Source of the DNA: Streptomyces griseus
GTDB lineage: Bacteria; Actinomycetota; Actinomycetes; Streptomycetales; Streptomycetaceae
DNA: 64,000 nucleotides
Reading direction: 5' to 3'
NCBI RefSeq assembly: GCF_900460065.1
Contig: NZ_UAVD01000029.1
Location: 558,001 to 622,000, forward strand
Positions 1-64,000 of this stretch are shown in pieces; position 1 is the stretch's first letter, and each line of letters opens with the position of its first letter. The translations under genes and the position numbers were made by a program. Under the pieces are notes generated by a model that saw only the letters and a list, made by a program, of their open reading frames with translations, was not told the origin of the DNA and made no database searches.

Positions 1-266
1 ACCGGGGCCGGGAGATCCGGGCGACGGCGACCGCGGTCGTCCCCGCCGGAGCCGCGGACGAGGACCGGGTCGCGATCGCCGCCGAACCGGGCGCCGAGGT
101 CCGCATCGACGGCAGGCCCCTGCACGTCATGAGGCGGGCGGACGGCACCTATCTGAGCGACGTCCGGCACTACGAGTCGTACCCGACGCTGCTGGAGGCG
201 GCCCGTGCCGCCGTCGACGAGCTCGGAGCCGCCCGACTCGCGCACCCCGCCGCGCACCGCATGTGA
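1..266 (+). CDS. melC1: MelC1 tyrosinase copper chaperone (C-terminal part)
   Basis: Only the last 87 codons are present; the reading frame runs from base 3 to TGA at 264-266. MelC1 binds apo-tyrosinase, delivers copper and helps its Tat export. Visible is the typical C-terminal segment with a basic DGRPLHVMRRADG stretch, an HYES motif, a threonine/leucine turn and a final AARAAVDELG helix, matching Streptomyces MelC1 (caddie protein). The stop is 19 nt before the melC2 GTG, as in the usual melC1-melC2 operon. The signal peptide and the promoter lie outside the window. The assignment rests on this tail plus the neighbouring melC2. Confidence 0.88.
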   Translation, partial: RGREIRATATAVVPAGAADEDRVAIAAEPGAEVRIDGRPLHVMRRADGTYLSDVRHYESYPTLLEAARAAVDELGAARLAHPAAHRM

Positions 267-285
267 ACCAGGAGGAGCAGCACCG

Positions 286-1149
286 GTGTACACCCGCAAG
301 AACCAGCGCGACCTCACGCGCACCGAGAAGCGCCGACTCGTCGACGCGATCCTGAAACTGAAGCGCTCGGGCCGCTACGACGACTTCGTCGTCATGCACC
401 GGGAGTACTACGTCATGGACACCGAGCGGCGACCGCGCCCGGCGCACATGACGTCCTCGTTCTTCCCCTGGCACCGCCAGTACCTGCTGGAGTTCGAGAA
501 GGCGCTCCGGGGCGTCGACGCGGGCGTCAGCGTCCCCTACTGGGACTGGACCCAGGACAACAAGCCGACCTCGTCGCTCTGGGCGGAGGACTTCCTCGGC
601 GGCAACGGCAGGACCGGCGACCGCCAGGTCACCACCGGGGCGTTCGCCTACGGCGCGGGCAACTGGAGCGTCGGCAGGGGCGTCACCGACGAGCACTACC
701 TCACCCGCAACTTCGGCAGACCCGGCCGTGACCCGGTCTCCCTCCCCACTGAGGGCGACCTGGCGCGGGCGCTCAAGGACCCCGTCTACGACACCGAGCC
801 CTGGAACAGCGTCTGCTCCGAGGGCTTCCGCAACCGCGTCGAGGGATGGGGGATCCAGGGCGTACGCGGGGTGGGCCTCCACAACCGGGTCCACCAGTGG
901 GTCGGCGGCCCGATGGCGGGCGCCGCCTCCCCCGAGGACCCGGTGTTCTGGCTCCACCACTCCTTCATCGACCTGCTGTGGGACCGGTGGCGCACGGCGC
1001 ACCCGGACTCCGCCTACCGGCCGGGTCGCAAGCCCGCCTCGCCGAGCCGGGACCGCGACTACGTCTTCGGCCTCGACGAGGCGATGCCCCCCTGGGGCGT
1101 GACCCCGAGGAAGCTCCTCGACCACAGCAGGACCTACCGCTACGCCTGA
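286..1149 (+). CDS. melC2: Tyrosinase MelC2 (monophenol oxidase)
   Basis: Type 3 binuclear copper enzyme that oxidises tyrosine/DOPA to quinones, giving melanin. The GTG start at 286 is preceded by GGAGGAG at 271-277 and gives 287 residues, close to known MelC2 (about 273-290). CuA ligands appear as H38 (VMHREY), H54 and H63 (FPWHRQ); CuB ligands as H199 and H203 (GLHNRVHQW) and H225 (FWLHHSF). There is no signal peptide of its own; export depends on the Tat signal of MelC1. An in-frame ATG further upstream (205) would overlap melC1 and has no ribosome site, so it was rejected. Transcription probably ends at the hairpin at 1161-1202. Confidence 0.96.
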   Translation: MYTRKNQRDLTRTEKRRLVDAILKLKRSGRYDDFVVMHREYYVMDTERRPRPAHMTSSFFPWHRQYLLEFEKALRGVDAGVSVPYWDWTQDNKPTSSLWAEDFLGGNGRTGDRQVTTGAFAYGAGNWSVGRGVTDEHYLTRNFGRPGRDPVSLPTEGDLARALKDPVYDTEPWNSVCSEGFRNRVEGWGIQGVRGVGLHNRVHQWVGGPMAGAASPEDPVFWLHHSFIDLLWDRWRTAHPDSAYRPGRKPASPSRDRDYVFGLDEAMPPWGVTPRKLLDHSRTYRYA

Positions 1150-1160
1150 GCCCGGACGAA

Positions 1161-1202
1161 GGAACGGCCGGCCCCCTCCGCGAGGAGGGGGCCGGCCGTT
1201 CC
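1161..1202. terminator. Bidirectional terminator hairpin between melC2 and chaplin
   Basis: Perfect 19-bp inverted repeat (1161-1179 and 1184-1202) with a GCGA loop. It sits 11 bp after the melC2 stop and 14 bp before the chaplin stop, so it can end both convergent transcripts. Confidence 0.85.
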
Positions 1203-1216
1203 GGAACGACGGGAGA

Positions 1217-1498
1217 TCAGCGGCCGTAGCCGTAGCCACCGTTGTCGTGGTGGCCCGCGTCGACGTTGGCGCAGGTGTTGCCGAAGGCCGGGTTCAGCAG
1301 GCCGATCACGTTGATCGTGTTGCCGCAGAGGTTCACCGGCACGTGCACGGGCACCTGGACGGCGTTGCCCGAAGCGACGCCGGGGGAGCCGGCGGCGAGG
1401 CCCTGCGCGCCCGCGTCCGCGGAGGCCATGCCGGCGCCGCCGGCGATCAGGGCGCCGGTACCGGCCATGACTGCGGCGACCTTCGTCATACGAGACAT
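1217..1498 (-). CDS. Short chaplin
   Basis: A 93-residue secreted chaplin, the amphipathic amyloid-forming protein that lowers water surface tension and coats aerial hyphae. It has an N-terminal Sec signal peptide (about residues 1-28, MTKVAAVMAG...GMASADA) followed by one chaplin domain (GVASGNAVQVPVHVPVNLCG, then NTINVIGLLNPAFGNTCANV) with the two conserved cysteines. It ends in a Gly/Tyr/His-rich tail (HHDNGGYGYGR) and has no sortase signal, so it is a short chaplin (ChpD-H class), not a wall-anchored ChpA-C. The ribosome site AGGAG lies about 6 nt before ATG. Which of ChpD-H it corresponds to cannot be decided here. Confidence 0.93.
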   Translation of the reverse strand: MSRMTKVAAVMAGTGALIAGGAGMASADAGAQGLAAGSPGVASGNAVQVPVHVPVNLCGNTINVIGLLNPAFGNTCANVDAGHHDNGGYGYGR

Positions 1499-1637
1499 TC
1501 GGAACTCCTAGAACAGTTAGGGGGTGTGCTGCGGACGCGAGGCCCGCACCCCCTGACAACGCGGCAGAGGCCGGACGGTAACGGATCAGCCCATAGGTGA
1601 TATCTCCGACGCACCTGTCCGGCGTACGCCCGGCGCG

Positions 1638-2786
1638 TCAGCGCCCGATCACCGGCAGCCCCGACAACCGCTCGTGCCAGTCCCGCGCCGCCGGGAACCG
1701 GGCCTTCACGGTCTCCACGGCCCGCTCCCGTACGGCCACCTGCGACTCGCGCAGCCGCAGCAGCGGCTCCAGGCCCGGCCGCGCCAGCAGCAGTCGCTGG
1801 TTGACCACGGGCACCGGCCCCCAGTGGTTCTTGTAGCTCTCCGCACCGCGCAGCAGGCTCAGCACCGTCCGGCCGCCGTCCGAAGCCTGCTGGGCGACCT
1901 CGCGCAGCAGCATCGTCGACACGTCGACCTTCCGCTCGCGCAGCGCCGGGTCCGCACCGTACAGGTAGCCGCCCGTCAGCCGGCCGGACTGCAACGACAG
2001 GTTGGACGCCACCACCGCGCCGTTCAGCCGGAACTCGGTCATGGCCGCCGTGCCGTCCCCCACCATCCGACCCACCGACCGGACCAGGTGGTCCGAGAAC
2101 CGCGACCGGAGGTGCTCGGGGTTGACCCCCCGGCCCTCCCACTGCCGTTCGTGCAGCCGCAGCAGCGTGCCGATCGCGGCGGGCACCCCGTCCCGCGGGA
2201 CCCGGTGGGCCTCGACGCCCAGGGCTTCGACCTTGCGCAGCTTGGAGCGCAGCCGCTGACCCCGCGAGCCCGTCAGCCCCGCCACGAAATCGCCCAGCGG
2301 CTCGGCCGGCAGCTCCATGCACGTCGAGTCGGTGAGCCGGCTCCGGGCCCCGGCCCACCGCCCGAACAGCAACTGCGCCGACGCGTCGGGCCTGACCTCC
2401 CGCAGGTCCACCACGGTGTGCCGGGCCGCCCGGTCCAGACCCCGCCCCAGCGCCCCCACCGCGTACCCGGCCTCCTCCTCGTCGAGCAGGATGTCGAAGA
2501 AGTCGGAGATCGCCCCGCCCATCGGGACGAGCAGCGGCATCGGACGGTGCACCAGCATCAGCGGCGCCGCCCCGATCAGCCGCCCCGCCCGGCGGACCAG
2601 CAGCACCCGCAGCCGGCCCTCCTGACCGTAGGAGATCCACCACGAGTGCAGCCAGGCGTGGCTCTGGAACGGGGTCGCGGTGGCGCAGCGGCGGTGCAGC
2701 GCGTCCCACTCCCCGGCGAGGGCGCCGAACTCCCCGAAGTCCCGGCACAGGGTCACGACGAGGCCGCCCGCCCGGCGCCCCGTCAT
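1638..2786 (-). CDS. GNAT/FemAB-like acyltransferase of exopolysaccharide operon
   Basis: A 382-residue protein of the BioF2-like/CelD-type GNAT family (Acetyltransf_6), widespread at the end of polysaccharide operons. Visible features are the N-terminal FQSHAWLHSWWISYG segment, a central region rich in basic residues and the C-terminal GGYLYGADPALRERKVDVSTM block with a lysine-helix typical of the fold. The ATG at 2786 overlaps the stop of the preceding Wzz-like gene (ATGA), showing translational coupling. As last gene of the operon it probably acylates or otherwise decorates a sugar or carrier-linked repeat unit in the cytoplasm. The substrate is not predictable. Confidence 0.8.
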   Translation of the reverse strand: MTGRRAGGLVVTLCRDFGEFGALAGEWDALHRRCATATPFQSHAWLHSWWISYGQEGRLRVLLVRRAGRLIGAAPLMLVHRPMPLLVPMGGAISDFFDILLDEEEAGYAVGALGRGLDRAARHTVVDLREVRPDASAQLLFGRWAGARSRLTDSTCMELPAEPLGDFVAGLTGSRGQRLRSKLRKVEALGVEAHRVPRDGVPAAIGTLLRLHERQWEGRGVNPEHLRSRFSDHLVRSVGRMVGDGTAAMTEFRLNGAVVASNLSLQSGRLTGGYLYGADPALRERKVDVSTMLLREVAQQASDGGRTVLSLLRGAESYKNHWGPVPVVNQRLLLARPGLEPLLRLRESQVAVRERAVETVKARFPAARDWHERLSGLPVIGR

Positions 2787-3454
2787 CGGACGAGCTCCCG
2801 GTCGTCCTGGGCGACGCCGCCCCCGGCCGTGGGACCGGGAACCTGCGCCGCCACGGGCCGGGCCGCCCGGCGCGGCCGGACCAGCAGCACGAGGCCGCCC
2901 AGCAGCCCGCCCGTCGCGGCCCCCACCGCGCCGCCCAGCGGCACGGACGGCGAGACCGGCCGGTCCGGCGTCATCGCATGGGTGAACTTGATCAGCTTCA
3001 CCCCGGTGTCGTCGGCGACGTGGCCGCTGCTCACGATGACGGCCTCGATGACCGCGTTGGCGATGTCGGCCGCCCTGCGCCGGTCCTCGGACGTGCCCGT
3101 CACCGCGATCATCGGCGAGTCGGGAGAGGTCTCGGACCGGACGTGGGACCGCAGTTCGCGCACCGGCTCGCCCGCCGCGCCCTGGGCGTACGAGAGCGTC
3201 GCGTCGCTCGTCGTCAGCCGCCCGTACGACTGGGCGTACCCCAGGGCCGCCGAGGGGTCCGTCTCCCCTTCGGCGACCGCCATCGCATAGCTGGTGGCCT
3301 CGTACCGGTCCGCGGCGAGCGCACCGTACGAGAGCCCGGACGCGGTGCCGATCAGTACGCAGACGGGCAGCGGCCACCAGTGCGGCAGCCGGGCGAGGGC
3401 GGTGCGCAGCCGACGGACGGTGATGTGTCGCTGCTGCTCGGGCGAGTCGGTCAT
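2783..3454 (-). CDS. Wzz/YveK-type chain-length determinant-like membrane protein
   Basis: A 223-residue inner-membrane protein with two transmembrane segments (about residues 25-48, PLPVCVLIGTASGLSYGALAA, and about 172-192, LGGAVGAATGGLLGGLVLL) flanking an extracytoplasmic region, the architecture of Wzz/Lipopolysaccharide_Wzz domain proteins. It lacks an attached tyrosine kinase and is short for the family. It is coupled by ATGA overlaps to the GT4 gene before it and the GNAT gene after it. It probably controls length or export of the polymer made by this operon. Confidence 0.8.
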   Translation of the reverse strand: MTDSPEQQRHITVRRLRTALARLPHWWPLPVCVLIGTASGLSYGALAADRYEATSYAMAVAEGETDPSAALGYAQSYGRLTTSDATLSYAQGAAGEPVRELRSHVRSETSPDSPMIAVTGTSEDRRRAADIANAVIEAVIVSSGHVADDTGVKLIKFTHAMTPDRPVSPSVPLGGAVGAATGGLLGGLVLLVRPRRAARPVAAQVPGPTAGGGVAQDDRELVR

Positions 3455-4587
3455 GAGAGGGCTCTCCGGTTCGGTGGGGCGGTGTCGAGGGCGTACGCGT
3501 AGACGTCCATCAGGCGCTCGCTGCTGCGCCTGATGTCGTAGTGGCCGACGGCCCGGGGCGGCGGCTGCCGGGCGGTCGCGGCCTGTATCCGCTGCCGCAG
3601 CCGGGCCGTCAGCTCCTCGGGGCTCCCGGCGATCCGGGTGGCCGAGGGGGCATGGGCGGCGGGCAGGTCGTCGATGGCCGGGCAGGCGTCGTGGAGCACG
3701 GGCAGTCCGGCGGCGAGCGCCTCCACGGCGGCGAGTCCGAAGGACTCCTCGCGGGAGGTGGAGACGAAGACGTCCAGGGCGCTCAGCAGCGCCGGGACAC
3801 CCGGGACCGGACCGTCCCCGTGCTCGTCGCACTCCCCGAGGAACCGGATCCGGTCCACCGCCCCGAGGCGCAGGGCCAGCGCCCGCAGCGCCCCGGCCTC
3901 CGGACCGTCCCCGGCCAGCAGCAGACGGGCCTCCGGCAGGGCGGCGACCGCGCGGATCAGTACGTCGAACCGCTTGCCCGGCACCAGCCGCCCGACCCCG
4001 CCGACGACGAACGCCCCGCCGGGAATGCCGAGTTCCGCCCGCACGGCCGCCCGGCGGCCCGCGTCGAAGCGGAACAGGTCCGCGTCGATGCCGTTCGGCA
4101 CCAGCCGGATGCGGTCGGCCGGCACGCCCCAGTCCCGCAGCCGGCCGGCCACCGTGGAGGAGACGGCGACGGTCGCCGCCCCGAGGCGTTCGGTCGCGAG
4201 GTAGAGGGCCCGCACGGACCGGGTGAGCGGGCGGCCCTCGATCTCGGCCCGCCCCAGGGAGTGCTCGGTGGCGACGGTGGCCCGGGTCCCGGCGATCCTG
4301 GCCGCGATCCTGCCGTAGACACAGGCCCGGTACAGGTGTGTGTGGACCACGTCGTAGCGGCCCTGCCGGATCAGCCGGGCCAGCCTGCCGACGGCCGACA
4401 GATCCCGGTTGCCGCGCATCCCGAGGTGGGTGACCCGGATGCCGTCGGACCGCAGCTCCTCGGCCACCGCCCCCGGGTTGGTGAGCGTCACCACATCGCA
4501 TTCCACCGGCAGGTGCCGCAGCAGCAGCCGCAACTGCCGCTCGGCGCCGCCGACCCCGAGCCCGGTGATGACGTGCAGCGCCCTCAC
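3451..4587 (-). CDS. Glycosyltransferase family 4 (GT-B fold)
   Basis: A 378-residue retaining GT-B glycosyltransferase. The N-terminal acceptor domain starts HVITGLGVGGAERQL. The C-terminal nucleotide-sugar domain shows VPNGIDADLFR, GRLVPGKRFDVLIRA, LAGDGPE and the ExFGLAAVEALAAGLPV motif whose glutamates contact the donor. The GTG start at 4587 forms a GTGA overlap with the upstream deacetylase stop. It adds a sugar to the lipid-linked repeat unit on the cytoplasmic membrane face. Donor and acceptor cannot be predicted from sequence alone. Confidence 0.88.
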   Translation of the reverse strand: MRALHVITGLGVGGAERQLRLLLRHLPVECDVVTLTNPGAVAEELRSDGIRVTHLGMRGNRDLSAVGRLARLIRQGRYDVVHTHLYRACVYGRIAARIAGTRATVATEHSLGRAEIEGRPLTRSVRALYLATERLGAATVAVSSTVAGRLRDWGVPADRIRLVPNGIDADLFRFDAGRRAAVRAELGIPGGAFVVGGVGRLVPGKRFDVLIRAVAALPEARLLLAGDGPEAGALRALALRLGAVDRIRFLGECDEHGDGPVPGVPALLSALDVFVSTSREESFGLAAVEALAAGLPVLHDACPAIDDLPAAHAPSATRIAGSPEELTARLRQRIQAATARQPPPRAVGHYDIRRSSERLMDVYAYALDTAPPNRRALS

Positions 4588-5396
4588 CGCGGGCCGCCCG
4601 TCCGCACGGGTGCGGCGACCCGGGCGCCCGCACCGGGGGCCGCCACCTGCCGCAGCCCGTGCCGCAGGTCCTTCGCCCACAGGCGCACCCCCCGGTCCGC
4701 CTGGCTGATGTGGGTGCGGGGCAGCGCGAACCGGCTGAGCAGCGGGCCGGGGGCCAGCGCGCACGCGTAGCCGTAGCCCGCCGAGCGCGCGGCCTCGGTG
4801 ACCCGGCGGTCGAGGATGCCGTACGGGTAGCAGAAGCCCTCCGGGAGCGACCCGGTGAGCTCGCCGATCAGCTCCCGGCTGCGGGCGGTCTCCCGGCGCA
4901 GCTCCTCGTCCGGAAGGGCCGTCAGATCCCGGTGGTACAGACCGTGCGAGCCGACCTCCATGCCCGCGGCGGCGACCCGCCGGACGTCGTCGTGGCTGAG
5001 CAGCGGCTTGCGCGGGCCGAGCGGATCCCACTCGTTGACGCCGCCCGGCCTGCCCGGCAGGACGAAGACCGTCGCCCGGAAGCCGTGCTCGCGCAGCACC
5101 GGCAGCGCCTCGCCGAGGAAGTCCGCGTACCCGTCGTCGAAGGTCAGCCCGACCAGGCCGCGCCGCCCCGCGTCCCCCGCGCGCAGCAGCTCGGCGACCC
5201 CCACCCCCGTCAGCCGCCGGCTGCGCAGCCAGGACAGCTGCTCGTCGAGGCGGTCGGGGGAGACGGTGATGCCGTAGGGATCGTCGCTCGGGTCGGTCAC
5301 CGAGTGGTAGGTGAGGATCCAGGGCTGACGGCGGGTGTGCGGGCGGGGCCGGGACGAGGGAGCGTCGGCGCGGTGTGCCGAGGATTCAGCGGCCAT
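4584..5396 (-). CDS. Polysaccharide deacetylase (NodB domain, CE4)
   Basis: A 270-residue CE4 metal-dependent deacetylase. The NodB core carries TFDDGYAD (catalytic and metal-binding aspartates) and SHGLYHRD (metal-binding histidines), followed by CYPYG. No clear signal peptide is present, so it may act in the cytoplasm or at the membrane. ATG at 5396 is chosen because GGAGG lies 8-9 nt upstream; the TTG directly before it is less likely. The gene overlaps the stop of the MurJ-like gene by 11 bp. Its presence suggests the operon's polymer contains N-acetylated sugars that are partly deacetylated. Confidence 0.88.
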   Translation of the reverse strand: MAAESSAHRADAPSSRPRPHTRRQPWILTYHSVTDPSDDPYGITVSPDRLDEQLSWLRSRRLTGVGVAELLRAGDAGRRGLVGLTFDDGYADFLGEALPVLREHGFRATVFVLPGRPGGVNEWDPLGPRKPLLSHDDVRRVAAAGMEVGSHGLYHRDLTALPDEELRRETARSRELIGELTGSLPEGFCYPYGILDRRVTEAARSAGYGYACALAPGPLLSRFALPRTHISQADRGVRLWAKDLRHGLRQVAAPGAGARVAAPVRTGGPR

Positions 5397-7092
5397 CAAG
5401 GAACCTCCGTCGGGTGAGTGCCAGCAGGGAGACGACCTCGGGCGAACGCAGGGCGAGCCCGGTCAGGAAGAACACGGCGGGGACGAGGAGACAGCCGACG
5501 GCCAGGCTCAGCACCGGGTCGGGCACCAGGGGAGCGCACGCCCAGCCGGCCGCGCCCGCCGCCAGCGACGCCCCGGCGAGCCGGCCCAGCGAGAGGGCCA
5601 CGGCCCGCGCCCGGATCGGCACCACCCGGGTGCCGAGGCCCATGAGCAGCAGCAGAGCCGTCGAGCTGATCCCGAGCGCGTTGGCGGTCGCGATGCCGTC
5701 CACGCCGAAGCGGTACGTCAGGGCGTACCCGGCCCCCGTCGTGACCAGCAGCCCGGTGCCCATGGCGAACGCCGGAAACCAGGTGGGCCGCCCGGACGAG
5801 AAGAACGGCCGGCTCAGCGCCCCGACCAGACAGTGGCCGAGCAGCCCCAGCGCGTACACCCGCATCACCTGGGCGGTCGACGCGGTGTCGGCGGGGTCGA
5901 ACGCGCCGCGCTGGAAGAGGACCTCGATGATCTGCGGCGCGTAGCCGAGGACGACCGCCGTACCGAGCAGCACCACCATCCCGGCCAGCGCCAGGTCCCG
6001 CTCGACCCGCAGCCGGGCCCTCTCCCGGTCTCCCGCGGCCATGGCCTGCGCGACCACGGGGAAGGTCACCGTGCAGATCATCAGCGACAGGACCATCGGC
6101 ATCTGCGCCACCTTCTGCGCGTAGTTCAGATGCGAGATCGCGCCCGCCGGCAGCGTGGAGGCCAGGAACCGCTCCACCAGCACCTGGGACTGACGGCTCA
6201 CCACGAACAGGACCACCGGGGCCAGCACGGCGAACCCCAGCAGCGGAGCGGTCCGCGCCGCGCGCCGACCCCGTCGGAACCTCGGCGGCCGGGGCCGCGC
6301 GAGCGGCACCAGCCGCAGGAACACGGGAAGCTGGGTCAGGATCATCAGCACACTGCCGACCGCGACCCCCACCGCCGCCGCCCGTACCCCCCAGGCCGCG
6401 TGCAGCGCGAGCGTCATCCCGATGATGCCGAGGTTGTACGCGGCGTAGACCCCGGCGGGCGGCAGGAAGCTGCGGTGCGCCCGCAGCGCGGCGCTGAAGT
6501 AGCCGGTGATCCCGAAGGTGAGGACGGTGACCGAGGTCAGGCGCGTGCAGTCCACGGCGAGCCGCGGATCGGCCAGCCCCGGGGCCAGCAGGCCGACGAC
6601 CCACGGGGCGCCCGCGATGAGCAGCGCCGCGCCGCCGGAGAGCAGGAGGAACAGCCGGGGGAGCGTGGTCGCCACCAGATCGCGTACGGGGTCGGATCCG
6701 GGGGTTTCCCCGGCCGCCGCCCGCCGGGTCAGGGCGAGGCTGAACGCGGGGACCAGGAGGAGCGCCATCCCGTCCTCGATCAGCAGCGTCGCCGCCATCT
6801 CGGGCACGGTCCAGGCGATCAGGAAGGCGTCACTCGCGTCGCTCGCCCCGAAGTACCGGGCGATGGCCTGGTCCCGCACCAGACCGAGGACGGCCCCCAG
6901 CACGGTCAGCACCGCCGTCCCCGCCGCCGCGCGGGCGAGGAAGGACCCGAGCCGGGGCGCCTCGCCGCCGCCCGTCCCGGGGGAGAGCGGGCCTTCGGCC
7001 CCACCCCCCGGGGCGGGCAGCGGCGGCGGGGCCGCCGCGTGTGCCGGACGCGCCCCGGCCCGCGTGCCCGTCCCGGTGCCGGCGTCGCTCAT
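5386..7092 (-). CDS. MurJ/MviN-family lipid-linked oligosaccharide flippase
   Basis: A 568-residue polytopic membrane protein of the MOP superfamily (MurJ/MviN branch) with about 13-14 hydrophobic segments and the opening motif LGLVRDQAIARYFGASDASDAF. MurJ flips lipid II; homologues inside polysaccharide operons are thought to move other undecaprenyl-linked units. Position between the O-antigen ligase and the deacetylase favours the second role here. ATG at 7092 overlaps the stop of the ligase gene (ATGA). The first 60 residues are a Gly/Ala/Pro-rich cytoplasmic extension. Confidence 0.85.
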   Translation of the reverse strand: MSDAGTGTGTRAGARPAHAAAPPPLPAPGGGAEGPLSPGTGGGEAPRLGSFLARAAAGTAVLTVLGAVLGLVRDQAIARYFGASDASDAFLIAWTVPEMAATLLIEDGMALLLVPAFSLALTRRAAAGETPGSDPVRDLVATTLPRLFLLLSGGAALLIAGAPWVVGLLAPGLADPRLAVDCTRLTSVTVLTFGITGYFSAALRAHRSFLPPAGVYAAYNLGIIGMTLALHAAWGVRAAAVGVAVGSVLMILTQLPVFLRLVPLARPRPPRFRRGRRAARTAPLLGFAVLAPVVLFVVSRQSQVLVERFLASTLPAGAISHLNYAQKVAQMPMVLSLMICTVTFPVVAQAMAAGDRERARLRVERDLALAGMVVLLGTAVVLGYAPQIIEVLFQRGAFDPADTASTAQVMRVYALGLLGHCLVGALSRPFFSSGRPTWFPAFAMGTGLLVTTGAGYALTYRFGVDGIATANALGISSTALLLLMGLGTRVVPIRARAVALSLGRLAGASLAAGAAGWACAPLVPDPVLSLAVGCLLVPAVFFLTGLALRSPEVVSLLALTRRRFLDGR

Positions 7093-8447
7093 ACGGTGCT
7101 CACCCGGTCCGGCCCGGCCAGCGCCCACCAGGCGGCCAGCCCCAGCACGATCCCGCTCAGCACCGTGGTGGGCCCGCCGATGTCGGCGTACAGGAAGTTG
7201 ACGCTCTGCCAGGTCATCAGGGCCACCGCCGCCAGCCCGCAGTCCACGGCCGCGTGTCCGCGGGAGCGTGCGACGTACAGTCTGCGGACCGCGCCGACCA
7301 GGAGCGCCGCCCAGCTGCCGACGAGCGCGGTCAGACCGATGAGGCCCTGCTCGCCGAGGACCAGGAGATACATGTTGTGCGGGGAGAGGAGCGCCTGCCG
7401 CCGGAACTCCTGGCCCGCCCCGGCCGTGTCGCTTCCGGAGGAGAGCCCGATGGATGCGTGTCCGTCACGGTGGGCGGGGAAGCCCTTGAGGCCGACCCCG
7501 GTGGCCGGCCGCTCCCGCCACATCGCGCCCGCCGCGCCCCACAGCGCGTAGCGGTCGCTGACCGACCGGTCGGGGGTGCTGGTCACCCGGGTCACGCTGG
7601 CGGCCCGGTCCGCGATCATCTCGGAGCCGATGCCGAGCCCGCCGACCAGGACCACCCCGGCCGCGCCCAGCACGGCCAGCGCCGTCAGGGCCTGCCGCCG
7701 CCCGGCCAGGGCCAGGACGACGAGGAGCGCGGCGACCGTGGCGACCCACACGCCCCGGCTGAACGACAGCGTCAGGGGCACGACCAGCGCGACAGCGAGG
7801 ACGGCGGCGCAGGGCCGCAGCGGGCCCGGGGCGTTCCGCGGCGCCCGCAGGGCGCAGGCCGCGGCGGCGAGCAGCCCGTAGGCGACGACGGTCGCCATCC
7901 CCATGATGTCGCTGGGCCCGAACGTGCCGACCGCCCGGATGTCCTCGCCCATGTAGGAGGCGCCGGTGCCGGTGACGTACTGGTGGACGCCCGTGACGCC
8001 CTGGACGACCGCCAGGAGGGCGAGCGAGCCGGCGACGATCCGGAACCCGTGGGCGTCCCGGAGCAGCAGGTACACGGCGGTCGGCACGAGGACGAAGACC
8101 TGGAGGTAGCGCACGAGCCCCGGCAGGGCCGCCGCCGGGTCCGCCGCGGTGACCGTGGCCACCGCGAAGCCCACGGCGGGCAGGCCGAGGACCAGCGGGG
8201 CCGTGCCGCTCAGCGGACGCTGCCGCAGATACAGCAGCCGCCCCGCGCACACCAGCACCGCGAGGGCGGACGCCACATCGGCCGGACCGGCCCCGCCCCA
8301 GGCCCCGGAGGGCAGGGCGGGCAGCAGGACGGTGGCGACCAGCGGCAGCAGCGGCCAACGGCTCCGCAAGCCGCTCCACGGAAAGCGCACGGTCGCGCGG
8401 GGCCCGGCCGCCGCCGACGGCGCGGGCGGGGTCAGCACAGCGGCCAT
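7089..8447 (-). CDS. O-antigen ligase/polymerase family membrane protein (Wzy_C)
   Basis: A 452-residue protein with about ten to twelve transmembrane helices and the large extracytoplasmic loop typical of Wzy/WaaL proteins. The loop contains the family motif region PATGVGLKGFPAHRDG followed by SPHNMYLLVLGEQGLIGL (H-N-x-Y-L motif). In a Wzx/Wzy-type pathway it polymerises or ligates flipped repeat units outside the membrane. ATG at 8447 starts 2 bp after the stop of the sugar transferase gene. Confidence 0.87.
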   Translation of the reverse strand: MAAVLTPPAPSAAAGPRATVRFPWSGLRSRWPLLPLVATVLLPALPSGAWGGAGPADVASALAVLVCAGRLLYLRQRPLSGTAPLVLGLPAVGFAVATVTAADPAAALPGLVRYLQVFVLVPTAVYLLLRDAHGFRIVAGSLALLAVVQGVTGVHQYVTGTGASYMGEDIRAVGTFGPSDIMGMATVVAYGLLAAAACALRAPRNAPGPLRPCAAVLAVALVVPLTLSFSRGVWVATVAALLVVLALAGRRQALTALAVLGAAGVVLVGGLGIGSEMIADRAASVTRVTSTPDRSVSDRYALWGAAGAMWRERPATGVGLKGFPAHRDGHASIGLSSGSDTAGAGQEFRRQALLSPHNMYLLVLGEQGLIGLTALVGSWAALLVGAVRRLYVARSRGHAAVDCGLAAVALMTWQSVNFLYADIGGPTTVLSGIVLGLAAWWALAGPDRVSTV

Positions 8448-8449
8448 GA

Positions 8450-9931
8450 TCAGCTGCCTCCGAGCCGGAACAGGGAACCCGCGGTCCGCGCGAGCACGCA
8501 CGCGTCCTGCCACAGCGACCAGGTCTCGATGTAGTGGTTGTCGAAGCGGGCCCGCTCCTCGATGGAGGTGTCGCCCCGCAACCCGTTCACCTGGGCCAGC
8601 CCCGTGATGCCCACGGGCATCCGGTGACGGGCCTGGTAGCCGGGATGGACACGGCTGAACTGTGCCACGAAGAAGGGGCGTTCGGGGCGCGGGCCGACCA
8701 TGCTCATATCGCCCCGCAGCACGTTCCACAGCTGCGGCAACTCGTCGAGGGAGGTTCGGCGCAGCGCCCGGCCGACCCGGCTCATCCGCCCGTCGGACGC
8801 GACGTTCCAGCGGGTGGCCGACTCCTGGACGTCGGCGGGACGCAGCGTGCGGAACTTCAGCAGGACGAAGGGGCGCCCGTGCCGGCCGACGCGTTCCTGA
8901 CGGAAGATCACGCCCGGCCCGTCGGAGAGCCGAACGGCCAGGGCACAGGCCGCCATCACCGGGGCCGCCAGCAGCAGACCGACCGCGGCCAGGGCGGCGT
9001 CCATCGCCCGCTTCGCCCGGTGGCCGACGGGACGGTTCGTGCCGTCGTGCAGCGGCCGCACGGTGAAGCCCCACAGCTGATCGGGGCGGCCATCCGCCGG
9101 CACCCCCGCGACCGCGCCGGGGCCGGTGACCAGCCATACCCGGCAGCCGTGGCCGGTGAGCAGCGTGAAGAGAGCGGGTCCGTCCGGGGTGGCTTCGGGC
9201 GGGGCCGTGAACACCGCGTGCCGGACGCTGTTCTGGACGACGGCCCGCCCCACCTCCTGCGCCGAGGCCAGAACCGGCAGCGGCGCCGAGTCGGAACCCG
9301 TCGGCTGCTTCTCGTCCCCGGACGCCGCCGGCGCGACCAGCCCGACCGGCCGCAGCCCGTAGGCGGGGTGGTCGTACAGGGCGGCCGTCACCTGACGAGC
9401 CGACGGCCCCTGCCCCACCACCAGCGTGGACAGCGGGCGGCGGACGGCGGCCCGTCGCCGCGCCGCGTACACGGCCGCGCGTCCGGCGCAGGTCAGCACG
9501 GTCTGCGTCGCGGCCCCGTACGCGAGCACCGCCCAGCCGATCGCCTGCTGCGGCGCCCAGAGGGCCAGCACCTCCATGGTCACGTACCACTGGAGGAGGG
9601 TGAGGCCGAGGAGAGCGGGGAGTTCGGAGAGGGCCGAGGGGGACAGCCGCATCCCGTACAGGCGGCGTCGGGCGAAGATCAGCACCTGCGCCACCGCCTG
9701 GACGGCCACCAGGGGCCAGGGCCACGGGGCCGGGACGACCAGGGTGAACGTCACGGCCGGGGCGAGCGCGTCCGCGCACAGGAGCGGCGCGAGACGGCCG
9801 TACCGGGAGGCGCCACGCTCGCCCGGCTGCGCCCGGGCGCCGCCGCCGCCTCTTCGCGGCGGGTGAACCGTGTGAGCCTGCACGGCTGTCGCCCGACCAG
9901 CGCCGGGAACCGGTGTGCTCTCCATCGTCAT
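8450..9931 (-). CDS. Initiating exopolysaccharide sugar-phosphate transferase (polyprenyl-P acceptor)
   Basis: A 493-residue bacterial sugar transferase of the WbaP/CpsE type, which starts repeat-unit synthesis by moving a hexose-1-phosphate onto undecaprenyl phosphate. An N-terminal region with four or five membrane helices and a CoA-binding-like Rossmann segment (VVGQGPSARQVTAALYDHPAYG) precedes the catalytic domain. The latter starts at KRAMDAALAAVGLLLAAPVM and contains FRQERVGRHGRPFVLLKFRT, SLDELPQLWNVLRGDMSMVG, PRPE and RHRMPVGITGLAQVNG. ATG at 9931 overlaps the upstream stop (ATGA). Confidence 0.92.
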   Translation of the reverse strand: MTMESTPVPGAGRATAVQAHTVHPPRRGGGGARAQPGERGASRYGRLAPLLCADALAPAVTFTLVVPAPWPWPLVAVQAVAQVLIFARRRLYGMRLSPSALSELPALLGLTLLQWYVTMEVLALWAPQQAIGWAVLAYGAATQTVLTCAGRAAVYAARRRAAVRRPLSTLVVGQGPSARQVTAALYDHPAYGLRPVGLVAPAASGDEKQPTGSDSAPLPVLASAQEVGRAVVQNSVRHAVFTAPPEATPDGPALFTLLTGHGCRVWLVTGPGAVAGVPADGRPDQLWGFTVRPLHDGTNRPVGHRAKRAMDAALAAVGLLLAAPVMAACALAVRLSDGPGVIFRQERVGRHGRPFVLLKFRTLRPADVQESATRWNVASDGRMSRVGRALRRTSLDELPQLWNVLRGDMSMVGPRPERPFFVAQFSRVHPGYQARHRMPVGITGLAQVNGLRGDTSIEERARFDNHYIETWSLWQDACVLARTAGSLFRLGGS

Positions 9932-11091
9932 CGCTCGGTGCGCTTCCTCGTGGGGCCGGACATGCCGACCAGTTCCTGGTAGAGACCGGCGACCGCCCCC
10001 GCGGTCCGTCGGACGTCGAAGGCCGACCGGGTGTGACGCAGCGCCCGGCGGGACAGCGATGCGCGCAGCTCCGGGTCGGCGAGCAGGGCGGTCAGCGCCG
10101 CGGCCAGGGCCTCCGGATCCTCCGGAGGCACCAGACAGTGCTCCTCGTGGCCGGGCGGCAGGCTCTCCCGCGCCCCGTTCACGTCGGTCAGCACGACGGG
10201 GCGCCCGCAGGCCATGGCCTCCAGCGGGGCCAGCGCCATGCCCTCCCAGCGGGAGGGCAGCACCAGGACGTCCGCCGCGCGGATCCACGGCCGTACGTCC
10301 TCGCGGGCTCCGGTGAACTGCACGCCCGGCGGGGCCGACGCCTCCAGTCCCTCCCGGTCGGGCCCGTCGCCCACCAGCACCAGACGGGCCCCGGCCACCG
10401 GCATCCGGCGCCACGCCCGCAGCAGCACGTCCTGTCCCTTCTGCCGGGTCAGCCGGCCGACGCAGACGACCAGCGGGGCGTCCGCGTCGGCCCCGCGCGG
10501 CAGGGGCAGCGAGGCGCGGGCCTCCGCACGGTCCCCGCCTCCGCCGGGACGGAAACGGTCGAGGTCGACGCCGTTGTGGATGACCGACCAGCGGGCGGTG
10601 ATGCCCGCCTCCTGTCCGGTGCGGCGTTCGGACTCGCTGACGCACAGGATGTGATCGGCCCACCGTGCGCCGAACCGCTCCCAGCCGAGAGCGAGGCCCG
10701 CGGTGCGACCGCCGACCGCCTCGAACGACCAGGCGTGCGGCTGGAACACGGTGGGGATCCGGCCGCGGACCGCGATCCGGCCGGCCAGTCCCGCCTTGGC
10801 GCTGTGGGCGTGCACCACGTCCGGGCGGCTCACGCGCACGATCCGGCGCGCGGCGGCCACCTCACCGGCCAGCCGGGGCCCGGGGGCACGGGTGACGGAC
10901 CAGCCGTGGACCTCGGCCCCCGCGGCCGCCGCCCCGAGGGCCAGCGGGCTCCCGGGCGGGCAGGCCACCACGGGACGCAGCCCCGACCCGGCCTGGGCCC
11001 TGACGAGATCGGTGACGACCCGGGCCACTCCGCCGTCCACGGGCTGAACCAAATGAAGGACCGTCAATGGGCGTTCTTCGGTACGACGCAT
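9928..11091 (-). CDS. Glycosyltransferase family 4, first gene of exopolysaccharide operon
   Basis: A 387-residue GT-B glycosyltransferase. The N-terminal domain begins LTVLHLVQPVDGGVARVV. The C-terminal donor domain shows VIHNGVDLDRFRPG, CVGRLTRQKGQDVLLRAW and the glutamate motif region RWEGMALAPLEAMACGRPVV. The start is uncertain: ATG at 11091 leaves a family-like N-terminus but has no good ribosome site, while ATG at 11187 would add 32 poorly conserved-looking residues. It heads the eight-gene operon that continues to 1638 with overlaps or gaps of at most 2 bp, so the promoter must lie in 11092-11419. Confidence 0.85.
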   Translation of the reverse strand: MRRTEERPLTVLHLVQPVDGGVARVVTDLVRAQAGSGLRPVVACPPGSPLALGAAAAGAEVHGWSVTRAPGPRLAGEVAAARRIVRVSRPDVVHAHSAKAGLAGRIAVRGRIPTVFQPHAWSFEAVGGRTAGLALGWERFGARWADHILCVSESERRTGQEAGITARWSVIHNGVDLDRFRPGGGGDRAEARASLPLPRGADADAPLVVCVGRLTRQKGQDVLLRAWRRMPVAGARLVLVGDGPDREGLEASAPPGVQFTGAREDVRPWIRAADVLVLPSRWEGMALAPLEAMACGRPVVLTDVNGARESLPPGHEEHCLVPPEDPEALAAALTALLADPELRASLSRRALRHTRSAFDVRRTAGAVAGLYQELVGMSGPTRKRTER

Positions 11092-11419
11092 GTGCAGCAC
11101 GCACGGCTCTCTTCGCTCAATCCGGTGAGTAAAGCCGAAGTGCACTTTGGCAGAGTTGTGGCGAAATCGTGCGCGTGACTCGCTCATACGACCACAGGGG
11201 GATGACGGCGGAACGAGGGCCGTTCGGGTGGTCGCGCAGCAGATCGGCGCATGCCCACGGGCTTTTCACGGACAGCCGGTGAAAGGGCTTGCGGAGAGTC
11301 CCCGTACGGAATGGCGCAGGTGTTCCGCGCCCATCCCGCCGTTTATATCGTCAGCGTTTTTCCGGCCTGCCGTACTGCGCCGATCGCCGCACCGGATGGC
11401 GGCACCATCTATCGGAGGG
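11092..11419. other. Upstream region of the exopolysaccharide operon
   Basis: 328 bp without a convincing gene, holding the presumed promoter of the minus-strand operon. It includes an AT-richer patch (TTTATATCG at 11342-11350) and a dyad TTTTCAC/GTGAAAG (11263-11269 and 11279-11285) flanked by two GGGCTT copies. No clear -35/-10 pair could be fixed. Confidence 0.4.
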
Positions 11420-12010
11420 CTAGGCCGTTCTCGTGGTGGTGAACGCAGCGGCGAAAGAGACGTGTCCGGCGCGCGCCACGATTTCCACCTCGTCGCCCAG
11501 AGCCCATTCCGCGACCCGTGAGGCCATCGCCGCCGGCACCACGTCGCTGATGTCCGGAGCGGCCGGAATGTCGTACGTCGCGTGGGCGTCATGGGGCAGC
11601 ACGACCCGGTAGTCCAGCTCCAGGGCCCGGCGGGCGGTGGCGAGCACGCACATCTCCGACATCACCCCGCACACCGCGAGCGCCCGGACGCCCGCCGCCG
11701 TCAGCTCGGCCTCCAGCGACGTCTCCTCGAAACCGTCGTCCTCGGTCTTGCGGATCACCGTCTCGGCCGGCCCGGTGCGCACCGGCAGGTGCAGCTCCCA
11801 CCCGGGCGTCCCCGGCTCGTCGGGCGTGCCGGCCGGGCCGTCGTTCTGCAGGTGCACGACGAGCGCCCCGGCTTCCCGGGCCCGCCCGACCAGATCCGTC
11901 ACCCGGTCCAGCAGCCGGGCCGCGTCGGGCACGGCGGCGTCCCCGGAGACGAAGGCCGACTGTACGTCGACGACGAGCAGCGCCGTGACCGGGGCGGGGA
12001 GGGCGGTCAT
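11420..12010 (-). CDS. Isochorismatase-family cysteine hydrolase
   Basis: A 196-residue cytoplasmic alpha/beta hydrolase of the isochorismatase/nicotinamidase superfamily. The catalytic triad is visible as D15 (LLVVDVQ), K88 (VIRKTEDDGF) and C121 (CGVMSEMCV). Substrates in this family include isochorismate, nicotinamide, carbamoyl compounds and peroxyureidoacrylate; the sequence does not show which. A GAGGA ribosome site lies 10 nt before ATG 12010. It follows the polyprenyl synthase gene after a terminator-like hairpin, so it may be a separate transcript. Confidence 0.87.
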   Translation of the reverse strand: MTALPAPVTALLVVDVQSAFVSGDAAVPDAARLLDRVTDLVGRAREAGALVVHLQNDGPAGTPDEPGTPGWELHLPVRTGPAETVIRKTEDDGFEETSLEAELTAAGVRALAVCGVMSEMCVLATARRALELDYRVVLPHDAHATYDIPAAPDISDVVPAAMASRVAEWALGDEVEIVARAGHVSFAAAFTTTRTA

Positions 12011-12090
12011 GCCGGGGGAGTCCTCACGTCGTCGCGGACGGTGCCCGGGCGCGGGCCCGCCCGGGCCCATCATGCCGTACACGGGACGGC

Positions 12091-12119
12091 GGCCGCCCGC
12101 CGATCTCCGGCGGGCGGCC
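12091..12119 (-). terminator. Terminator hairpin after polyprenyl synthase gene
   Basis: Perfect 12-bp inverted repeat (12091-12102 and 12108-12119) with a 5-nt loop, 6 bp beyond the polyprenyl synthase stop. GC-rich without a T run, as is usual in Streptomyces. Confidence 0.65.
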
Positions 12120-12124
12120 ACGGA

Positions 12125-13174
12125 TCAGCCGGTGCGGTCCACGAGGTACGGGATCAGCGTCAGCAGATCCCTCCGCGCGCTCCTTGCCAGCGGCACCCGG
12201 TCCAGACAGGCGCGGGCCGCGGCCAGGTGCTCGTGCGCCTCGGCGACCGTCGCCCGCCGCCCGCCCGCCTCGTCGATCAACTCGGCCGCACGGCGCGCCG
12301 CCGGGTCGTCGAGCGGCCCGGCGGAGGCGAGCAGCGCGTCCAGACGCCGGGCCGCCGGGTGATCGGCGGACAGGGCCGCGAGCACCGGGTACGTCTTCTT
12401 GAGCCGCCGCAGATCGCTGTGCACCGGCTTCCCGGTCACCTGCGGATCGCCCCAGATCCCGAGCAGGTCGTCCACCGCCTGGAACGCCACCCCCACGTGC
12501 CGACCCGCCAGGTCCAGCGCCTCGACGGTGCTGGCCGGGGCCCCGGCCAGCACCGCGCCCAGGGCGGCGGCGCATCCGAGCAGGGAGCCCGTCTTGTGGG
12601 TGGCCATCGACCGGTACTCGTGCGGCAGGACCGCCCCGGGCCCGGTCCACGGCCGGGACTCGAAGAGCAGGTCCTGCGCCTGACCGTGCACCAGGTCGCC
12701 CAGCGCTCCCGCCAGTTGCCGGACCGCCGCCGCACCGCCGGGGCCCGGAGCCTCCGCCAGCGTGGAGACGGCCAGCGCGAACAGCGCGTCCCCCGCGAGG
12801 ACCGCCGGGCCCGTGCCGTACGCCTTCCACAGCGTCGGACGGCGACGACGGGTCTCGTCCCCGTCCATGATGTCGTCGTGGATCAGGGAGAAGGTGTGGA
12901 TCAGCTCGACGGCCACCGCGCCGAGCACCGCGTCCGCCCCGCTGCCGCCCGCGGCCTCCGCGCCGAGCACCGCGAGCGCCTGGCGGACCCCCTTGCCCTG
13001 CGATCCGGGCGCCGGCTCGCCGCCGGTCCCGGTCCAGCCCAGCGAGAAGGCCGCCGTCTCCGCGTGCCAGGGATGCAGCCGTCCCACCGACTCCACCAGG
13101 GCCGGCCGCACCAGTTCGCGGCAGCGGTCCAGTATCTGCGGAGCGCTCGCCCGGCTGGTCGTGGAGAGCGTCAT
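12125..13174 (-). CDS. Polyprenyl (geranylgeranyl-type) diphosphate synthase
   Basis: A 349-residue trans-isoprenyl diphosphate synthase that condenses IPP with allylic diphosphates. The first aspartate-rich motif is DDIMD (residues 100-104) and the second is DDLLGIWGD (236-244), with KTGSLL (about 195-200) and a basic DLRRLKKTYPV segment. Product length cannot be fixed; the DDxxD spacing without an insertion is compatible with a GGPP-type enzyme. ATG at 13174 overlaps the stop of the TPR gene (ATGA), so both are made together. It could supply a prenyl donor to the UbiA enzyme at 56313-57206, but nothing in the sequence proves this. Confidence 0.9.
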   Translation of the reverse strand: MTLSTTSRASAPQILDRCRELVRPALVESVGRLHPWHAETAAFSLGWTGTGGEPAPGSQGKGVRQALAVLGAEAAGGSGADAVLGAVAVELIHTFSLIHDDIMDGDETRRRRPTLWKAYGTGPAVLAGDALFALAVSTLAEAPGPGGAAAVRQLAGALGDLVHGQAQDLLFESRPWTGPGAVLPHEYRSMATHKTGSLLGCAAALGAVLAGAPASTVEALDLAGRHVGVAFQAVDDLLGIWGDPQVTGKPVHSDLRRLKKTYPVLAALSADHPAARRLDALLASAGPLDDPAARRAAELIDEAGGRRATVAEAHEHLAAARACLDRVPLARSARRDLLTLIPYLVDRTG

Positions 13175-14229
13175 CGGCGGCCGTCCCGCTCGCTCGCGGA
13201 GGCCGGTTCCACACCGAGCTCGGCGTACGCCTTCTCGACCATCTCCTGGGCGTTGAGCAGCCCGATCCGGCTCAGCCTGTCGCGCAGCCCGTCCAGGTCG
13301 GAGGCGGTGGCCGCACGGTCCCGGCCGAGCCTGGCCCGCGCCTTGACCAGGCCGAGCGAGGCCAGCGCCTCGCCCCGCGGCTCGTCCATCGCGCGGAACT
13401 CGCCGAGCGCCTGTTCGTAGACCTCGCGCGCCTCCTCGTACCGCCCGGCGCGGAAGAACACGTTGGCCCGCATCTTGTGGTTGTAGGCGAGGGCGCTGGA
13501 GAGGTTCATCTCGCGGCAGGTGACCTCGGCCTCGGAGAGCAGATCGAGGGCGCGGCCGGTCGCCCCGTCCCGCAGGGAGACGATGTCGGCGATGCCGCGC
13601 AGGGCCCAGGCCCGGCCCCGCCGGTCGTCCGCGTCGCCCGCCAGGACGGCCGCCTCCTCGAACATCTCCAACGCGGTGTCCAGCGAACCGGTGTTGCGGT
13701 GGATCTGGGCGATGCCCTCCAGCGCCCAGACGGTGTGCCGGGCCTCGCCCCGGGCACGGGCCTCGGCCAGCAGTTGTTCGTGCAGCGTCGCGACGGTCGC
13801 GTAGTCGCCCTGGATCCGCCCGGTCTCGGCGAGGCCCGCCAGCGAGTATCCGCGGGCGACCACGTCACCGCCCCGCTTCCCCAGCTCCGCGGCGAGACCG
13901 AGCAGTCTGAACGCGAGGCGCAGCGAACCGCGTTGGCGTGCCAGCGTGCCCCCGCTCCACAGCGCCCACGCCATCGCACCGGTGTTCCCGGCCGTCCGCG
14001 CGGCCCGGTAGCTGGCCTTCCAGGCCCGGTCGGCCTCCGCGACCTGCCCGAGCCTGCGGTGCGCCTCCGCCACGGCCAGACCCGAACGCGCCACCTCCTC
14101 CTGCGATCCGGAGAGCTCGGCCTGCCTCAGGTGGCGAACTCCCTCGGCCAGTACGTCGGTGAGGGAGGCGTTCACCGACATCTTGGTGAGCGCACCCTGG
14201 TACTCGGGGGCCAGTGCCTTGGTCTGCAT
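13171..14229 (-). CDS. Tetratricopeptide-repeat protein
   Basis: A 352-residue soluble protein made almost entirely of paired helices with TPR periodicity (for example GDYATVATLHEQLLAEARARGE, then TGSLDTALEMFEEAAVLAGD and GRYEEAREVYEQALGEFRAMD). No enzymatic domain, HTH or export signal is visible. ATG at 14229 has GGAAGG about 5 nt upstream. It is the first gene of a two-gene operon with the polyprenyl synthase and lies 40 bp downstream of an 11-bp inverted repeat. A scaffold or regulator role is inferred only from the repeats. Confidence 0.8.
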   Translation of the reverse strand: MQTKALAPEYQGALTKMSVNASLTDVLAEGVRHLRQAELSGSQEEVARSGLAVAEAHRRLGQVAEADRAWKASYRAARTAGNTGAMAWALWSGGTLARQRGSLRLAFRLLGLAAELGKRGGDVVARGYSLAGLAETGRIQGDYATVATLHEQLLAEARARGEARHTVWALEGIAQIHRNTGSLDTALEMFEEAAVLAGDADDRRGRAWALRGIADIVSLRDGATGRALDLLSEAEVTCREMNLSSALAYNHKMRANVFFRAGRYEEAREVYEQALGEFRAMDEPRGEALASLGLVKARARLGRDRAATASDLDGLRDRLSRIGLLNAQEMVEKAYAELGVEPASASERDGRR

Positions 14230-14268
14230 GGGGGCCTTCCGCGCGGTGCCGGGCCCCGCGCCGCGCGG

Positions 14269-14300
14269 CTATACCCTCCATGTATACGCGGAGAGTATAG
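14269..14300. promoter_or_regulatory. Inverted repeat upstream of TPR/polyprenyl synthase operon
   Basis: CTATACCCTCC (14269-14279) and GGAGAGTATAG (14290-14300) are complementary at 10 of 11 positions. The spacer contains a GTATAC palindrome. On the minus strand the arm TATACT resembles a -10 box. This looks like an operator overlapping the promoter of the gene starting at 14229. Confidence 0.5.
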
Positions 14301-14662
14301 TCCGGCGGTCGTGCGGGCCCGGATCTTGTGGGGGTTGGGCGCCGCACGTCACACGCGGCGCACCGTCCTGTCGTGGATCAAGACGGCAGCCGGGCCCGGA
14401 GGGTTGCTCGCGGAGGTCAGGTCGTTCCGCGTTCCCGCCGCGAGCGCCTCCTCACGCCCTCCCCGTGCGGCGCAGCCGGTGGCGTACCGCCCGCCGGGCC
14501 TCCGGGCCGAGCTCGTCCAGCACCCCGGCCGGTTCGGCGAGCTGCTCCAGCGCGTCGAAGGCGCGCCCCGCCCCCGCGGGGCCGGCGCCCTCGTACAGCT
14601 CCAGGCCCACGAACGGCGGCGTCCGACGCGCGACGGAACGGCTGCCGCGCTCGAATGGGCGG
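14301..14662. other. Gene-poor spacer with a possible small minus-strand ORF
   Basis: No convincing gene before the permease GTG at 14663. A minus-strand frame ending at 14452 has strong third-position GC and a helical-looking tail (RAFDALEQLAEPAGVLDELG). Its best start (GTG giving MGLELYEGAGPAG) yields only about 52 residues and has no clear ribosome site. It could be a small gene or a remnant. Confidence 0.3.
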
Positions 14663-15340
14663 GTGACGGCCCCACCGGACGACTGCCTCGCCCGCAACGA
14701 GTGGATCTGCGGGGCCTACCTCTCCAGCCGCCGCGAGATCCTCGTGGACGCGGTCCTGCAACACCTCCAGCTGACGGGCGCCGCGGTCGCCGTCGCACTC
14801 CTGCTCGCCGTCCCCCTGGCGGTGGCGGCCCGCCGGTGGCGCTGGGCGGCCGGCCCGGTGCTCGGGCTGACGACGATCCTGTACACGATCCCGTCGCTGG
14901 CGATGTTCTCGCTGCTGCTGCCGCGGTACGGACTCTCCGCCGCGCTGGTGATCGCGGGGCTCGTCCTCTACTCCCTGACGCTGCTCGTCCGCAACATCCT
15001 GGCCGGGCTCCGGGCCGTCCCCGAAGAGACCCGGCAGGCCGCACGCGGCATGGGCTACGGGCCGCTGCGCCTGCTGCTCGCCGTCGAGCTGCCGCTCGCC
15101 CTGCCCGCCGCGATGGCCGGGCTGCGCATCGCCACCGTCTCCGCGGTCTCCCTGGTCACCATCGGGGCGATCGTCGGCCACGGAGGGCTGGGCAACCTCA
15201 TCTACTCCGGCATGAACACCTACTTCAAGGCGCAGGTGCTCACCGCCTCCGTCCTGTGCGTCGTCATCGCCGTCGCCGCGGACCTGCTGCTCCTGGGAGC
15301 GGGACGGCTGCTGACCCCCTGGACCCGGAGGCGGGCGTGA
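14663..15340 (+). CDS. Glycine betaine/choline-type ABC transporter permease (OpuBB/ProW-like)
   Basis: A 225-residue inner-membrane permease with about five or six helices. The coupling-helix EAA motif appears as EETRQAARGMGYGPLRLLLAVELPLA. The N-terminal CLARNEWICGAYLSSRR segment is typical of actinobacterial OpuB/ProW permeases. GTG at 14663 is chosen because it gives exactly this family N-terminus; the ribosome site is weak. It forms an operon with the second permease (25 bp later) and the binding protein. The system imports compatible solutes such as glycine betaine, proline or choline. Confidence 0.85.
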   Translation: MTAPPDDCLARNEWICGAYLSSRREILVDAVLQHLQLTGAAVAVALLLAVPLAVAARRWRWAAGPVLGLTTILYTIPSLAMFSLLLPRYGLSAALVIAGLVLYSLTLLVRNILAGLRAVPEETRQAARGMGYGPLRLLLAVELPLALPAAMAGLRIATVSAVSLVTIGAIVGHGGLGNLIYSGMNTYFKAQVLTASVLCVVIAVAADLLLLGAGRLLTPWTRRRA

Positions 15341-15365
15341 ACGCGTCGAGCAGGGGGGTGCGGAG

Positions 15366-16040
15366 GTGAACACCCTCTCCGAAACCTGGTCCTGGCTCAC
15401 CACCGCAGCCCACTGGTCCGGCCCCGACGGAATCGGGAACCGGCTCGGCGAACACCTCTACCTCACCGTCGTCTGCCTGCTCATCAGCTGCCTGGTCGCC
15501 CTGCCCGTCGCCCTCGTCCTGGGCCACCTCGGCAAGGGCGGCGCGCTCGCCGTCAACCTCTCCAACATCGGCCGGGCCGTGCCCACCTTCGCCGTGCTGG
15601 TCCTGCTGCTGCTCACCCCCCTCGGGACGCGCGGGCAGTGGTCGACGGTCATCGCGCTGGTGCTGTTCGCCGTGCCGCCGCTCCTCACCAACGCCTACGT
15701 CGGGATGCGCGAGGTCGACCGGGACGTCGTCCGGGCCGCCCGGGGCATGGGGATGACCGGCCGCCAGCTGCTGCTGGGCGTGGAACTGCCGCTCGCCCTC
15801 CCGCTGATCCTCACCGGCGTGCGGATCGCCGCCGTCCAGCTGGTGGCCACCGCCACCATCGCGGCGCTGGCCGGCGGCGGGGGACTGGGCCGGATCATCA
15901 CCGCGGGCTTCAACCTCGCCTCCACCCCGCAGGTGGTGGCCGGAGCGGTCCTGGTGGCCGCCTTCGCCCTCCTCGTCGAGGGTCTCTTCGAGGCCGGACG
16001 GCGCCTCGCCCCCCGGCGCGGCCGGGCGGCCGCCCCGTGA
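15366..16040 (+). CDS. Glycine betaine/choline-type ABC transporter permease (second subunit)
   Basis: A 224-residue permease paralogous to its neighbour, with the EAA-loop VDRDVVRAARGMGMTGRQLL followed by VELPLALPLILTGVRIA, and about six helices. GTG at 15366 is preceded by AGGGGGG 7 nt upstream. The stop overlaps the start of the binding protein gene (GTGA at 16037-16040). Two homologous permeases imply a heterodimeric membrane channel. Confidence 0.87.
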   Translation: MNTLSETWSWLTTAAHWSGPDGIGNRLGEHLYLTVVCLLISCLVALPVALVLGHLGKGGALAVNLSNIGRAVPTFAVLVLLLLTPLGTRGQWSTVIALVLFAVPPLLTNAYVGMREVDRDVVRAARGMGMTGRQLLLGVELPLALPLILTGVRIAAVQLVATATIAALAGGGGLGRIITAGFNLASTPQVVAGAVLVAAFALLVEGLFEAGRRLAPRRGRAAAP

Positions 16041-16987
16041 GCCGCGCCCGCCGGACCCTGGCCGCGCTGGTCCTCCTCGCCGCCACGGCCTGCACCACCG
16101 GCCCGACGCTGGAGAACCGGGGCGAGGTCACCGCGCCGCCCGGCGACAGCAAGCACCTCACCGTCGGGTCGGCCGGCTTCACCGAGAGCGACCTGCTGGC
16201 CCAGCTGTACGCGCTGCTCCTGGAGCACGCCGGGTACTCCGCGGACATCATCTCCGTGACCAACCGCGAGATCTACGAACCGGCCCTGGAGAACGGCCAG
16301 ATCGACGTGGTGGCGGAGTACGCGGCGACCTTCGCCGACTGGCTCAACGCCAAGGCCAACGGGGCCGACGCGCCCCCGGTCGGATCGCCCGACCTCGCCA
16401 CCACCATGAAGGAGCTGCGCTCGCTGGCCGCCCCGCGCGGGCTCACCGTGCTCGACCCCGGCCGGGCCGTCGACCAGAACGCCTTCGCCGTCACCGCCGC
16501 GTACGCGAAGGAGCACCGGCTGAAGACCCTCAGCGACGTGGGCGCCGCGAAGCTGCCCGTACGGCTGGCGGCGGGCGACGAATGCGTCCAGCGGCCCTAC
16601 TGTGCCCCCGGACTGCGCGGGACGTACGGTATCGACGTCGTCGCCGTCGACCCGAAGGGCGTCGGCACCACCCAGGCCAAGCAGGCGGTGCAGAGCGGTC
16701 AGGACCAGATGGTCCTCACCACCACGACCGACGCCACGCTGGACCGGTTCGGCCTCGTCCTGCTGGAGGACGACAAGAACCTTCAGAACGCGGACTACGT
16801 GGTCCCCGTCGTCAACCGCGCACGCGCCGGCAGCGCCGGGGTGCGCGACGCCCTCGGACGGCTCAACACCGTGCTGACCACCGCCGACCTGGCCTCGATG
16901 AACGAGCAGGTCGATAGCTGGCGCAGACTGCCCGAGGACGTCGCACGCGCCTACCTGGAAGGGAAGAAGCTCCTTCCCGAGGGCTGA
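16037..16987 (+). CDS. Glycine betaine/choline-type substrate-binding lipoprotein (OpuBC/ProX-like)
   Basis: A 316-residue extracellular solute-binding lipoprotein. A short signal ends in a lipobox-like AATAC with C19 as lipid-modified cysteine. The mature part shows the OpuAC/ProX family core with VGSAGFTESDLLAQLYALLL, NREIYEPALENGQIDVVAEY and DQMVLTTTTDATLDRFGLVLLEDD. GTG at 16037 overlaps the permease stop. No ATPase follows; the likely partner ATPase is at 19543-20706 on the other strand. Confidence 0.88.
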   Translation: MSRARRTLAALVLLAATACTTGPTLENRGEVTAPPGDSKHLTVGSAGFTESDLLAQLYALLLEHAGYSADIISVTNREIYEPALENGQIDVVAEYAATFADWLNAKANGADAPPVGSPDLATTMKELRSLAAPRGLTVLDPGRAVDQNAFAVTAAYAKEHRLKTLSDVGAAKLPVRLAAGDECVQRPYCAPGLRGTYGIDVVAVDPKGVGTTQAKQAVQSGQDQMVLTTTTDATLDRFGLVLLEDDKNLQNADYVVPVVNRARAGSAGVRDALGRLNTVLTTADLASMNEQVDSWRRLPEDVARAYLEGKKLLPEG

Positions 16988-17003
16988 GGCGCGGCCCGGC
17001 GGC

Positions 17004-17903
17004 TCAGGAGGCGGCGGCCGGGGGCCAGGGCACACCGGCCAGCAGGGGCAGGAGGTGTTCCTCCTCGTAGTCGAGGTGGGCGGTCAGCTCCTCGGTCATC
17101 CGGGTCAGCTCGGCGCGGAAACGGTCCGGCTCCGCGACGGCGACGTCGGCCAGCAGGGCCGCGAGCGCCGACTGGACGGCCCCGATGCTCCGGTGCTCCT
17201 CCCGCAGCCGGTCGAAGACGCGCCCCAGACGGGGGTGGTGGCCCTCCATCGCCGGGAACAGGTGGCCGTCCTCGGCCGTGTGGTGGAACTCCAGGGCCTG
17301 GCAGAACGCCAGACAGCGCTGGCGGATCTGGAGCCCGAGGCCGGGTGCGGGCGCGTCGTGGGCCCCGCGGTCGCCCCGCGCGGCGAAGTGCGCCTCCGTC
17401 TCCGCGTGGACGTGGCGGAGCTGGGCCCGCAGCCAGGTGTGCGTCTCCACCAGCTTGCCGGCGAGCGAGGTGATCGCGGGAACCGCCGCGTCGGGGTCGG
17501 GCCGCTCCAGGACCACCACCGGCAGCACCCGGTCCGTGGCGTCCTGGTAGTCGGCGTACCCGGGCGCCTCGGCGACGACCCGGGCGAAGAGTTCGTCGCG
17601 TCGCGCGCCTTCGGCCGGTACGGCGAGGGACTCGAACTCCTCGTCGCCCAGCTCGACCGTCACGGCGGGGCGGGCGAGGAGATTGCGGTACCAGTCGGGG
17701 TGGAGCGGCGCGCCGAGGTTGGAGCCGACGACGAGCAGCCGACGGCCGTCGCGTACGTATCCGAGCGGTGTGGTGTGCGGCTTGCCGGAGCGGGCCCCGG
17801 TGGTGGTGAGCAGGAGGAGGTCGGCGCCCTCGAAGGGGCCGCCGACCTTCCCCGCGTTGGCACGGAATTCGGTGATGACGGACTGCTGGAAGGCATGGGG
17901 CAT
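17004..17903 (-). CDS. Deazaflavin (F420)-dependent nitroreductase fused to hemerythrin (HHE) domain
   Basis: A 299-residue two-domain cytoplasmic protein. Residues about 1-135 are a DDN-type nitroreductase/quinone reductase barrel (FEGADLLLLTTTGARSGKPH, PLGYVRDGRRLLVVGSNLG, HPDWYRNLLARPAVTVELG), a family using F420. Residues about 145-290 are a hemerythrin HHE domain with iron-ligand histidines and glutamates (LVETHTWLRAQLRHVH, EFHHTAEDGHLFP, REEHRSIG, LDYEEEHLLPLL). ATG at 17903 is favoured over a longer frame from 17954 because GGGAGA lies 12 nt upstream and the family N-terminus fits. A redox or oxygen/NO-sensing enzyme is plausible. Confidence 0.82.
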   Translation of the reverse strand: MPHAFQQSVITEFRANAGKVGGPFEGADLLLLTTTGARSGKPHTTPLGYVRDGRRLLVVGSNLGAPLHPDWYRNLLARPAVTVELGDEEFESLAVPAEGARRDELFARVVAEAPGYADYQDATDRVLPVVVLERPDPDAAVPAITSLAGKLVETHTWLRAQLRHVHAETEAHFAARGDRGAHDAPAPGLGLQIRQRCLAFCQALEFHHTAEDGHLFPAMEGHHPRLGRVFDRLREEHRSIGAVQSALAALLADVAVAEPDRFRAELTRMTEELTAHLDYEEEHLLPLLAGVPWPPAAAS

Positions 17904-18214
17904 GGAGGTTCTGGGTCTCCCGGAAGGAAAGGGGCGGCGAAGGCCCGGCGGCACGGGGTGCCCGCGGCGAGGCGTTCGGAGGCGGAGCGGCTCAGGGGCC
18001 GAGCCGCTCAGGAACAGGGGGCGATGAGTGGACTCATGGCGTCATCCCCGGGAAGAAGGTGCCGGCTTGATCGCCGGCCGGCCCAGATCTCTTTGGCCGG
18101 CGTCACGCTGCACGTCCACATCACAACCCGGGCGGTGCGGGCCTGTCAACGCGAGGACGGGCAACGCCCGAAAAGGCGTTGCCCGTCCTCGGGGCGGCTG
18201 AGACGCTTGCGACC
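17904..18214. other. Divergent intergenic region with a strong hairpin
   Basis: Between the start of the nitroreductase-hemerythrin gene and the DUF2087 gene. It contains the 17-bp hairpin listed separately and a GAGCCGCTC repeat near 17986-18008. A plus-strand frame starting MSGLMASSPGRRCRLDR (18024) lacks supporting codon bias. Confidence 0.4.
18152..18191 (+). promoter_or_regulatory. 17-bp perfect hairpin in the 5' region of the DUF2087 gene
   Basis: CGAGGACGGGCAACGCC (18152-18168) is perfectly complementary to 18175-18191, with loop CGAAAA. It lies 23 bp before the ATG and not after any gene, so it is more likely an attenuator, a leader structure or the end of an unseen small transcript than an ordinary terminator. 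Confidence 0.6.
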
Positions 18215-18514
18215 ATGCCCGCCCCACAAGACATCCTCACTCCGCCGTCCGGGACGCCTCGCTCCCGCCGGGTCGACGCGCTTTTCTCGCACGGCCGCCT
18301 CGTCGCGATCCCGCGCAAGGAGGCCCGGCGGGAGCAGTTGCTCGTGCACCTCGCCGACACGCTGTTCGAGCGGGAGCGCTCGTACACCGAGCATGAGGTG
18401 AACGAGGCGCTCCGCACCGTCCACGAGGACTGCTCCGCGCTCCGCCGCTACCTCGTCGTGGCGGGGCTGCTCGTCCGGACCCGGGACGGCAGCAGCTACC
18501 GCCGCGGACGCTGA
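18215..18514 (+). CDS. DUF2087 domain protein (putative nucleic-acid-binding)
   Basis: A 99-residue basic protein. Residues about 18-92 form a DUF2087 domain (VDALFSHGRLVAIPRKEARR, FERERSYTEHEVNEALRTVH, CSALRRYLVVAGLLVRTRDGSSYRR), a winged-helix-like fold usually found in small regulators or fused to HTH domains. The start ATG at 18215 has no good ribosome site and follows the strong hairpin at 18152-18191, suggesting leader-level control. The function of the family is not established. Confidence 0.8.
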   Translation: MPAPQDILTPPSGTPRSRRVDALFSHGRLVAIPRKEARREQLLVHLADTLFERERSYTEHEVNEALRTVHEDCSALRRYLVVAGLLVRTRDGSSYRRGR

Positions 18515-18546
18515 CCGGTCGACCGGATCGGTCGACCTGACCGGTC
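18512..18546. terminator. Probable bidirectional terminator between DUF2087 and aldo/keto reductase genes
   Basis: A cluster of nested inverted repeats (GGTCGACC at 18518-18525 and 18530-18537, flanked by GACCGGTC copies) fills the 30-bp gap between two convergent stops. Confidence 0.5.
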
Positions 18547-19369
18547 AGTTGAGGGTGTCGGGGTCGGGGCCGGTGCGCATGCCGCGGTCCAGGGCGGCGA
18601 TGGCGTCCATGTCCTCGGCCGAAAGCTCGAAGTCGAACACGTCGATGTTCTGCCGGATCCGGTCGGGCGTGACCGACTTGGGGATCACCACGTTGCCGAG
18701 CTGGAGGTGCCAGCGCAGCACCACCTGGGCCGGGGACTTGCCGTGCCGTCCGGCGATGGAGACCAGGGCCGCGTCCTTGAGCAGGGCGCCCTGGGCCAGC
18801 GGGCTCCAGGCCTCGGTGGCGATGCCGTGCTCGGCGTGGAAGGCGCGCAGTTCGGCCTGCTGGAGGCCCGGGTGCAGTTCGATCTGGTTGACCGCGGGGA
18901 CGAGCGTGCCCGTGTCCAGCAGCCGGCGCAGGTGGGCGGGCTGGAAGTTGGAGACCCCGGCCGCGCGGATCCGGCCGTCGGCGGCCAGCTTCTCCAGGGC
19001 GCGCCAGCTCTCCGGGTACAGGTCGTGCGCGGGCGTCGGCCAGTGGATCAGGTAGAGGTCCACGTGGTCGAGGCCGAGCTTGGCCAGGCTCGCGTCGAAG
19101 GCGGCGAGCGTGGCGTCGTAGCCCTGGTCGGTGTTCCACAGCTTCGTGGTGACGAACAGCTCCTCGCGGGGGATCCCGGAGGCGGCCAGCGCACGGCCCA
19201 CGCCGACCTCGTTGCCGTAGATCGCCGCGGTGTCGATGGACCGGTAGCCGGCCTCCAGCGCGGTGGAGACGGCGGCGGTGGTCTCGTCGTCGGGCACCTG
19301 GAAGACGCCGAAGCCGAGCTGGGGGATGGTCACGCCGTTGTTGAGCGTGAGGGTGGGGACGGTGGACAT
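18545..19369 (-). CDS. Aldo/keto reductase (2,5-diketo-D-gluconate reductase-like)
   Basis: A 274-residue NADPH-dependent TIM-barrel reductase. The catalytic tetrad is visible as D46, Y51 (AAIYGNE), K76 (TTKLWN) and H109 (YLIHWP). The C-terminal cofactor loop reads VIPKSVTPDRIRQN. ATG at 19369 has GGAAGG 7 nt upstream. Family members reduce aldehydes and ketones of many kinds; the substrate is unknown. The upstream region holds two direct GCAAACGC repeats that may bind its regulator. Confidence 0.93.
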   Translation of the reverse strand: MSTVPTLTLNNGVTIPQLGFGVFQVPDDETTAAVSTALEAGYRSIDTAAIYGNEVGVGRALAASGIPREELFVTTKLWNTDQGYDATLAAFDASLAKLGLDHVDLYLIHWPTPAHDLYPESWRALEKLAADGRIRAAGVSNFQPAHLRRLLDTGTLVPAVNQIELHPGLQQAELRAFHAEHGIATEAWSPLAQGALLKDAALVSIAGRHGKSPAQVVLRWHLQLGNVVIPKSVTPDRIRQNIDVFDFELSAEDMDAIAALDRGMRTGPDPDTLN

Positions 19370-19466
19370 GTGACGGCCTTCCGGTAGTGCGGTGCAGCGG
19401 TGTGCCTCGTACGCGTCACCCGCCGACATTCCCGGCGTGCAACGTTTACTGGCGTCGACAATAATT

Positions 19467-19491
19467 GCAAACGCGGGTTATGCGCAAACGC
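19467..19491. promoter_or_regulatory. Direct repeats GCAAACGC upstream of aldo/keto reductase
   Basis: Two exact GCAAACGC copies (19467-19474 and 19484-19491) spaced 17 bp start to start, in an AT-richer patch about 100 bp upstream of the reductase start. On the minus strand TTGCGC and TATTGT (18-bp spacing) could be its -35/-10. Confidence 0.4.
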
Positions 19492-19509
19492 TGGCTAGGT
19501 GTGGTGGCG

Positions 19510-19526
19510 GCCCCCTCGGCGGGGGC
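19510..19526 (-). terminator. Small hairpin after the ABC ATPase gene
   Basis: GCCCCC/GGGGGC stem (19510-19515 and 19521-19526) with a 5-nt loop, 17 bp beyond the ATPase stop. It is a plausible terminator but short. Confidence 0.4.
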
Positions 19527-19542
19527 GGACCACCCCCGGCTC

Positions 19543-20706
19543 CTACGCGTCCGCCACGGAATCGAAGTCCACCTCCTCGCGTCCCACCCCCTGCGCGTCG
19601 GCGTCCACCGACCGGCGCAGCGCCTCGTGCAGCTTCGCGGGGGTCAGCACCCCGAGGAACCGGGCCCCGTCCAGCACCGCCACCCACCCCGCGTCGTGCT
19701 GGAGCATCTCGCTGAACGCCTGCTTCAGCGGAGCGCCCACCGGCACCCACGCGTCCATCCGGCGGGCCAGGCCGCCCACCGTCCCCTCCTCCCCGGACGA
19801 CCGCAGCGCGTCCGCCGACACCCAGCCGTGCAGCTCGCCCGCGCCGTTCAGGACCACCGCCCAGCGGGCCCCCGCGGCCGCCAGCCGGGCCGCCGCCGCC
19901 CCGGCGCGCTCCTCCAGCCGGGCCACCGGCGGCTCCTCCAGGTCCTCCGGCTCGATCGCCGTGACCGACAGCCGCTTCAGCCCCCGGTCGGACCCCACGA
20001 ACCGGGCCACGTACGGGGTCGCCGGGGTGCCGAGCACGGCGGCCGGGGTGTCGAACTGCTCGATGCGCCCCTCCCCGTACACCGCGATCCGGTCGCCCAT
20101 CCGCACCGCCTCCTCGATGTCGTGCGTCACCAGGAGCACCGTCTTGCGCACCCGCTGCTGGAGCGCCAGGAACTCGTTCTGGAGATGCTCCCGCACCACC
20201 GGGTCCACCGCCCCGAACGGCTCGTCCATCAGCAGCACCGGCGGATCCGCCGCGAGCGCCCGCGCCACGCCCACCCGCTGGCGCTGCCCGCCGGAGAGCT
20301 GCGCCGGATAACGCGAGCCGTACGTCGCCGGGGCCAGGCCCACCAGGTCCAGCAGCTCCGCCGCCCGCTCCCGGGCCCGTGCGCGCTTCCAGCCGACCAG
20401 CGCCGGAACGGTCGCGGTGTTGTCCAGGACGGTCCGGTGCGGGAAGAGGCCCACCTGCTGGATCACATAGCCGATCCGCCGCCGCAGCTTCACCGGGTCG
20501 ACCCCGGCGATGTCCTCGCCGTCCACCAGGATCCGGCCCGAGGTCGGCTCGATCAGCCGGTTCACCATCATCATCGTGGTCGTCTTGCCGCAGCCGGACG
20601 GTCCCACCAGGGTCACCAGCTCGCCCCGGGCCACCTCGAAGGTCAGCCCGTCGACCGCCGTCGTCCCGTCCGGGTAGACCTTGCCGACCTGCTCGAACCG
20701 GATCAT
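19543..20706 (-). CDS. Glycine betaine/choline-type ABC transporter ATPase with CBS domains (OpuBA/ProV-like)
   Basis: A 387-residue ATPase. Walker A is GPSGCGKTT (about 36-44), signature LSGGQRQR, Walker B LLMDEPFGAVD and switch VTHD. Residues about 245-375 form a degenerate tandem CBS region (ARWAVVLNGAGELHGWVSADAL and AGWVAVLDGARFLGVLTPAKL), which in OpuA senses ionic strength. TAGCGT lies 6 nt before ATG 20706, so the mRNA is probably leaderless. The cognate permeases and binding protein are most likely the orphan set at 14663-16987, 2.6 kb away on the other strand. Confidence 0.9.
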   Translation of the reverse strand: MIRFEQVGKVYPDGTTAVDGLTFEVARGELVTLVGPSGCGKTTTMMMVNRLIEPTSGRILVDGEDIAGVDPVKLRRRIGYVIQQVGLFPHRTVLDNTATVPALVGWKRARARERAAELLDLVGLAPATYGSRYPAQLSGGQRQRVGVARALAADPPVLLMDEPFGAVDPVVREHLQNEFLALQQRVRKTVLLVTHDIEEAVRMGDRIAVYGEGRIEQFDTPAAVLGTPATPYVARFVGSDRGLKRLSVTAIEPEDLEEPPVARLEERAGAAAARLAAAGARWAVVLNGAGELHGWVSADALRSSGEEGTVGGLARRMDAWVPVGAPLKQAFSEMLQHDAGWVAVLDGARFLGVLTPAKLHEALRRSVDADAQGVGREEVDFDSVADA

Positions 20707-20712
20707 GCCTGA

Positions 20713-20718
20713 ACGCTA
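20713..20718 (-). promoter_or_regulatory. Leaderless -10 box of the OpuBA-like gene
   Basis: On the minus strand TAGCGT is followed by 6 nt and then ATG, the standard arrangement of a Streptomyces leaderless transcript. No ribosome site precedes the start. Confidence 0.6.
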
Positions 20719-20857
20719 GGAGCCCTCCGCCCTCCGCGCACACGGGCCGGGACCGTCCGGGGCACCCCGGGACGCCCCCTTCGCCGGACCGGTGCGGCCA
20801 TGTGCTGGACTGGCCCTTTCGCCCGGATCAGTCCGCACCCCGGATTCAGGAGTCCCC

Positions 20858-22153
20858 GTGAACAGTTACCGGCAGCCCGGCGTCGTCCTCACCGACCGCC
20901 GCTTCACCGTGCCCCTCGATCACAGCGACCCCGGCGGCGAGCAGATCGAGGTCTACGGCCGGGAAGCGGTCGCCACCTCCCGGGCGGGCGAGGAACTGCC
21001 CTGGCTGGTCTATCTGGAGGGCGGCCCCGGATTCGGCGCGCGCCGGTTCGTCGGCACGGAGGCCTGGCTCGGCCGCGCCCTGCGCGAGTTCCGGGTGCTC
21101 CTCCTCGACCAGCGCGGCACCGGACTGTCCACCCCGGCCAACCGGCAGACCCTCCCGCTGCGCGGCGGACCGCGCGAGCAGGCCGACTACCTCGCCCACT
21201 TCCGCTCCGACTCCATCGTCCGCGACTGCGAGCTGATCCGGCAGCGGCTCACCGGCGGGGCGCCCTGGACGGTCCTGGGCCAGTCCTTCGGCGGCTTCTG
21301 CGCCGTCCGCTACCTCTCCTCGGCCCCCGAGGGCCTCGCGGCGGTCCTGATCACCGGTGGCCTGCCCTCGCTCGACGCGCACGCGGACGACGTCTACCGG
21401 GCCGCGTACCCGCGCATCCAACGCAAGGTGGCCGCCCACTACGCCCGCTACCCCCAGGACGTCGAGCGCGCCCGCGCCATCGCCGCACACCTCGCCGAGC
21501 ACCGGACCGAGAGCGCCGGACACCGGCTGACGCCCGAGGGCTTCCAGTCGCTGGGCATCATGCTCGGCTCGGGCAGCGGCAGCCACCAGCTCCACTACCT
21601 GCTGGAGAACGCCTTCGTCCGCACCCCGGGCGGCACCGAACTCTCCGACACCTTCCAGGAGGCCCTGCGCACGGCCGCCTCCTTCGCCGGACACCCGCTG
21701 TACGCCCTGCTCCACGAGGCCATCTACGGGCAGGGCGAGCGCCCCACCGCCTGGGCCGCCGAGCGGGTCCGGGCCGAGTTCCCGCAGTTCGACGCGGCGA
21801 CGGCGCTGGCGGGCGACGGCCCGGTCCTCTTCACCGGCGAGACCATCCACCCCTGGCACTTCGACGTCGACCCGGCCCTGCGCCCGCTGCGCGAGACCGC
21901 CGAACTGCTCGCACGGCGCACCGACTGGCCCGTGCTGTACGACCCCGAGCGGCTCGCCGCCAACGAGGTTCCGGTCGCCGCGGCCGTCTACCACGACGAC
22001 ATGTACGTCGACACCGCGGACGCGCTGCGCACGGCGGCGGCGATCCGGGGGCTGCGGACCTGGGTGACGGACGAGTACGAGCACGACGGGGTGCGGGCGG
22101 GCGGCCCCCGCGTCCTGGACCGGCTGCTGGCGCTGGTCCGCGACGAGATCTGA
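20858..22153 (+). CDS. Alpha/beta hydrolase, prolyl aminopeptidase-like (S33)
   Basis: A 431-residue serine hydrolase of peptidase family S33, which removes N-terminal proline or related residues. Visible are the oxyanion motif GGPG (55-58), DQRGTGLS, the nucleophile elbow GQSFGG with S143, and the late WVTDEYEHDGVR segment supplying the catalytic histidine. No signal peptide, so it is cytoplasmic. GTG at 20858 is preceded by AGGAG 5-6 nt upstream. It is divergent from the OpuBA-like gene and ends at a strong terminator. Confidence 0.9.
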   Translation: MNSYRQPGVVLTDRRFTVPLDHSDPGGEQIEVYGREAVATSRAGEELPWLVYLEGGPGFGARRFVGTEAWLGRALREFRVLLLDQRGTGLSTPANRQTLPLRGGPREQADYLAHFRSDSIVRDCELIRQRLTGGAPWTVLGQSFGGFCAVRYLSSAPEGLAAVLITGGLPSLDAHADDVYRAAYPRIQRKVAAHYARYPQDVERARAIAAHLAEHRTESAGHRLTPEGFQSLGIMLGSGSGSHQLHYLLENAFVRTPGGTELSDTFQEALRTAASFAGHPLYALLHEAIYGQGERPTAWAAERVRAEFPQFDAATALAGDGPVLFTGETIHPWHFDVDPALRPLRETAELLARRTDWPVLYDPERLAANEVPVAAAVYHDDMYVDTADALRTAAAIRGLRTWVTDEYEHDGVRAGGPRVLDRLLALVRDEI

Positions 22154-22178
22154 CCGGCCCGGGCCCGCGCGCCCGGCG

Positions 22179-22209
22179 CCGGGGCCGGCCGCGGACCGGC
22201 CGGCCCCGG
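22179..22209. terminator. Bidirectional terminator between S33 peptidase and rhodanese genes
   Basis: Perfect 13-bp inverted repeat (22179-22191 and 22197-22209), loop CGGAC, placed between two convergent stops 60 bp apart. Confidence 0.8.
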
Positions 22210-22213
22210 CGGA

Positions 22214-22786
22214 TCAGCGCTGGAGCTCCTCCAGCGTGGCGTCCAGGTCGCCGACGGCACGCGGGGCCCGGTTGTGCGGCAGCCTGGAGAGCAGTGCGGC
22301 CATCCCGCACGTGTTGCTGACCGCCGAGTACACCAGGCCCGTGCCGACGCCCGCGGACAGCCAGCGCGCGGCGGGGAAGCGGATGCCCGCCACCAGCCCC
22401 GCCACCACCAGCGAGCCCGCCGCGAGCCGCACCTGACGCTCCATGGGCCAGGTGGTGCGCGCGCCCTCGGGGCGGTCCAGGCCGCGGCCGTCACCTTCCC
22501 AGGCCGAGGTGCCGCCGGTCAGCGTCACGGCCTCGATGTCCGCTCCCGAGAGGATCTCGCAGGCCCGTGTGGACCGGACCCCGGAGGCGCAGACCACCAG
22601 CAGCGAACCGCGCGCGGAGGCGGACTTGAGCGCGGGCAACGCGTCCGGCAGCTTGTCGAGCGGGATGTTCAGTGCGCCGGGGACGTGTCCGGCGGCGTAC
22701 TCGCCCGGAGCCCGTACGTCGATGACGGTGAACTCCTCCAGACGGGCTGCGGCCTGGGCGGGGGAGAGGGAAGCGGGGCTGGGCAC
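22214..22786 (-). CDS. Rhodanese-like protein with YgaP-type membrane tail
   Basis: A 190-residue protein. Residues 8-105 are a rhodanese domain with active-site C66 in CASGVRS, a sulfur-transfer loop. Residues about 115-175 are a DUF2892/YgaP-type membrane hairpin (LAAGSLVVAGLVAGIRFPAA, then LSAGVGTGLVYSAVSNTCGMAALL). GTG at 22786 is chosen because AAGGAAA lies about 8-10 nt upstream and the frame further upstream is unlike protein. It probably handles persulfide at the membrane. A 22-bp perfect palindrome lies 32 bp before the start. Confidence 0.87.
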   Translation of the reverse strand: MPSPASLSPAQAAARLEEFTVIDVRAPGEYAAGHVPGALNIPLDKLPDALPALKSASARGSLLVVCASGVRSTRACEILSGADIEAVTLTGGTSAWEGDGRGLDRPEGARTTWPMERQVRLAAGSLVVAGLVAGIRFPAARWLSAGVGTGLVYSAVSNTCGMAALLSRLPHNRAPRAVGDLDATLEELQR

Positions 22787-22817
22787 GAGCGGGTTTCCTT
22801 TCGTTCGCCGGAGCGGT

Positions 22818-22839
22818 GGGTGAGGGGCGCCCCTCACCC
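22818..22839. promoter_or_regulatory. 22-bp perfect palindrome upstream of the rhodanese gene
   Basis: Half-site GGGTGAGGGGC followed directly by its exact complement, with no loop. A dyad with no spacer is more like a protein-binding operator than a terminator. It is 31 bp upstream of the rhodanese GTG. Confidence 0.55.
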
Positions 22840-23072
22840 TGCCCGGACGGGCCGGGCGGCCGGGTGCGCGGTGACCGTCACCGGACTCCAGCCTCGCACG
22901 CCCGGCGCCGGAGCCGGGAGGCCCGCCGGGGCGACCGTGCCGGGTGGCCCGCTGTGGCGCCCCCGTGCACGGGGGCGCGGCGGGGTGCCCCCTTAGGCGT
23001 GCGCGGGGGCCGCCTGTGGTGACCGTACGCCCGTGGCCTGCCGTGCCGACGGTACGTGGGTAGCCTGCCGGT

Positions 23073-23807
23073 ATGGACTCGCAGCGACTCGCACCCATGC
23101 CCGCCGACTGGCAGCGCGCCCTGGCCGTGGTCGCCCACCCCGACGACCTGGAGTACGGGGCCGCCGCCGCCGTGGCGGAGTGGACCGACGGCGGCCGTGA
23201 GGTCGTCTACCTGCTCGCCAGCCGCGGGGAGGCCGGGATCGACACGCTGTCGCCCGAGGAGTGCGCGCCGGTGCGCGAGCGGGAGCAGCGGGCGAGCGCC
23301 GCCGTCGTCGGCGTGCGGACCGTGGAGTTCCTGGACCACCGCGACGGCGTGATCGAGTACGGCGTCGGCCTGCGCCGCGACATCGCGGCGGCCGTCCGCC
23401 GCCACCGCCCCGAGCTGGTGGTCACCCTCAACCACCGGGACACCTGGGGCGGGGCAGCCTGGAACACCCCCGACCACCGCGCGGTCGGGCGCGCCGCACT
23501 GGACGCCGTCGCCGACGCGGGCAACCGCTGGATCTTCCCGGAGCTCGGCGAACAGGGGCTCGATCCGTGGAACGGGGTGCGCTGGACCGCCGTGGCGGGC
23601 AGCGACCGGCCCACCCACGCGGTCGACGTGACCGCCGGTCTCGAACGTTCGGTCCGGTCGCTGCTGGAACACCGCACCTACATCGAGGCGCTGACCCGGG
23701 AGGACCCGGAGCGCTACTGCCGGACCTTCCTGGAGGGCATGGCCAAGGACGCGGGCGAGCGGTTCGGCGGCCGGCCGGCGGTCACCTTCGAGGTCTTCGC
23801 ACACTGA
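23073..23807 (+). CDS. PIG-L family (LmbE-like) zinc deacetylase
   Basis: A 244-residue cytoplasmic zinc hydrolase of the PIG-L/LmbE superfamily (includes MshB and Mca). The zinc motif AHPDD is at residues 21-25 and a second metal/substrate motif NTPDHRAVG lies near 130-138. The substrate is an N-acetylglucosamine-type or mycothiol-type compound in known members, not defined here. TAGCCT is 6 nt before ATG 23073 and no ribosome site exists, so translation is probably leaderless. Confidence 0.9.
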   Translation: MDSQRLAPMPADWQRALAVVAHPDDLEYGAAAAVAEWTDGGREVVYLLASRGEAGIDTLSPEECAPVREREQRASAAVVGVRTVEFLDHRDGVIEYGVGLRRDIAAAVRRHRPELVVTLNHRDTWGGAAWNTPDHRAVGRAALDAVADAGNRWIFPELGEQGLDPWNGVRWTAVAGSDRPTHAVDVTAGLERSVRSLLEHRTYIEALTREDPERYCRTFLEGMAKDAGERFGGRPAVTFEVFAH

Positions 23808-23882
23808 CCGCGCACCTGCCGCGCCCGCCGTGTACCCGCCGCACCGAGCGCGCACGGGCCGCGTCGACGTGCACCGGCCGTA

Positions 23883-23911
23883 TTGACAAACCGGCTTGCC
23901 GATTCTGCAAT
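23883..23911 (+). promoter_or_regulatory. Leaderless promoter and possible operator of the XRE-cupin gene
   Basis: TTGACA (23883-23888), 17-bp spacer, TGCAAT (23906-23911), then 6 nt to ATG 23918. The spacer contains GGCTTGCCGAT (23893-23903), whose complement recurs upstream of the next operon at 24557-24567. Confidence 0.6.
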
Positions 23912-23917
23912 GGCCGC

Positions 23918-24517
23918 ATGAAGGAACACGACCGGGACGACCCGGAACTGGAGTCCGTCCTCTCCGGCGTCGGCCCCCGCCTGCGCCGGCTGCGCAAGGA
24001 CCGCGGGGTCACCCTCGCCGCGCTCTCGGCCGCCACCGGCATATCCGTCTCCACGCTCTCCCGGCTGGAGTCCGGCGGCCGTCGCCCCAGCCTCGAACTG
24101 ATGCTGCCGATCGCCCGGGCCCACGAGGTGCCGCTCGACGACCTGGTGGGCGCCGCACCCGTCGGTGATCCGCGCGTGCGGGCCAAGCCGATCGTGCAGC
24201 ACGGGAGGACCATGCTGCCGCTGACCGCCCGGCCGGGCGGCCTCCAGGCGTACAAGCTGATCCAGGAGCCCGGCAGCGGCGGCCCGCCGGAGCAGCGCAC
24301 GCACGAGGGGTACGAGTGGCTGTTCGTGCTCTCCGGGAAGCTGCGGCTGCTGTTGGCCGAGCACGATCTGGTGCTGGAGCCGGGCGAGGCCGCCGAGTTC
24401 GACACCCGGCTGCCGCACTGGTTCGGCCCGGCCGAGGACGAGACGGTGGAGTTCCTCAGCCTGTTCGGTCCGCAGGGCGAGCGCATGCACGTGCGGGCGA
24501 AGCCCAAGCGCGCCTGA
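23918..24517 (+). CDS. XRE-family transcriptional regulator with C-terminal cupin
   Basis: A 199-residue DNA-binding protein. An HTH_3 domain covers about residues 20-75 (LRRLRKDRGVTLAALSAATG, ISVSTLSRLESGGRRPSLEL) and a small cupin about residues 115-185 (EGYEWLFVLSGKLRLLLAEH, LVLEPGEAAEFDTRLPHWF). The cupin usually binds a small ligand. The promoter is leaderless. A 10-bp motif in its own promoter recurs, inverted, in front of the quinone oxidoreductase/acyl-CoA dehydrogenase operon, so autoregulation and control of that operon are plausible. Confidence 0.92.
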   Translation: MKEHDRDDPELESVLSGVGPRLRRLRKDRGVTLAALSAATGISVSTLSRLESGGRRPSLELMLPIARAHEVPLDDLVGAAPVGDPRVRAKPIVQHGRTMLPLTARPGGLQAYKLIQEPGSGGPPEQRTHEGYEWLFVLSGKLRLLLAEHDLVLEPGEAAEFDTRLPHWFGPAEDETVEFLSLFGPQGERMHVRAKPKRA

Positions 24518-24556
24518 GGCCCGGAGCCTCCCGAGCCCCGGGCGGGGTGTTCCCAG

Positions 24557-24575
24557 ATCGGCAAGCGACCGCTTA
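24557..24575. promoter_or_regulatory. Operator candidates upstream of quinone oxidoreductase operon
   Basis: ATCGGCAAGC (24557-24566) is the exact complement of a motif in the XRE-cupin promoter. It overlaps AAGCGACCGCTT (24563-24574), a 5-2-5 dyad like TetR-family operators of fatty acid genes. TAGTAT (24574-24579) could be the -10 box. Confidence 0.45.
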
Positions 24576-24645
24576 GTATGCGGCGCAGCAGTGGTAATGC
24601 CGACCGCTTCGGCGGTTGATGCCGACAGTGTTGTGGAGGCCCCTC

Positions 24646-25611
24646 ATGCAGGCATGGCGAGTGCACCGGAACGGCGAGCCGGGCGAGGTGATGCGGCTGG
24701 AGGAGACGGACCGGCCGACGCCCGGCGACGGGCAGGTGCTCGTCGAGGTCCGCGCGGCGAACGTCAACTTCCCCGACGCCCTGCTCTGCCGGGGCCAGTA
24801 CCAGGTGCGGCCCCCGCTGCCGTTCACCCCGGGCGTCGAGGTGTGCGGCACCACCGAGGACGGGCGGCGGGTCCTCGCCACCCCCGCCCTGCCCCACGGC
24901 GGCTTCGCCGACGTCGTCGTCGCCGACGAGGCGGCCCTGCTGCCCGCCCCCGACGCCCTGGACGACGCCGAGGCCGCCGCCCTGCACATCGGCTACCAGA
25001 CCGGCTGGTTCGGCCTGCACCGCCGCGCCCGCCTCCAGCCCGGCGAGACCCTCCTCGTCCACGCGGCGGCCGGGGGCGTCGGCAGCGCGGCCGTCCAGCT
25101 CGGCAAGGCCGCCGGCGCGAAGGTCATCGGCGTCGTCGGCGGCCCCGAGAAGGCGGCCGTCGCCCGCGGGCTCGGCTGCGACCTGGTGATCGACCGGCGC
25201 GCCGAGGACCTCGTCGCCGCCGTCAAGGAAGCCACCGGCGGGCGCGGCGCGGACGTCGTCTACGACCCGGTCGGCGGCGACGCGTACGCCAAGTCCACCA
25301 AGTGCGTCGCCTTCGAGGGGCGCATCCTCGTCGTCGGCTTCGCCAGTGGCGTCATCCCCACCCCGGGTCTCAACCACGCCCTGGTGAAGAACTACTCGGT
25401 CGTCGGACTGCACTGGGGCCTCTACAACACCAAGGATCCGGCCGCCGTCCGCGCTTGCCACGAGGAGCTGACCGAACTCGCCGCACAGGGCACCGTGAAA
25501 CCCCTGGTCAGCGAGCGCGTCGCCATGGCCGGCGCCGCCGAAGCCGTCCAGCGCGTGGCCGACGGCACCAGCACCGGCCGCATCGTCGTCCTGCCCGGAG
25601 GAGCCCGGTGA
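24646..25611 (+). CDS. NADPH:quinone oxidoreductase family protein (zinc-independent MDR)
   Basis: A 321-residue medium-chain dehydrogenase/reductase with an N-terminal GroES-like domain and a Rossmann domain carrying the nucleotide motif HAAAGGVGSAAVQLGKAAG (about 142-160). The zinc ligands of alcohol dehydrogenases are absent, as in quinone oxidoreductases and enoyl reductases. GGAGG lies 6-7 nt before ATG 24646. It is the first gene of an operon with two acyl-CoA dehydrogenases (GTGA and ATGA overlaps), so an enoyl-CoA or carbonyl reduction linked to acyl-CoA metabolism is likely. Confidence 0.92.
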   Translation: MQAWRVHRNGEPGEVMRLEETDRPTPGDGQVLVEVRAANVNFPDALLCRGQYQVRPPLPFTPGVEVCGTTEDGRRVLATPALPHGGFADVVVADEAALLPAPDALDDAEAAALHIGYQTGWFGLHRRARLQPGETLLVHAAAGGVGSAAVQLGKAAGAKVIGVVGGPEKAAVARGLGCDLVIDRRAEDLVAAVKEATGGRGADVVYDPVGGDAYAKSTKCVAFEGRILVVGFASGVIPTPGLNHALVKNYSVVGLHWGLYNTKDPAAVRACHEELTELAAQGTVKPLVSERVAMAGAAEAVQRVADGTSTGRIVVLPGGAR

Positions 25612-26801
25612 GCCGCGCGATCGACGCCGCGGAGGTCCGCCGCCGCACCCGCGAGCTGCTCGCCGCGCACCCGCCCGCCACCACCGGCCGCACCGACTTC
25701 CTGAGGGCCCGCTTCGACGCCGGCCTCGCCTGGGTCCACTACCCGGTGGGCCTCGGCGGGCTCGACGCGCCCCGCTCCCTCCAGCAGGTCGCCGACGCCG
25801 AACTCGCCGCCGCCGACGCGCCCGACAACGACCCGCGCCGCATCGGCATCGGCCTCGGCATGGCGGCCCCCACCGTCCTCGGCTTCGGCACCGACGAGCA
25901 GAAGCGGCGCTTCCTGCGCCCGCTGTGGGTGGGGGAGGAGGTCTGGTGCCAGCTGTTCAGCGAACCCGGCGCCGGATCCGACCTCGCGGCCCTCGCCACC
26001 CGGGCCGTGAGGGACGGGTCCGGCGACTGGATCGTCGACGGCCAGAAGGTCTGGACGTCCAGCGCCCACCTGGCCCGCTGGGCGATCCTCATCGCCCGCA
26101 CCGACCCGGACCAGCCCAAGCACCGGGGCATCAGCTACTTCATCTGCGACATGACCGACCCCGGGGTCGAGGTCCGGCCGCTGCGCCAGATCACCGGGGA
26201 GGCCGAGTTCAACGAGGTCTTCCTCACCGGCGTACGCATCCCCGACAGCCACCGGCTGGGACCCGTCGGCGAGGGGTGGAAGGTCGCCCGGACCACCCTG
26301 ATGAACGAGCGCGTCTCCATCGGCGGCTCCCGCATCCCCCGTGAGGGCGGCATGATCGGCCCGGTCGCGAGGACCTGGCGCGAACGCCCCGAGCTGCGCA
26401 CCCCCGACACCCACCAACGCCTGCTGACCCTCTGGGTCGAGGCCGAGGTCGCCCGGCTCACCGGCGAGCGGCTGCGCCAGCAGCTCGTCGCCGGACAGCC
26501 GGGCCCCGAGGGTTCCGGCATGAAGCTCGCCTTCGCCCGCCTCAACCAGGAGATCAGCGGCCTGGAGGTCGAACTCCTCGGCGACGAAGGCCTGTTGTAC
26601 GGCGACTGGACCATGGTCCGCCCGGAGCTGGTCGACTTCACCGGACGCGACGCCGGCTACCGCTATCTGCGCTCCAAGGGCAACTCCATCGAGGGCGGCA
26701 CCAGCGAGATCCTGCTGAACATCGTGGCCGAGCGCGTCCTCGGCCTGCCCGCCGAACCCCGCAACGACAAGGACGTCGCCTGGAAGGACCTGAGCCGATG
26801 A
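25608..26801 (+). CDS. Acyl-CoA dehydrogenase (first subunit of a pair)
   Basis: A 397-residue FAD-dependent acyl-CoA dehydrogenase with CQLFSEPGAGSDLAALATRA, DWIVDGQKVWTSSAH and the C-terminal EGGTSEILLNIVAERVLGLP. The GTG start overlaps the quinone oxidoreductase stop. The final alpha domain is complete. Together with the next gene it resembles paired dehydrogenases of actinobacteria that form heterotetramers acting on bulky (steroid-like or branched) acyl-CoA esters; this pairing is inferred from adjacency and size. Confidence 0.92.
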   Translation: MSRAIDAAEVRRRTRELLAAHPPATTGRTDFLRARFDAGLAWVHYPVGLGGLDAPRSLQQVADAELAAADAPDNDPRRIGIGLGMAAPTVLGFGTDEQKRRFLRPLWVGEEVWCQLFSEPGAGSDLAALATRAVRDGSGDWIVDGQKVWTSSAHLARWAILIARTDPDQPKHRGISYFICDMTDPGVEVRPLRQITGEAEFNEVFLTGVRIPDSHRLGPVGEGWKVARTTLMNERVSIGGSRIPREGGMIGPVARTWRERPELRTPDTHQRLLTLWVEAEVARLTGERLRQQLVAGQPGPEGSGMKLAFARLNQEISGLEVELLGDEGLLYGDWTMVRPELVDFTGRDAGYRYLRSKGNSIEGGTSEILLNIVAERVLGLPAEPRNDKDVAWKDLSR

Positions 26802-27916
26802 CCGCGCCCACCCAGCCCTCCGCCACCCCCGACCTGCTCTACACGAGGGACGAGGAGGACCTGCGCTCCGCGGTGCGCGCCCTCCTCACCGACCGGGCCG
26901 ACGCGCCGACGGTGATCGCCGCCACCGAGTCCGACACGCCGTACGACCCGCGGCTGTGGTCCTCGCTCGCCACCGGCATCGGCGCGGCCGGACTCCTTGT
27001 GCCGGAGGAACTCGGCGGCCAGGGCGCCTCGCACCGCGAGGCCGCCGTGGTGCTGGAGGAGCTCGGCCGGGCCGTGGCTCCCGCCCCGTATCTGACCAGC
27101 TCCGTCGTGGCCACCGAGACCCTGCTCGCGCTGGGCGCCGACGGCGGCCCGGCCGGGGCCCTCCTGGGCGAGCTGGCCTCCGGCACCCGTACGGCCGTGC
27201 TCGCCGTGCCCTTCGCGACCGCCCCCGCCAGGGTGGACACGGCACTCGCCTCACTGGACGGGACGGTGCGCGGTGTCGCCGAAGCGGCGGCGGCCGATGT
27301 GCTGTTGGTGCCGACCGCCGAGGGCCTGTACGCCGTCGGGACCACCGACCCGGGCGTGGCCGTGCAGCCGCTGGTCCCGCTCGACCTGACCCGGCCGCTG
27401 TCCGCCGTCACCCTGACCGGGGCCGCCGGGACCCTGCTGGCCGACGCGGACGCGAGCACCGCCGCCGTGCGGCGCGGACTGCTCGCCGGGGCCGGACTGC
27501 TCGCCTCCGAGCAGCTCGGACTCGCGGAGTGGTGTCTGACCGAGACGGTCCGGCACACCCGGGAGCGCCATCAGTTCAACCGGCCCGTGGGTTCGTTCCA
27601 GTCGCTCAAGCACCGGATGGCGCACCTCTGGCTGGAGGTCGTCTCGGCCCGTGCCGCCGCCCGCAACGCCGCCGACGCCCTCGCCACCGGCAGCCCCGAC
27701 GCCCCGCTCGCGGTCGCCGTGGCCCAGGCGTACTGCTCCGGGGTCGCGGTTCACGCCGCCGAGGAGTGCGTACAGCTGCACGGTGGGATCGGCATGACCT
27801 GGGAGCATCCCGCGCACCTCTACCTGAAGCGGGCCAAGGCCGACTCGATCGCGTACGGCACGGCGGGCAGCCATCGCCGGGCGGTCGCGGAGCTGGCGGA
27901 CCTGCCGGCTCCGTAG
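26798..27916 (+). CDS. Acyl-CoA dehydrogenase (second subunit of a pair)
   Basis: A 372-residue acyl-CoA dehydrogenase coupled to the previous gene by ATGA. The beta-barrel FAD region is less conserved (no clear SEPxAGSD motif), while the C-terminal domain retains RHQFNRPVGSFQSLKHRMA and VQLHGGIGMTWEHPAHLYLKR. Loss of the usual FAD-binding motif in one partner is common in heteromeric dehydrogenases, where one subunit carries FAD contacts and the other catalytic residues. Confidence 0.9.
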   Translation: MTAPTQPSATPDLLYTRDEEDLRSAVRALLTDRADAPTVIAATESDTPYDPRLWSSLATGIGAAGLLVPEELGGQGASHREAAVVLEELGRAVAPAPYLTSSVVATETLLALGADGGPAGALLGELASGTRTAVLAVPFATAPARVDTALASLDGTVRGVAEAAAADVLLVPTAEGLYAVGTTDPGVAVQPLVPLDLTRPLSAVTLTGAAGTLLADADASTAAVRRGLLAGAGLLASEQLGLAEWCLTETVRHTRERHQFNRPVGSFQSLKHRMAHLWLEVVSARAAARNAADALATGSPDAPLAVAVAQAYCSGVAVHAAEECVQLHGGIGMTWEHPAHLYLKRAKADSIAYGTAGSHRRAVAELADLPAP

Positions 27917-28061
27917 CGCCCGAGGGCCCGCGGACGCCTCGGTCCGCTCGTCCGATCCGGTGGACTGCGCGTGCGGGGCGATCCGTTCCGCCCCGGTGGG
28001 CGTTTGCCCGTGGGGCGCGCCTGCGCCCGGGGAGACGACGGACAAGGGTGTGAGGCGGGCG

Positions 28062-28577
28062 ATGACGGACAGGGATCGCAGAAGTGTGCTGCGGCTGAGC
28101 TCGGCGGCGGCCATCACCGCGGGGCTGGTCGCGGGGGAGGGCGGGATCGCCCATGCGGCGCGCAGGGCGGCCCGCCGGATCGTCCTCACCGGCAGGCGCA
28201 CGGGCGCGAACATCCCGGACGTCCTCACGGCCGGCGTCCCCTACTTCGTCCGGTACGAACTGTCGGACGCGCGGGGCGACAGCGTGGGCACGGAGAACGC
28301 GCACTGCCTGCCGGTCGCCGTGGGGCTGGACGGCTCGTTCGTCGTGGCGACGCTGGTCCTGAGCCTCGACGACGGCCTGATCACGGCCGCCACGGGCTTT
28401 GAGCGACCGCTGCCCGCCGTGACCGAGCCTCCGGTGGAAGCGCGGCCGTGGTCCCACCTCTTCGCGATCACCGGAGGGACGGGCGCCTACACCGGCGCGT
28501 CCGGCTCGATCACGATCGACCACCCCGCGCGGGACGAGGACGTCCTCACCATCGACCTCGCCGAGGCTTCGCCGTAG
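28062..28577 (+). CDS. Exported allene-oxide-cyclase-barrel-like protein
   Basis: A 171-residue protein with an N-terminal Tat-like signal (RRSVLRLSSAAAITAGLVAG, cleavage near AHA). The mature region ends in FAITGGTGAYTGASGSITID, the hallmark repeat of AOC/dirigent-like barrels. GAGG lies about 6 nt before ATG 28062; starts further upstream give unrelated sequence. These small secreted barrels are common in Streptomyces but have no proven enzymatic activity. Confidence 0.75.
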   Translation: MTDRDRRSVLRLSSAAAITAGLVAGEGGIAHAARRAARRIVLTGRRTGANIPDVLTAGVPYFVRYELSDARGDSVGTENAHCLPVAVGLDGSFVVATLVLSLDDGLITAATGFERPLPAVTEPPVEARPWSHLFAITGGTGAYTGASGSITIDHPARDEDVLTIDLAEASP

Positions 28578-28614
28578 GGCGGGCGGGGACCGGGAGGCCA
28601 TCCCCGGTCGCGCC

Positions 28615-28666
28615 GACCCCGGTGCACCCGTCTCGTCCGTCGAGGCGGGCTGTACCGGGGTCTTTT
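28615..28666 (+). terminator. Intrinsic terminator with T run after the AOC-like gene
   Basis: Long stem: GACCCCGGTGCA pairs with TGTACCGGGGTC (28651-28662) with one wobble, extended inside by CCCGTCTCG/CGAGGCGGG, followed by TTTT. Upstream of the nik operon, it insulates it from the preceding gene. Confidence 0.8.
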
Positions 28667-28679
28667 ACGTGATGTTTAA

Positions 28680-28696
28680 TTGCACACTGTTCGCAA
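28680..28696. promoter_or_regulatory. Nur box upstream of nikA
   Basis: TTGCAC-N5-TCGCAA, matching the known Streptomyces Nur operator pattern tTGCaa-N5-ttGCAA. It lies 34 bp before the nikA ATG and immediately downstream of a possible -10 box TTTAAT (28675-28680). In S. coelicolor, nickel-loaded Nur represses nickel uptake genes. Confidence 0.72.
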
Positions 28697-28729
28697 TAAC
28701 AGCCGATCTTGAACAGGGATGTGCAGACT

Positions 28730-30346
28730 ATGACGGCCCGATCGATACGGGTGGCGGTCGCCGCCACGATGGCGACCGCCCTGTCCCTGACCGCAGCCGC
28801 CTGCTCCAACCCGGACAGCGCCCGGGGCGGTTCCGGATCGGGCTCCGCCTCCGCCGTCGTGGGCATCGCCTACGAGCCCGACAGCCTGAGCCCGCTGCTC
28901 GGCTACGGCAAGGACGGCAACTCCAAGATCTTCGACGGACTGCTCGCCCTGGACGCGGACATGGAGCTCCGCCCGGCCCTCGCCGCCGAGCTCCCCGAGA
29001 TCAGCGCCGACGGGCTGACGTACACGTACAAGCTGCGTCAGGGCGTGAAGTTCAGCGACGGGAAGCCGTTCGGGGCCAAGGACGTCGTCTTCACCTACCG
29101 CACCATCCTCGACGAGAAGACGAACAACGCCTCCCGCACCGAGCTGGACGCCGTCAAGGACGTCACGGCGAAGGGCGAGGACACGGTCGTCTTCACGCTG
29201 AAGTACCCCTACGCGCCGTTCGCCCAGCGCACCGTCCTGCCCATCGCCCCCCAGCACATCGCGGGCGAGCAGGACGTCAACACCGGGGCCTTCACCACCA
29301 AGCCGGTCGGCACCGGGCCCTACGTCCTCACCAAGTGGTCCAAGGGCGAGAAGCTCAGCTTCGCCGCCAACCCCGACTACTGGGGCGGCGAGCCCGAGGT
29401 GAAGAAGTTCACCATGGCGATCATCAAGGACGACGACGTGCGCGCCACCCGGTTGCGCTCCGGCGACCTCGACGGCGCGATCCTGCCGCCGAACCTCGCC
29501 AAGGGCTTCGCCGACGACCAGGGCAAGAAGACCTACGCGGCGAACAGCTACGACTACCGCACGGTGACGCTCCCCACCGCCAACAAGGTCGCGGGCGACA
29601 CCGCCGTGCGCCGCGCCCTCGATGTGGCGGTCGACCGGCAGGCGATGGTCGACGCCATCCTCAACGGCAGCGGCAAGCCCGCCTACGGCCCCGTCCCCAC
29701 CGACAGCGAGTGGTTCACGAAGGGCACCGAGCGCCCCCACGACCTCGCCGCGGCGAAGAAGATCCTGGACGAGGCAGGATGGAAGCCCGGCAAGGACGGC
29801 GTCCGGGTCAAGGACGGGGTGCGCGCCACCTTCCCCCTCTGGTACCTCAGCGGTGACAAGCTCCGCCAGGAGCACGCCCTCGCCTACGCCTCCGACGCCA
29901 AGAAGGCGGGCATCGACATCCGCACCGAGGCCGGGACCTGGGAGGTCATCGAGCCCCGCATGAAGCACGACGCCGTGCTCGCGGGCGGCGGCTCCCCGGC
30001 CGACCCCGACTTCGACCAGTACACCCTGCTGAAGTCCTCCCTCGCGGGCGACGGCTTCAACAACATGGCCTGGTACGACAACAAGGCCGTCGACGCCGCG
30101 ATCGAGGCCGGGCGCAGGAGCGGGGACCAGGCCGAGCGGAAGAAGGCGTACGACACCGTCCAGCGCGAGCTGGTGAAGAACCCGGGCTACACCTTCCTCA
30201 CCCACATCGACCACCTCTACGTCGTCGACGACCGCTTCGGCCCCCTCACCACCCAGGTCGAGCCGCACGACCACGGGCTGGCCTCCGGCCCCTGGTGGAA
30301 CGTCGAGAAGTGGTCCACCGAGAACGCCGGGGGCTCGGAGAAGTGA
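28730..30346 (+). CDS. nikA: Nickel/peptide-type ABC transporter substrate-binding lipoprotein
   Basis: A 538-residue family 5 solute-binding lipoprotein. The signal peptide ends at a lipobox-like AAAC with C25. The mature protein has IAYEPDSLSPLLGYGKDGNS, LRQGVKFSDGKPFGAKDVVF and NPDYWGGEPEVKKF, typical of the SBP_bac_5 fold. The family binds peptides, nickel complexes or other solutes. The Nur box upstream and the five-gene order favour nickel. ATG 28730 with AGGGA upstream is preferred to a TTG seven codons earlier. Confidence 0.85.
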   Translation: MTARSIRVAVAATMATALSLTAAACSNPDSARGGSGSGSASAVVGIAYEPDSLSPLLGYGKDGNSKIFDGLLALDADMELRPALAAELPEISADGLTYTYKLRQGVKFSDGKPFGAKDVVFTYRTILDEKTNNASRTELDAVKDVTAKGEDTVVFTLKYPYAPFAQRTVLPIAPQHIAGEQDVNTGAFTTKPVGTGPYVLTKWSKGEKLSFAANPDYWGGEPEVKKFTMAIIKDDDVRATRLRSGDLDGAILPPNLAKGFADDQGKKTYAANSYDYRTVTLPTANKVAGDTAVRRALDVAVDRQAMVDAILNGSGKPAYGPVPTDSEWFTKGTERPHDLAAAKKILDEAGWKPGKDGVRVKDGVRATFPLWYLSGDKLRQEHALAYASDAKKAGIDIRTEAGTWEVIEPRMKHDAVLAGGGSPADPDFDQYTLLKSSLAGDGFNNMAWYDNKAVDAAIEAGRRSGDQAERKKAYDTVQRELVKNPGYTFLTHIDHLYVVDDRFGPLTTQVEPHDHGLASGPWWNVEKWSTENAGGSEK

Positions 30347-31335
30347 GCCGTCGCCTCCCCTGGGGGCCGATGGCGCGGATGGCGGGACGGCGGGCCCTGT
30401 CCGCCGTCCCCGTCCTCGGCGTCGTCACCTTCGGCGTCTTCGCCGTCGCCGCCGCGTCCCCCTTCGACCCGGTCAAGGCGTACGCGGGCACCGCCGGGCT
30501 CACCGCTTCGCAGGAGAACCTCGACCAACTGCGGGCCAACCTCGGCGTCGACCAGCCGCTGGTCGCCCGCTGGTGGGACTGGCTGACCTCCGCCCTCCGG
30601 GGCGACCTCGGCGACTCCAGCGTGATGCGCCAGCCCGTCGCCGACGTCATCGCGGAACGCATGGGCTGGTCCGTCCTGCTCGCCGCGACCGCCTTCCTCG
30701 TCGCGATCCTCCTCGGCACCGGACTCGGCGTCCTCGCCGCCCGCAGGCCCGGCGGCTGGCTCGACCGGTGCGTCAGCTCCGTCGCGTACACCCTGGAAGC
30801 CGCCCCCGCCTTCTGGCTCGGGCTGCTCGCCATCTGGTTCTTCGCCCTGAAGCTCGACGTCCTGCCGGCCGGCGGGCTCACCGACGCCGCCAGCGACGTC
30901 GTCACCTTCGGCCAGGTCGGCTCCCACCTCGTGCTGCCCGCGGCGGTCCTCGGCATCTCCCAGCTGCCGTGGTTCTTCCTGTACGTACGCCAAGGGGTCG
31001 CCGACGCACTGGCCGAGGACCCGGTCCGCGGAGCCCGCGCCCGGGGACTGAGCGAACGCACCGTGCTCCTCGGCCACGCCCTGCGCTCCGGGATGCTGCC
31101 GATGCTCACCCTCATCGGCTCCCGGGTCCCCGAACTCATCACCGGCGCGCTGCTCGTCGAGACGGTCTTCAGCTGGCCCGGCATCGCCGCCGCCACCGTC
31201 CAGGCCGCCACCTCGGTGGACTTCTCCCTGCTCGCCGCGCTCACGGTGCTCGCCACCGCCGCCGTCCTGCTCGGCAACCTGATCTCCGACCTCCTCTACG
31301 GACTCGCCGACCCCCGGGTGGCCTTCGATGGCTGA
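30343..31335 (+). CDS. nikB: Nickel/peptide-type ABC transporter permease NikB
   Basis: A 330-residue permease with about six membrane helices and the coupling region EDPVRGARARGLSERTVLLG preceding LRSGMLPMLTLIG. GTG at 30343 overlaps the nikA stop (GTGA). It pairs with the next gene to form the membrane channel. The extracytoplasmic loop after helix 1 (FDPVKAYAGTAGLTASQENL) is typical of DppB/NikB proteins. Confidence 0.86.
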   Translation: MSRRLPWGPMARMAGRRALSAVPVLGVVTFGVFAVAAASPFDPVKAYAGTAGLTASQENLDQLRANLGVDQPLVARWWDWLTSALRGDLGDSSVMRQPVADVIAERMGWSVLLAATAFLVAILLGTGLGVLAARRPGGWLDRCVSSVAYTLEAAPAFWLGLLAIWFFALKLDVLPAGGLTDAASDVVTFGQVGSHLVLPAAVLGISQLPWFFLYVRQGVADALAEDPVRGARARGLSERTVLLGHALRSGMLPMLTLIGSRVPELITGALLVETVFSWPGIAAATVQAATSVDFSLLAALTVLATAAVLLGNLISDLLYGLADPRVAFDG

Positions 31336-32185
31336 GACCGCACTCGCCCGGCCCGGGCGCGCCACCCGCCGCGTCCGGGTCGTCACCTCGGCGGTGATCG
31401 TCACCGCCGTCGCGCTCGCCGTCCTCGTCGTCCCGCCGCTGGCCCAGCTCGACCAGCAGGCCGTCGACCTGGCCAACAAACTCGACCCGCCGTCCCTCGC
31501 CCACCCCTTCGGCACCGACGACGTCGGCCGCGACCTGCTGCTGCGGTGCGTCTACGGGTTGCGGGTCTCCCTGCTCGTCGGCCTGGTCGCCGCCCTCACC
31601 GCCACCGTCATCGGCACCGCGATCGGCGCGCTCGCCGGAGCGTTCGGCGGCTGGACCGACCGGATCGTGATGCGCGTCGTGGACGCCCTGTCCTCCATCC
31701 CGCACCTGCTGCTCGGCATCTTCATCGTCGCGATGTTCCGGCCCGGCGTCTGGCCGGTGATCGTCTCGGTCGCCCTGACGCACTGGATCTCCACCGCCCG
31801 GATCGTCCGCTCCGAGGTGCTCTCGCTGCGCTCGCGCCCCTTCATCGACGCGGCCGTCTCCGGCGGCGCCTCCCGCACCCGGGTCGTCGTGCGCCACCTG
31901 CTGCCCGGCGTGCTGCCGCAGGCGGGACTCGCGGCGGTGCTGATGGTCCCGCACGCCATGTGGCACGAGTCCGCCCTGTCCTTCCTCGGGCTCGGACTCC
32001 CGGCCCATCAGGCGAGCCTCGGCAACCTCGTCCAGTCCGCGCGCGGTTCGCTGCTCGCGGGTGACTGGTGGCCCACCCTCTTCCCCGGCCTCTTCCTGAT
32101 CATCCCGACCCTCGCGCTCGCGGGACTCGCCGGAGCCTGGCGCGACCGGATCAACCCGCGCCGGAAATCGGAGCTGATGCTGTGA
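31328..32185 (+). CDS. nikC: Nickel/peptide-type ABC transporter permease NikC
   Basis: A 285-residue permease of the DppC/NikC type. The motif HPFGTDDVGRDLLLRCVYGLR after the first helix and the coupling loop LSLRSRPFIDAAVSGGASRT are clearly seen. The gene overlaps nikB by 8 bp and is overlapped by nikD (GTGA), so the operon is tightly coupled. Confidence 0.88.
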   Translation: MAETALARPGRATRRVRVVTSAVIVTAVALAVLVVPPLAQLDQQAVDLANKLDPPSLAHPFGTDDVGRDLLLRCVYGLRVSLLVGLVAALTATVIGTAIGALAGAFGGWTDRIVMRVVDALSSIPHLLLGIFIVAMFRPGVWPVIVSVALTHWISTARIVRSEVLSLRSRPFIDAAVSGGASRTRVVVRHLLPGVLPQAGLAAVLMVPHAMWHESALSFLGLGLPAHQASLGNLVQSARGSLLAGDWWPTLFPGLFLIIPTLALAGLAGAWRDRINPRRKSELML

Positions 32186-33183
32186 CCGCCGACCGCGAGA
32201 ACACCGCTGTGCCCGTCCTCGACGTCCGGGACCTCTCCGTCCGCTTCCGGATGCGCGGCGGCCGGGACATCGCGGCCGTCACCGACGCCCGCTTCACCGT
32301 CGCGCCGGGGGAGTGCCTGGCCCTGGTCGGCGAGAGCGGCTGCGGCAAGTCCGTCCTGGCCTCCGCCCTGCTCGGCCTGCTGCCCGCCAACGCGGCCACC
32401 ACCGGCAGCGCGGTCCTCGGCGGGGACACGGACCTGCTGACCGCCGACGAGCGCACCCTCGCCCGCACGGTACGGGGACGGCGCATCGGCCTCGTACCGC
32501 AGAGTCCCGCCGCCCACCTCACCCCCGTGCGCACGGTCCGGGCCCAGTTGGAGGAGAGCCTGCGCGAGCTGACCGGGGCCCGGGGGAGCGAACTGCCGAA
32601 GGCCGCCGTTGAGGCCGCCGCCCGCGCCTCGTTCCCCGAGGGCCACCTCGACCGCTACCCGCACGAGCTCTCCGGCGGCCTCGCCCAGCGCGCCGCGACC
32701 GCCCTGGCCCTGGTCGGCGACGCCCCGCTGCTGCTCGCCGACGAACCGACCACCGGGCTCGACCGGGACCTCGTCGAACGGACGGTGGACGAACTGCGCC
32801 GCCACACCGACGAGGGCCGGGCGCTGCTGATCATCACGCACGACCTGGCCGCCGCCGAACGGATCGCGGACCGGGTCGCCGTGATGTACGCGGGCCGGAT
32901 CGTCGAGATCGCCAAAGCGGCCTCCTTCTTCGGCGCACCCGGACCCCGCCACCCGTACGCCCGGGGGCTGCTGAACGCCCTGCCCGAGCGGGACTTCACC
33001 CCGATCCCCGGGATGCCGCCGGAGCTGGGGGCGCTGCCCGAGGGCTGCGCCTTCGCCGCCCGCTGCGCGCACGCGGACACCCGCTGCACCGGCGAACGCC
33101 CGGCGTTCACAGCGGGCCTGGCCTGCCACCACGCGCCGACCGGCCGGGCACACGCCGCGACGAAGGAGTCCGCCGATGCTTGA
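32182..33183 (+). CDS. nikD: Nickel/peptide-type ABC transporter ATPase NikD
   Basis: A 333-residue ATPase. Walker A GESGCGKS, signature LSGGLAQR, Walker B LLLADEPTTGLD, switch ITHD. The C-terminal oligopeptide-transporter extension contains four cysteines (LPEGCAFAARCAHADTRC and LACHH), typical of the oligo_HPY region that may hold an iron-sulfur cluster. GTG at 32182 overlaps nikC. Confidence 0.88.
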   Translation: MTADRENTAVPVLDVRDLSVRFRMRGGRDIAAVTDARFTVAPGECLALVGESGCGKSVLASALLGLLPANAATTGSAVLGGDTDLLTADERTLARTVRGRRIGLVPQSPAAHLTPVRTVRAQLEESLRELTGARGSELPKAAVEAAARASFPEGHLDRYPHELSGGLAQRAATALALVGDAPLLLADEPTTGLDRDLVERTVDELRRHTDEGRALLIITHDLAAAERIADRVAVMYAGRIVEIAKAASFFGAPGPRHPYARGLLNALPERDFTPIPGMPPELGALPEGCAFAARCAHADTRCTGERPAFTAGLACHHAPTGRAHAATKESADA

Positions 33184-33856
33184 GCTGACCGGGATCACCG
33201 CCGGCTACGACCGCCGCGACCCCGTCGTCCGCGATGTCTCCCTGCGCGTCGCGGCGGGCGAGGCGGTCGGGCTGCTGGGCCCCAGCGGCTGCGGCAAGTC
33301 CACCCTGGCCAAGGTCGCCGCCCTCCTGCACCGCCCGGACGCCGGAACCATGACCCTCGACGGCACGGTGATACGCGGGTGGCGGCACCGCGCCCCGCGC
33401 GAGCGGCGCACCGCCGTCGGCGTCGTCTTCCAGCAGCCCCGGCTCTCCGCCGACCCCCGGCTCAGCCTGCGCGAACTGATCGCCCAGCCGCTGCGGTCCA
33501 CCGGGCGCCGCCGGGACGTCCCCGAGCGGGTGGCGGAACTGGCCCCGCTGGTCGGCCTCTCCGAGGAACTGCTGGAGCGACGTCCGCACGCGGTGAGCGA
33601 CGGCCAGCTCCAGCGCGCCTGCCTGGCACGGGCCCTGGTGCTGGAGCCCCGGCTGCTGATCTGCGACGAGATGACCGCGATGCTCGACGCCTCCACGACG
33701 GCCGCCCTGGTCGCCGTGGTCGAGCGCTACCGCGCCGCGTCCGGGGCGTCCCTGCTCGCGGTCGGCCACGACCGGGTGCTGCTGGAGCGCTGGTGCGACC
33801 GGACGGTCCGCTGGGGCGAGCCGTCCAACGGAAGCGAGCGCCCGGCCGTCGGCTGA
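33176..33856 (+). CDS. nikE: Nickel/peptide-type ABC transporter ATPase NikE
   Basis: A 226-residue ATPase. Walker A GPSGCGKST is intact. The signature is VSDGQLQR instead of LSGGQ, and Walker B reads LLICDEMTAMLD with the catalytic glutamate kept. The protein is shorter than many DppF/NikE members and lacks the oligo_HPY tail. It overlaps nikD by 8 bp. It forms an asymmetric pair with NikD. Confidence 0.86.
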   Translation: MLELTGITAGYDRRDPVVRDVSLRVAAGEAVGLLGPSGCGKSTLAKVAALLHRPDAGTMTLDGTVIRGWRHRAPRERRTAVGVVFQQPRLSADPRLSLRELIAQPLRSTGRRRDVPERVAELAPLVGLSEELLERRPHAVSDGQLQRACLARALVLEPRLLICDEMTAMLDASTTAALVAVVERYRAASGASLLAVGHDRVLLERWCDRTVRWGEPSNGSERPAVG

Positions 33857-33915
33857 CCCACGGCCGCCACCCGAGCGGACCGCGGCGAACGGCGAACGGG
33901 GAACCGCGCGCCAGT

Positions 33916-33935
33916 GGCGCCCGGCACCGGGCGCC
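33916..33935 (+). terminator. Terminator-like hairpin after nikE
   Basis: Perfect 9-bp inverted repeat (33916-33924 and 33927-33935) separated by 2 nt, 60 bp after the nikE stop. Confidence 0.5.
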
Positions 33936-34072
33936 CGGCGAACAATCGACGCGGCCCGGCCGACCGGCGGGCGACGGTCCGGCCAACTCTTGGCAGGTAC
34001 CTGCCCAGAAGCGGGCCGTGACTCCATACTCGACGCGACCGTTCCCGTCCGTCCGCCGCTCAGGGAGTCCCC

Positions 34073-34951
34073 ATGGCCCACCCCACCCGCCGTCGCGCGC
34101 TCACGGTCGCCCTCGCCACCGCCGCCGTGGCCGTCGCCGCCCCCACCGCGACGGCGGTCGCCGCCCCCGCCCGTCCGAGCGGCCCGCGCCCGTTGCGCCA
34201 CGCCCACGCGCACAACGACTACCTGCACCCCCGGCCGCTGCGCGACGCGCTCGCCCACGGGTTCACCAGCGCCGAGGCGGACGTCTTCCTCGTCGGCGGC
34301 GACCTCCTCGTGGCCCACGAGCCCGCCACGCTCGACCCCACCCGCACCCTCGCCTCGCTCTACCTGGAACCACTCGCCGCCTTGGTCCGCGCGGGGCACG
34401 GCAGCGTCCACCCGCACCACCGCGCCCCGCTGCAACTCCTCATCGACATCAAGGCCGACGGCGTCGCCGCCTACCGCGAACTGGACCGACAACTGCGCCG
34501 CCACCACCGGATGCTCACCCGCTACCGCCACGGCCGCGTCCACCCCGGCGCGGTCACCCCGGTCATCTCCGGCGACCGCGCCGCCCGCGCCCCCATGGAG
34601 GCGCAGCACACCCGGTACGCGTTCTACGACGGCCGACTCGACGACCTTGGTACCGCGGCCCCCGCCTCGTTCGCCCCGCTCGTCAGCGCCAACTGGACCC
34701 AGACCTTCGGCTGGCTCGGCGCCGGCCCCTTCCCCCGGGCCGAGCGCGACCGGCTCCGCGCCCTCGTCGCCACCGCCCACCGCGAGGGCCGCCGCATCCG
34801 CTTCTGGGCCACGCCCGACCTGCCCGGACCCGCACGCGACGCCGTCTGGTCCGAACTGCTCGCCGCCGGGGTCGACCACCTCAACACCGACGACCTGGCC
34901 GGTCTGGAGCGATTCCTCCGCGCTCACGGTGCCGGCGCCCCCACCCCGTAA
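34073..34951 (+). CDS. Exported phosphatidylinositol/glycerophosphodiester phosphodiesterase-like protein
   Basis: A 292-residue exported protein with a twin-arginine-type signal (RRRALTVALATAAVAVAAP, cleaved near AVA-AP). The mature domain is a PLC/GDPD-like TIM barrel with HAHNDY at residues 43-48, EADVFLVGGDLLVAHEP and LIDIKADG, matching bacterial AIM6-like phosphodiesterases. AGGGAG lies about 6 nt before ATG 34073. The substrate is unknown; a lipid or phosphodiester headgroup is likely. It is a single gene. Confidence 0.83.
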   Translation: MAHPTRRRALTVALATAAVAVAAPTATAVAAPARPSGPRPLRHAHAHNDYLHPRPLRDALAHGFTSAEADVFLVGGDLLVAHEPATLDPTRTLASLYLEPLAALVRAGHGSVHPHHRAPLQLLIDIKADGVAAYRELDRQLRRHHRMLTRYRHGRVHPGAVTPVISGDRAARAPMEAQHTRYAFYDGRLDDLGTAAPASFAPLVSANWTQTFGWLGAGPFPRAERDRLRALVATAHREGRRIRFWATPDLPGPARDAVWSELLAAGVDHLNTDDLAGLERFLRAHGAGAPTP

Positions 34952-35068
34952 CGCCTCACCGCCGGGAAGTACCCGTTCGGCCGACGCGCCAGTGCGCCGA
35001 ACAGCCCCTCCGCTGCGCGACACTGGCGGCCGAATGCCGCAAATCCGGCGCGGCGGAGGAGGTTGGCC

Positions 35069-35263
35069 ATGGCTGTATCGATCTCGGTGGTCCTGCTCAT
35101 GCTGATCCTGGCAGTGATCTTCCTGCGCAACGGCGGGCTGAAGATCTCCCACGCCCTGGTCTGTGTCCTGCTGGGGTTCTTCCTGGCCGGTACGAGCATG
35201 GCGCCGACCATCCACGACAGTGTCGGGGCCACCGCAGACCTGGTCAGCGGCCTGGACCCCTGA
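35069..35263 (+). CDS. Small two-helix membrane protein
   Basis: A 64-residue hydrophobic protein with two membrane segments (residues about 2-18 and 28-46, separated by a short basic loop LRNGGLKISHA) and a polar C-terminus. GGAGGAGG lies 7 nt before ATG 35069. It resembles small conserved Streptomyces membrane proteins found near mobile or replication genes, with no known function. Confidence 0.7.
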   Translation: MAVSISVVLLMLILAVIFLRNGGLKISHALVCVLLGFFLAGTSMAPTIHDSVGATADLVSGLDP

Positions 35264-35375
35264 CCCCGGCCGCACCCCCGCAGCCGCCCCCGGACTCGAC
35301 GCGCGGCCCGGCGCGGGCCGGGCCCGCGCGGGATGCCGGTGCACGCCGCGCCCCGGCATCCCGCACAATGGACAG

Positions 35376-36119
35376 ATGTCTTTTCCGCCCTCCGGCCGGC
35401 ACGCGGGCGCCGCGCACCACGAGTACTGCAACACCGGCCTGTGCTGCCGGTGCCAGATGCGGATCTGGACGACGAAGGCGGGCAACGAGCGGCTCTGCGG
35501 TCCCTGCGCGGCCTGCTGCCAGGACTGCGGCCGGGCGCCCGCACCCCACCTGGACGGGCTGGACGGAGGGCTGTGCGCCGAGTGCCGCGGCCTGTGCGGC
35601 CGCTGCCACGCCCGGAAGCGGCCCGACGGAACCTGCTCCTGCGACCGCTGGCGGGAGAACGCCAAGAGCAACCCCCGCGGCTATGTCCTCCAGGCCTTGC
35701 CGCAGCAGCTCCTCCAGGCGCTCGGCGGCCGGATCCCCAGCACCGTCCACGATCTGATCCACCAGGAGCTGGCGAACCGCAGCGCGGGTCTCCTGCGGGA
35801 ACGCGTCGAACGCCGCTGGAACCTCCGCTGGGCCCACGCCCTGCACGAGAAGGACGAGGACGGCCGCCGCCGCTTCAGCGCCCAGGACATCGCCGAACAA
35901 CTGCTGATGCCCGGCTCGTGCTCCGATCCGCAGTGCGAGGACGGCCACCGCGTCACCACCGACACCCCGTGCACCCGCTGCCGGCAGCCGCTGCACCGCT
36001 TCGTCACCTCGGCCGCCGACCACACCGCGACCCCGGAGCACGCCCGGGCCGCGGCGGCCCGCATCCGCCGGGCGATGCTGGAGAACCGCTCGCACCGGAA
36101 GCCCCCGCCGCGCGGCTGA
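35376..36119 (+). CDS. Cysteine-rich zinc-ribbon protein of unknown function
   Basis: A 247-residue soluble protein. Residues about 15-90 contain some 17 cysteines as CxxC pairs (GLCCRCQ, CGPCAACCQDCG, CAECRGLCGRCHARK, CSCDRW), suggesting several structural zinc ribbons. A second CxxC pair (CTRCRQ) lies near 210 within a helical region (RRWNLRWAHALHEKDED). CACAAT is 6 nt before ATG 35376, pointing to leaderless expression. I do not recognise a characterised family. A nucleic-acid-binding role is inferred from the zinc ribbons and basic tail only. Confidence 0.7.
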   Translation: MSFPPSGRHAGAAHHEYCNTGLCCRCQMRIWTTKAGNERLCGPCAACCQDCGRAPAPHLDGLDGGLCAECRGLCGRCHARKRPDGTCSCDRWRENAKSNPRGYVLQALPQQLLQALGGRIPSTVHDLIHQELANRSAGLLRERVERRWNLRWAHALHEKDEDGRRRFSAQDIAEQLLMPGSCSDPQCEDGHRVTTDTPCTRCRQPLHRFVTSAADHTATPEHARAAAARIRRAMLENRSHRKPPPRG

Positions 36120-36276
36120 GGGCGCGGCGCGGTGTGCCGCGGGCGTTGCCGTACGTGGCGCGGTGTTGCGGCCGCGTGTCGGGCCCGCGAAACCCTTCTC
36201 GTCTCCATGGACACTTCACGGTGCTCCTCCTAACGTCGGGCGGCGGCGCGACCCCCGTCCGCAACCGAGGAGCCCG

Positions 36277-37866
36277 ATGCCCCCGCCGTACCGCAGAGCG
36301 CTCGCCCGTGCCCTGGCCCTGACCCTCGCCGCCGCCACGCTCACGCTGGCCGGGCCCACGGCCCCCGCACTGGCAGACGAGATCCCCAGAGCCCCCGGCC
36401 ACCGCCTGGTCGCGGGGTACGAGGGCGCCCCCGCCACCGCGTCGCCGGTCCCCGGACAGGCGCCCCCGCAGCACCCCTTCCTCGCACCCAACGGGCGCAG
36501 CGGCATGCACGCGGACGCGGCGGGCAGCGGCACCCACCCCTACACCGGACCGCTCGGCCGGAGCCCCGAGGTGACCAGCGAGAAGATCGCCCCGGTCGGC
36601 GGCGAGTGCGCCACCGCGACGTTCGACGCGGCCGGCCGGCTGATCACGGTCTGCGGGACGTTCACCGGCTTCCTGCTCAAACTGCTCGATCCGCGCACCC
36701 TCGACACGCTCGCCGAGTACAAGCTGCCGCAGCGGTCGTCCACCGTCGAGGCGATCACCCGGCTCGACTTCGCCAGGATCTTCAAGGACACCTCGGGCGG
36801 CGCCTACTTCTACCTGGACGACCAGGACCGGGTCGTCCTCGCCGACTCCCGCCAGCACGTCCTGCGCATCGCCCACCGGCAGGGCGCCGACGGGCGGTGG
36901 GAATTCGTCGTCGAGGACGACTGGGACCTCACCGGGCACGTCCCGCACGACTGCGTGTCCTGGACCAACCTCTTCCCCAGCGGCACCTGCGACCCGGTGA
37001 CGTCCGTGATGCCCGACTGGCAGGGCCGGATCTGGTGGGTCACCCGGCTCGGCCGGGTCGGGACGGTCGACCCGGGCACCTCGGCCGTCCGGTCCGTCCG
37101 GCTCGACGGCGAGGAGATCCAGAACTCGTTCTCCGTGGACCGGAACGCGGTCTCCATCGTCTCCGACCACGCCCTCTACAGCTTCACGGCCGGCCCGGAC
37201 GGCACTCCGCGGATCGGGTGGCGTCAGACGTACGACCGAGGCACCGGCACCAAGCCCGGTTCGGTGAACCAGGGGTCGGGCACCACCCCCGACCTGTTCG
37301 GCACCGCGGAGCAGTACGTCGCGATCACCGACAACGCGGACGACCGGATGAACGTCCTCGTCTTCCGCCGGGGCGCGGACGTCCCCGCCGACCGTCGCCT
37401 CGTCTGCTCGGTCCCGGTCTTCGGCCACGGGCAGTCGACCACCGACAACTCGCTGATCAGCTGGGGCGACAGCCTCGTCGTCGAGAACAACTACGGCTAC
37501 GAGAACCCCACCTCGCTGCTGCTCGGCCGCAGTGTCGTCGGCGGCGTCACCCGCATCGACGTGCGCCCCGACGGCAGCGGCTGCGACACCGTGTGGGAGA
37601 GCGCCGTCCGCTCGCCCTCCACCGTGCCGAAGCTGTCCACGGCCAACGGGCTGCTCTACTTCTACGAGAAGGAGCCCAACGTCCTCGGCGTCGACGCCTG
37701 GTATCTGACCGCCGTCGACTTCCGTACCGGTGAACGCCGCTGGCGGACGCTCACCGGCACCGGACCCGCCTACGACAACAACTGGGCGCCCCTCACCATT
37801 GGCCCCGACGGCACCGCCTACGCGGGCGTCTTCAACGGCATCGTCGCGGTGCGCGACACCTCCTGA
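36277..37866 (+). CDS. Secreted beta-propeller-like protein
   Basis: A 529-residue exported protein with a Sec signal (residues 1-34, ending PALADE). The mature part has repeated beta-strand blocks such as CATATFDAAGRLITVCGTFTG, MPDWQGRIWWVTRLGRVGTV and WAPLTIGPDGTAYAGVFNGI, typical of PQQ-like/YVTN propellers. No catalytic residues are evident. GAGGAG lies 6 nt before ATG 36277. It may bind a ligand or cofactor outside the cell; no closer function can be given. Confidence 0.7.
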   Translation: MPPPYRRALARALALTLAAATLTLAGPTAPALADEIPRAPGHRLVAGYEGAPATASPVPGQAPPQHPFLAPNGRSGMHADAAGSGTHPYTGPLGRSPEVTSEKIAPVGGECATATFDAAGRLITVCGTFTGFLLKLLDPRTLDTLAEYKLPQRSSTVEAITRLDFARIFKDTSGGAYFYLDDQDRVVLADSRQHVLRIAHRQGADGRWEFVVEDDWDLTGHVPHDCVSWTNLFPSGTCDPVTSVMPDWQGRIWWVTRLGRVGTVDPGTSAVRSVRLDGEEIQNSFSVDRNAVSIVSDHALYSFTAGPDGTPRIGWRQTYDRGTGTKPGSVNQGSGTTPDLFGTAEQYVAITDNADDRMNVLVFRRGADVPADRRLVCSVPVFGHGQSTTDNSLISWGDSLVVENNYGYENPTSLLLGRSVVGGVTRIDVRPDGSGCDTVWESAVRSPSTVPKLSTANGLLYFYEKEPNVLGVDAWYLTAVDFRTGERRWRTLTGTGPAYDNNWAPLTIGPDGTAYAGVFNGIVAVRDTS

Positions 37867-37870
37867 CCGC

Positions 37871-37919
37871 CGGTGCGGTTCCCCGGCCGTCCCGCGGCGG
37901 TGCGGTTCCTCAGCCGTCC
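37871..37919. repeat. 27-bp-period tandem repeat at the 3' end of the DUF779 gene
   Basis: A 22-bp unit (37871-37892) recurs 27 bp later (37898-37919) with two mismatches. The second copy contains the last codons and stop of the DUF779 gene, so the first looks like a local duplication of the gene end. Confidence 0.65.
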
Positions 37920-38275
37920 ACCAGACGGGAACGGATGAGGAACCGCACCCCCTCCGGAGCCTCCAGCGAGAACCCGCTGCCGCGGCCCTCCACCACGTCC
38001 ACGATCAGCCGGGTGTGGGACCACACCTCGTACTGGCTCCGCGACATCCAGAAGGGCACGCTCTCGGACATTCCCTCGACGGCGAGGTCCGCGAGCAGCA
38101 CGTCGGCGTTCCCGGTGCGGAACTCACCGGCCGGATAGCACATGGGCGCACTGCCGTCGCAGCAGCCGCCCGACTGATGGAACATCAGCGGGCCGTGGTC
38201 CGCCCGCAGCCGCCGCAGCAGACCGGCCGCGGCGGGCGTCAGCTCGACGGCGGGAGAATTCGGGTCACGCTCCAT
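37910..38275 (-). CDS. DUF779 protein (associated with aldehyde dehydrogenases)
   Basis: A 121-residue cytoplasmic protein of the DUF779 family, marked by the GCCDGSAPMC cysteine motif (residues about 37-46) and SQYEVWSHTRLIVDVVEGRG near the middle. Relatives usually sit beside acetaldehyde dehydrogenase genes, but none is present here, so this copy is solitary. The role is unknown; the cysteines suggest metal or sulfur chemistry. Confidence 0.88.
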   Translation of the reverse strand: MERDPNSPAVELTPAAAGLLRRLRADHGPLMFHQSGGCCDGSAPMCYPAGEFRTGNADVLLADLAVEGMSESVPFWMSRSQYEVWSHTRLIVDVVEGRGSGFSLEAPEGVRFLIRSRLVDG

Positions 38276-38340
38276 GGACCTGCCCCTTCTCGGTTACGGC
38301 GACACCGCGACAACCGGACGCGAGTCAACCCGACCGGAGG

Positions 38341-38367
38341 TTGCGACCGGGTTGCACGCCCTATGCT
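38341..38367 (+). promoter_or_regulatory. Leaderless promoter of the 38375 gene
   Basis: TTGCGA (38341-38346) and TATGCT (38362-38367) with 15-bp spacing; the -10 box is 7 nt before ATG 38375. There is no ribosome site. Confidence 0.55.
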
Positions 38368-38374
38368 CGCGGCC

Positions 38375-38752
38375 ATGGAGCAACGGGAAGTCGTGAAGCG
38401 CGTGATCGGCATCCTCACAGAGGCGCGCGAAATGCAGCGTCTGCTGGAGGCGGACCTCGAACGGGAAGATCTGGACGCGGGAGCGGGCGCCGTCACCGCC
38501 CTGCTGAACGAGACGATGCCCCACATCGCCATCCCCGACGACTTCTCCGTGGAGGAGGTGGTCACCGTCGTCGGGCGCGAGGTCGGCGGTGCGGTCGAAC
38601 AGCTCGTGAGCGCCTTCACCCTCGCGTTCACGATGCTGGCCCAGGTCCACGACTCCGGGCAGACCGACGTGTCGTCGGCGGACGTCCTCCAGGACCTCGC
38701 GCTGCGGGTCGAGGGCGGTGGACCGGACGACGACGAGAATCCCCTGCTGTAG
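38375..38752 (+). CDS. Conserved-looking helical protein of unknown function
   Basis: A 125-residue acidic, mostly helical soluble protein (EVVKRVIGILTEAREMQRLL, then VEEVVTVVGREVGGAVEQLV). No domain is recognised, and no signal or membrane segment is seen. It is transcribed from a leaderless promoter and ends 76 bp before the CsbD-like gene. Codon usage is normal for the window. Confidence 0.65.
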   Translation: MEQREVVKRVIGILTEAREMQRLLEADLEREDLDAGAGAVTALLNETMPHIAIPDDFSVEEVVTVVGREVGGAVEQLVSAFTLAFTMLAQVHDSGQTDVSSADVLQDLALRVEGGGPDDDENPLL

Positions 38753-38754
38753 GG

Positions 38755-38778
38755 GCCTGCGTTCCGCCGCCCGGGTAT
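38755..38778 (+). promoter_or_regulatory. Sigma-B-type promoter upstream of the CsbD-like gene
   Basis: GCCT (38755-38758), 14-bp spacer, GGGTAT (38773-38778): an exact match to the Streptomyces sigma-B consensus GNNT-N14-16-GGGTAY. It lies 50 bp before the CsbD-like start and starts just after the previous stop. Confidence 0.65.
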
Positions 38779-38828
38779 GCATAGTGGAGGGGGAAAGCGC
38801 GTATCTCCCTCGCGGCATGGAGGCAGCT

Positions 38829-39008
38829 GTGGGAAAGAGCACCGACATAGCCCGCGCCAAGGCGCGGAGGCTCAAAGGCATGATCAAGGAATCGGACGGC
38901 ATCGCCCTCGAGAACGAGCGGCTGAAGGCCGAGGGCAGGAGGGAACAGGCCGAGGCCCGCCGCGAGGAGGCCCTGGCACGCGCGGCGCGGGCGGCCTCCG
39001 ACCGCTGA
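38829..39008 (+). CDS. CsbD-like stress protein
   Basis: A 59-residue highly charged, helical protein with the CsbD pattern (ARAKARRLKGMIKESDGIAL, NERLKAEGRREQAEARREEA). CsbD proteins are strongly induced under general stress, often by sigma-B, and their biochemical role is unclear. GTG at 38829 with GGAGG 5 nt upstream is preferred to an in-frame ATG at 38817. The preceding sigma-B-type promoter supports stress induction. Confidence 0.78.
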   Translation: MGKSTDIARAKARRLKGMIKESDGIALENERLKAEGRREQAEARREEALARAARAASDR

Positions 39009-39012
39009 GAAC

Positions 39013-39081
39013 CGCGGATGCCCCTGCCGTCACCTGCGGCCCCGGGTGCCCGTGTCGTCGTGTACGGCACGGGCATCCGCG
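39013..39081. terminator. Inverted repeat between convergent CsbD-like and endonuclease genes
   Basis: Arms 39013-39030 and 39064-39081 (CGCGGATGCCC and CGGGCATCCGCG core, two internal mismatches) with a 33-nt loop. Probably a bidirectional terminator. Confidence 0.45.
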
Positions 39082-39148
39082 CGCTTCCCGTCCCGGCCCC
39101 GCCCGGCGAAGCACTGCCGACCGGGACGCCGCGCGGGCGGCACGTGGC

Positions 39149-39820
39149 TCAACTCGGGGCGCGAGCCTTTTCCCGGACCGTCTTGACGACCTCCTCGTCG
39201 AGGGCCGCCCTGACCAACGCCGCCGCGAACGCGGCCCGGCCGCCGTCGGGCGCGAGCCGGGCCAGTGCGCCGGGGGAGGTGGGCAGGCCGAGCTTCTCGG
39301 CCCCGCGGAGGCCCTTCGCTCCGGCCCGGAACCCGGTCTCCGGCCAGAGGTCCTGTACCTCGCGCACGAAGATGTCGGCCCCGGCCGGCCCGATGCCCCG
39401 GACCCGCTGGAGCCCGTCGCACACCGCGTCCGCGCTGCCGTCCGCCTCCGCGCGCAGGCGGCGCAGATCGCCCTTCCAGACGTCGAGGACGAGACGGGCG
39501 CCCTCCCCGAGCTGGGTGGAGGTCCGCTCGTCGTAGCGCCGGTAGCCGCCCTCGCCCAACGCGTCCACCCGCTGCTGCCAGGACGCCCCGGCCATTCGGC
39601 GCGGGGTGCGCAGGCCGTCCGCGAACAGCGCCCGCGCGGCCGACACGGCGATCGACGCCCGGATCCGGGCACTCAGCAGATGACTCAGCACCAGGAGCCG
39701 GTAGAGCGGCTGCGGGGTGTCGCGCAGCCGGATCCCCGCCTCCTGTGCGTAGGTCCGCCCGTATCCGTCGAGCAGCGCGTCGGTGATCCGGCGCGCCGAC
39801 GCGGACACCTCGCGGCTCAT
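39149..39820 (-). CDS. Helix-hairpin-helix endonuclease III-like protein
   Basis: A 223-residue protein of the HhH-GPD type. The HhH motif LQRVRGIGPAGADIFVREVQ (about 143-162) binds DNA. PLYRLLVLSHLLSARIRAS is the substrate-pocket helix region. The four-cysteine iron-sulfur loop of true Nth is missing, and no catalytic lysine/aspartate pair is certain, so activity is open. ATG at 39820 overlaps the stop of the small membrane gene upstream (ATGA). Confidence 0.8.
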   Translation of the reverse strand: MSREVSASARRITDALLDGYGRTYAQEAGIRLRDTPQPLYRLLVLSHLLSARIRASIAVSAARALFADGLRTPRRMAGASWQQRVDALGEGGYRRYDERTSTQLGEGARLVLDVWKGDLRRLRAEADGSADAVCDGLQRVRGIGPAGADIFVREVQDLWPETGFRAGAKGLRGAEKLGLPTSPGALARLAPDGGRAAFAAALVRAALDEEVVKTVREKARAPS

Positions 39821-39999
39821 CCGAGCCCGAAGATCCGGGCGAGGAAGAATCCGGCGACCATCAGCGCGCCGATCACGATCAGGGAGGTCCAGACGGCGGG
39901 GTGCTCCCACAGCCCTCCGTCCGGGCGTTCCTCGTGGGCCTCCCCGATGGAACCCTCGGCCGGCGGTGTCTCTCCTGGGGGATTCAGTAGAACAGCCAT
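39817..39999 (-). CDS. Small single-helix membrane protein (DUF6480-like)
   Basis: A 60-residue protein with a proline/glutamate-rich N-terminus containing NPPGETPPAEGS and a C-terminal membrane helix (WTSLIVIGALMVAGFFLARI). This layout matches small Streptomyces DUF6480-type proteins. It is translationally coupled to the downstream HhH endonuclease gene by ATGA. No function is known. Confidence 0.72.
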   Translation of the reverse strand: MAVLLNPPGETPPAEGSIGEAHEERPDGGLWEHPAVWTSLIVIGALMVAGFFLARIFGLG

Positions 40000-40311
40000 G
40001 AGTCCAGGGTCTCTCCGTTCCGGCCCCCGCGCACGCCGTCCCCGGCCCCCCGGCCGACGGCAGGCAGAGGCAAGCCTCACCCTCGACTTCAGGGTGAGGC
40101 TTACGGGCGGCTCCAGCGGGACGGAGGTCGCTCCACCAATTCGTCCGGGGCACACCGCCGACGCGGTGGCCGGAGCACACCCGGATTCCGGCGCGGGAGC
40201 ACAGGCCGTGCGGGATGCGGAGACGACCGGTCGCTGATTCGCTGGGGACGGGGGCACGTCCGGCCCCGATCCCGGACAGGCCCGGAGGTTCCCAGCGTCC
40301 AAGGAGTGGTG
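40000..40311. other. Divergent intergenic region with a 12-bp inverted repeat
   Basis: 312 bp between the DUF6480-like and DUF6381-like genes. AAGCCTCACCCT (40072-40083) is exactly complementary to 40091-40102 across 7 nt. It lies between two gene starts, so it may be an operator or the terminator of a small RNA. Nothing else is recognised. Confidence 0.5.
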
Positions 40312-40503
40312 ATGAGCGGTTCGAACGAACCCGCCGACCTGGCTCGGCAGATGCGTGAGAAGGCCCAGCAGCTAGCGGAGGCCGCGAAGCACGCGAGCGA
40401 CCCGCACGAGCGCGAGCGGCTGGAGAGGAAATCCCGGACGATCCGGGACCGGAGCGAACAGCAGAGCGCCATGGAGGCCGGGGACATCTACCCGGAGAAG
40501 TAG
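40312..40503 (+). CDS. Small charged helical protein (DUF6381-like)
   Basis: A 63-residue hydrophilic helical protein (PADLARQMREKAQQLAEAAK, HERERLERKSRTIRDRSEQQ) ending in GDIYPEK, typical of a small Streptomyces family (DUF6381). AAGGAG is 5 nt before ATG 40312, preferred over two in-frame GTG codons just upstream. Function is unknown. It may be part of the stress-related cluster around CsbD. Confidence 0.75.
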   Translation: MSGSNEPADLARQMREKAQQLAEAAKHASDPHERERLERKSRTIRDRSEQQSAMEAGDIYPEK

Positions 40504-40529
40504 CCCGGCCCCGCGCGCGCCCGCCCGTT

Positions 40530-40555
40530 CCCGGAGGACTCGCCGTACCTCCGGG
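40530..40555. terminator. Terminator hairpin between DUF6381-like and PHP genes
   Basis: CCCGGAGG/CCTCCGGG stem (40530-40537 and 40548-40555) flanked by complementary CCCGCCC and GGCGGGC stretches, between convergent stops. Confidence 0.6.
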
Positions 40556-40619
40556 GCGGGCGGCCGCGCGGCCAGGGCCGCCGCCTCCCGCGCACGGCGA
40601 CCGCGTGCCCCGGACACGA

Positions 40620-41624
40620 TCAGTGGGCCCACTCCAGGAGCCGGTCCGCGCTCCAGGTCGTCACCACCCGGTCGGCCGGCACCCCGCACTCCTCGGCGCG
40701 GGCGCACCCCGACCGCTGCCAGTCGAGCTGCCCCGGGGCGTGCGCATCCGTGTCGATCGCGAACAGCGCACCCGCCGCCACGGCGGCGCGCAGCAGCCGC
40801 AGGGGCGGATCCCGCCGCTCCGGACGGCAGTTGATCTCCACCGCCGTCCCCGCCTCGGCACAGGCCGCGAAGACCCGGTCCGCGTCGAACCGCGACTCCG
40901 GACGGCCGCGCCCGGACAACAGGCGTCCCGTGCAGTGGCCGAGCACCCGCGCCCGTGGATGGCGCACCGCCGCCTCCAGCCGCCGTGTCATCGGGGCCGG
41001 GTCCATCCGCAGCTTGGAGTGGACGGAGACCACCACCACGTCGAGCCGCTCCAGCAGTCCGTCCTCCTGGTCGAGCGAGCCGTCCGGAAGGATGTCGCAC
41101 TCGATCCCCGTCAGCAGCCGGAACGGCGCCCATTCCTCATTGAGCCGCGCCACCACCGCGAGCTGCTCCCGCAGCCGCTCCGGCGACAGGCCGCGGGCCA
41201 CCGTCAGCCGGGGCGAGTGGTCGGTGAGGGCCGCCCACGCGTGCCCCAGCTCCGCCGCCGTCCGGCCCATCTCCTCGATCGGACTGCCCCCGTCCGACCA
41301 GTCCGAGTGCAGATGGCAGTCGCCCGTCAGCCGGGCGAAGAGATCCTCTCCCCCCTCGACGGGCGGCACGGCGGCTTCTGCCTCCAGCCGTTCCAGATAC
41401 CCGGGCGTCTCTCCGGCCAGGGCCTCGCGGATCACCTCCGCGGTGCGCGGCCCGATCCCGGCGACCCGCTCCAGGGACTTCGCGGCCACCCGCTCCGCCG
41501 CCTCCCCGGCGGCCATCGCCTCCACGGCCGCCGCGGCCGTACGGAAGGCCTTCACCCGGTAGGTCGCGGCCTGGGAGCGTTCCAGCAGGAAGGCGATCCG
41601 CCGCAGGGCGGTGACGGGGTCCAT
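40620..41624 (-). CDS. PHP-domain phosphoesterase with N-terminal HhH (DNA polymerase X-like tail)
   Basis: A 334-residue protein. Residues 1-75 resemble the Pol X 8-kDa/HhH region (ALRRIAFLLERSQAATYRVK, LERVAGIGPRTAEVIREAL). Residues about 100-330 are a PHP domain with metal motifs DCHLHSDWSDG, ALTDHS, GIECDI, SVHSK, GHCTG and IDTDAH. It resembles the C-terminal half of bacterial Pol X without the polymerase core. GGAGG is 5 nt before ATG 41624. A phosphoesterase or nuclease activity is likely. Confidence 0.85.
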   Translation of the reverse strand: MDPVTALRRIAFLLERSQAATYRVKAFRTAAAAVEAMAAGEAAERVAAKSLERVAGIGPRTAEVIREALAGETPGYLERLEAEAAVPPVEGGEDLFARLTGDCHLHSDWSDGGSPIEEMGRTAAELGHAWAALTDHSPRLTVARGLSPERLREQLAVVARLNEEWAPFRLLTGIECDILPDGSLDQEDGLLERLDVVVVSVHSKLRMDPAPMTRRLEAAVRHPRARVLGHCTGRLLSGRGRPESRFDADRVFAACAEAGTAVEINCRPERRDPPLRLLRAAVAAGALFAIDTDAHAPGQLDWQRSGCARAEECGVPADRVVTTWSADRLLEWAH

Positions 41625-41721
41625 CGGCACCTCCACCAGGAGCGCGGTCCGCCGGGCAGTCCGCCCGCCCCACCAGGATGGGCGCTTGGGGCCCCGGCCG
41701 CCTCCGCGCCGCCCCGCGGCC

Positions 41722-43224
41722 TCAGGACGCGGCCTCCCCGGCATCCGGCACGGACACCCAGCGCCCGGTGGCCGTGTCGTAGTCGAACACGGGGCGTCCC
41801 CCCGTCCCACTCGTACGGAAGGGCCGTCCGCCGTCGTCGACGCGCACCGTGCCGGACCGGCCCCCGCTGCTCCAGGTCAGCTCCGCGTACCAGTCGCAGT
41901 CGCAGCCGACCGCGCGCGCCGTGATCAGGAGGACCTCGGGATCCGTGACGGAGACGCTGTACGGGAAGGAGACCGCGGCGATGGGCTCGCCCGAGTCGTT
42001 GCCCGCGACCGGGCGGGCGGTGGGGCGGGGCGCGTCGAGGTCCACGTCGAACATCCTCGGCGTGAGGGACCCCCCGCAGCCGGAGCTCATCCGGTAGACC
42101 CGTCCCGGCGCCGGTGAACGGCGCTCGACCACCTGGATCCGCAGGGCTTCGAGCACCACGGCCCGCTCGTCCCGGCCCTGCAACGTGATCCGGACACCGG
42201 CCTCGCCCGCGTGCACCGCGCCGAGCGCTCCGGCCCAGGACTCCGCGTCCGCCTCCACCGGGGGCGGCGGGACGGCCGTCGGCACCCGGTCCAGGAGGTA
42301 GGAGTGGTCACAGCCGTTCTTCCAGACGTGGGCGTCCGCGCTCCAGGTGAACGGCACACGGCCCGCCTTCGCGCTCGGTGAGCCCCCGGATGCCCGGGGG
42401 AGCGCCTTCGAGCGCTGTTCGACGCCGGGCGGCACGGTCGCCGGCCCGGTGCCGCCCGAGGGCGTCGCGCGGTCGGTCCCGCCGGCCGTTGCCCGCGGCG
42501 TGCGGGGCGCGGGGGAGCCGGAGACCGAGGGATCCGGGCTGCCCGACGGGGGCCCGCCCGGCCGCTGGGCCACCGACGGGCCCCGGTCCGGAGCCGGGGG
42601 CGACGTCCCGCCCAAGGCCGCGACCAGGGCGACGGCGAGCGCCCCGGCGGCGAGCACGCCGAGCCCCGGACCGTACCGGCGTGCCCGACGCGACCGGGAC
42701 GCCGGCCCCCGGGGAGTCCCGCTCCCGATCGCGGCCACCCGCCCGACGGCGGGGCCCGGCCCCGGGCGAGGGCCCGGGCGGCCCAAGGGCCCGGGCAATG
42801 CGGACGGCGGCGTCCCGGACCCGGCACTGCCGGACGGACCGGCCCCGGAGGCGTGCGGCCCCGCCGCCCGCCGCCCGGCGGAGCCGTCCACCGGCCCGAC
42901 GTCCGTCGCCTCAGCCGCGGCGTCCGCCTCCCCCTCGGCTCCGCCCTCCGCCGCCTGCCGATCCAGACGTTCGCGGTCCGCCAGGATCCACAGCCGGTGC
43001 AACGCCTCCCGCTCCCCGGCCGGAGCGCCGCACAGCCGGGCCAGCCGCTCCACGGGGGCGAACTCCGCGGGCACCGTCCGCCCCGTGCAGTACCGGTGCA
43101 GCGTCGAGCCGCTGACCCCGATCCGACGGGCCAGCGACGCGTACGTCCGGCCCGACCGCTCCCGCAGCGCGCTCAGCCGCTCCGCCAGCACCACCCGTGC
43201 GGACCCCTCGGCCCCACCCGTCAC
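41722..43224 (-). CDS. Membrane-tethered XRE-family transcriptional regulator
   Basis: A 500-residue protein. An HTH domain lies at about 8-75 (AERLSALRERSGRTYASLAR, RIGVSGSTLHRYCTGRTVPA), followed by a 120-residue Gly/Pro/Ala linker, one membrane helix (GLGVLAAGALAVALVAALGG, about 185-205) and an extracytoplasmic C-terminus with cysteine-containing beta-rich sequence (WKNGCDHSYLLDRVP, AVGCDCDWYAELTWSSGG). GGGGAGG lies 5-6 nt before GTG 43224. The layout suggests signal sensing outside and DNA binding inside. It is divergent from a secreted protein gene, a probable target. Confidence 0.85.
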   Translation of the reverse strand: MTGGAEGSARVVLAERLSALRERSGRTYASLARRIGVSGSTLHRYCTGRTVPAEFAPVERLARLCGAPAGEREALHRLWILADRERLDRQAAEGGAEGEADAAAEATDVGPVDGSAGRRAAGPHASGAGPSGSAGSGTPPSALPGPLGRPGPRPGPGPAVGRVAAIGSGTPRGPASRSRRARRYGPGLGVLAAGALAVALVAALGGTSPPAPDRGPSVAQRPGGPPSGSPDPSVSGSPAPRTPRATAGGTDRATPSGGTGPATVPPGVEQRSKALPRASGGSPSAKAGRVPFTWSADAHVWKNGCDHSYLLDRVPTAVPPPPVEADAESWAGALGAVHAGEAGVRITLQGRDERAVVLEALRIQVVERRSPAPGRVYRMSSGCGGSLTPRMFDVDLDAPRPTARPVAGNDSGEPIAAVSFPYSVSVTDPEVLLITARAVGCDCDWYAELTWSSGGRSGTVRVDDGGRPFRTSGTGGRPVFDYDTATGRWVSVPDAGEAAS

Positions 43225-43466
43225 GCTCGACCTCCCCACAGCCGTTCCAGGGCGTTCCAGCCCCCCGAGAACACCCACGTCACCAGGGGTGGGACGGTTC
43301 CAGCCCGGCGGGAAGCCGTGTCGCGCTTGTCCGCCTCCGGTGCGGCGGCCCAGTCTTGGGCTCGTTCCCGTACCGCCGCCGCAGGGCCCTCAGCGGGCTC
43401 CGTACACCTCGGCGCGGCGCCGTACGGCCAACCTGACCGCACCATCCGAAACGGGGAAACCTCATC

Positions 43467-44084
43467 ATGCGCACCCTTCGCACCGCAGTCCTGACCGCGG
43501 CCGCCGCCGCCCTGGCCGTCACCGCACTGGCCCCCGTGCCCGCCGCGGCGGCGCCGGCCCCCGCTCCCGTCCAGCCGAAGTTCCTGAGCGCGGGCCAGCT
43601 GCCCGCATCCGCCACACCCTGGACCGCCGGTCCCGTACGCCAGGGGACGCCCGCGGAAGGGTCGGTGTGCACCGCGGGCATCGCCCCGGCGTCCGGCACC
43701 CGCCACCGGGACTTCCGCACCGAACTGGACACCGGCGCCCGCCAGACCATCACGCTCGCCCCCACCACCGCCCGGGCCAAGGCGCTCGCCGCCGAACTGC
43801 GCAGCGCCCTGGAGACCTGCCTCGACCGGCTGAAGGAGCAGAACCCGGGCCTGGAGGGGGAGGCGTTCTACCAGGGCCGTGTCGACATCGAGGAGGGCGC
43901 GCACGTCTACAGCATCGACACGTCGTACCCGGAGGTCGGCTCCACCGACATCGGGCTGTACTCCGTGGGCCGCGACGGCAGGGCCGTGACCGTCGTCGAG
44001 TGGGGACAGCTGGGCGAACTCGACGGCGCACCCCTGGAGGGCTTCACGAACACGACGCGCACCGCCGTCGCCAAGCTGTACTGA
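43467..44084 (+). CDS. Secreted protein with sensor-like domain
   Basis: A 205-residue exported protein with a Sec signal (residues 1-30, AAALAVTALAPVPAAAAPAP). The mature part (AGQLPASATPWTAGPVRQGT, CLDRLKEQNPGLEGEAFYQG, TAVAKLY end) resembles PknH-type/sensor extracellular domains with two cysteines, which may form a disulfide. Its gene is divergent from the membrane-tethered XRE gene with 242 bp in between. Role unknown. Confidence 0.7.
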   Translation: MRTLRTAVLTAAAAALAVTALAPVPAAAAPAPAPVQPKFLSAGQLPASATPWTAGPVRQGTPAEGSVCTAGIAPASGTRHRDFRTELDTGARQTITLAPTTARAKALAAELRSALETCLDRLKEQNPGLEGEAFYQGRVDIEEGAHVYSIDTSYPEVGSTDIGLYSVGRDGRAVTVVEWGQLGELDGAPLEGFTNTTRTAVAKLY

Positions 44085-44089
44085 GACCT

Positions 44090-44131
44090 CCTCCGGCGAC
44101 CGACCGTCGGGGGGCGGCCGGTCGCCGGAGG
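44090..44131 (+). terminator. Terminator after the secreted protein gene
   Basis: Perfect 13-bp inverted repeat (44090-44102 and 44119-44131) 6 bp after the stop. The right arm lies just upstream of the next gene's promoter. Confidence 0.7.
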
Positions 44132-44166
44132 TGCGGGGTACCCCGCACCGGGAGCATGCTGGCTGT

Positions 44167-46779
44167 GTGACCCGGCACGAAACGCCCCGGCATCCCCCGC
44201 CCGCCGGAAACGGGGCCGCGGCCGGGGGAGACGAGGGTGGCCGCGTGCCCGACGAACTGTCCCTCGTACTCGCGCAGGGCCTCGTCAGCGCCGTCGAGTC
44301 GAGCGACGGCTTCGCGGGGGGCGTCTACCTCCGCAGCCGGACGCCCGGGCTCCTGCGCCTCGCGGTGCTCGCCGGACTGCCGGGCCCGCTGTTCCGGCCC
44401 TGGTGGCGGATGCAGGTGAACCGGCCCTTCCCGGTGTCCGAGGCCTACCGCTCGGGGCGGCCCGTGCTGCTCTCCGACGCGGAGGAGGCGATGCGCCGGT
44501 TCCCGCAGCTGATGGCCGGACTGCCGTTCCCGTTCGGTTCGCTGTGGGTGCCGATCACCGGGCCCCGGGGAAGCATGGGCGTGCTGGCGATCCTGCGGGC
44601 CTCCACGCCGGGGCGGCCCGTCGCCCCCGCCGACGGCGACCGCCTGCACCGCCTGGGGCACCGGCTCGGTGACGCGCTCACCGATCTGGACCAACGGGGC
44701 GTCGACTGCGTGTGGGAGACCGAGCCGGTCCCCGTGCAACTGCCCGCCGCCGCCACGCCGCCGGTCCGGGTCGGCCGCTTCGACTGGGACCTGCACTCCG
44801 GGAAGGTCACCGCCGACGACGAACTCTGCGCGATCCTCGGCTTCGAACCCGCCGCCTTCCCGGGCACCGTCGACGCGCTCGCCGCACGGCTGGTCCCGGA
44901 GGACGTGTACGGGCTGTGGGCGCTGGCCCGTCAGACGGTGGAGTCGGCCGAACCGGTCGTGCGGCGGATGCGGCTGCGCGGCCCCGACGGCCGGTCGCAC
45001 CTGCTGGAGCTGTCCGGCCGCTGGACGCACCCGGACGGCGACGCGTCCGCCAGCCGTCTGAGCGGCTTCCTGGTCGACCTCGGCGCGGGACCCGTCGTGC
45101 CGGAGGCCGCCGACCGGCTGCCGCGCGGCATCCTCTCCCTCGACCGGCTGGGCCGCATCACCTACGCGAACGGTCTCGCCGAGGAGCTGCTCGGCCACTC
45201 CAGGGAGGAGCTCGTGGGCCACGTGGTGTGGCAGGCCCTGCCGTGGTTCGGGCACGAGGCCTACGAGGACCACTACCGGGCCGCCCTGATGGCCGACGAG
45301 CCCGTCCACTTCCTCGCCCGCCGCCCGCCCTCGCTCTGGCTGTCGGTGTCCCTGTACCCGGGCCACGACGGAGTGAGCGTCGTCCTCCAGAGCACCGACC
45401 GCCCGGACTACACGCCGGGCTCGGTCACCGCGCCCGGCCTGGGCATCGGCTCGACCGCCGACCGCTCATCGGCCCTGTACCGGCCGGTGGCCCTCGCCAT
45501 CGCCCTGACCGAGGCGGTCACCGCACGCCAGGTCTCCGAGGTGGTCACGGAGGAGCTGCTGCCCGCGTTCGGCGGCCGTCAGCTCGCCATCTACCTGCTG
45601 GACGAGGGCCATCTCCACCTGGCCTGGGAGACGGGGTTCCCGAAGGGCTTCCTCGACCGGTTCGAAGGGGTCGAGCTGGACGTCAGCATTCCCGGGGTGG
45701 AGACCCTGACCACGGGCCGCCCGATGTTCTTCGAGTCGATGCAGCGCCTGGCCGAGGCCTATCCGGGCATCCCGATCGACACGGACGTCGGGGCGCGCGC
45801 GTTCCTGCCCCTGATCGCCTCGGGGCGGCCCGTCGGCTCCTGCATCCTCGGGTTCGACCGCCCCCGCGGCTTCAGCCCGGAGGAACGTACGGTGCTGACG
45901 GCGCTCGCCGGACTCATCGCCCAGGCCCTCAAGCGCGCCCAGCGCTACGACAGCGAGTCGGCCCTCGCCCGCGGACTCCAGAACGCGCTGCTGCCGCACC
46001 GGCTGCCCGAGGTGGACGGGGTGGACACCCTGGGGCGCTACCTCTCCGGCACCCAGGGCATGGACGTGGGCGGCGACTGGTACGACGTCATCGAGACCGG
46101 GAGCGAACTCGCCCTCGTCATCGGCGACGTCCAGGGCCACGGTGTCGCCGCCGCCGCGACCATGGGCCAGCTGCGCAGTGCGGTGCGGGCGTTCGCGCTC
46201 AACAACTACGACCCCCAGGAGGTGATCAGCGGCACCAACCGGCTGCTCATCGACCTCGACCCGGGGCAGTTCGCGAGCTGCTGCTACATCGCCCTGGACC
46301 CGTTGACCGGAGTGGCCCGCGCTGTACGGGCGGGTCACCCGCAGCCCGTGCTGCGGAGGCCCGACGGCCGGACGGAAGTGCTGGACCTGCCCGGCGGCAT
46401 CGTGCTCGGGATCGATGAGCAGGCGTCCTACCCGGTCACCGAGATGCGGCTCGAACCCGGGGCGATGCTGGCCCTGTTCACGGACGGGCTGATCGAGCGC
46501 CCGGGGACGGACATCGACGAGGGGATCGAGAGGCTGCGGGCCACCGTCGAACACATCGGCGCCGTCCCCCTGGCGGAGACGGCCGACCAGGTCATCGGAG
46601 AGGCCAGGGCGGCCACCGACCGCCCCGACGACATCGCGCTCCTGCTCGCCTCCCGGTGGGCCGGGACCCGGGCGGTCCGGCGGCTGCGGAAGGACCGGGC
46701 GCCCGGGCCCGACCTGTGGCGGACGTTCAGGAGGCCGGATCCGGGGCGCGCGGCGGGCGCGCCGGATCCGGCCTCCTAG
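44167..46779 (+). CDS. GAF/PAS sensor PP2C (SpoIIE-type) protein phosphatase
   Basis: An 870-residue soluble multidomain phosphatase. Predicted order: GAF (about 30-190), PAS (about 205-310, FDWDLHSGKVTADDELCAIL), PAS (about 325-420, ILSLDRLGRITYANGLAEEL), GAF (about 440-605) and a PP2C/SpoIIE domain (about 620-840) with metal motifs GGDWYDVIE, GDVQGHGVAAAA, LFTDGLIERPG and RPDDIALLL. Such enzymes dephosphorylate anti-sigma-factor antagonists. GTG at 44167 is chosen since CATGCT lies 6 nt before it (leaderless). An earlier start at 44131 lies within the terminator and is unlikely. Confidence 0.9.
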   Translation: MTRHETPRHPPPAGNGAAAGGDEGGRVPDELSLVLAQGLVSAVESSDGFAGGVYLRSRTPGLLRLAVLAGLPGPLFRPWWRMQVNRPFPVSEAYRSGRPVLLSDAEEAMRRFPQLMAGLPFPFGSLWVPITGPRGSMGVLAILRASTPGRPVAPADGDRLHRLGHRLGDALTDLDQRGVDCVWETEPVPVQLPAAATPPVRVGRFDWDLHSGKVTADDELCAILGFEPAAFPGTVDALAARLVPEDVYGLWALARQTVESAEPVVRRMRLRGPDGRSHLLELSGRWTHPDGDASASRLSGFLVDLGAGPVVPEAADRLPRGILSLDRLGRITYANGLAEELLGHSREELVGHVVWQALPWFGHEAYEDHYRAALMADEPVHFLARRPPSLWLSVSLYPGHDGVSVVLQSTDRPDYTPGSVTAPGLGIGSTADRSSALYRPVALAIALTEAVTARQVSEVVTEELLPAFGGRQLAIYLLDEGHLHLAWETGFPKGFLDRFEGVELDVSIPGVETLTTGRPMFFESMQRLAEAYPGIPIDTDVGARAFLPLIASGRPVGSCILGFDRPRGFSPEERTVLTALAGLIAQALKRAQRYDSESALARGLQNALLPHRLPEVDGVDTLGRYLSGTQGMDVGGDWYDVIETGSELALVIGDVQGHGVAAAATMGQLRSAVRAFALNNYDPQEVISGTNRLLIDLDPGQFASCCYIALDPLTGVARAVRAGHPQPVLRRPDGRTEVLDLPGGIVLGIDEQASYPVTEMRLEPGAMLALFTDGLIERPGTDIDEGIERLRATVEHIGAVPLAETADQVIGEARAATDRPDDIALLLASRWAGTRAVRRLRKDRAPGPDLWRTFRRPDPGRAAGAPDPAS
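46730..46776. terminator. Bidirectional terminator overlapping the phosphatase 3' end
   Basis: GGAGGCCGGATCC (46730-46742) and its exact complement (46764-46776) enclose a further GGCGCGC-type stem. It overlaps the last codons of the phosphatase and faces the convergent ferredoxin reductase stop. Confidence 0.7.
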
Positions 46780-46795
46780 GGGTACGTCCGCCCGA

Positions 46796-48157
46796 TCAGG
46801 CGCCGGAGGCGTCCAGCATGCCCTCGCGCTCCACGACCTTGATCCGCTCACGGCCCTGGGCCGCGCCCAGCGCCTGCTCGTGGGCGTCCAGCCGGTGCCA
46901 GCCCTCCCAGGTCGTGTAGCGGACGCCGCGGTCCTCCAGGAAGGCCTCGACGGCCTCCGGAGCGGGCGTGGCCGGCTCGGGCAGCCGACCGGCGGCCCGG
47001 TCCTCCAGGACGCAGGCGACCGTCTCGTTGGCGTCACCCTTGGTGTGACCGATCAGACCGATCGGCCCGCGCTTGATCCAGCCCGTGACGTAGACCGAGG
47101 CCATGTGCTCGTCGCCCGCGATCACGCGTCCCGCCTCGTGCGGCACGGTGCCGGAAGCCACGTCGAAGGGGAGCTTGGGCAGCTCCTCCGAGTAGTAGCC
47201 GACGGCGCGGTAGACGCTCTGCATGTCCCAGTCCGTGAACTGCCCGGTGCCCCGGACGTTGCCCGTGCCGTCCAGCTCGGTCCGCTCGGTGCGCAGTCCC
47301 ACGACCCTGCCGTCCTCGCCGAGGATCTCGACCGGGGACTCGAAGAAGTGCAGGAACAGCTTGTGCGGGCGGTCGCCGACGTCGCGGATCGCCCAGTTCT
47401 CCAGGGTCTGCGCGACCATGTTGGCCTGCTTGTTCTCCCGGCGGGTCGCGATGGAGCCCTCGTCGTACTCGATGTCCTCGGGGTTGACGATGACCTCGAT
47501 GTTGGGGGAGTGGTCCAGCTCCCGCAGCTCCATCGGGCTGAACTTGGCCTGTGCCGGGCCGCGCCGCCCGAACACGTGCACCTCCAGCGCCTTGTTCTCC
47601 TTGAGGCCCTGGTACACGTTGTCCGGGATCTCGGTGGGCAGCAGTTCGTCCGCCGTCTTGGCCAGCACGCGGGCCACGTCCAGGGCCACGTTTCCGACGC
47701 CGAGCACGGCGACCTTCTCCGCGGTGAGCGGCCAGGTGCGCGGTACCTCGGGGTGCCCGTCGTACCAGGAGACGAACTCGGCCGCGCCGTAGGAGCCGTC
47801 CAGCTGGATGCCGGGGACGTCGAGCGCCCGGTCGGCCTCGGCGCCGGTGGAGAAGATCACCGCGTCGTAGAACGACCGCAGATCGTCCAGGCCGATGTCG
47901 TGCGGGTAGCTGACATTTCCGAAGAGCCGGATCTGGGGCTTGTCCAGCACCTGGTGCAGGGCCTTGACGATGCCCTTGATCCGCGGGTGGTCCGGTGCCA
48001 CGCCGTAGCGGATGAGACCGAAGGGCGCGGGCATGCGCTCGAAGAGGTCGATGGAGACCCCCGGGTCCTGGCAGACCTCGGATTTGAGCAGCGCGTCCGC
48101 AGCGTAGATACCGGCGGGGCCGGCTCCGACAATGGCGACGCGGACGGGGCGTGTCAT
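46796..48157 (-). CDS. FprA-type NADPH-ferredoxin reductase
   Basis: A 453-residue FAD/NADPH enzyme related to adrenodoxin reductase and mycobacterial FprA. The FAD motif is VGAGPAG (10-16). The NADP region contains VAVLGVGNVALDVARVLA. HPRIKGIVKALHQVL and YVTGWIKRGPIGLIGHTKGD are family signatures. It feeds electrons to ferredoxins, for instance for P450s or iron-sulfur assembly. GAAGGA lies 10 nt before ATG 48157. A weak iron-box-like dyad at 48213-48232 lies about 60 bp upstream. Confidence 0.92.
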   Translation of the reverse strand: MTRPVRVAIVGAGPAGIYAADALLKSEVCQDPGVSIDLFERMPAPFGLIRYGVAPDHPRIKGIVKALHQVLDKPQIRLFGNVSYPHDIGLDDLRSFYDAVIFSTGAEADRALDVPGIQLDGSYGAAEFVSWYDGHPEVPRTWPLTAEKVAVLGVGNVALDVARVLAKTADELLPTEIPDNVYQGLKENKALEVHVFGRRGPAQAKFSPMELRELDHSPNIEVIVNPEDIEYDEGSIATRRENKQANMVAQTLENWAIRDVGDRPHKLFLHFFESPVEILGEDGRVVGLRTERTELDGTGNVRGTGQFTDWDMQSVYRAVGYYSEELPKLPFDVASGTVPHEAGRVIAGDEHMASVYVTGWIKRGPIGLIGHTKGDANETVACVLEDRAAGRLPEPATPAPEAVEAFLEDRGVRYTTWEGWHRLDAHEQALGAAQGRERIKVVEREGMLDASGA

Positions 48158-48617
48158 GGCGTGGTGATCCTTCGGGGCGGGCGAACGCGGGCAGGTACAG
48201 CGTACGTCGGAGGTAAGGGTTGGCTTACTAATCTCCACCGCACACCGTAAGCGATCGTCCCGCGGGCCCCTCGACCGGCCCCGCCTAGAGTGTCCGATTG
48301 GTCCGCTTATCTGTGTCGGTATGGGCGATTTGTTTCTTTTAGGAATCCTGCTCCATAAAGGGCTTATTGGGGCTGCTGGGGTATTTGCATGACCTCGTTT
48401 TCGCCATGATCGTGAGGGAGTGGTGAGCGTCACGTCCGCGCGGGCGGACGGCTGAGCGGAAGCATCGGTTCCCTTCCGCGCGAGGAAAGTTGACGCCGTG
48501 ACGGATGGAGCCGATCCGGAAATTCCGCCTTTCGATCTTGGGTGGAAAGGGGAATCCGGAATGCGGGGCTTGTTCTGTTCGGCATTTCTCGCCTACGGTC
48601 ACCGTCAATCCGGATGG
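48158..48617. other. Long 5' region between ferredoxin reductase and riboswitch
   Basis: 460 bp with no gene. It has an AT-rich block around 48300-48360, a sigma-B-type match GGCT-N14-GGGTAT (48361-48384), a small hairpin near 48432-48451, and TTGTTC/TACGGT (48570-48575 and 48594-48599, 18-bp spacing), the likely promoter of the riboswitch transcript. Confidence 0.5.
48570..48599 (+). promoter_or_regulatory. Candidate promoter of the riboswitch/transglycosylase gene
   Basis: TTGTTC and TACGGT separated by 18 bp, with transcription expected to begin near 48606, just before the riboswitch core. Confidence 0.45.
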
Positions 48618-48796
48618 AACGCCGAATCCTGCCGCCGTCCGGGAATCCGAAACCCACTCACGTACGGCAGGAGCGGGGGACCCAGGTAAGTCGCCGAACC
48701 GTAACCGGAACGGCTTGGGGTGAAGTCGCACGAGTGTGCGGCCAGACATCTCCCGTCTGAACCCGACAGCTCACCTCGCAGGCGCCGGAGAGGAAA
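48618..48796 (+). ncRNA. c-di-AMP riboswitch (ydaO-yuaA type)
   Basis: The leader shows the conserved blocks of the ydaO riboswitch in order: CGAATCCTGCC (48623-48633), AGCGGGGGACCCA (48672-48684), GGGGTGAAG (48717-48725), CCGTCTGAACCCGACAG (48754-48770), then CACCTCGCAGGCG and GAGAGGA next to the start codon. In Streptomyces this class precedes cell-wall hydrolase (rpf/swl-type) genes and turns them off when c-di-AMP is high. It ends just before the ATG at 48803. Confidence 0.9.
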
Positions 48797-48802
48797 TCCC
48801 CC

Positions 48803-49645
48803 ATGCCCGCACAGGGTAAGCACCGTCGTTCCCCGTCCACCTCGCTGCGTCGCGGCCTGGCCGCCGTGACCGCCGGCGGAGCCGTCCTCGCCCTCCCGGT
48901 GATCGGCGCCACCAGTGCCTTCGCGGCACCCGCGCCCACCGCCGCGCCGCAGCAGTCCGTGGCGCCCGCCGCGGTGGCCCCGGCGAATTCCGTGGCGAAG
49001 GCCGCGCCCGCCCAGCATTCCGTCGCGGCCGGTGAGACGCTTTCCAAGATCGCCCGCGAATATTCCGTCAGCGGCGGCTGGGAGAAGCTCTACGAAGGCA
49101 ACCGGAAGATCATCGGAGCGAATCCCGATCTCATTCACCCCGGTATCAAGCTGACTCTCGGAACCGTGGCCGATGCCTCTTCGGGTGGTACGGCGGACAA
49201 GGCCGCCAAGGCTTCTCCGTCCGCCGCGCGCGGCGCCGAGGCCGACCGCGCCGACCGCTCGGAGCGCATCGACGCCGCCCCCGTGGCGAAGACCGCTCCG
49301 GCCGCCGAGAAGGCCGTCACGTACACGAACGACCTCGACGGCTGGATCAAGGAGTCCCTGGCGATCATGGCCGAGCAGGGCATCCCCGGAACCTACGAGG
49401 GCATCCACCGCAACATCATGCGCGAGTCCTCGGGCAACCCGGCCGCGATCAACAACTGGGACTCCAACGCGGTCAAGGGCACCCCGTCCAAGGGTCTGCT
49501 GCAGGTCATCGACCCGACCTTCCAGGCCTACCACGTGCCCGGCACCTCGACCGACAGCTACGACCCGGTCGCCAACATCACCGCCGCGTGCAACTACGCC
49601 GCGGACCGGTACGGCTCGATCGACAACGTCTTCGGCGCCTACTGA
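48803..49645 (+). CDS. LysM and lytic transglycosylase cell-wall hydrolase
   Basis: A 280-residue secreted peptidoglycan hydrolase. A Sec signal covers residues 1-42 (ending AFAAP). A LysM domain (about 70-115) starts QHSVAAGETLSKIAREYSVS. After an Ala/Asp-rich linker comes a C-terminal SLT/transglycosylase-like domain (about 185-280) with catalytic glutamate in HRNIMRESSGNPAAINNWDS and KGLLQVIDPTFQAYH. Expression is controlled by the c-di-AMP riboswitch in its leader. Such enzymes act in spore germination and hyphal growth. Confidence 0.93.
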   Translation: MPAQGKHRRSPSTSLRRGLAAVTAGGAVLALPVIGATSAFAAPAPTAAPQQSVAPAAVAPANSVAKAAPAQHSVAAGETLSKIAREYSVSGGWEKLYEGNRKIIGANPDLIHPGIKLTLGTVADASSGGTADKAAKASPSAARGAEADRADRSERIDAAPVAKTAPAAEKAVTYTNDLDGWIKESLAIMAEQGIPGTYEGIHRNIMRESSGNPAAINNWDSNAVKGTPSKGLLQVIDPTFQAYHVPGTSTDSYDPVANITAACNYAADRYGSIDNVFGAY

Positions 49646-49660
49646 TCCGCCGCGACCGCG

Positions 49661-49700
49661 CCCGAGGGGCCCCGGACCTCATGGTCCGGGGCCCCTCGGG
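49661..49700 (+). terminator. Strong terminator after the transglycosylase gene
   Basis: Perfect 18-bp inverted repeat (49661-49678 and 49683-49700) with loop TCAT, extendable by two or three more pairs. Confidence 0.85.
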
Positions 49701-49773
49701 CGTACGGGGCTGCTCGGGTCCGCCGGGAAGTTACCCCCAAGTTTCTAGTGACTTACCAGGCGATCGACAGTAG

Positions 49774-51453
<1,680 letters not shown>

Positions 51454-51483
51454 GGGCTGTCCCGCGGGCGCCCCACGGAGAGC

Positions 51484-51516
51484 CCGGGGCCGGGAGTGCC
51501 AACCCGGCGGCCCCGG
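51484..51516. terminator. Bidirectional terminator after cholesterol oxidase
   Basis: CCGGGGCC/GGCCCCGG stem (51484-51491 and 51509-51516), extended by GGG/CCC, between convergent stops. Confidence 0.65.
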
Positions 51517-51522
51517 ACTCCG

Positions 51523-52002
51523 TCAGTGACCGGGCAGAACGCACACCGCGTCGATCCCCAGCACATGGTTGAGCCGCCCGAACGCCAGCCACGAGCCGAT
51601 GCTCATCGTCAGCTCCACGATCTCCGCCTGGCTGTAGTGCGCGGTCATCCGCTGCCAGAAGGCGTCGTCCAGACCGTGGTGGTCGAGCGTGTACCGCTCG
51701 GCGTACTCCGCCGCCAGCCGGGTCCGCTCGTCGAAGGCGTCGGTCGTACGCCACTCGGTCACCGCCCCGGCGAACTCCTCCTCGACCTTCGCCCCGTCCC
51801 GCTCGGTCCGCCAGTCCAGGCAGAACAGGCACCCGTTGATCTGCGCGACCCGCAGCCTGGCCGCCTCGAACTCCCGCAGCCCCAGCGTCGTGTGCTCGTA
51901 CACGGACATCGAGAAGGTGGCGGCGGCCATGCCGATGCCGGGGACCATCTCCCCCCACACGTAACCGATGGGCTCCTGACCCTCGGGAATGTCGATGATC
52001 AT
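51523..52002 (-). CDS. Carboxymuconolactone decarboxylase/alkylhydroperoxidase (AhpD)-like protein
   Basis: A 159-residue all-alpha protein with the CMD/AhpD active-site motif CLFC (in INGCLFCLDWR) and a downstream histidine (RLNHVLGID). Many family members use the two cysteines as peroxidase redox pair. AAGGAG lies about 7 nt before ATG 52002. The start overlaps the stop of the upstream dehydrogenase (ATGA), so the two act together. The pair lies next to cholesterol oxidase on the opposite strand; a functional link is possible but unproven. Confidence 0.88.
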   Translation of the reverse strand: MIIDIPEGQEPIGYVWGEMVPGIGMAAATFSMSVYEHTTLGLREFEAARLRVAQINGCLFCLDWRTERDGAKVEEEFAGAVTEWRTTDAFDERTRLAAEYAERYTLDHHGLDDAFWQRMTAHYSQAEIVELTMSIGSWLAFGRLNHVLGIDAVCVLPGH

Positions 52003-53078
52003 GCAGGTCTCCTTCCCAGCCTGCCGACCGCAGGCCGCAGGGGAACGTCGAGTGCGTCGTACAGGCCCGGTTCCGCGTCCACCAGCCAGTCGATGGCGGA
52101 GACGAGCCGCCCGACCGCCGTGGCGTTCCCGCCCGCCGACCGGTTCTTGTCCTCGTCGGAAGCCTCCACCGTCACCTCGATACGGGGACGGCCCTCGATC
52201 ACCACCCGGTGCGCGCCCACACCGTCGGGCGGGGACGGCCAGTCCGGGGCGCACGAGGGGTGGATCCGGGTGATGTGCTCGATGACGATGCGCGGCACGC
52301 CGCCCACGATGCCCTGTACCTCGAAGCGCACGGCCCCCTGCGTGCCCGCCGCGAACTCGCCCATCGTGCGGGTGCCCACCGTGGACTCCAGCGCCCGACG
52401 GTCCATGGTCTCGCGGATCTCGTCCACCTCGACGTCCAGCGCCCGCGCCATCAGGCGTATCTGACCGCCCCAGACCATCGTCGGAACGCTCGGTGCCAGC
52501 ATCAGCGGCTCGTACTCCATCGGGTGCCCCATACCGATCAGATGGCGCACCGACTCCTCCTGCTCGTACGTGGAGTAGTCGAAGATCTCCTGGCAGCGGA
52601 TCACGTCCACCTCGGTGCCGAGACCGCTGACCAGCAGGGGCAGCACGTCGTTGCCCCAGCCCGGGTCGACGCCGGAGACGAACAGCGAGCCGCCGCCCTC
52701 GGCGACGGCGGCCAGGACCGGGTCCCGGAGCTCCGCCGGGGCGTTGCGCTGGTCGTAGAGCGGATAGAGGGAGGGCGTGACGACCACCGCGCCGGACCGG
52801 ATCGCCCGGCCGATGTCGGCCAGCGCGTCATCGGGACGTATGTCGCCGGACGCCGCGTAGACCACCGCCCGGGGGCGGGCCGCCAGAGCGGCCGCGACGT
52901 CGTCGGTGGCCGCGACCCCGAGCATGCGCCCGACCCCGCCGAGCTCGCCCGCGTCGCGGCCGACCTTGGCGGGATCGTGCACGAGGACGGCGGCGAGTGT
53001 CAGTGCCGGATGGGCCTCGACGGCGCGGATCGCCGCGCGGCCGACGTTGCCGGTACCCCAGACAACCGTGGGAATCAT
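51999..53078 (-). CDS. NAD(P)-dependent dehydrogenase, DapB-like (amine dehydrogenase family)
   Basis: A 359-residue Rossmann-fold protein. The nucleotide motif is VWGTGNVGRAAIRAVE at residues 5-20. The central part (VSGVDPGWGNDVLPLLVSGL, EIFDYSTYEQEESVRHLIG) fits the dihydrodipicolinate-reductase-like/2,4-diaminopentanoate dehydrogenase group often seen in actinobacterial lipid catabolic loci. TACCCT lies 6 nt before ATG 53078 with no ribosome site, so expression is probably leaderless. It is first in the two-gene operon with the CMD protein. Confidence 0.83.
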   Translation of the reverse strand: MIPTVVWGTGNVGRAAIRAVEAHPALTLAAVLVHDPAKVGRDAGELGGVGRMLGVAATDDVAAALAARPRAVVYAASGDIRPDDALADIGRAIRSGAVVVTPSLYPLYDQRNAPAELRDPVLAAVAEGGGSLFVSGVDPGWGNDVLPLLVSGLGTEVDVIRCQEIFDYSTYEQEESVRHLIGMGHPMEYEPLMLAPSVPTMVWGGQIRLMARALDVEVDEIRETMDRRALESTVGTRTMGEFAAGTQGAVRFEVQGIVGGVPRIVIEHITRIHPSCAPDWPSPPDGVGAHRVVIEGRPRIEVTVEASDEDKNRSAGGNATAVGRLVSAIDWLVDAEPGLYDALDVPLRPAVGRLGRRPA

Positions 53079-53154
53079 GCGCGGAGGGTAGCCCCGGGAC
53101 CTCGTACTTCCCAGAGCCGTGCGGGACCCAATTCGCCGGGGGACAACGGGTGTT

Positions 53155-53184
53155 CCCGGGCCGGCGACGATCCGCCGGCCCGGG
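53155..53184 (-). terminator. Terminator after the GH87-like gene
   Basis: Perfect 12-bp inverted repeat (53155-53166 and 53173-53184) with a 6-nt loop, 13 bp beyond the stop of the long beta-helix gene. Confidence 0.75.
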
Positions 53185-53196
53185 GCGTGCCGGCCG

Positions 53197-56148
53197 CTAC
53201 CGCTTGGCGCGTGCGCCGTTCGGGGTGCCGGCGACCGTGAACTGCGAACCGGGCTCGATGAGTACGTGACCGTCGCGCGAGTTCGTGATCGTCACGTTGG
53301 TGAGCGTCGCGTTGCCGCGCGCGCCGCCCATCGCGAGGATGCCGGACCCGTTGTTGGACTTGTCGATCCGGACGTTCTCGATCTTGACGTCCTGCATCAC
53401 GCCGCCACCCGTCTTGAACTGGATGCCGTCATAGGTGGAGTCGATGATGTCCGTGTCGCGGATCGTGACTCCGGGGATCGGCAGGTTCTGCGGGAAGAGG
53501 GTGATCGCACCGAACTCCTGGTCCTCGTTCCAGAACGCTCCGCCGGTGCGGTACAGGCCGTTGTTGGCGATCAGCGTCTGCCCGGAGAAGGGCAGCGGGT
53601 CGTGGTCGGTCGCCAGCATGATGGCCGGGTAGTTCATCGTGTCGGAGATCAGGTTGTTCTCGATCTTGTTGCCGTAGCCTCCGTAGATCGCGATGCCGTT
53701 GGCACGCCACGGGAGCTGGATGGTGTTGTTGCGGAAGCTGTTGTCGTGGCCGATGTCGACGGACTGGTTCTTGACGTACTTGCTGGACCAGACGGCCAGG
53801 GCGTCATCGCCGGTGTTGCGGAACGACGAGTTGTAGACCGTGGAGTTGCGGGTGCCGTTGGCGAAGTTGATGCCGTCGGCGTACGTGTTGCGGATCCGCA
53901 TCCCGGTGAACTCGACGCCGTCGCCCGGGTTCCACAGCTCCTGGATGTTGTCGAAGTCGCGGCCGGCCCAGACACCCACGTTGGCGTGCTCGATCCAGAC
54001 GTTGCTGATCTTCGTGTCCTTGCCGAACCGGCCGTTCAGCGCGACGCCGCCCTCGTGGTTGCCGTCGCCGCCGCGAATGGTGCCGGAACCGAAGATCGCG
54101 ATGTCGGAGATTTGCGTGTTCTCGTCGATATCGAAACCGAAGTTGCCCTCGTGCGGGTGGTTGATGCCGCCCGCCTCGTGCGGCGGGGTGAGGGTGTAGA
54201 GCTGGGAGTGCCACATGCCCGCGCCCCGGATGGTCACATCACGGATGCCGACCTGGTTCCACTGGCCCCGGTCGAGCGGGTCGTCGGTGAGGATCTTCTG
54301 CTCCTGGCGCCACTGGCCTGCCGGGATCCACACACAGTCGATCTGGCCGGTCTGGTTCGCCGTGACCGCCCGCTGGATCGCGGCCGTGTCGTCGATCCCG
54401 TCGTTCGCCACCGCGCCGTACGTCGTGATGGACACACAGCCCGAGGGCTGGGACGAGGGCGCCGCCACCTGCTCCAGGTCGATCAGGTCGATGATGTAGA
54501 AGGAGGCGTTGTCGCTCGCGTCGCGCTGGAGCCGGAACTTCGTGCCCGCCGGATAGGTCCGCGTGAGCAGGGCGTGCGACTCGTCGAACAGGCGCCGCGC
54601 GTCCCCGCCGGGGGTGTTGGTGAGTCCTTCGGGGCTGTCGGTGTTCCCGTACAGCCAGCTGTGCTTGGAGGAGAGGTCGAGCTTGCGGACGAACTGGCCG
54701 TCGGCGTACAGGCTGATGGTCGCCTCACGGCCGCCACCGCCCGGCGCGTCGGGGATGGAGTTGCGCACGACGACCGAGTTCGACGGGGCGGTCGAGGTGA
54801 ACTCCACGTACTCGCCGGTCGCGTTGAGCCGGACCGACTCGCGGCCGGAGGACTCGGTGGCGAAGTTGGTGTGCCCGAAGGTGCGCTCGGCGTCCGACTT
54901 CAGCAGCGTGCCCCGGTAGGCGGCGTTCTCCGCCTCCAGCTCGGTGTACGGAACGGCCGCGCCGCGTCCGACCACGATGGAGCGGGCGAAGGTGTTGTTG
55001 GTCTCGTTGGTCTCGGCGACCTGGTTCGTCGCGTCCGCGGTGGCGGTCAGCGTCGCGCCGCCGCTCGCCGCCGTCCAGCTGCCGCTGACCGCGACGTTCG
55101 CGGTGGCGCCCGCCGCGATGGCCGGTGTGGTGCCGTTGAGCGTCGTGGAACCGACGGTCAGGCGGGTGACCGTGCCCGCGCTCACCGCGCTGGTGCCGCG
55201 GTTGTGGACCGCCACCGTGAAGGTGACCGCCGCCCCGACGGCCGGGTTGGCCGGGCTGGAGGAGATGGAGCGGACCTCCAGGTCGGGGCCGGGGCTCTGC
55301 CCGACCACCAGCGGGGAGGCGGTGGTGCGGCTGTTGTTGGTGTTGTCGGACTCGACGACCGTGTCCGTCGGGTCCACCAGCGCCGAGACGGTGTACGAGC
55401 CCTGCGGCCGCTTGCCGACCCCGACCGAGACGGGGGCGGAGGCGCCCGCGACGAGCGGGCCGACCGGCGCGCTGCCGACGACCACGCCGCCCAGGCTCAC
55501 GTTGACGGTGGTCGCGGGGGAGGCGGCCGAACCGGCGTTGCGGACGGTCCCCCGGACGGTGATCTCGTCCGTCTCGGAGGGGGATGTGGGGCTCCAGGAC
55601 AGGGCGCTCACGGTCAGGTCCGGGTTGGGGGCGGCGGTCCCCAGGACCTGGACCTCGGCGATCTGCCCGCCGGGCGCCCCGGTGTTGGCGAAGAACTTGA
55701 GCTGGAGGTCGGCGACCCGGCCGTCCACCGGGATCGTCACCGTGTTCTGGTTGCCCGAAGGGCTGAACGCGTAGCCGGCCCGGGCCCGGAGCGAGGTGAA
55801 CGCGGTGCCGTTCTGGCTCCGGCCGAGCACCTGGATGTCCTGGGTCCGGCCGCCCCAGATCGGGTCGGGGTTGAGCTTGATCACCACGGACTCCAGGTCC
55901 GCGTCGGCGCCGAGCTTCACCGTGAGGTCGGCCGGCAGTCCGTTCGACTCCCAGTAGCTGTCGACCTTGCCGTCGTTGGCGTTGGCGGCCGGGTAGCCGC
56001 CGTGCGACCCGCTGGCGGCCACGGGCTTGCCCCGGGCCAGATCGGTGGCCTCAGCCGCGCTCGCGGCGACGGGCAGCAGTCCGACCGAGACCAGTCCGGC
56101 TATCAGCAGCCCGGTGATCGACTGTCCGGTGCGTCGTTTCCATCTCAT
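53197..56148 (-). CDS. Secreted multidomain beta-helix glycosidase, probable GH87 alpha-1,3-glucanase
   Basis: A 983-residue exported protein. Order: Sec signal (1-32), discoidin/F5-8C-type carbohydrate-binding domain (about 35-170), two CARDB domains (about 176-283 and 290-395), a CBM35/CBM6-like domain (about 400-560, YTELEAENAAYRGTLL) and a right-handed beta-helix (565-983) beginning GAVANDGIDDTAAIQRAV. The helix shows NTYADGINFANGTRNSTVYN (D758) and RNTGDDALAVW (D780, D781), resembling catalytic aspartates of GH87 mutanase. ATG 56148 follows GAGGAC closely; a GTG at 56166 is an alternative. It probably degrades fungal-type alpha-1,3-glucan. Confidence 0.8.
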   Translation of the reverse strand: MRWKRRTGQSITGLLIAGLVSVGLLPVAASAAEATDLARGKPVAASGSHGGYPAANANDGKVDSYWESNGLPADLTVKLGADADLESVVIKLNPDPIWGGRTQDIQVLGRSQNGTAFTSLRARAGYAFSPSGNQNTVTIPVDGRVADLQLKFFANTGAPGGQIAEVQVLGTAAPNPDLTVSALSWSPTSPSETDEITVRGTVRNAGSAASPATTVNVSLGGVVVGSAPVGPLVAGASAPVSVGVGKRPQGSYTVSALVDPTDTVVESDNTNNSRTTASPLVVGQSPGPDLEVRSISSSPANPAVGAAVTFTVAVHNRGTSAVSAGTVTRLTVGSTTLNGTTPAIAAGATANVAVSGSWTAASGGATLTATADATNQVAETNETNNTFARSIVVGRGAAVPYTELEAENAAYRGTLLKSDAERTFGHTNFATESSGRESVRLNATGEYVEFTSTAPSNSVVVRNSIPDAPGGGGREATISLYADGQFVRKLDLSSKHSWLYGNTDSPEGLTNTPGGDARRLFDESHALLTRTYPAGTKFRLQRDASDNASFYIIDLIDLEQVAAPSSQPSGCVSITTYGAVANDGIDDTAAIQRAVTANQTGQIDCVWIPAGQWRQEQKILTDDPLDRGQWNQVGIRDVTIRGAGMWHSQLYTLTPPHEAGGINHPHEGNFGFDIDENTQISDIAIFGSGTIRGGDGNHEGGVALNGRFGKDTKISNVWIEHANVGVWAGRDFDNIQELWNPGDGVEFTGMRIRNTYADGINFANGTRNSTVYNSSFRNTGDDALAVWSSKYVKNQSVDIGHDNSFRNNTIQLPWRANGIAIYGGYGNKIENNLISDTMNYPAIMLATDHDPLPFSGQTLIANNGLYRTGGAFWNEDQEFGAITLFPQNLPIPGVTIRDTDIIDSTYDGIQFKTGGGVMQDVKIENVRIDKSNNGSGILAMGGARGNATLTNVTITNSRDGHVLIEPGSQFTVAGTPNGARAKR

Positions 56149-56312
56149 GATGTCCTCTACTTCCACAATATTTGAGCCAGCAAGTCAATCTTTTGCGGTG
56201 AGAGGTTCATAGATTTCTGCGCTGTTTCTGATTTGTCAACGGTCCTCGCATGGTCATGTCATTCCGGTGCCTTCACTGACCGTGCGTCAGATCAACTGGC
56301 GGGAGGGCTCGT

Positions 56313-57206
56313 TCAGGCTCCGCCGACACCCCGGGCCAGCAGCAGCGCCAGATCCACCGCGGCCACGGCCACCGCTCCGGCCAGGGCGGCCTTGCGCCGG
56401 CGGCGGCCGAGGGCCGGTCCCGCGAGCGACGCCGCACCGGCCAGGACGAGGGCAGCGGCGCCCGCCGCACCCACCGGTCCCGGCGGCCCGAACGCCAGCA
56501 CCGCCGTGGCACCGAGCAGCGGAACCGGCAGCAGCAGCCGGGTGCCCCGGTCGCCCAGCCGGTGCGGGAGGCCCCGGATCCCGGCCGCCCGGTCCGCCGC
56601 GATGTCCGGGAGCGTGTCGGCCAGATGTGCCGCGAACCCGAGCAGCGCCCCGGCCGTCACCGTCCACCACCGGGGCCACGGTCCGCCGGGCACGGAGAGG
56701 GCGACGGTGGCGGGCAGGGCGCCGAATCCGGCCACGTACGGGAGCCAGGACAGAGCGGTCGCCTTGAGCCGCAGGTTGTAGAGCCAGGCCGCGGCGACCG
56801 CGGCCAGGTGCACCGTGCCCGCGAGGACCCCGCAGGCCAGCGAGAGCGGTACGCACAGGGCGAACGCGACCCCCGCCGCCACCCACACCGCACGCGCTCC
56901 GACCGTGCCGTCGGCCGCCGGCTTCCCCCGGCGGCCGGCGTCGGCGTCACGCCGCGCGTCGTACGCGTCGTTGCACCAGCCCACCGAGAGCTGGCCGGTC
57001 AGCACCGCCGCCGTGACCAGCGCGGAGCGAGGGCCGCCGAGTCCGGAGCCGAGAGCGAGGGCGCACGCGAGGGCGGTCACCGCGAGCGCCGGTCCCGGGT
57101 GGCACGCGAGCGCGAGCCCCACGACGCGGCTTCCCCGCCCCGCGCGGGCCTCTCCCGCGCCGGCCGTCCCCGCACCGGCCGGGCTCACCCTGTCCACGGC
57201 GTCCAT
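56313..57206 (-). CDS. UbiA-family prenyltransferase of a type III PKS locus
   Basis: A 297-residue membrane prenyltransferase with about eight helices. The first aspartate motif is NDAYDARRDAD (about 79-89) and the second is DTLPDIAADRA (about 195-205), both binding prenyl diphosphate through magnesium. TACGAT lies 6 nt before ATG 57206, with no ribosome site, implying leaderless expression. It is divergent from the type III PKS operon across 118 bp. It likely prenylates a phenolic product of that operon, though a housekeeping quinone or lipid role cannot be excluded. Confidence 0.85.
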   Translation of the reverse strand: MDAVDRVSPAGAGTAGAGEARAGRGSRVVGLALACHPGPALAVTALACALALGSGLGGPRSALVTAAVLTGQLSVGWCNDAYDARRDADAGRRGKPAADGTVGARAVWVAAGVAFALCVPLSLACGVLAGTVHLAAVAAAWLYNLRLKATALSWLPYVAGFGALPATVALSVPGGPWPRWWTVTAGALLGFAAHLADTLPDIAADRAAGIRGLPHRLGDRGTRLLLPVPLLGATAVLAFGPPGPVGAAGAAALVLAGAASLAGPALGRRRRKAALAGAVAVAAVDLALLLARGVGGA

Positions 57207-57298
57207 CGGGCGATCGTAGGGGCCTGGCGCCCCGTCAATGCGGAGACCGGGCGGGTCTTTTGCGCCGTTCCCCCGCCACGTGCGGGCAGGATGGGGCC

Positions 57299-57328
57299 AT
57301 GACGCCACCGAAGCAGGAGGCAGAATGA
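57299..57328 (+). CDS. Possible 9-codon leader ORF before the type III PKS
   Basis: ATG at 57299 opens MTPPKQEAE and stops at TGA 57326-57328, overlapping the PKS start as ATGA. CAGGAT sits 6 nt before it, as in leaderless genes, and its body contains the PKS ribosome site. If translated it would couple PKS initiation to leader translation. This is a weak prediction. Confidence 0.3.
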   Translation: MTPPKQEAE

Positions 57329-58377
57329 CCCGCATCGCCGCGGTCCACGGGGCTCTGCCGCCCCACCGCCACACCCAGCGCGAGGTCACCGACCTGGTGG
57401 CCCGCACCTGCCTGCCGCCCGGAGCCGACCGCCGTGTCCTGGACCGGCTCCACGAGAACGCCCGGGTCCGCGCCCGGCACACCGTGCTGCCCCTGGACGG
57501 CTACCGCGCACTCGACGGCTTCGGCGCGACCAACGACGTGTTCATCCGCTCCGCCGTGGACCTCGGCGCCCGGGCCGTACGCGGCGCGCTGCGATCGGCG
57601 GGGCTGCGGCCCACCGATGTGGACCTGCTGATGTTCACCTCGGTCACCGGCATCGCCGCCCCCTCCGTCGACGCCCGGCTCGTGACCCGCCTCGGCATGC
57701 GCTCGGACGTCAAGCGGCTGCCCGTCTTCGGGCTGGGCTGCGTCGCCGGAGCGGCCGGGACGGCCCGGCTGCACGACTACCTCCTCGGCCGCCCCGACGA
57801 CGTGGCCGTGCTCCTGTCGGTCGAGCTCTGCTCCCTCACCTTCCAGCGCCACGACGCCTCGCCCGCCAATCTCGTGGCGACCGCGCTGTTCGGCGACGGA
57901 GCGGCCGCCCTGGTCGCCCTCGGCGGGCGGCGGGCCGTCTCCGGCCCCGAGATCGTGGCCACCCGCAGCCGGATGTACCCGGACACCGAGCACGTCATGG
58001 GGTGGGACGTCGGCTCCACCGGGTTCCGCGTCGTCCTCGATCCGGCCGTGCCCGACGTCGTGCGCCAGTACCTCGCCGACGACGTACGGGAGTTCCTCGA
58101 CGAGCACGGACTCAAGCCGAAGGACGTCGCCCACTGGGTGTGCCACCCGGGCGGCCCCAAGGTCCTGGAGGCCGTCACCGAGGTCCTCGATCTGCCCGAC
58201 GGCGCGCTCGACGTCACCTGGCGCTCGCTTGCCGACGTCGGCAACCTGTCCTCGTCCTCGGTCCTGCACGTCCTGCGGGACACCATCGAGCAGCGCCGCC
58301 CCGAGCCCGGCACCCCCGGACTGCTGCTGGCCATGGGCCCGGGATTCTGCTGCGAACTGGTGCTGCTGCGCTGGTAG
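57325..58377 (+). CDS. srsA: Type III polyketide synthase (alkylresorcinol/alkylpyrone-type)
   Basis: A 350-residue ketosynthase-like homodimeric enzyme extending an acyl-CoA starter with malonyl units. The catalytic triad is C139 (VFGLGCVAGAAG), H274 (WVCHPGGP) and N307 (NLSSSSVLHVL). It is unlike RppA (tetrahydroxynaphthalene synthase) and closer in motifs to SrsA-like enzymes that make phenolic lipids. GGAGG is 4 nt before ATG 57325. The gene order PKS, ICMT-like methyltransferase, FAD hydroxylase equals the srsABC operon described for S. griseus. The symbol is by this analogy. Confidence 0.85.
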   Translation: MTRIAAVHGALPPHRHTQREVTDLVARTCLPPGADRRVLDRLHENARVRARHTVLPLDGYRALDGFGATNDVFIRSAVDLGARAVRGALRSAGLRPTDVDLLMFTSVTGIAAPSVDARLVTRLGMRSDVKRLPVFGLGCVAGAAGTARLHDYLLGRPDDVAVLLSVELCSLTFQRHDASPANLVATALFGDGAAALVALGGRRAVSGPEIVATRSRMYPDTEHVMGWDVGSTGFRVVLDPAVPDVVRQYLADDVREFLDEHGLKPKDVAHWVCHPGGPKVLEAVTEVLDLPDGALDVTWRSLADVGNLSSSSVLHVLRDTIEQRRPEPGTPGLLLAMGPGFCCELVLLRW

Positions 58378-58390
58378 GAAGGAGAGACCC

Positions 58391-58924
58391 ATGACCTCGA
58401 CCTGGTACACCCTCCTGGTGCTGGCCGTCGCGGCCGAGCGCCTCGCCGAACTCGTCGTGGCCCGCCGCAACACCCGCTGGAGCCTCGCCCGGGGCGGCGT
58501 CGAATCGGGCCGCGGGCACTATCCGGCGATGGTCGCGCTCCACACCGGGCTCCTGCTCGGCTGCCTGGCGGAGGTCCGGTTCGCCGAACGGCCCTTCCCG
58601 GCCGTGCTCGGCTGGACGATGGCCGGCGTCGTCGTCGCCTCGCAGGCGCTGCGCTGGTGGTGCATCCGCACGCTCGGCCCCCGCTGGAACACCCGGGTCA
58701 TCGTCGTCCCCGGCCTGCCCCGGGTCACCGGCGGCCCCTACCGGTGGCTGAGCCACCCCAACTACGTCGCCGTCGCCGCCGAAGGCATCGCGCTGCCCCT
58801 GGTCCACGGGGCCTGGGTGACCGCCCTCGTCTTCACCGCCCTCAACGCCGCGCTCATGGTGGTGCGGATCCGCTGCGAGGACGGGGCGCTCGCCCGCCTC
58901 CCGGCCGCGGACGCGCCCGCGTGA
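58391..58924 (+). CDS. srsB: Isoprenylcysteine carboxylmethyltransferase-like membrane methyltransferase
   Basis: A 177-residue polytopic membrane protein of the ICMT family with about four or five helices. The SAM-binding segment is visible near the C-terminus (VTGGPYRWLSHPNYVAVAAE). In srs operons the corresponding enzyme methylates the resorcinol hydroxyl. GGAGA lies 7 nt before ATG 58391, 13 bp after the PKS stop. The stop overlaps the start of the next gene (GTGA). Confidence 0.85.
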   Translation: MTSTWYTLLVLAVAAERLAELVVARRNTRWSLARGGVESGRGHYPAMVALHTGLLLGCLAEVRFAERPFPAVLGWTMAGVVVASQALRWWCIRTLGPRWNTRVIVVPGLPRVTGGPYRWLSHPNYVAVAAEGIALPLVHGAWVTALVFTALNAALMVVRIRCEDGALARLPAADAPA

Positions 58925-59937
58925 TCGACGTCCTGGTCGTCGGCGGCGGACCGGCCGGACTGGCCGCCGCGATCCGCGCCGCCGCGACAGGCCTGGAAGC
59001 GGTGGTGGTCGAGCCGCGCACCAGCCCCGTGGACAAGGCCTGCGGCGAGGGCATCATGCCCGGCGGTGTCGCGGCCCTGCGTGACCTCGGCGTGCGGGTG
59101 AGGGGCCGTGAACTGCGCGGCATCCGCTACACCGACGGCCGGCGCAGCGCGGAGGCGGCCTTCCGGGGCGACCCCGGCGCGGGCGTCCGCCGCACCGAAC
59201 TCCACACCGCCCTGCACGAGCGGGCCGCCGCCCTCGGCGTCCGCGTCGTCGCCGCGAAGGCGGGGGAGGTCCGGCAGGACGAGCACACCGTCACCGCCGC
59301 CGGACTCACCGCGCGCTGGCTCGTCGCCGCCGACGGGCTGCACTCGCCGCTGCGCCGCTCCCTGGGCCTCGACCGGCCCGTCGCCGGACCCGGGCGCTAC
59401 GGCCTGCGCCGCCACTACCCGCTCGCCCCCTGGACGGACCACGTCGAGGTGCACTGGTCCCGGCACGGCGAGGCGTACGTGACCCCGGTCGGCGAGCACC
59501 TGGTGGGGGTGGCCGTCCTGAGCCGGGACCGCCACCCCTACGACCGGCATCTGGCCGCCTTCCCCGCCCTCGCGGCCCGGCTCGCGGACAGCGCGGGCGC
59601 CACCCCCGTGCGCGGGGCCGGGCCGCTGCGGCAGCGCGCGCGGGGCCTGAGGGCCGGGCGCGTCCTCCTGGCCGGCGACGCCGCGGGCTACGTGGACGCC
59701 CTGACCGGGGAGGGCATCGCCCTCGCCGTCGCCACCGCGACGGCCGCCGTCGACTGCCTGAGGGCCGGGCGGCCCGAGGACTACCCCCGGCGGTGGACCC
59801 GGGCCACCCGGCGCCACCGGCTGCTCACCGCCGCCCTGCTGGGCGCCGCGGGCCACCCGTCGTCCCGGCGGCTGATCGTCTCCGCCGCCCACCGGGCGCC
59901 CGTCCTCTTCCGCACCGCGGTCCACGCGCTCCAGTGA
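58921..59937 (+). CDS. srsC: FAD-dependent hydroxylase (geranylgeranyl-reductase-like family)
   Basis: A 338-residue flavoprotein with the dinucleotide motif VVGGGPAGLAAAIRAAATG (7-25), the KACGEGIMPGG segment, the DG motif VAADGLHSPLRR and the second FAD motif VLLAGDAAGYVDALTGEGI. In the srs pathway the flavoprotein hydroxylates the aromatic ring, giving a quinone-forming phenol; that role is inferred here. GTG at 58921 overlaps the methyltransferase stop. Confidence 0.86.
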   Translation: MIDVLVVGGGPAGLAAAIRAAATGLEAVVVEPRTSPVDKACGEGIMPGGVAALRDLGVRVRGRELRGIRYTDGRRSAEAAFRGDPGAGVRRTELHTALHERAAALGVRVVAAKAGEVRQDEHTVTAAGLTARWLVAADGLHSPLRRSLGLDRPVAGPGRYGLRRHYPLAPWTDHVEVHWSRHGEAYVTPVGEHLVGVAVLSRDRHPYDRHLAAFPALAARLADSAGATPVRGAGPLRQRARGLRAGRVLLAGDAAGYVDALTGEGIALAVATATAAVDCLRAGRPEDYPRRWTRATRRHRLLTAALLGAAGHPSSRRLIVSAAHRAPVLFRTAVHALQ

Positions 59938-59996
59938 ATCGGGGCGCATCCGGGCCGCCGATCGTCCGAATGGCGGGGCTCCTGGTTCCGGCATAA

Positions 59997-60034
59997 CGTC
60001 GGTCGGGTGAGCGTCCGCGTTCATCCGACCGACG
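59997..60034. promoter_or_regulatory. 14-bp inverted repeat between the srs-like operon and MFS gene
   Basis: CGTCGGTCGGGTGA (59997-60010) and TCATCCGACCGACG (60021-60034) pair at 13 of 14 positions across a 10-bp spacer. It is 60 bp after the hydroxylase stop and 58 bp before the exporter ATG. It could be a terminator or a TetR-type operator of the exporter. Confidence 0.55.
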
Positions 60035-60092
60035 CAGAGACCGGCTGCCCCCACCGGGCGCACTGCCCTCGGCACGAGAGACGACTTCCACT

Positions 60093-61754
60093 ATGACGGG
60101 CTCCCGAGCGACCCCCGCGGACACGGCGAAGTCAACCGACCGGCACCACGGCGGACTGGCCCTCCTGGTCATCGCCTCGTGCCAGCTGATGGTGGTGCTC
60201 GACGTCACCATCGTCAACATCGCCCTTCCGCACATGCAGAAGGACCTGGGGTTCTCCACCGAGAACCTGTCCTGGGTCGTCAACGCGTACACCCTGACGT
60301 TCGGCGGCCTGCTGCTGCTCGGCGGACGCCTCGGCGACATCCTCGGCCGCCGCCGGGTCTTCATCTTCGGTGTGCTCCTCTTCGTCTTCGCCTCGCTGCT
60401 CGGCGGACTCTCCCAGGAGGGCTGGCAACTGCTGGCCGCCCGCTCCCTCCAGGGCGTCGGCGGCGCCATCGCCTCGCCGACCGCGCTGTCGCTGATCACC
60501 ACCACCTTCCGCGAGGGCCCCGAACGCAACCGCGCGTTCGGGGTGTTCGCGGCCGTCTCGGCGGGCGGCAGCGCGATCGGGCTGCTGGCCGGCGGCGTAC
60601 TGGTGGAGTGGCTCGACTGGCGCTGGGTGCTGTTCGTCAACGTTCCCATCGGTCTGCTGATCGCCCTCGCGGCCCCTCGCTACATCCCCGAGTCCGAACG
60701 CCGCCCCGGCCACTTCGACGTGGCGGGCGCCCTCACCTCCACGGCCGGCATGGTGCTGCTGGTCTACGGTTTCATCCGCGCTTCCGAGGAGGGGTGGACC
60801 GACCCGGTCACCCTCGGATCGTTCGGCGCCGCCGTGGTGCTCCTCGGCGTGTTCATCGCCATCGAGAGCCGCTCCAGACAGCCCATCACCCCGCTGGCGC
60901 TGTTCCGCGACCGCAACCGGGCCGGCACCTACACGATCATGCTGTGCCTCTCCGCGGCCATCTTCGGGATGTTCTTCTTCCTGACCCTCTTCGTCCAGGA
61001 CGTCCTCGACTTCAGCCCGCTGCGGGCCGGGCTCGCCTTCCTGCCGGTGAGCGTCGTCATCGCGATCAGCGCGGGCATGGCATCCCAACTGCTGCCGCGG
61101 TGGGGGCCCAAACCCTTCATGGTGGTGGGCGCGCTCCTGGCCGCCGCCGGGCTGGGCTGGCTCACGCTGACCGACGTCCACAGCTCCTACCTGGGCTCGA
61201 TCCTCGGCCCGATGCTCGTGTTCGGCTTCGGCATGGGCATGCAGTTCGTGTCGCTGACCCTGATGGCGGTCTCGGGCATCGCCCCGAAGGAGGCCGGCGC
61301 CGCCTCCGGCACCCTCAACGCCTCCCAGCAGGTCGGCGGGTCCCTGGGGCTGTCGATCCTGGTCACGACGTTCGGCACGGCCAGCCGCAACGAGGCGACC
61401 GACCAGGCCCCGCGGTTCCTCCGGGAGGCCACCCCCGCCCAGCTCCAGGAGTTCCGCACGACCGGACAGCTCCCGGGCCCCTGGGGCGACCAGGTCCTCA
61501 CCTCGGGCGTCTCCAGCGCCTTCGTCGTGGCCGCCTGCTTCGCGGTGCTCGCCGCCCTGGTCGCCCTGTTCGTCATCCAGGTCAGGCCCGCCGACCTGGC
61601 CCGCCTCCAGGGCGGCGCGACACCGCTCGCCGGGGCGGGGACGGACGACCCCGCACCGGACGGGACCCGGTCCGGCGGCACGGACGCCGCACGGCCCGAC
61701 ACCGACGAACCGGGGCCCGGCCCGGACGCCGAGCGCCCCGCGAAGGAGAACTGA
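60093..61754 (+). CDS. MFS multidrug exporter (DHA2, 14-TM)
   Basis: A 553-residue proton-coupled drug exporter of the EmrB/QacA group with about 14 membrane helices. Family motifs include LDVTIVNIALPHMQKDLGFS, GGRLGDILGRRRVF and the antiporter motif region GVFAAVSAGGSAIGLLAGGVLVE. The C-terminal 55 residues are hydrophilic and Asp/Pro-rich. The neighbouring VOC gene begins 3 bp after the stop, so exporter and VOC protein are made together, a layout seen in resistance cassettes. It may export the phenolic product made next door. Confidence 0.92.
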   Translation: MTGSRATPADTAKSTDRHHGGLALLVIASCQLMVVLDVTIVNIALPHMQKDLGFSTENLSWVVNAYTLTFGGLLLLGGRLGDILGRRRVFIFGVLLFVFASLLGGLSQEGWQLLAARSLQGVGGAIASPTALSLITTTFREGPERNRAFGVFAAVSAGGSAIGLLAGGVLVEWLDWRWVLFVNVPIGLLIALAAPRYIPESERRPGHFDVAGALTSTAGMVLLVYGFIRASEEGWTDPVTLGSFGAAVVLLGVFIAIESRSRQPITPLALFRDRNRAGTYTIMLCLSAAIFGMFFFLTLFVQDVLDFSPLRAGLAFLPVSVVIAISAGMASQLLPRWGPKPFMVVGALLAAAGLGWLTLTDVHSSYLGSILGPMLVFGFGMGMQFVSLTLMAVSGIAPKEAGAASGTLNASQQVGGSLGLSILVTTFGTASRNEATDQAPRFLREATPAQLQEFRTTGQLPGPWGDQVLTSGVSSAFVVAACFAVLAALVALFVIQVRPADLARLQGGATPLAGAGTDDPAPDGTRSGGTDAARPDTDEPGPGPDAERPAKEN

Positions 61755-61757
61755 CCC

Positions 61758-62213
61758 ATGGACTGGACCCTCGAAGTGATCGTGCTGCCCGTGACCGACG
61801 TCGACCGGGCCCGGGACTTCTACCGGGACAAGCTCGGCTTCCACGTGGACATCGACGGCGAGGTGATGCCGGGCGCCCGTGTGGTCCAGCTGACGCCCCC
61901 CGGATCGGGCTGTTCGATCGCCCTCACCGAAGGCCTGCCCAACCCGACCGGGACCCCGCGGCCCGGCACGTACCACGGTCTCCAGCTCTGCGTCACCGAC
62001 ATCGACGCCGCACACGCCGAGCTCGTCGGCCGGGGGGTCGAGGTCTCCGAGCCGCAGCGGTTCACCCCCGAGGACGGGGCGACCTTCATGTACTTCACCG
62101 ACCCCGACGGCAACGGCTGGGCGGTGCAGGAGTACCGCCGCCGGAGGGCCGAACCCCTGCACAAGGTCCTCGCCGACCTGGCCGCGAGCGACACGGGGGA
62201 CACGGTGGGGTGA
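61758..62213 (+). CDS. VOC (glyoxalase/bleomycin-resistance) superfamily protein
   Basis: A 151-residue protein with two beta-alpha-beta-beta-beta modules (VIVLPVTDVDRARDFYRDKL, LQLCVTDIDAAHAELVGRGV). The terminal DPDGNGWAVQEYR carries the metal-binding-type glutamate. Members are dioxygenases, glyoxalases or drug-binding resistance proteins. It is operonic with the MFS exporter (3 bp apart). Confidence 0.9.
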   Translation: MDWTLEVIVLPVTDVDRARDFYRDKLGFHVDIDGEVMPGARVVQLTPPGSGCSIALTEGLPNPTGTPRPGTYHGLQLCVTDIDAAHAELVGRGVEVSEPQRFTPEDGATFMYFTDPDGNGWAVQEYRRRRAEPLHKVLADLAASDTGDTVG

Positions 62214-62307
62214 ACCGGATGCGGAGGTGGATCGCGCCGTGTCCGGTCCATCAGAATGCTCCCCGTATCGAGTGCAGAGATCCATCAGCGCAAGGGAGCG
62301 GCATCCA

Positions 62308-62706
62308 ATGGGCGCCAACGCAGACATGGTGGCCTTCGTCCTGGCGCGGCTCGCCGACGAGGAACACGTCGCACTGGCCGCCGGCGGGGACCGATGGCGG
62401 TGCCCGGCCGATGTGCCGGGCGAGGTCCACGACCGCACCGGCGGGGTGGCGTTCACGGTGCGCGGCCGGGGCTTCGACGAGCACATCGCGCTCCAGGACC
62501 CCGCGCGGACCCTGGAGCGCATCGAGACGAACCGGGTGATGCTCGGCGAGTACGTCGAGGTGGCCGACCTGGACACCGACCGCCCGGCCGAGGACTTCCG
62601 CTCCGGCCGTGCGGTGGGCCTCGGCTTCGCCGTACGCCAACTGGCCGCCGAGTACGCGGGACACCCCGACTACCAGGCCCGCTGGCTGCCCCGGTTCATC
62701 CAGTAG
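62308..62706 (+). CDS. DUF6221 family protein
   Basis: A 132-residue soluble protein with the layout of DUF6221: an N-terminal helix MVAFVLARLADEEHVALAA, a central HIALQDPARTLERIETNRVM motif and an aromatic/acidic end (AAEYAGHPDYQARWLPRFIQ). The family is abundant in Streptomyces, often near integrative elements or phage-like genes, and its function is unknown. GGGAG is about 10 nt before ATG 62308. Confidence 0.8.
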   Translation: MGANADMVAFVLARLADEEHVALAAGGDRWRCPADVPGEVHDRTGGVAFTVRGRGFDEHIALQDPARTLERIETNRVMLGEYVEVADLDTDRPAEDFRSGRAVGLGFAVRQLAAEYAGHPDYQARWLPRFIQ

Positions 62707-62808
62707 CACCCATGGCTCCGGGCCGTTCGCGAATTCCGTAAGTGCCGGTGCGTCAGGGCCAGTTGATCGATACCCTCTCCCCATCGGCCTACCGGGGGAG
62801 CTGCGAGC

Positions 62809-63672
62809 GTGCCCGACGTCTGGGAGAACACCCGATCACGGTGGGAGAGCGTCCGGCACGCGGTGGACGGCGGTCCGGCGGCCGGGGTCGTCGCGGCCAC
62901 CCTGCACGGACGGCCCGGCCTCTCGGTCAACCCCATCGCTGTCACCGGCGAGGCGGGGGTGGGCAAGAGCGTCCTGTACGACGCGCTGACGCAGTCCATC
63001 CGCACCGGTGACCATGACAGCTCCCGCAGCCCCGACATCGAGAAGCACGCCACGGTCCTGCGGTTCGGCAGCCGCCGCACCCGGGCCGCCGTCACCGTCA
63101 TCCCCGGGCAGCTGTCCACCCAGCGGGAGAAGGCCCTCCAGGACACGATGCGGGGCGACGCCTCCCCGCACGGCATCGTCCACGTCGTCGCGTGGGGGCA
63201 CAACAGGATCTGGCAGCGCGCCTCCCAGCGTGACGTCCACGCGGCGCTCGCCGCCGACGGCGACGTCGACCAGGAAGCCGTGCGGAACTGGCACCGCCGC
63301 AAGGAGGTCGCCGACTTCCGTCTCCTGGTCGACGAGATCATCGAGGGGCAGGCGGCCCAACGGCTGCGATGGCTGATCGTCGCCGTCTCCAAGTGCGATC
63401 TGTACTGGGACCGGCTGGACGAGGCACGCGACTACTACATCCCGGGGCAGGCCCCCCGGGAGTCCCCGTTCGCCCTGCTCATGCGTGACCTGGAGAACGA
63501 GACGTCGCTCCGCCTGTCCGTCCTCCCGATGGTGTCCCGGCTCATGCGCCACCAGTACCTCCCGGGGCTGCCCCTGGGCACCTCGCAACTGGACGACGCG
63601 CAGATAGGCGCGTTGCGCACCTATTTCGGCCAGGAACTCCATTCGTTCATCACGCAGCGGAACGGGCACTGA
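62809..63672 (+). CDS. P-loop GTPase-like protein of unknown function
   Basis: A 287-residue soluble NTPase. The P-loop GEAGVGKS is at residues 48-55, a G3-like VIPGQ follows, and a G4-like SKCD replaces NKxD (near 193-196). The rest is helical. GTG at 62809 has GGGGGAG upstream, and TACCCT at 62771-62776 may be the -10 box. The next gene starts 1 bp after its stop and encodes a membrane protein, so both act together. It resembles uncharacterised GTPases of actinobacterial multi-gene systems; a defence or trafficking role is a guess. Confidence 0.75.
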   Translation: MPDVWENTRSRWESVRHAVDGGPAAGVVAATLHGRPGLSVNPIAVTGEAGVGKSVLYDALTQSIRTGDHDSSRSPDIEKHATVLRFGSRRTRAAVTVIPGQLSTQREKALQDTMRGDASPHGIVHVVAWGHNRIWQRASQRDVHAALAADGDVDQEAVRNWHRRKEVADFRLLVDEIIEGQAAQRLRWLIVAVSKCDLYWDRLDEARDYYIPGQAPRESPFALLMRDLENETSLRLSVLPMVSRLMRHQYLPGLPLGTSQLDDAQIGALRTYFGQELHSFITQRNGH

Positions 63673-63673
63673 C

Positions 63674-64000
63674 ATGGCCGCGATCGAGGACGGAGCGGCG
63701 TTCCTGCGGACGCTGGCGGACGCGGAACGCCGGCTGGCGGGCGTCCAGGCCCTGGGTGCGCGGCGGCGTCGGGTGCGCCGGCCCCGGATCGCGTCGGCCT
63801 CCCTCGCGGCGTTGATCCCGGGGATCCTCGCCGTCGCCGCCGTGGCGGGCGGCGGTCCCGGGAGCCTGCTCGTCGCGGTCGGCCTGTCCGTGGCCGCGCT
63901 CTCGCTCGCGGCGTGCGTCACCCTGCTGCTGAGGATCGAACGGCCGCTGAAGCGCCGGTTCGTGGCGGAGGAACAGGCCATGATCGAGGAGGTGAACCGG
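63674..64000 (+). CDS. Two-helix membrane protein, partner of the GTPase (truncated by window end)
   Basis: 109 codons are visible from ATG 63674, which follows the GTPase stop by 1 bp. The N-terminal part is helical and basic (DAERRLAGVQALGARRRRVR); then come two membrane segments (ASASLAALIPGILAVAAVAG and LLVAVGLSVAALSLAACVTL) and a charged stretch. The C-terminus lies outside the window. No family is recognised. Confidence 0.7.
   Translation, partial: MAAIEDGAAFLRTLADAERRLAGVQALGARRRRVRRPRIASASLAALIPGILAVAAVAGGGPGSLLVAVGLSVAALSLAACVTLLLRIERPLKRRFVAEEQAMIEEVNR

Follow-up and report, generated by a model that had tools for sequence, protein, structure and literature searches.

A UbiA-family gene divergent from an srsABC-like operon in Streptomyces griseus: a probable agq-type locus for prenylated phenolic lipids

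Genes and features of the locus

The window (the whole stretch of S. griseus DNA analysed, 64,000 nucleotides) carries near its right-hand end the six genes named by an earlier sequence-only reading, all of which were recovered in profile searches with open frames:

56313..57206, minus strand: UbiA-family prenyltransferase, 297 aa (PF01040, 79 bits, cut-off 34.2)
57204..57218, minus strand: predicted leaderless -10 hexamer TACGAT, 6 nt 5' of the UbiA ATG (geometry match)
57325..58377, plus strand: type III polyketide synthase (PKS) of the SrsA/Pks11 kind, 350 aa (Chal_sti_synt_N/C, 67.2/65.6 bits, cut-off 27)
58391..58924, plus strand: ICMT-type methyltransferase, SrsB-like (PF04140, 96.7 bits, cut-off 24)
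58921..59937, plus strand: FAD enzyme, probable hydroxylase, SrsC-like (PF01494, FAD_binding_3, 70.2 bits, cut-off 22)
60093..61754, plus strand: DHA2-type MFS exporter (MFS_1, 203.2 bits; TIGR00711, 234 bits, cut-off 230.2)
61758..62213, plus strand: VOC-family protein (Glyoxalase/VOC, PF00903, 61.2 bits)

The stop codons of UbiA and of the VOC gene lie at 56313 and 62213. The UbiA start is best set at the ATG at 57206, which leaves 118 bp between the start codons of UbiA and the PKS, the former running divergently from the PKS, methyltransferase and FAD genes. These three follow the order of the srsABC operon of S. griseus, reportedly described by Funabashi in 2008, on one strand and with tight spacing (a 13 bp gap between PKS and ICMT, and a 4 bp overlap in which the GTG start of the FAD gene shares 4 nt with the ICMT stop), and the recognition of an srsABC-like set was correct. 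Homologues of all three are same-stranded in the 53 named Streptomyces loci, with a partial FAD match in one (L047). The exporter begins 155 bp after the FAD gene on the same strand, and the VOC gene 3 nt after the exporter.

UbiA had also been read as a leaderless gene, with TACGAT six nucleotides before its ATG, and this is upheld by comparison. A single TACGAT/ATG match in the window is within chance on its own (0.29 expected), and the corresponding geometry (TANNNT, 6 or 7 nt, RTG) recurs at UbiA in 65 of the 78 loci scored as divergent, against a background of 82 of 29,952 RTG triplets; five of the 13 misses (L041, L099, L102, L134 and L135) are not clean divergent pairs. A consensus sigma-70 scan of the divergent region returned no promoter-like site, so the -35 is not consensus, and the conserved promoter feature at UbiA consists of the -10/start geometry only. 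We therefore predict from this conserved pattern that UbiA is expressed leaderless from its own divergent promoter.

Predicted activities of the four enzymes

In the PKS, Cys139, His274 and Asn307 align as the catalytic residues and Trp227 is present. Its best solved relative is Pks11 of Mycobacterium tuberculosis (4jao, 430.7 bits). In the accessible part of PMC5916927 a particular Trp is tied to resorcinol-forming type III PKSs, and Trp227 would match it by inferred position; Pks11 has the same Trp, yet its depositors call it an alpha-pyrone enzyme. By homology only, the PKS would belong to the alkylresorcinol kind.

The methyltransferase found no relative among solved structures at E <= 0.01. 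The FAD enzyme gave weak structural matches only (PyrE3 and digeranylgeranylglycerophospholipid reductase), and its best NCBIfam profile is that of the geranylgeranyl-reductase superfamily (TIGR02032, 117.7 bits, below the cut-off of 158.8); its label as a probable hydroxylase comes by analogy with SrsC. A role as prenyl reductase was considered and rejected, given this sub-threshold score and the presence of a separate geranylgeranyl-reductase (GGR)-type FAD gene in 22 other loci, which makes the operon's own FAD enzyme better read as a hydroxylase.

This GGR-type gene, taken as any that scores above 120 bits against one protein of the type, was counted in 127 PKS loci (77 named, and 50 from genomes picked mainly for a nearby UbiA). 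All 22 loci that have it also have UbiA, which it usually adjoins, and it occurs in none of the 26 loci without a visible UbiA, a count biased by the choice of most non-named loci for UbiA. Three of the 22 proteins were scored against TIGR02032 and all exceeded the cut-off (164.7–175.7 bits). The window has no GGR-type gene beside UbiA, and its prenyl tail may therefore stay unreduced; three other GGR-type homologues (34–36% identity) lie elsewhere in the genome.

Across 96 UbiA homologues (95 loci and the window, after loci with short, long or stop-bearing matches had been dropped), the residues N79-D80-x2-D83-x3-D87 and D201-x3-D205 are invariant, so that both Asp motifs (NDxxDxxxD and DxxxD) are intact on a confident UbiA fold. 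The fold was decided by structure comparison and not by sequence: phmmer against the PDB gave no match at E <= 1, and a profile search found a single weak hit (6m31, E 0.078). The AlphaFold model (pLDDT 88.3) is structurally closest to the same entry, an archaeal digeranylgeranylglyceryl phosphate synthase (VIA Z 23.2, rmsd 4.2, 269 residues aligned), and also matches GPP-bound 4tq3 (VIA Z 21.1). By profile and model, the protein is a member of the UbiA superfamily. Prenyl transfer is not proven from the fold alone, since a phosphoribosyl-transferring relative has the same one (8j8j, Z 17.5).

Linkage of UbiA to the PKS across genomes

Conservation of UbiA beside the PKS in other strains had been proposed as a check on the idea, and in Streptomyces the outcome favoured it. 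This PKS is found in 69 of 150 sampled genomes (72 places with E up to 4.4e-69; matches were listed down to about 3e-49, weaker ones, from PKSs of other kinds, are not counted, nor is the second half of three matches that were split). UbiA (E <= 1e-10) lies within 10 kb of it in 63 of the 69, at 57 divergent places and 6 on the same strand. Conversely, among the matches listed, only one of the 65 Streptomyces genomes with this UbiA (G037) is without the PKS; in another (G018) the two sit at contig ends. The named Streptomyces loci agree, with UbiA beside the PKS in 50 of 53 and the remaining three starting at contig edges.

At class level, at least 66 of 118 PKS genomes, from nine families, have UbiA no more than 10 kb from the PKS, a lower bound drawn from the 150 UbiA matches listed and from 120 PKS places that cover all 118 genomes, further copies being left out. 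The families differ. In f19, 13 of 22 genomes have the PKS and UbiA adjoins it in all 13; in f4, UbiA was found in none of 19 PKS genomes among the matches listed; in one f18 genome (G254) it lies 0.76 Mb from the PKS set; and in f9 (6 genomes) either the assemblies are fragmented, with the two on separate contigs, or UbiA has no match. The contig scan for the locus returned no Actinoplanes record. No UbiA was seen in 26 of the 127 PKS loci (22 when the contig-edge loci L010, L056, L063 and L082 are set aside), and 21 of these 26 belong to genera other than Streptomyces; the query was the UbiA protein of the window at E <= 1e-8, a search that could overlook a distant UbiA. Among the 77 named loci, 22 show no UbiA, which in four is due to the contig ending there.

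The distances between UbiA, PKS and FAD proteins correlate across the 96 sets (Pearson 0.90–0.93), which shared genome descent alone could cause, as the comparison has no unlinked control gene. We conclude that the grouping of UbiA with the PKS, methyltransferase and FAD genes exceeds chance.

Beyond Streptomyces, members of this UbiA family are found without this PKS nearby as well (84 of 150 matches listed). In 6 of 25 such loci, and also in L102, UbiA has a type III PKS of another kind in its neighbourhood, which hints that the family may be tied more broadly to type III PKSs. The DNA fetched for the other 19 contains no type III PKS, and the GGR-type gene (E <= 1e-20) was seen in none of the 25.

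Likely product, precedents and significance

This kind of gene set has a precedent in the agq cluster of Actinoplanes missouriensis, reportedly described by Awakawa et al. in 2011, in which we take agqB to be the methyltransferase and agqC the FAD enzyme. Its products are given as alkyl-O-dihydrogeranyl-methoxyhydroquinones (PMC3227686, PMC10896814 and PMC7692728, as far as their accessible text goes), and its UbiA-like enzyme is described as an O-prenyltransferase (PMC3227686). The likeness, drawn from the description and not from the AgqD sequence, is the pairing of a type III PKS with such an enzyme. The differences are that in Phytohabitans the genes agqA to agqD seem to follow one another, judging by locus tags in PMC7692728, whereas the window's UbiA is divergent, and that in the window no gene for a prenyl reductase adjoins UbiA. 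In Gephyromycinifex aptenodytis the same four gene types, UbiA-STS-ICMT-FAD, are numbered consecutively, where the text seen of PMC8779670 ties them to angucycline-type products, an assignment we consider unlikely. In Micromonospora endolithica, the loseolamycin locus likewise places UbiA and a methyltransferase close to a type III PKS that forms resorcinols, but in a different order (UbiA, methyltransferase, acyl-CoA dehydrogenase, PKS; excerpts of PMC7587189). The suggestion that the S. griseus locus is a variant not yet described is not supported.

We propose, at a probability of roughly 0.75, that the locus is an agq-type set giving a prenylated, methylated and hydroxylated phenolic lipid, as was already suspected; this reading draws on the conserved place of UbiA, its intact motifs and modelled fold, the finding of the GGR-type gene only in loci with UbiA, and analogy with agq. 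The PKS would elongate a fatty acyl-CoA, giving either an alkylresorcylic acid or an alkylresorcinol, as its relatives and residues suggest; the ICMT-type enzyme would methylate this product, as SrsB and its agq counterpart presumably do; and the FAD enzyme, by the same comparison with SrsC and agq, would hydroxylate the ring to a methoxyhydroquinone. UbiA, made from its predicted leaderless, divergent transcript, would then prenylate a ring hydroxyl with a short chain, most probably C10 as in agq.

An unlikely alternative is that the operon makes unprenylated alkylresorcinols and alkylquinones and that UbiA is a neighbour serving another pathway. Such PKSs do occur without UbiA, as in f4 and, apart from the four cut off by a contig end, in the 22 named loci, and G254 keeps the two far apart; moreover, what is accessible of PMC6669644 describes srsABC in Marisediminicola antarctica and names no prenyltransferase, and that of PMC10896814 gives the S. 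griseus srsABC lipids as alkylresorcinols and alkylquinones, without prenylation. Against this stand the 150 Streptomyces genomes, where UbiA is found beside the PKS only, except in G037 and the contig-split G018, and the restriction of the GGR-type gene to loci with UbiA. A more serious competitor, to which we give about a third of the weight of the agq-type reading, concerns the chemistry: UbiA may C-prenylate, or may use FPP, GGPP or a polyprenyl donor, yielding a quinone-like meroterpenoid instead of an O-geranyl ether. Aromatic prenyltransferases are introduced as C-C bond formers in the part of PMC3227686 seen, the archaeal enzyme that UbiA best resembles shares a fold that says little about the donor, and no prenyl-diphosphate synthase is among the ten proteins scanned at 51.5–62.7 kb; yet the sole characterised enzyme known from such sets is an O-prenylating one with a dihydrogeranyl group in its product (PMC3227686; compound name in PMC8698034, both in part).

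The exporter and VOC protein, which had been counted into the system, were dropped from it. The PKS has the exporter next to it in 21 and the VOC gene in 19 of the 77 named loci, all within the set with PKS identity of at least 91% (L006–L026); neither was found there in the remaining named loci. A VOC match (E <= 1e-45) occurs in 59 of the 150 Streptomyces genomes, beside the PKS in 7 and elsewhere in 52 (lists compared by eye), and five of the distant loci hold no MFS, PKS or UbiA homologue in 12 kb; the S. griseus genome holds 33 other homologues of the exporter. An association of the two genes with the PKS beyond chance is not supported in the named loci and sampled genomes. In the relatives nearest to the window the exporter is probably a unit of its own, and the VOC protein probably lies outside the pathway. 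A role of the two in exporting the product, or in protection from it, in these relatives is improbable, in spite of their recurrence there and their position on the operon's strand 155 bp past the FAD gene.

The agq-type reading bears on how Streptomyces loci have been described. The run of PKS, methyltransferase and FAD enzyme is shared with srsABC of S. griseus and sco7669-7671 of S. coelicolor, within the same genus (excerpts of PMC4573997). The srs operon was published as three genes and UbiA is named 0 times in the main text of PMC4573997, whereas the window has UbiA. Reverse-complemented, a test primer that the paper names for sco7671 reads IGWCN, resembling the UbiA motif, and 14 of its 17 bases match the UbiA gene of the window, a sign that S. 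coelicolor probably carries UbiA as well. Our literature search, which mostly did not extend to subscription papers, found no statement of UbiA conservation across Streptomyces srs loci. UbiA stands beside most Streptomyces versions and was apparently omitted from their description; the pathway kind is already described (agq), and the Streptomyces loci labelled alkylresorcinol or srsABC are probably agq-like. One such label, 'alkylresorcinol', is given to a locus of Streptomyces sp. ADI96-02 in the accessible part of PMC7093587, and our locus from a strain of that name (L025) carries a divergent UbiA, so genome mining can tag UbiA-bearing loci as plain 'alkylresorcinol'.

According to the text seen of PMC4573997, what the srs operon of S. 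coelicolor finally makes is not identified. We lean slightly towards the view that across Streptomyces the srs end product would be a prenylated alkyl-methoxyhydroquinone, made through a co-inherited UbiA that would be expressed leaderless from the divergent promoter region shared with the PKS operon, and that the reported alkylresorcinols and quinones would be intermediates, seen where UbiA was unexpressed or not included. Phenolic membrane lipids of Streptomyces have been linked to beta-lactam sensitivity (PMC10896814, in part); if UbiA belongs to the pathway, these widespread lipids would be prenylated.

Organization and setting of the gene set

All six genes named in the sequence-only reading are present and open, at these positions:

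57206-56313, minus strand, UbiA-family gene (open frame)
57325-58377, plus strand, type III PKS (open frame)
58391-58924, plus strand, ICMT-type methyltransferase, 13 bp after the PKS gene
58921-59937, plus strand, FAD enzyme, overlapping the methyltransferase gene by 4 nt
60093-61754, plus strand, DHA2-type MFS exporter, 155 bp after the FAD enzyme gene
61758-62213, plus strand, VOC protein, after the exporter gene

The relatives of the window place it in Streptomyces: by PKS identity, the closest named loci are those of Streptomyces sp. McG3 (97%) and S. anulatus (96%). Two genes of the genome score above the type III PKS C-domain cut-off, the second being 32% identical to the window PKS, and of its five UbiA-family genes only the window's belongs to this UbiA family at E ≤ 1e-10. 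Adjoining UbiA is a gene for a large protein (53197-56166, minus strand) that combines CatAgl_D1/D2 alpha-1,3-glucanase catalytic domains with an F5/8-type domain and two CARDB stretches; 12 of the 77 named loci have a homologue of it close to the operon. Further out are two minus-strand genes (51523-53078), one for a member of the carboxymuconolactone-decarboxylase family and the other for a dehydrogenase that is a relative of 2,4-diaminopentanoate dehydrogenase, and a plus-strand gene (49810-51453) whose translation we take to be a cholesterol-oxidase-like GMC-type flavoenzyme with a twin-arginine-like leader.

Linkage of UbiA, exporter and VOC genes to the PKS

Conservation of UbiA beside the PKS, which the sequence-only reading had put forward as its test, was borne out. 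Counting the PKS as present at a best identity of 50% or more, we found it in 69 of 150 Streptomyces genomes, with UbiA no more than 10 kb away in 63 of the 69 (57 places are divergent, the matches lying 95-464 bp apart, and 6 are same-strand). In genome G018 the two genes each lie at a contig end (two ends), and five genomes (G089, G144, G086, G060 and G035) have the PKS without a UbiA match; among 65 Streptomyces genomes with this UbiA, the PKS is missing in G037 only. At L091 (G089) and L092 (G086), the PKS and methyltransferase were found with no UbiA nearby, and at L091 the stretch examined likewise yielded no FAD-enzyme homologue.

UbiA is present in 55 of the 77 named loci, including 50 of 53 from Streptomyces (a record named [Kitasatospora] papulosa among them); the other three (L010, L056, L082) begin <250 bp from a contig edge. 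Outside Streptomyces it occurs in both Nonomuraea, the Solihabitans and both Cellulomonas loci, and is lacking in 19 (Mycolicibacter, Alpinimonas, an Actinomycetales MAG and other phyla), one of which, L063, starts at a contig edge. In a class-wide sample of 394 genomes the PKS was found in 118, at least 66 of these, from nine families, having UbiA within 10 kb; family f4 had this UbiA in none of its 19 PKS genomes. Pairwise distances of UbiA, PKS and FAD enzyme, three linked genes, correlate at 0.90-0.93 (95 loci plus the window), the pattern that would be expected from genes inherited together. In loci of other families (L102, L151, L154, L157, L158, L162, L164), a UbiA of the same family has a type III PKS of another, distantly related kind close by; these loci perhaps resemble the loseolamycin locus.

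The exporter and VOC protein had also been suggested as possible parts of the pathway, which our comparison does not support. An MFS gene (>900 bits) adjoins the operon in 21 of the 77 named loci and a VOC gene in 19, all within L006-L026. A VOC match (E ≤ 1e-45) is present in 59 of the 150 Streptomyces genomes and adjoins the PKS in 7; in five VOC loci away from the PKS (12 kb each) no homologues of the window MFS, PKS or UbiA were found. The same genome has 33 other homologues of the MFS. We read both genes as separate neighbours. Downstream of VOC lies a gene for a DUF6221 protein (62308-62706, plus strand, 121.4 bits), whose homologue is close to the operon only in L006-L026 among the named loci.

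Predicted enzymes and the UbiA start

Residues N79, D80, D83, D87, D201 and D205 of UbiA are invariant in 96 sequences, as are H36, K95, Y143 and H194. Compared with solved UbiA enzymes, its predicted model (pLDDT 88.3, pTM 0.85) reaches Z 23.2 for 6m31, with 269 residues aligned at rmsd 4.2, and Z 21.1 for 4tq3, which has GPP and Mg bound, with 250 aligned at rmsd 3.1. A same-fold membrane phosphoribosyltransferase gives Z 17.5, and soluble prenyl synthases give lower values, up to 15.4. The match to solved UbiA enzymes makes binding of a prenyl diphosphate most likely; which donor and acceptor it uses we infer.

The best solved relative of the window PKS is M. tuberculosis Pks11 (430.7 bits). 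Cys139, His274 and Asn307 align at catalytic positions; a second Pks11 chain has Ser in place of the aligned Cys. Trp227 would correspond to a Trp common to resorcinol-forming enzymes, in the motif to which PMC5916927 appears to assign it. Pks11 has the same motif and is labelled an alpha-pyrone enzyme in the PDB.

TACGAT ends 6 nt upstream of the UbiA ATG, a geometry not beyond chance in the window by itself (expected 0.29; at least one match in 26 of 100 shuffles). Across loci scored as divergent, TANNNT stands 6 or 7 nt before a UbiA-opening RTG in 65 of 78, against a background of 82 in 29,952 RTG triplets (60 loci); since several possible starts per locus were admitted, we estimate chance occurrence at about one locus per hundred. 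A looser count, searching 400 bp in the window and in 55 named loci, placed TACGAT or TAGGAT there in 48 of 56. A scan for consensus sigma-70 sites gave none at the divergent region. A leaderless UbiA transcript is a prediction from this geometry, which recurs across divergent loci.

Known clusters and the predicted product

The proposal of an undescribed variant did not hold, as this kind of cluster has been known since 2011. The agq prenyltransferase of Actinoplanes missouriensis is UbiA-like and O-prenylates an alkyl-methoxyhydroquinone (PMC3227686, citing Awakawa 2011), AgqA makes alkylresorcinols that are afterwards prenylated and hydroxylated (PMC10896814), agqA-D orthologues occur in four Phytohabitans, where LC-MS revealed no such product (PMC7692728), and agq-like clusters are reported for two Streptomyces strains (PMC7093587). 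The last source enters Streptomyces strain ADI96-02 as 'Alkylresorcinol', yet locus L025, from a Streptomyces sp. of that strain name, has a divergent UbiA. PMC4573997 counts three genes in the S. coelicolor srs operon and gives its final product as unidentified; the reverse complement of that paper's primer SCO7671TF encodes IGWCN, and the primer shares 14 of 17 bases with the window UbiA gene, so that UbiA is probably present there too.

A second FAD gene close to UbiA was found in five loci first and then sought in all PKS loci. Against the geranylgeranyl reductase (GGR) family (cut-off 158.8), three of these genes reach 164.7-175.7 bits and three operon FAD enzymes 116-118 bits. Among 127 PKS loci, 22 have this GGR-type gene (homology >120 bits), always together with UbiA (L054, L077, L094-L096, L111-L118, L120, L128, L136-L139, L141, L142, L144), and none of the 26 without visible UbiA has it, a restriction that is only suggestive because loci beyond the 77 named were picked largely for having UbiA. 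It was not found in the stretches examined at the 53 named Streptomyces loci; the three best other GGR-type homologues in the window genome are 34-36% identical. Its presence fits the dihydrogeranyl group in the agq product name.

From the conservation of UbiA beside the PKS, its invariant Asp residues and the UbiA fold, we conclude that the predicted product is likely a prenylated phenolic lipid, as had been proposed (probability roughly 0.75). In its 22 loci the GGR-type gene would predict reduced prenyl tails, unlike in the window's relatives. What the analysis adds is that Streptomyces srs loci seem to have a fourth gene, UbiA, which has apparently been overlooked and can be tested.
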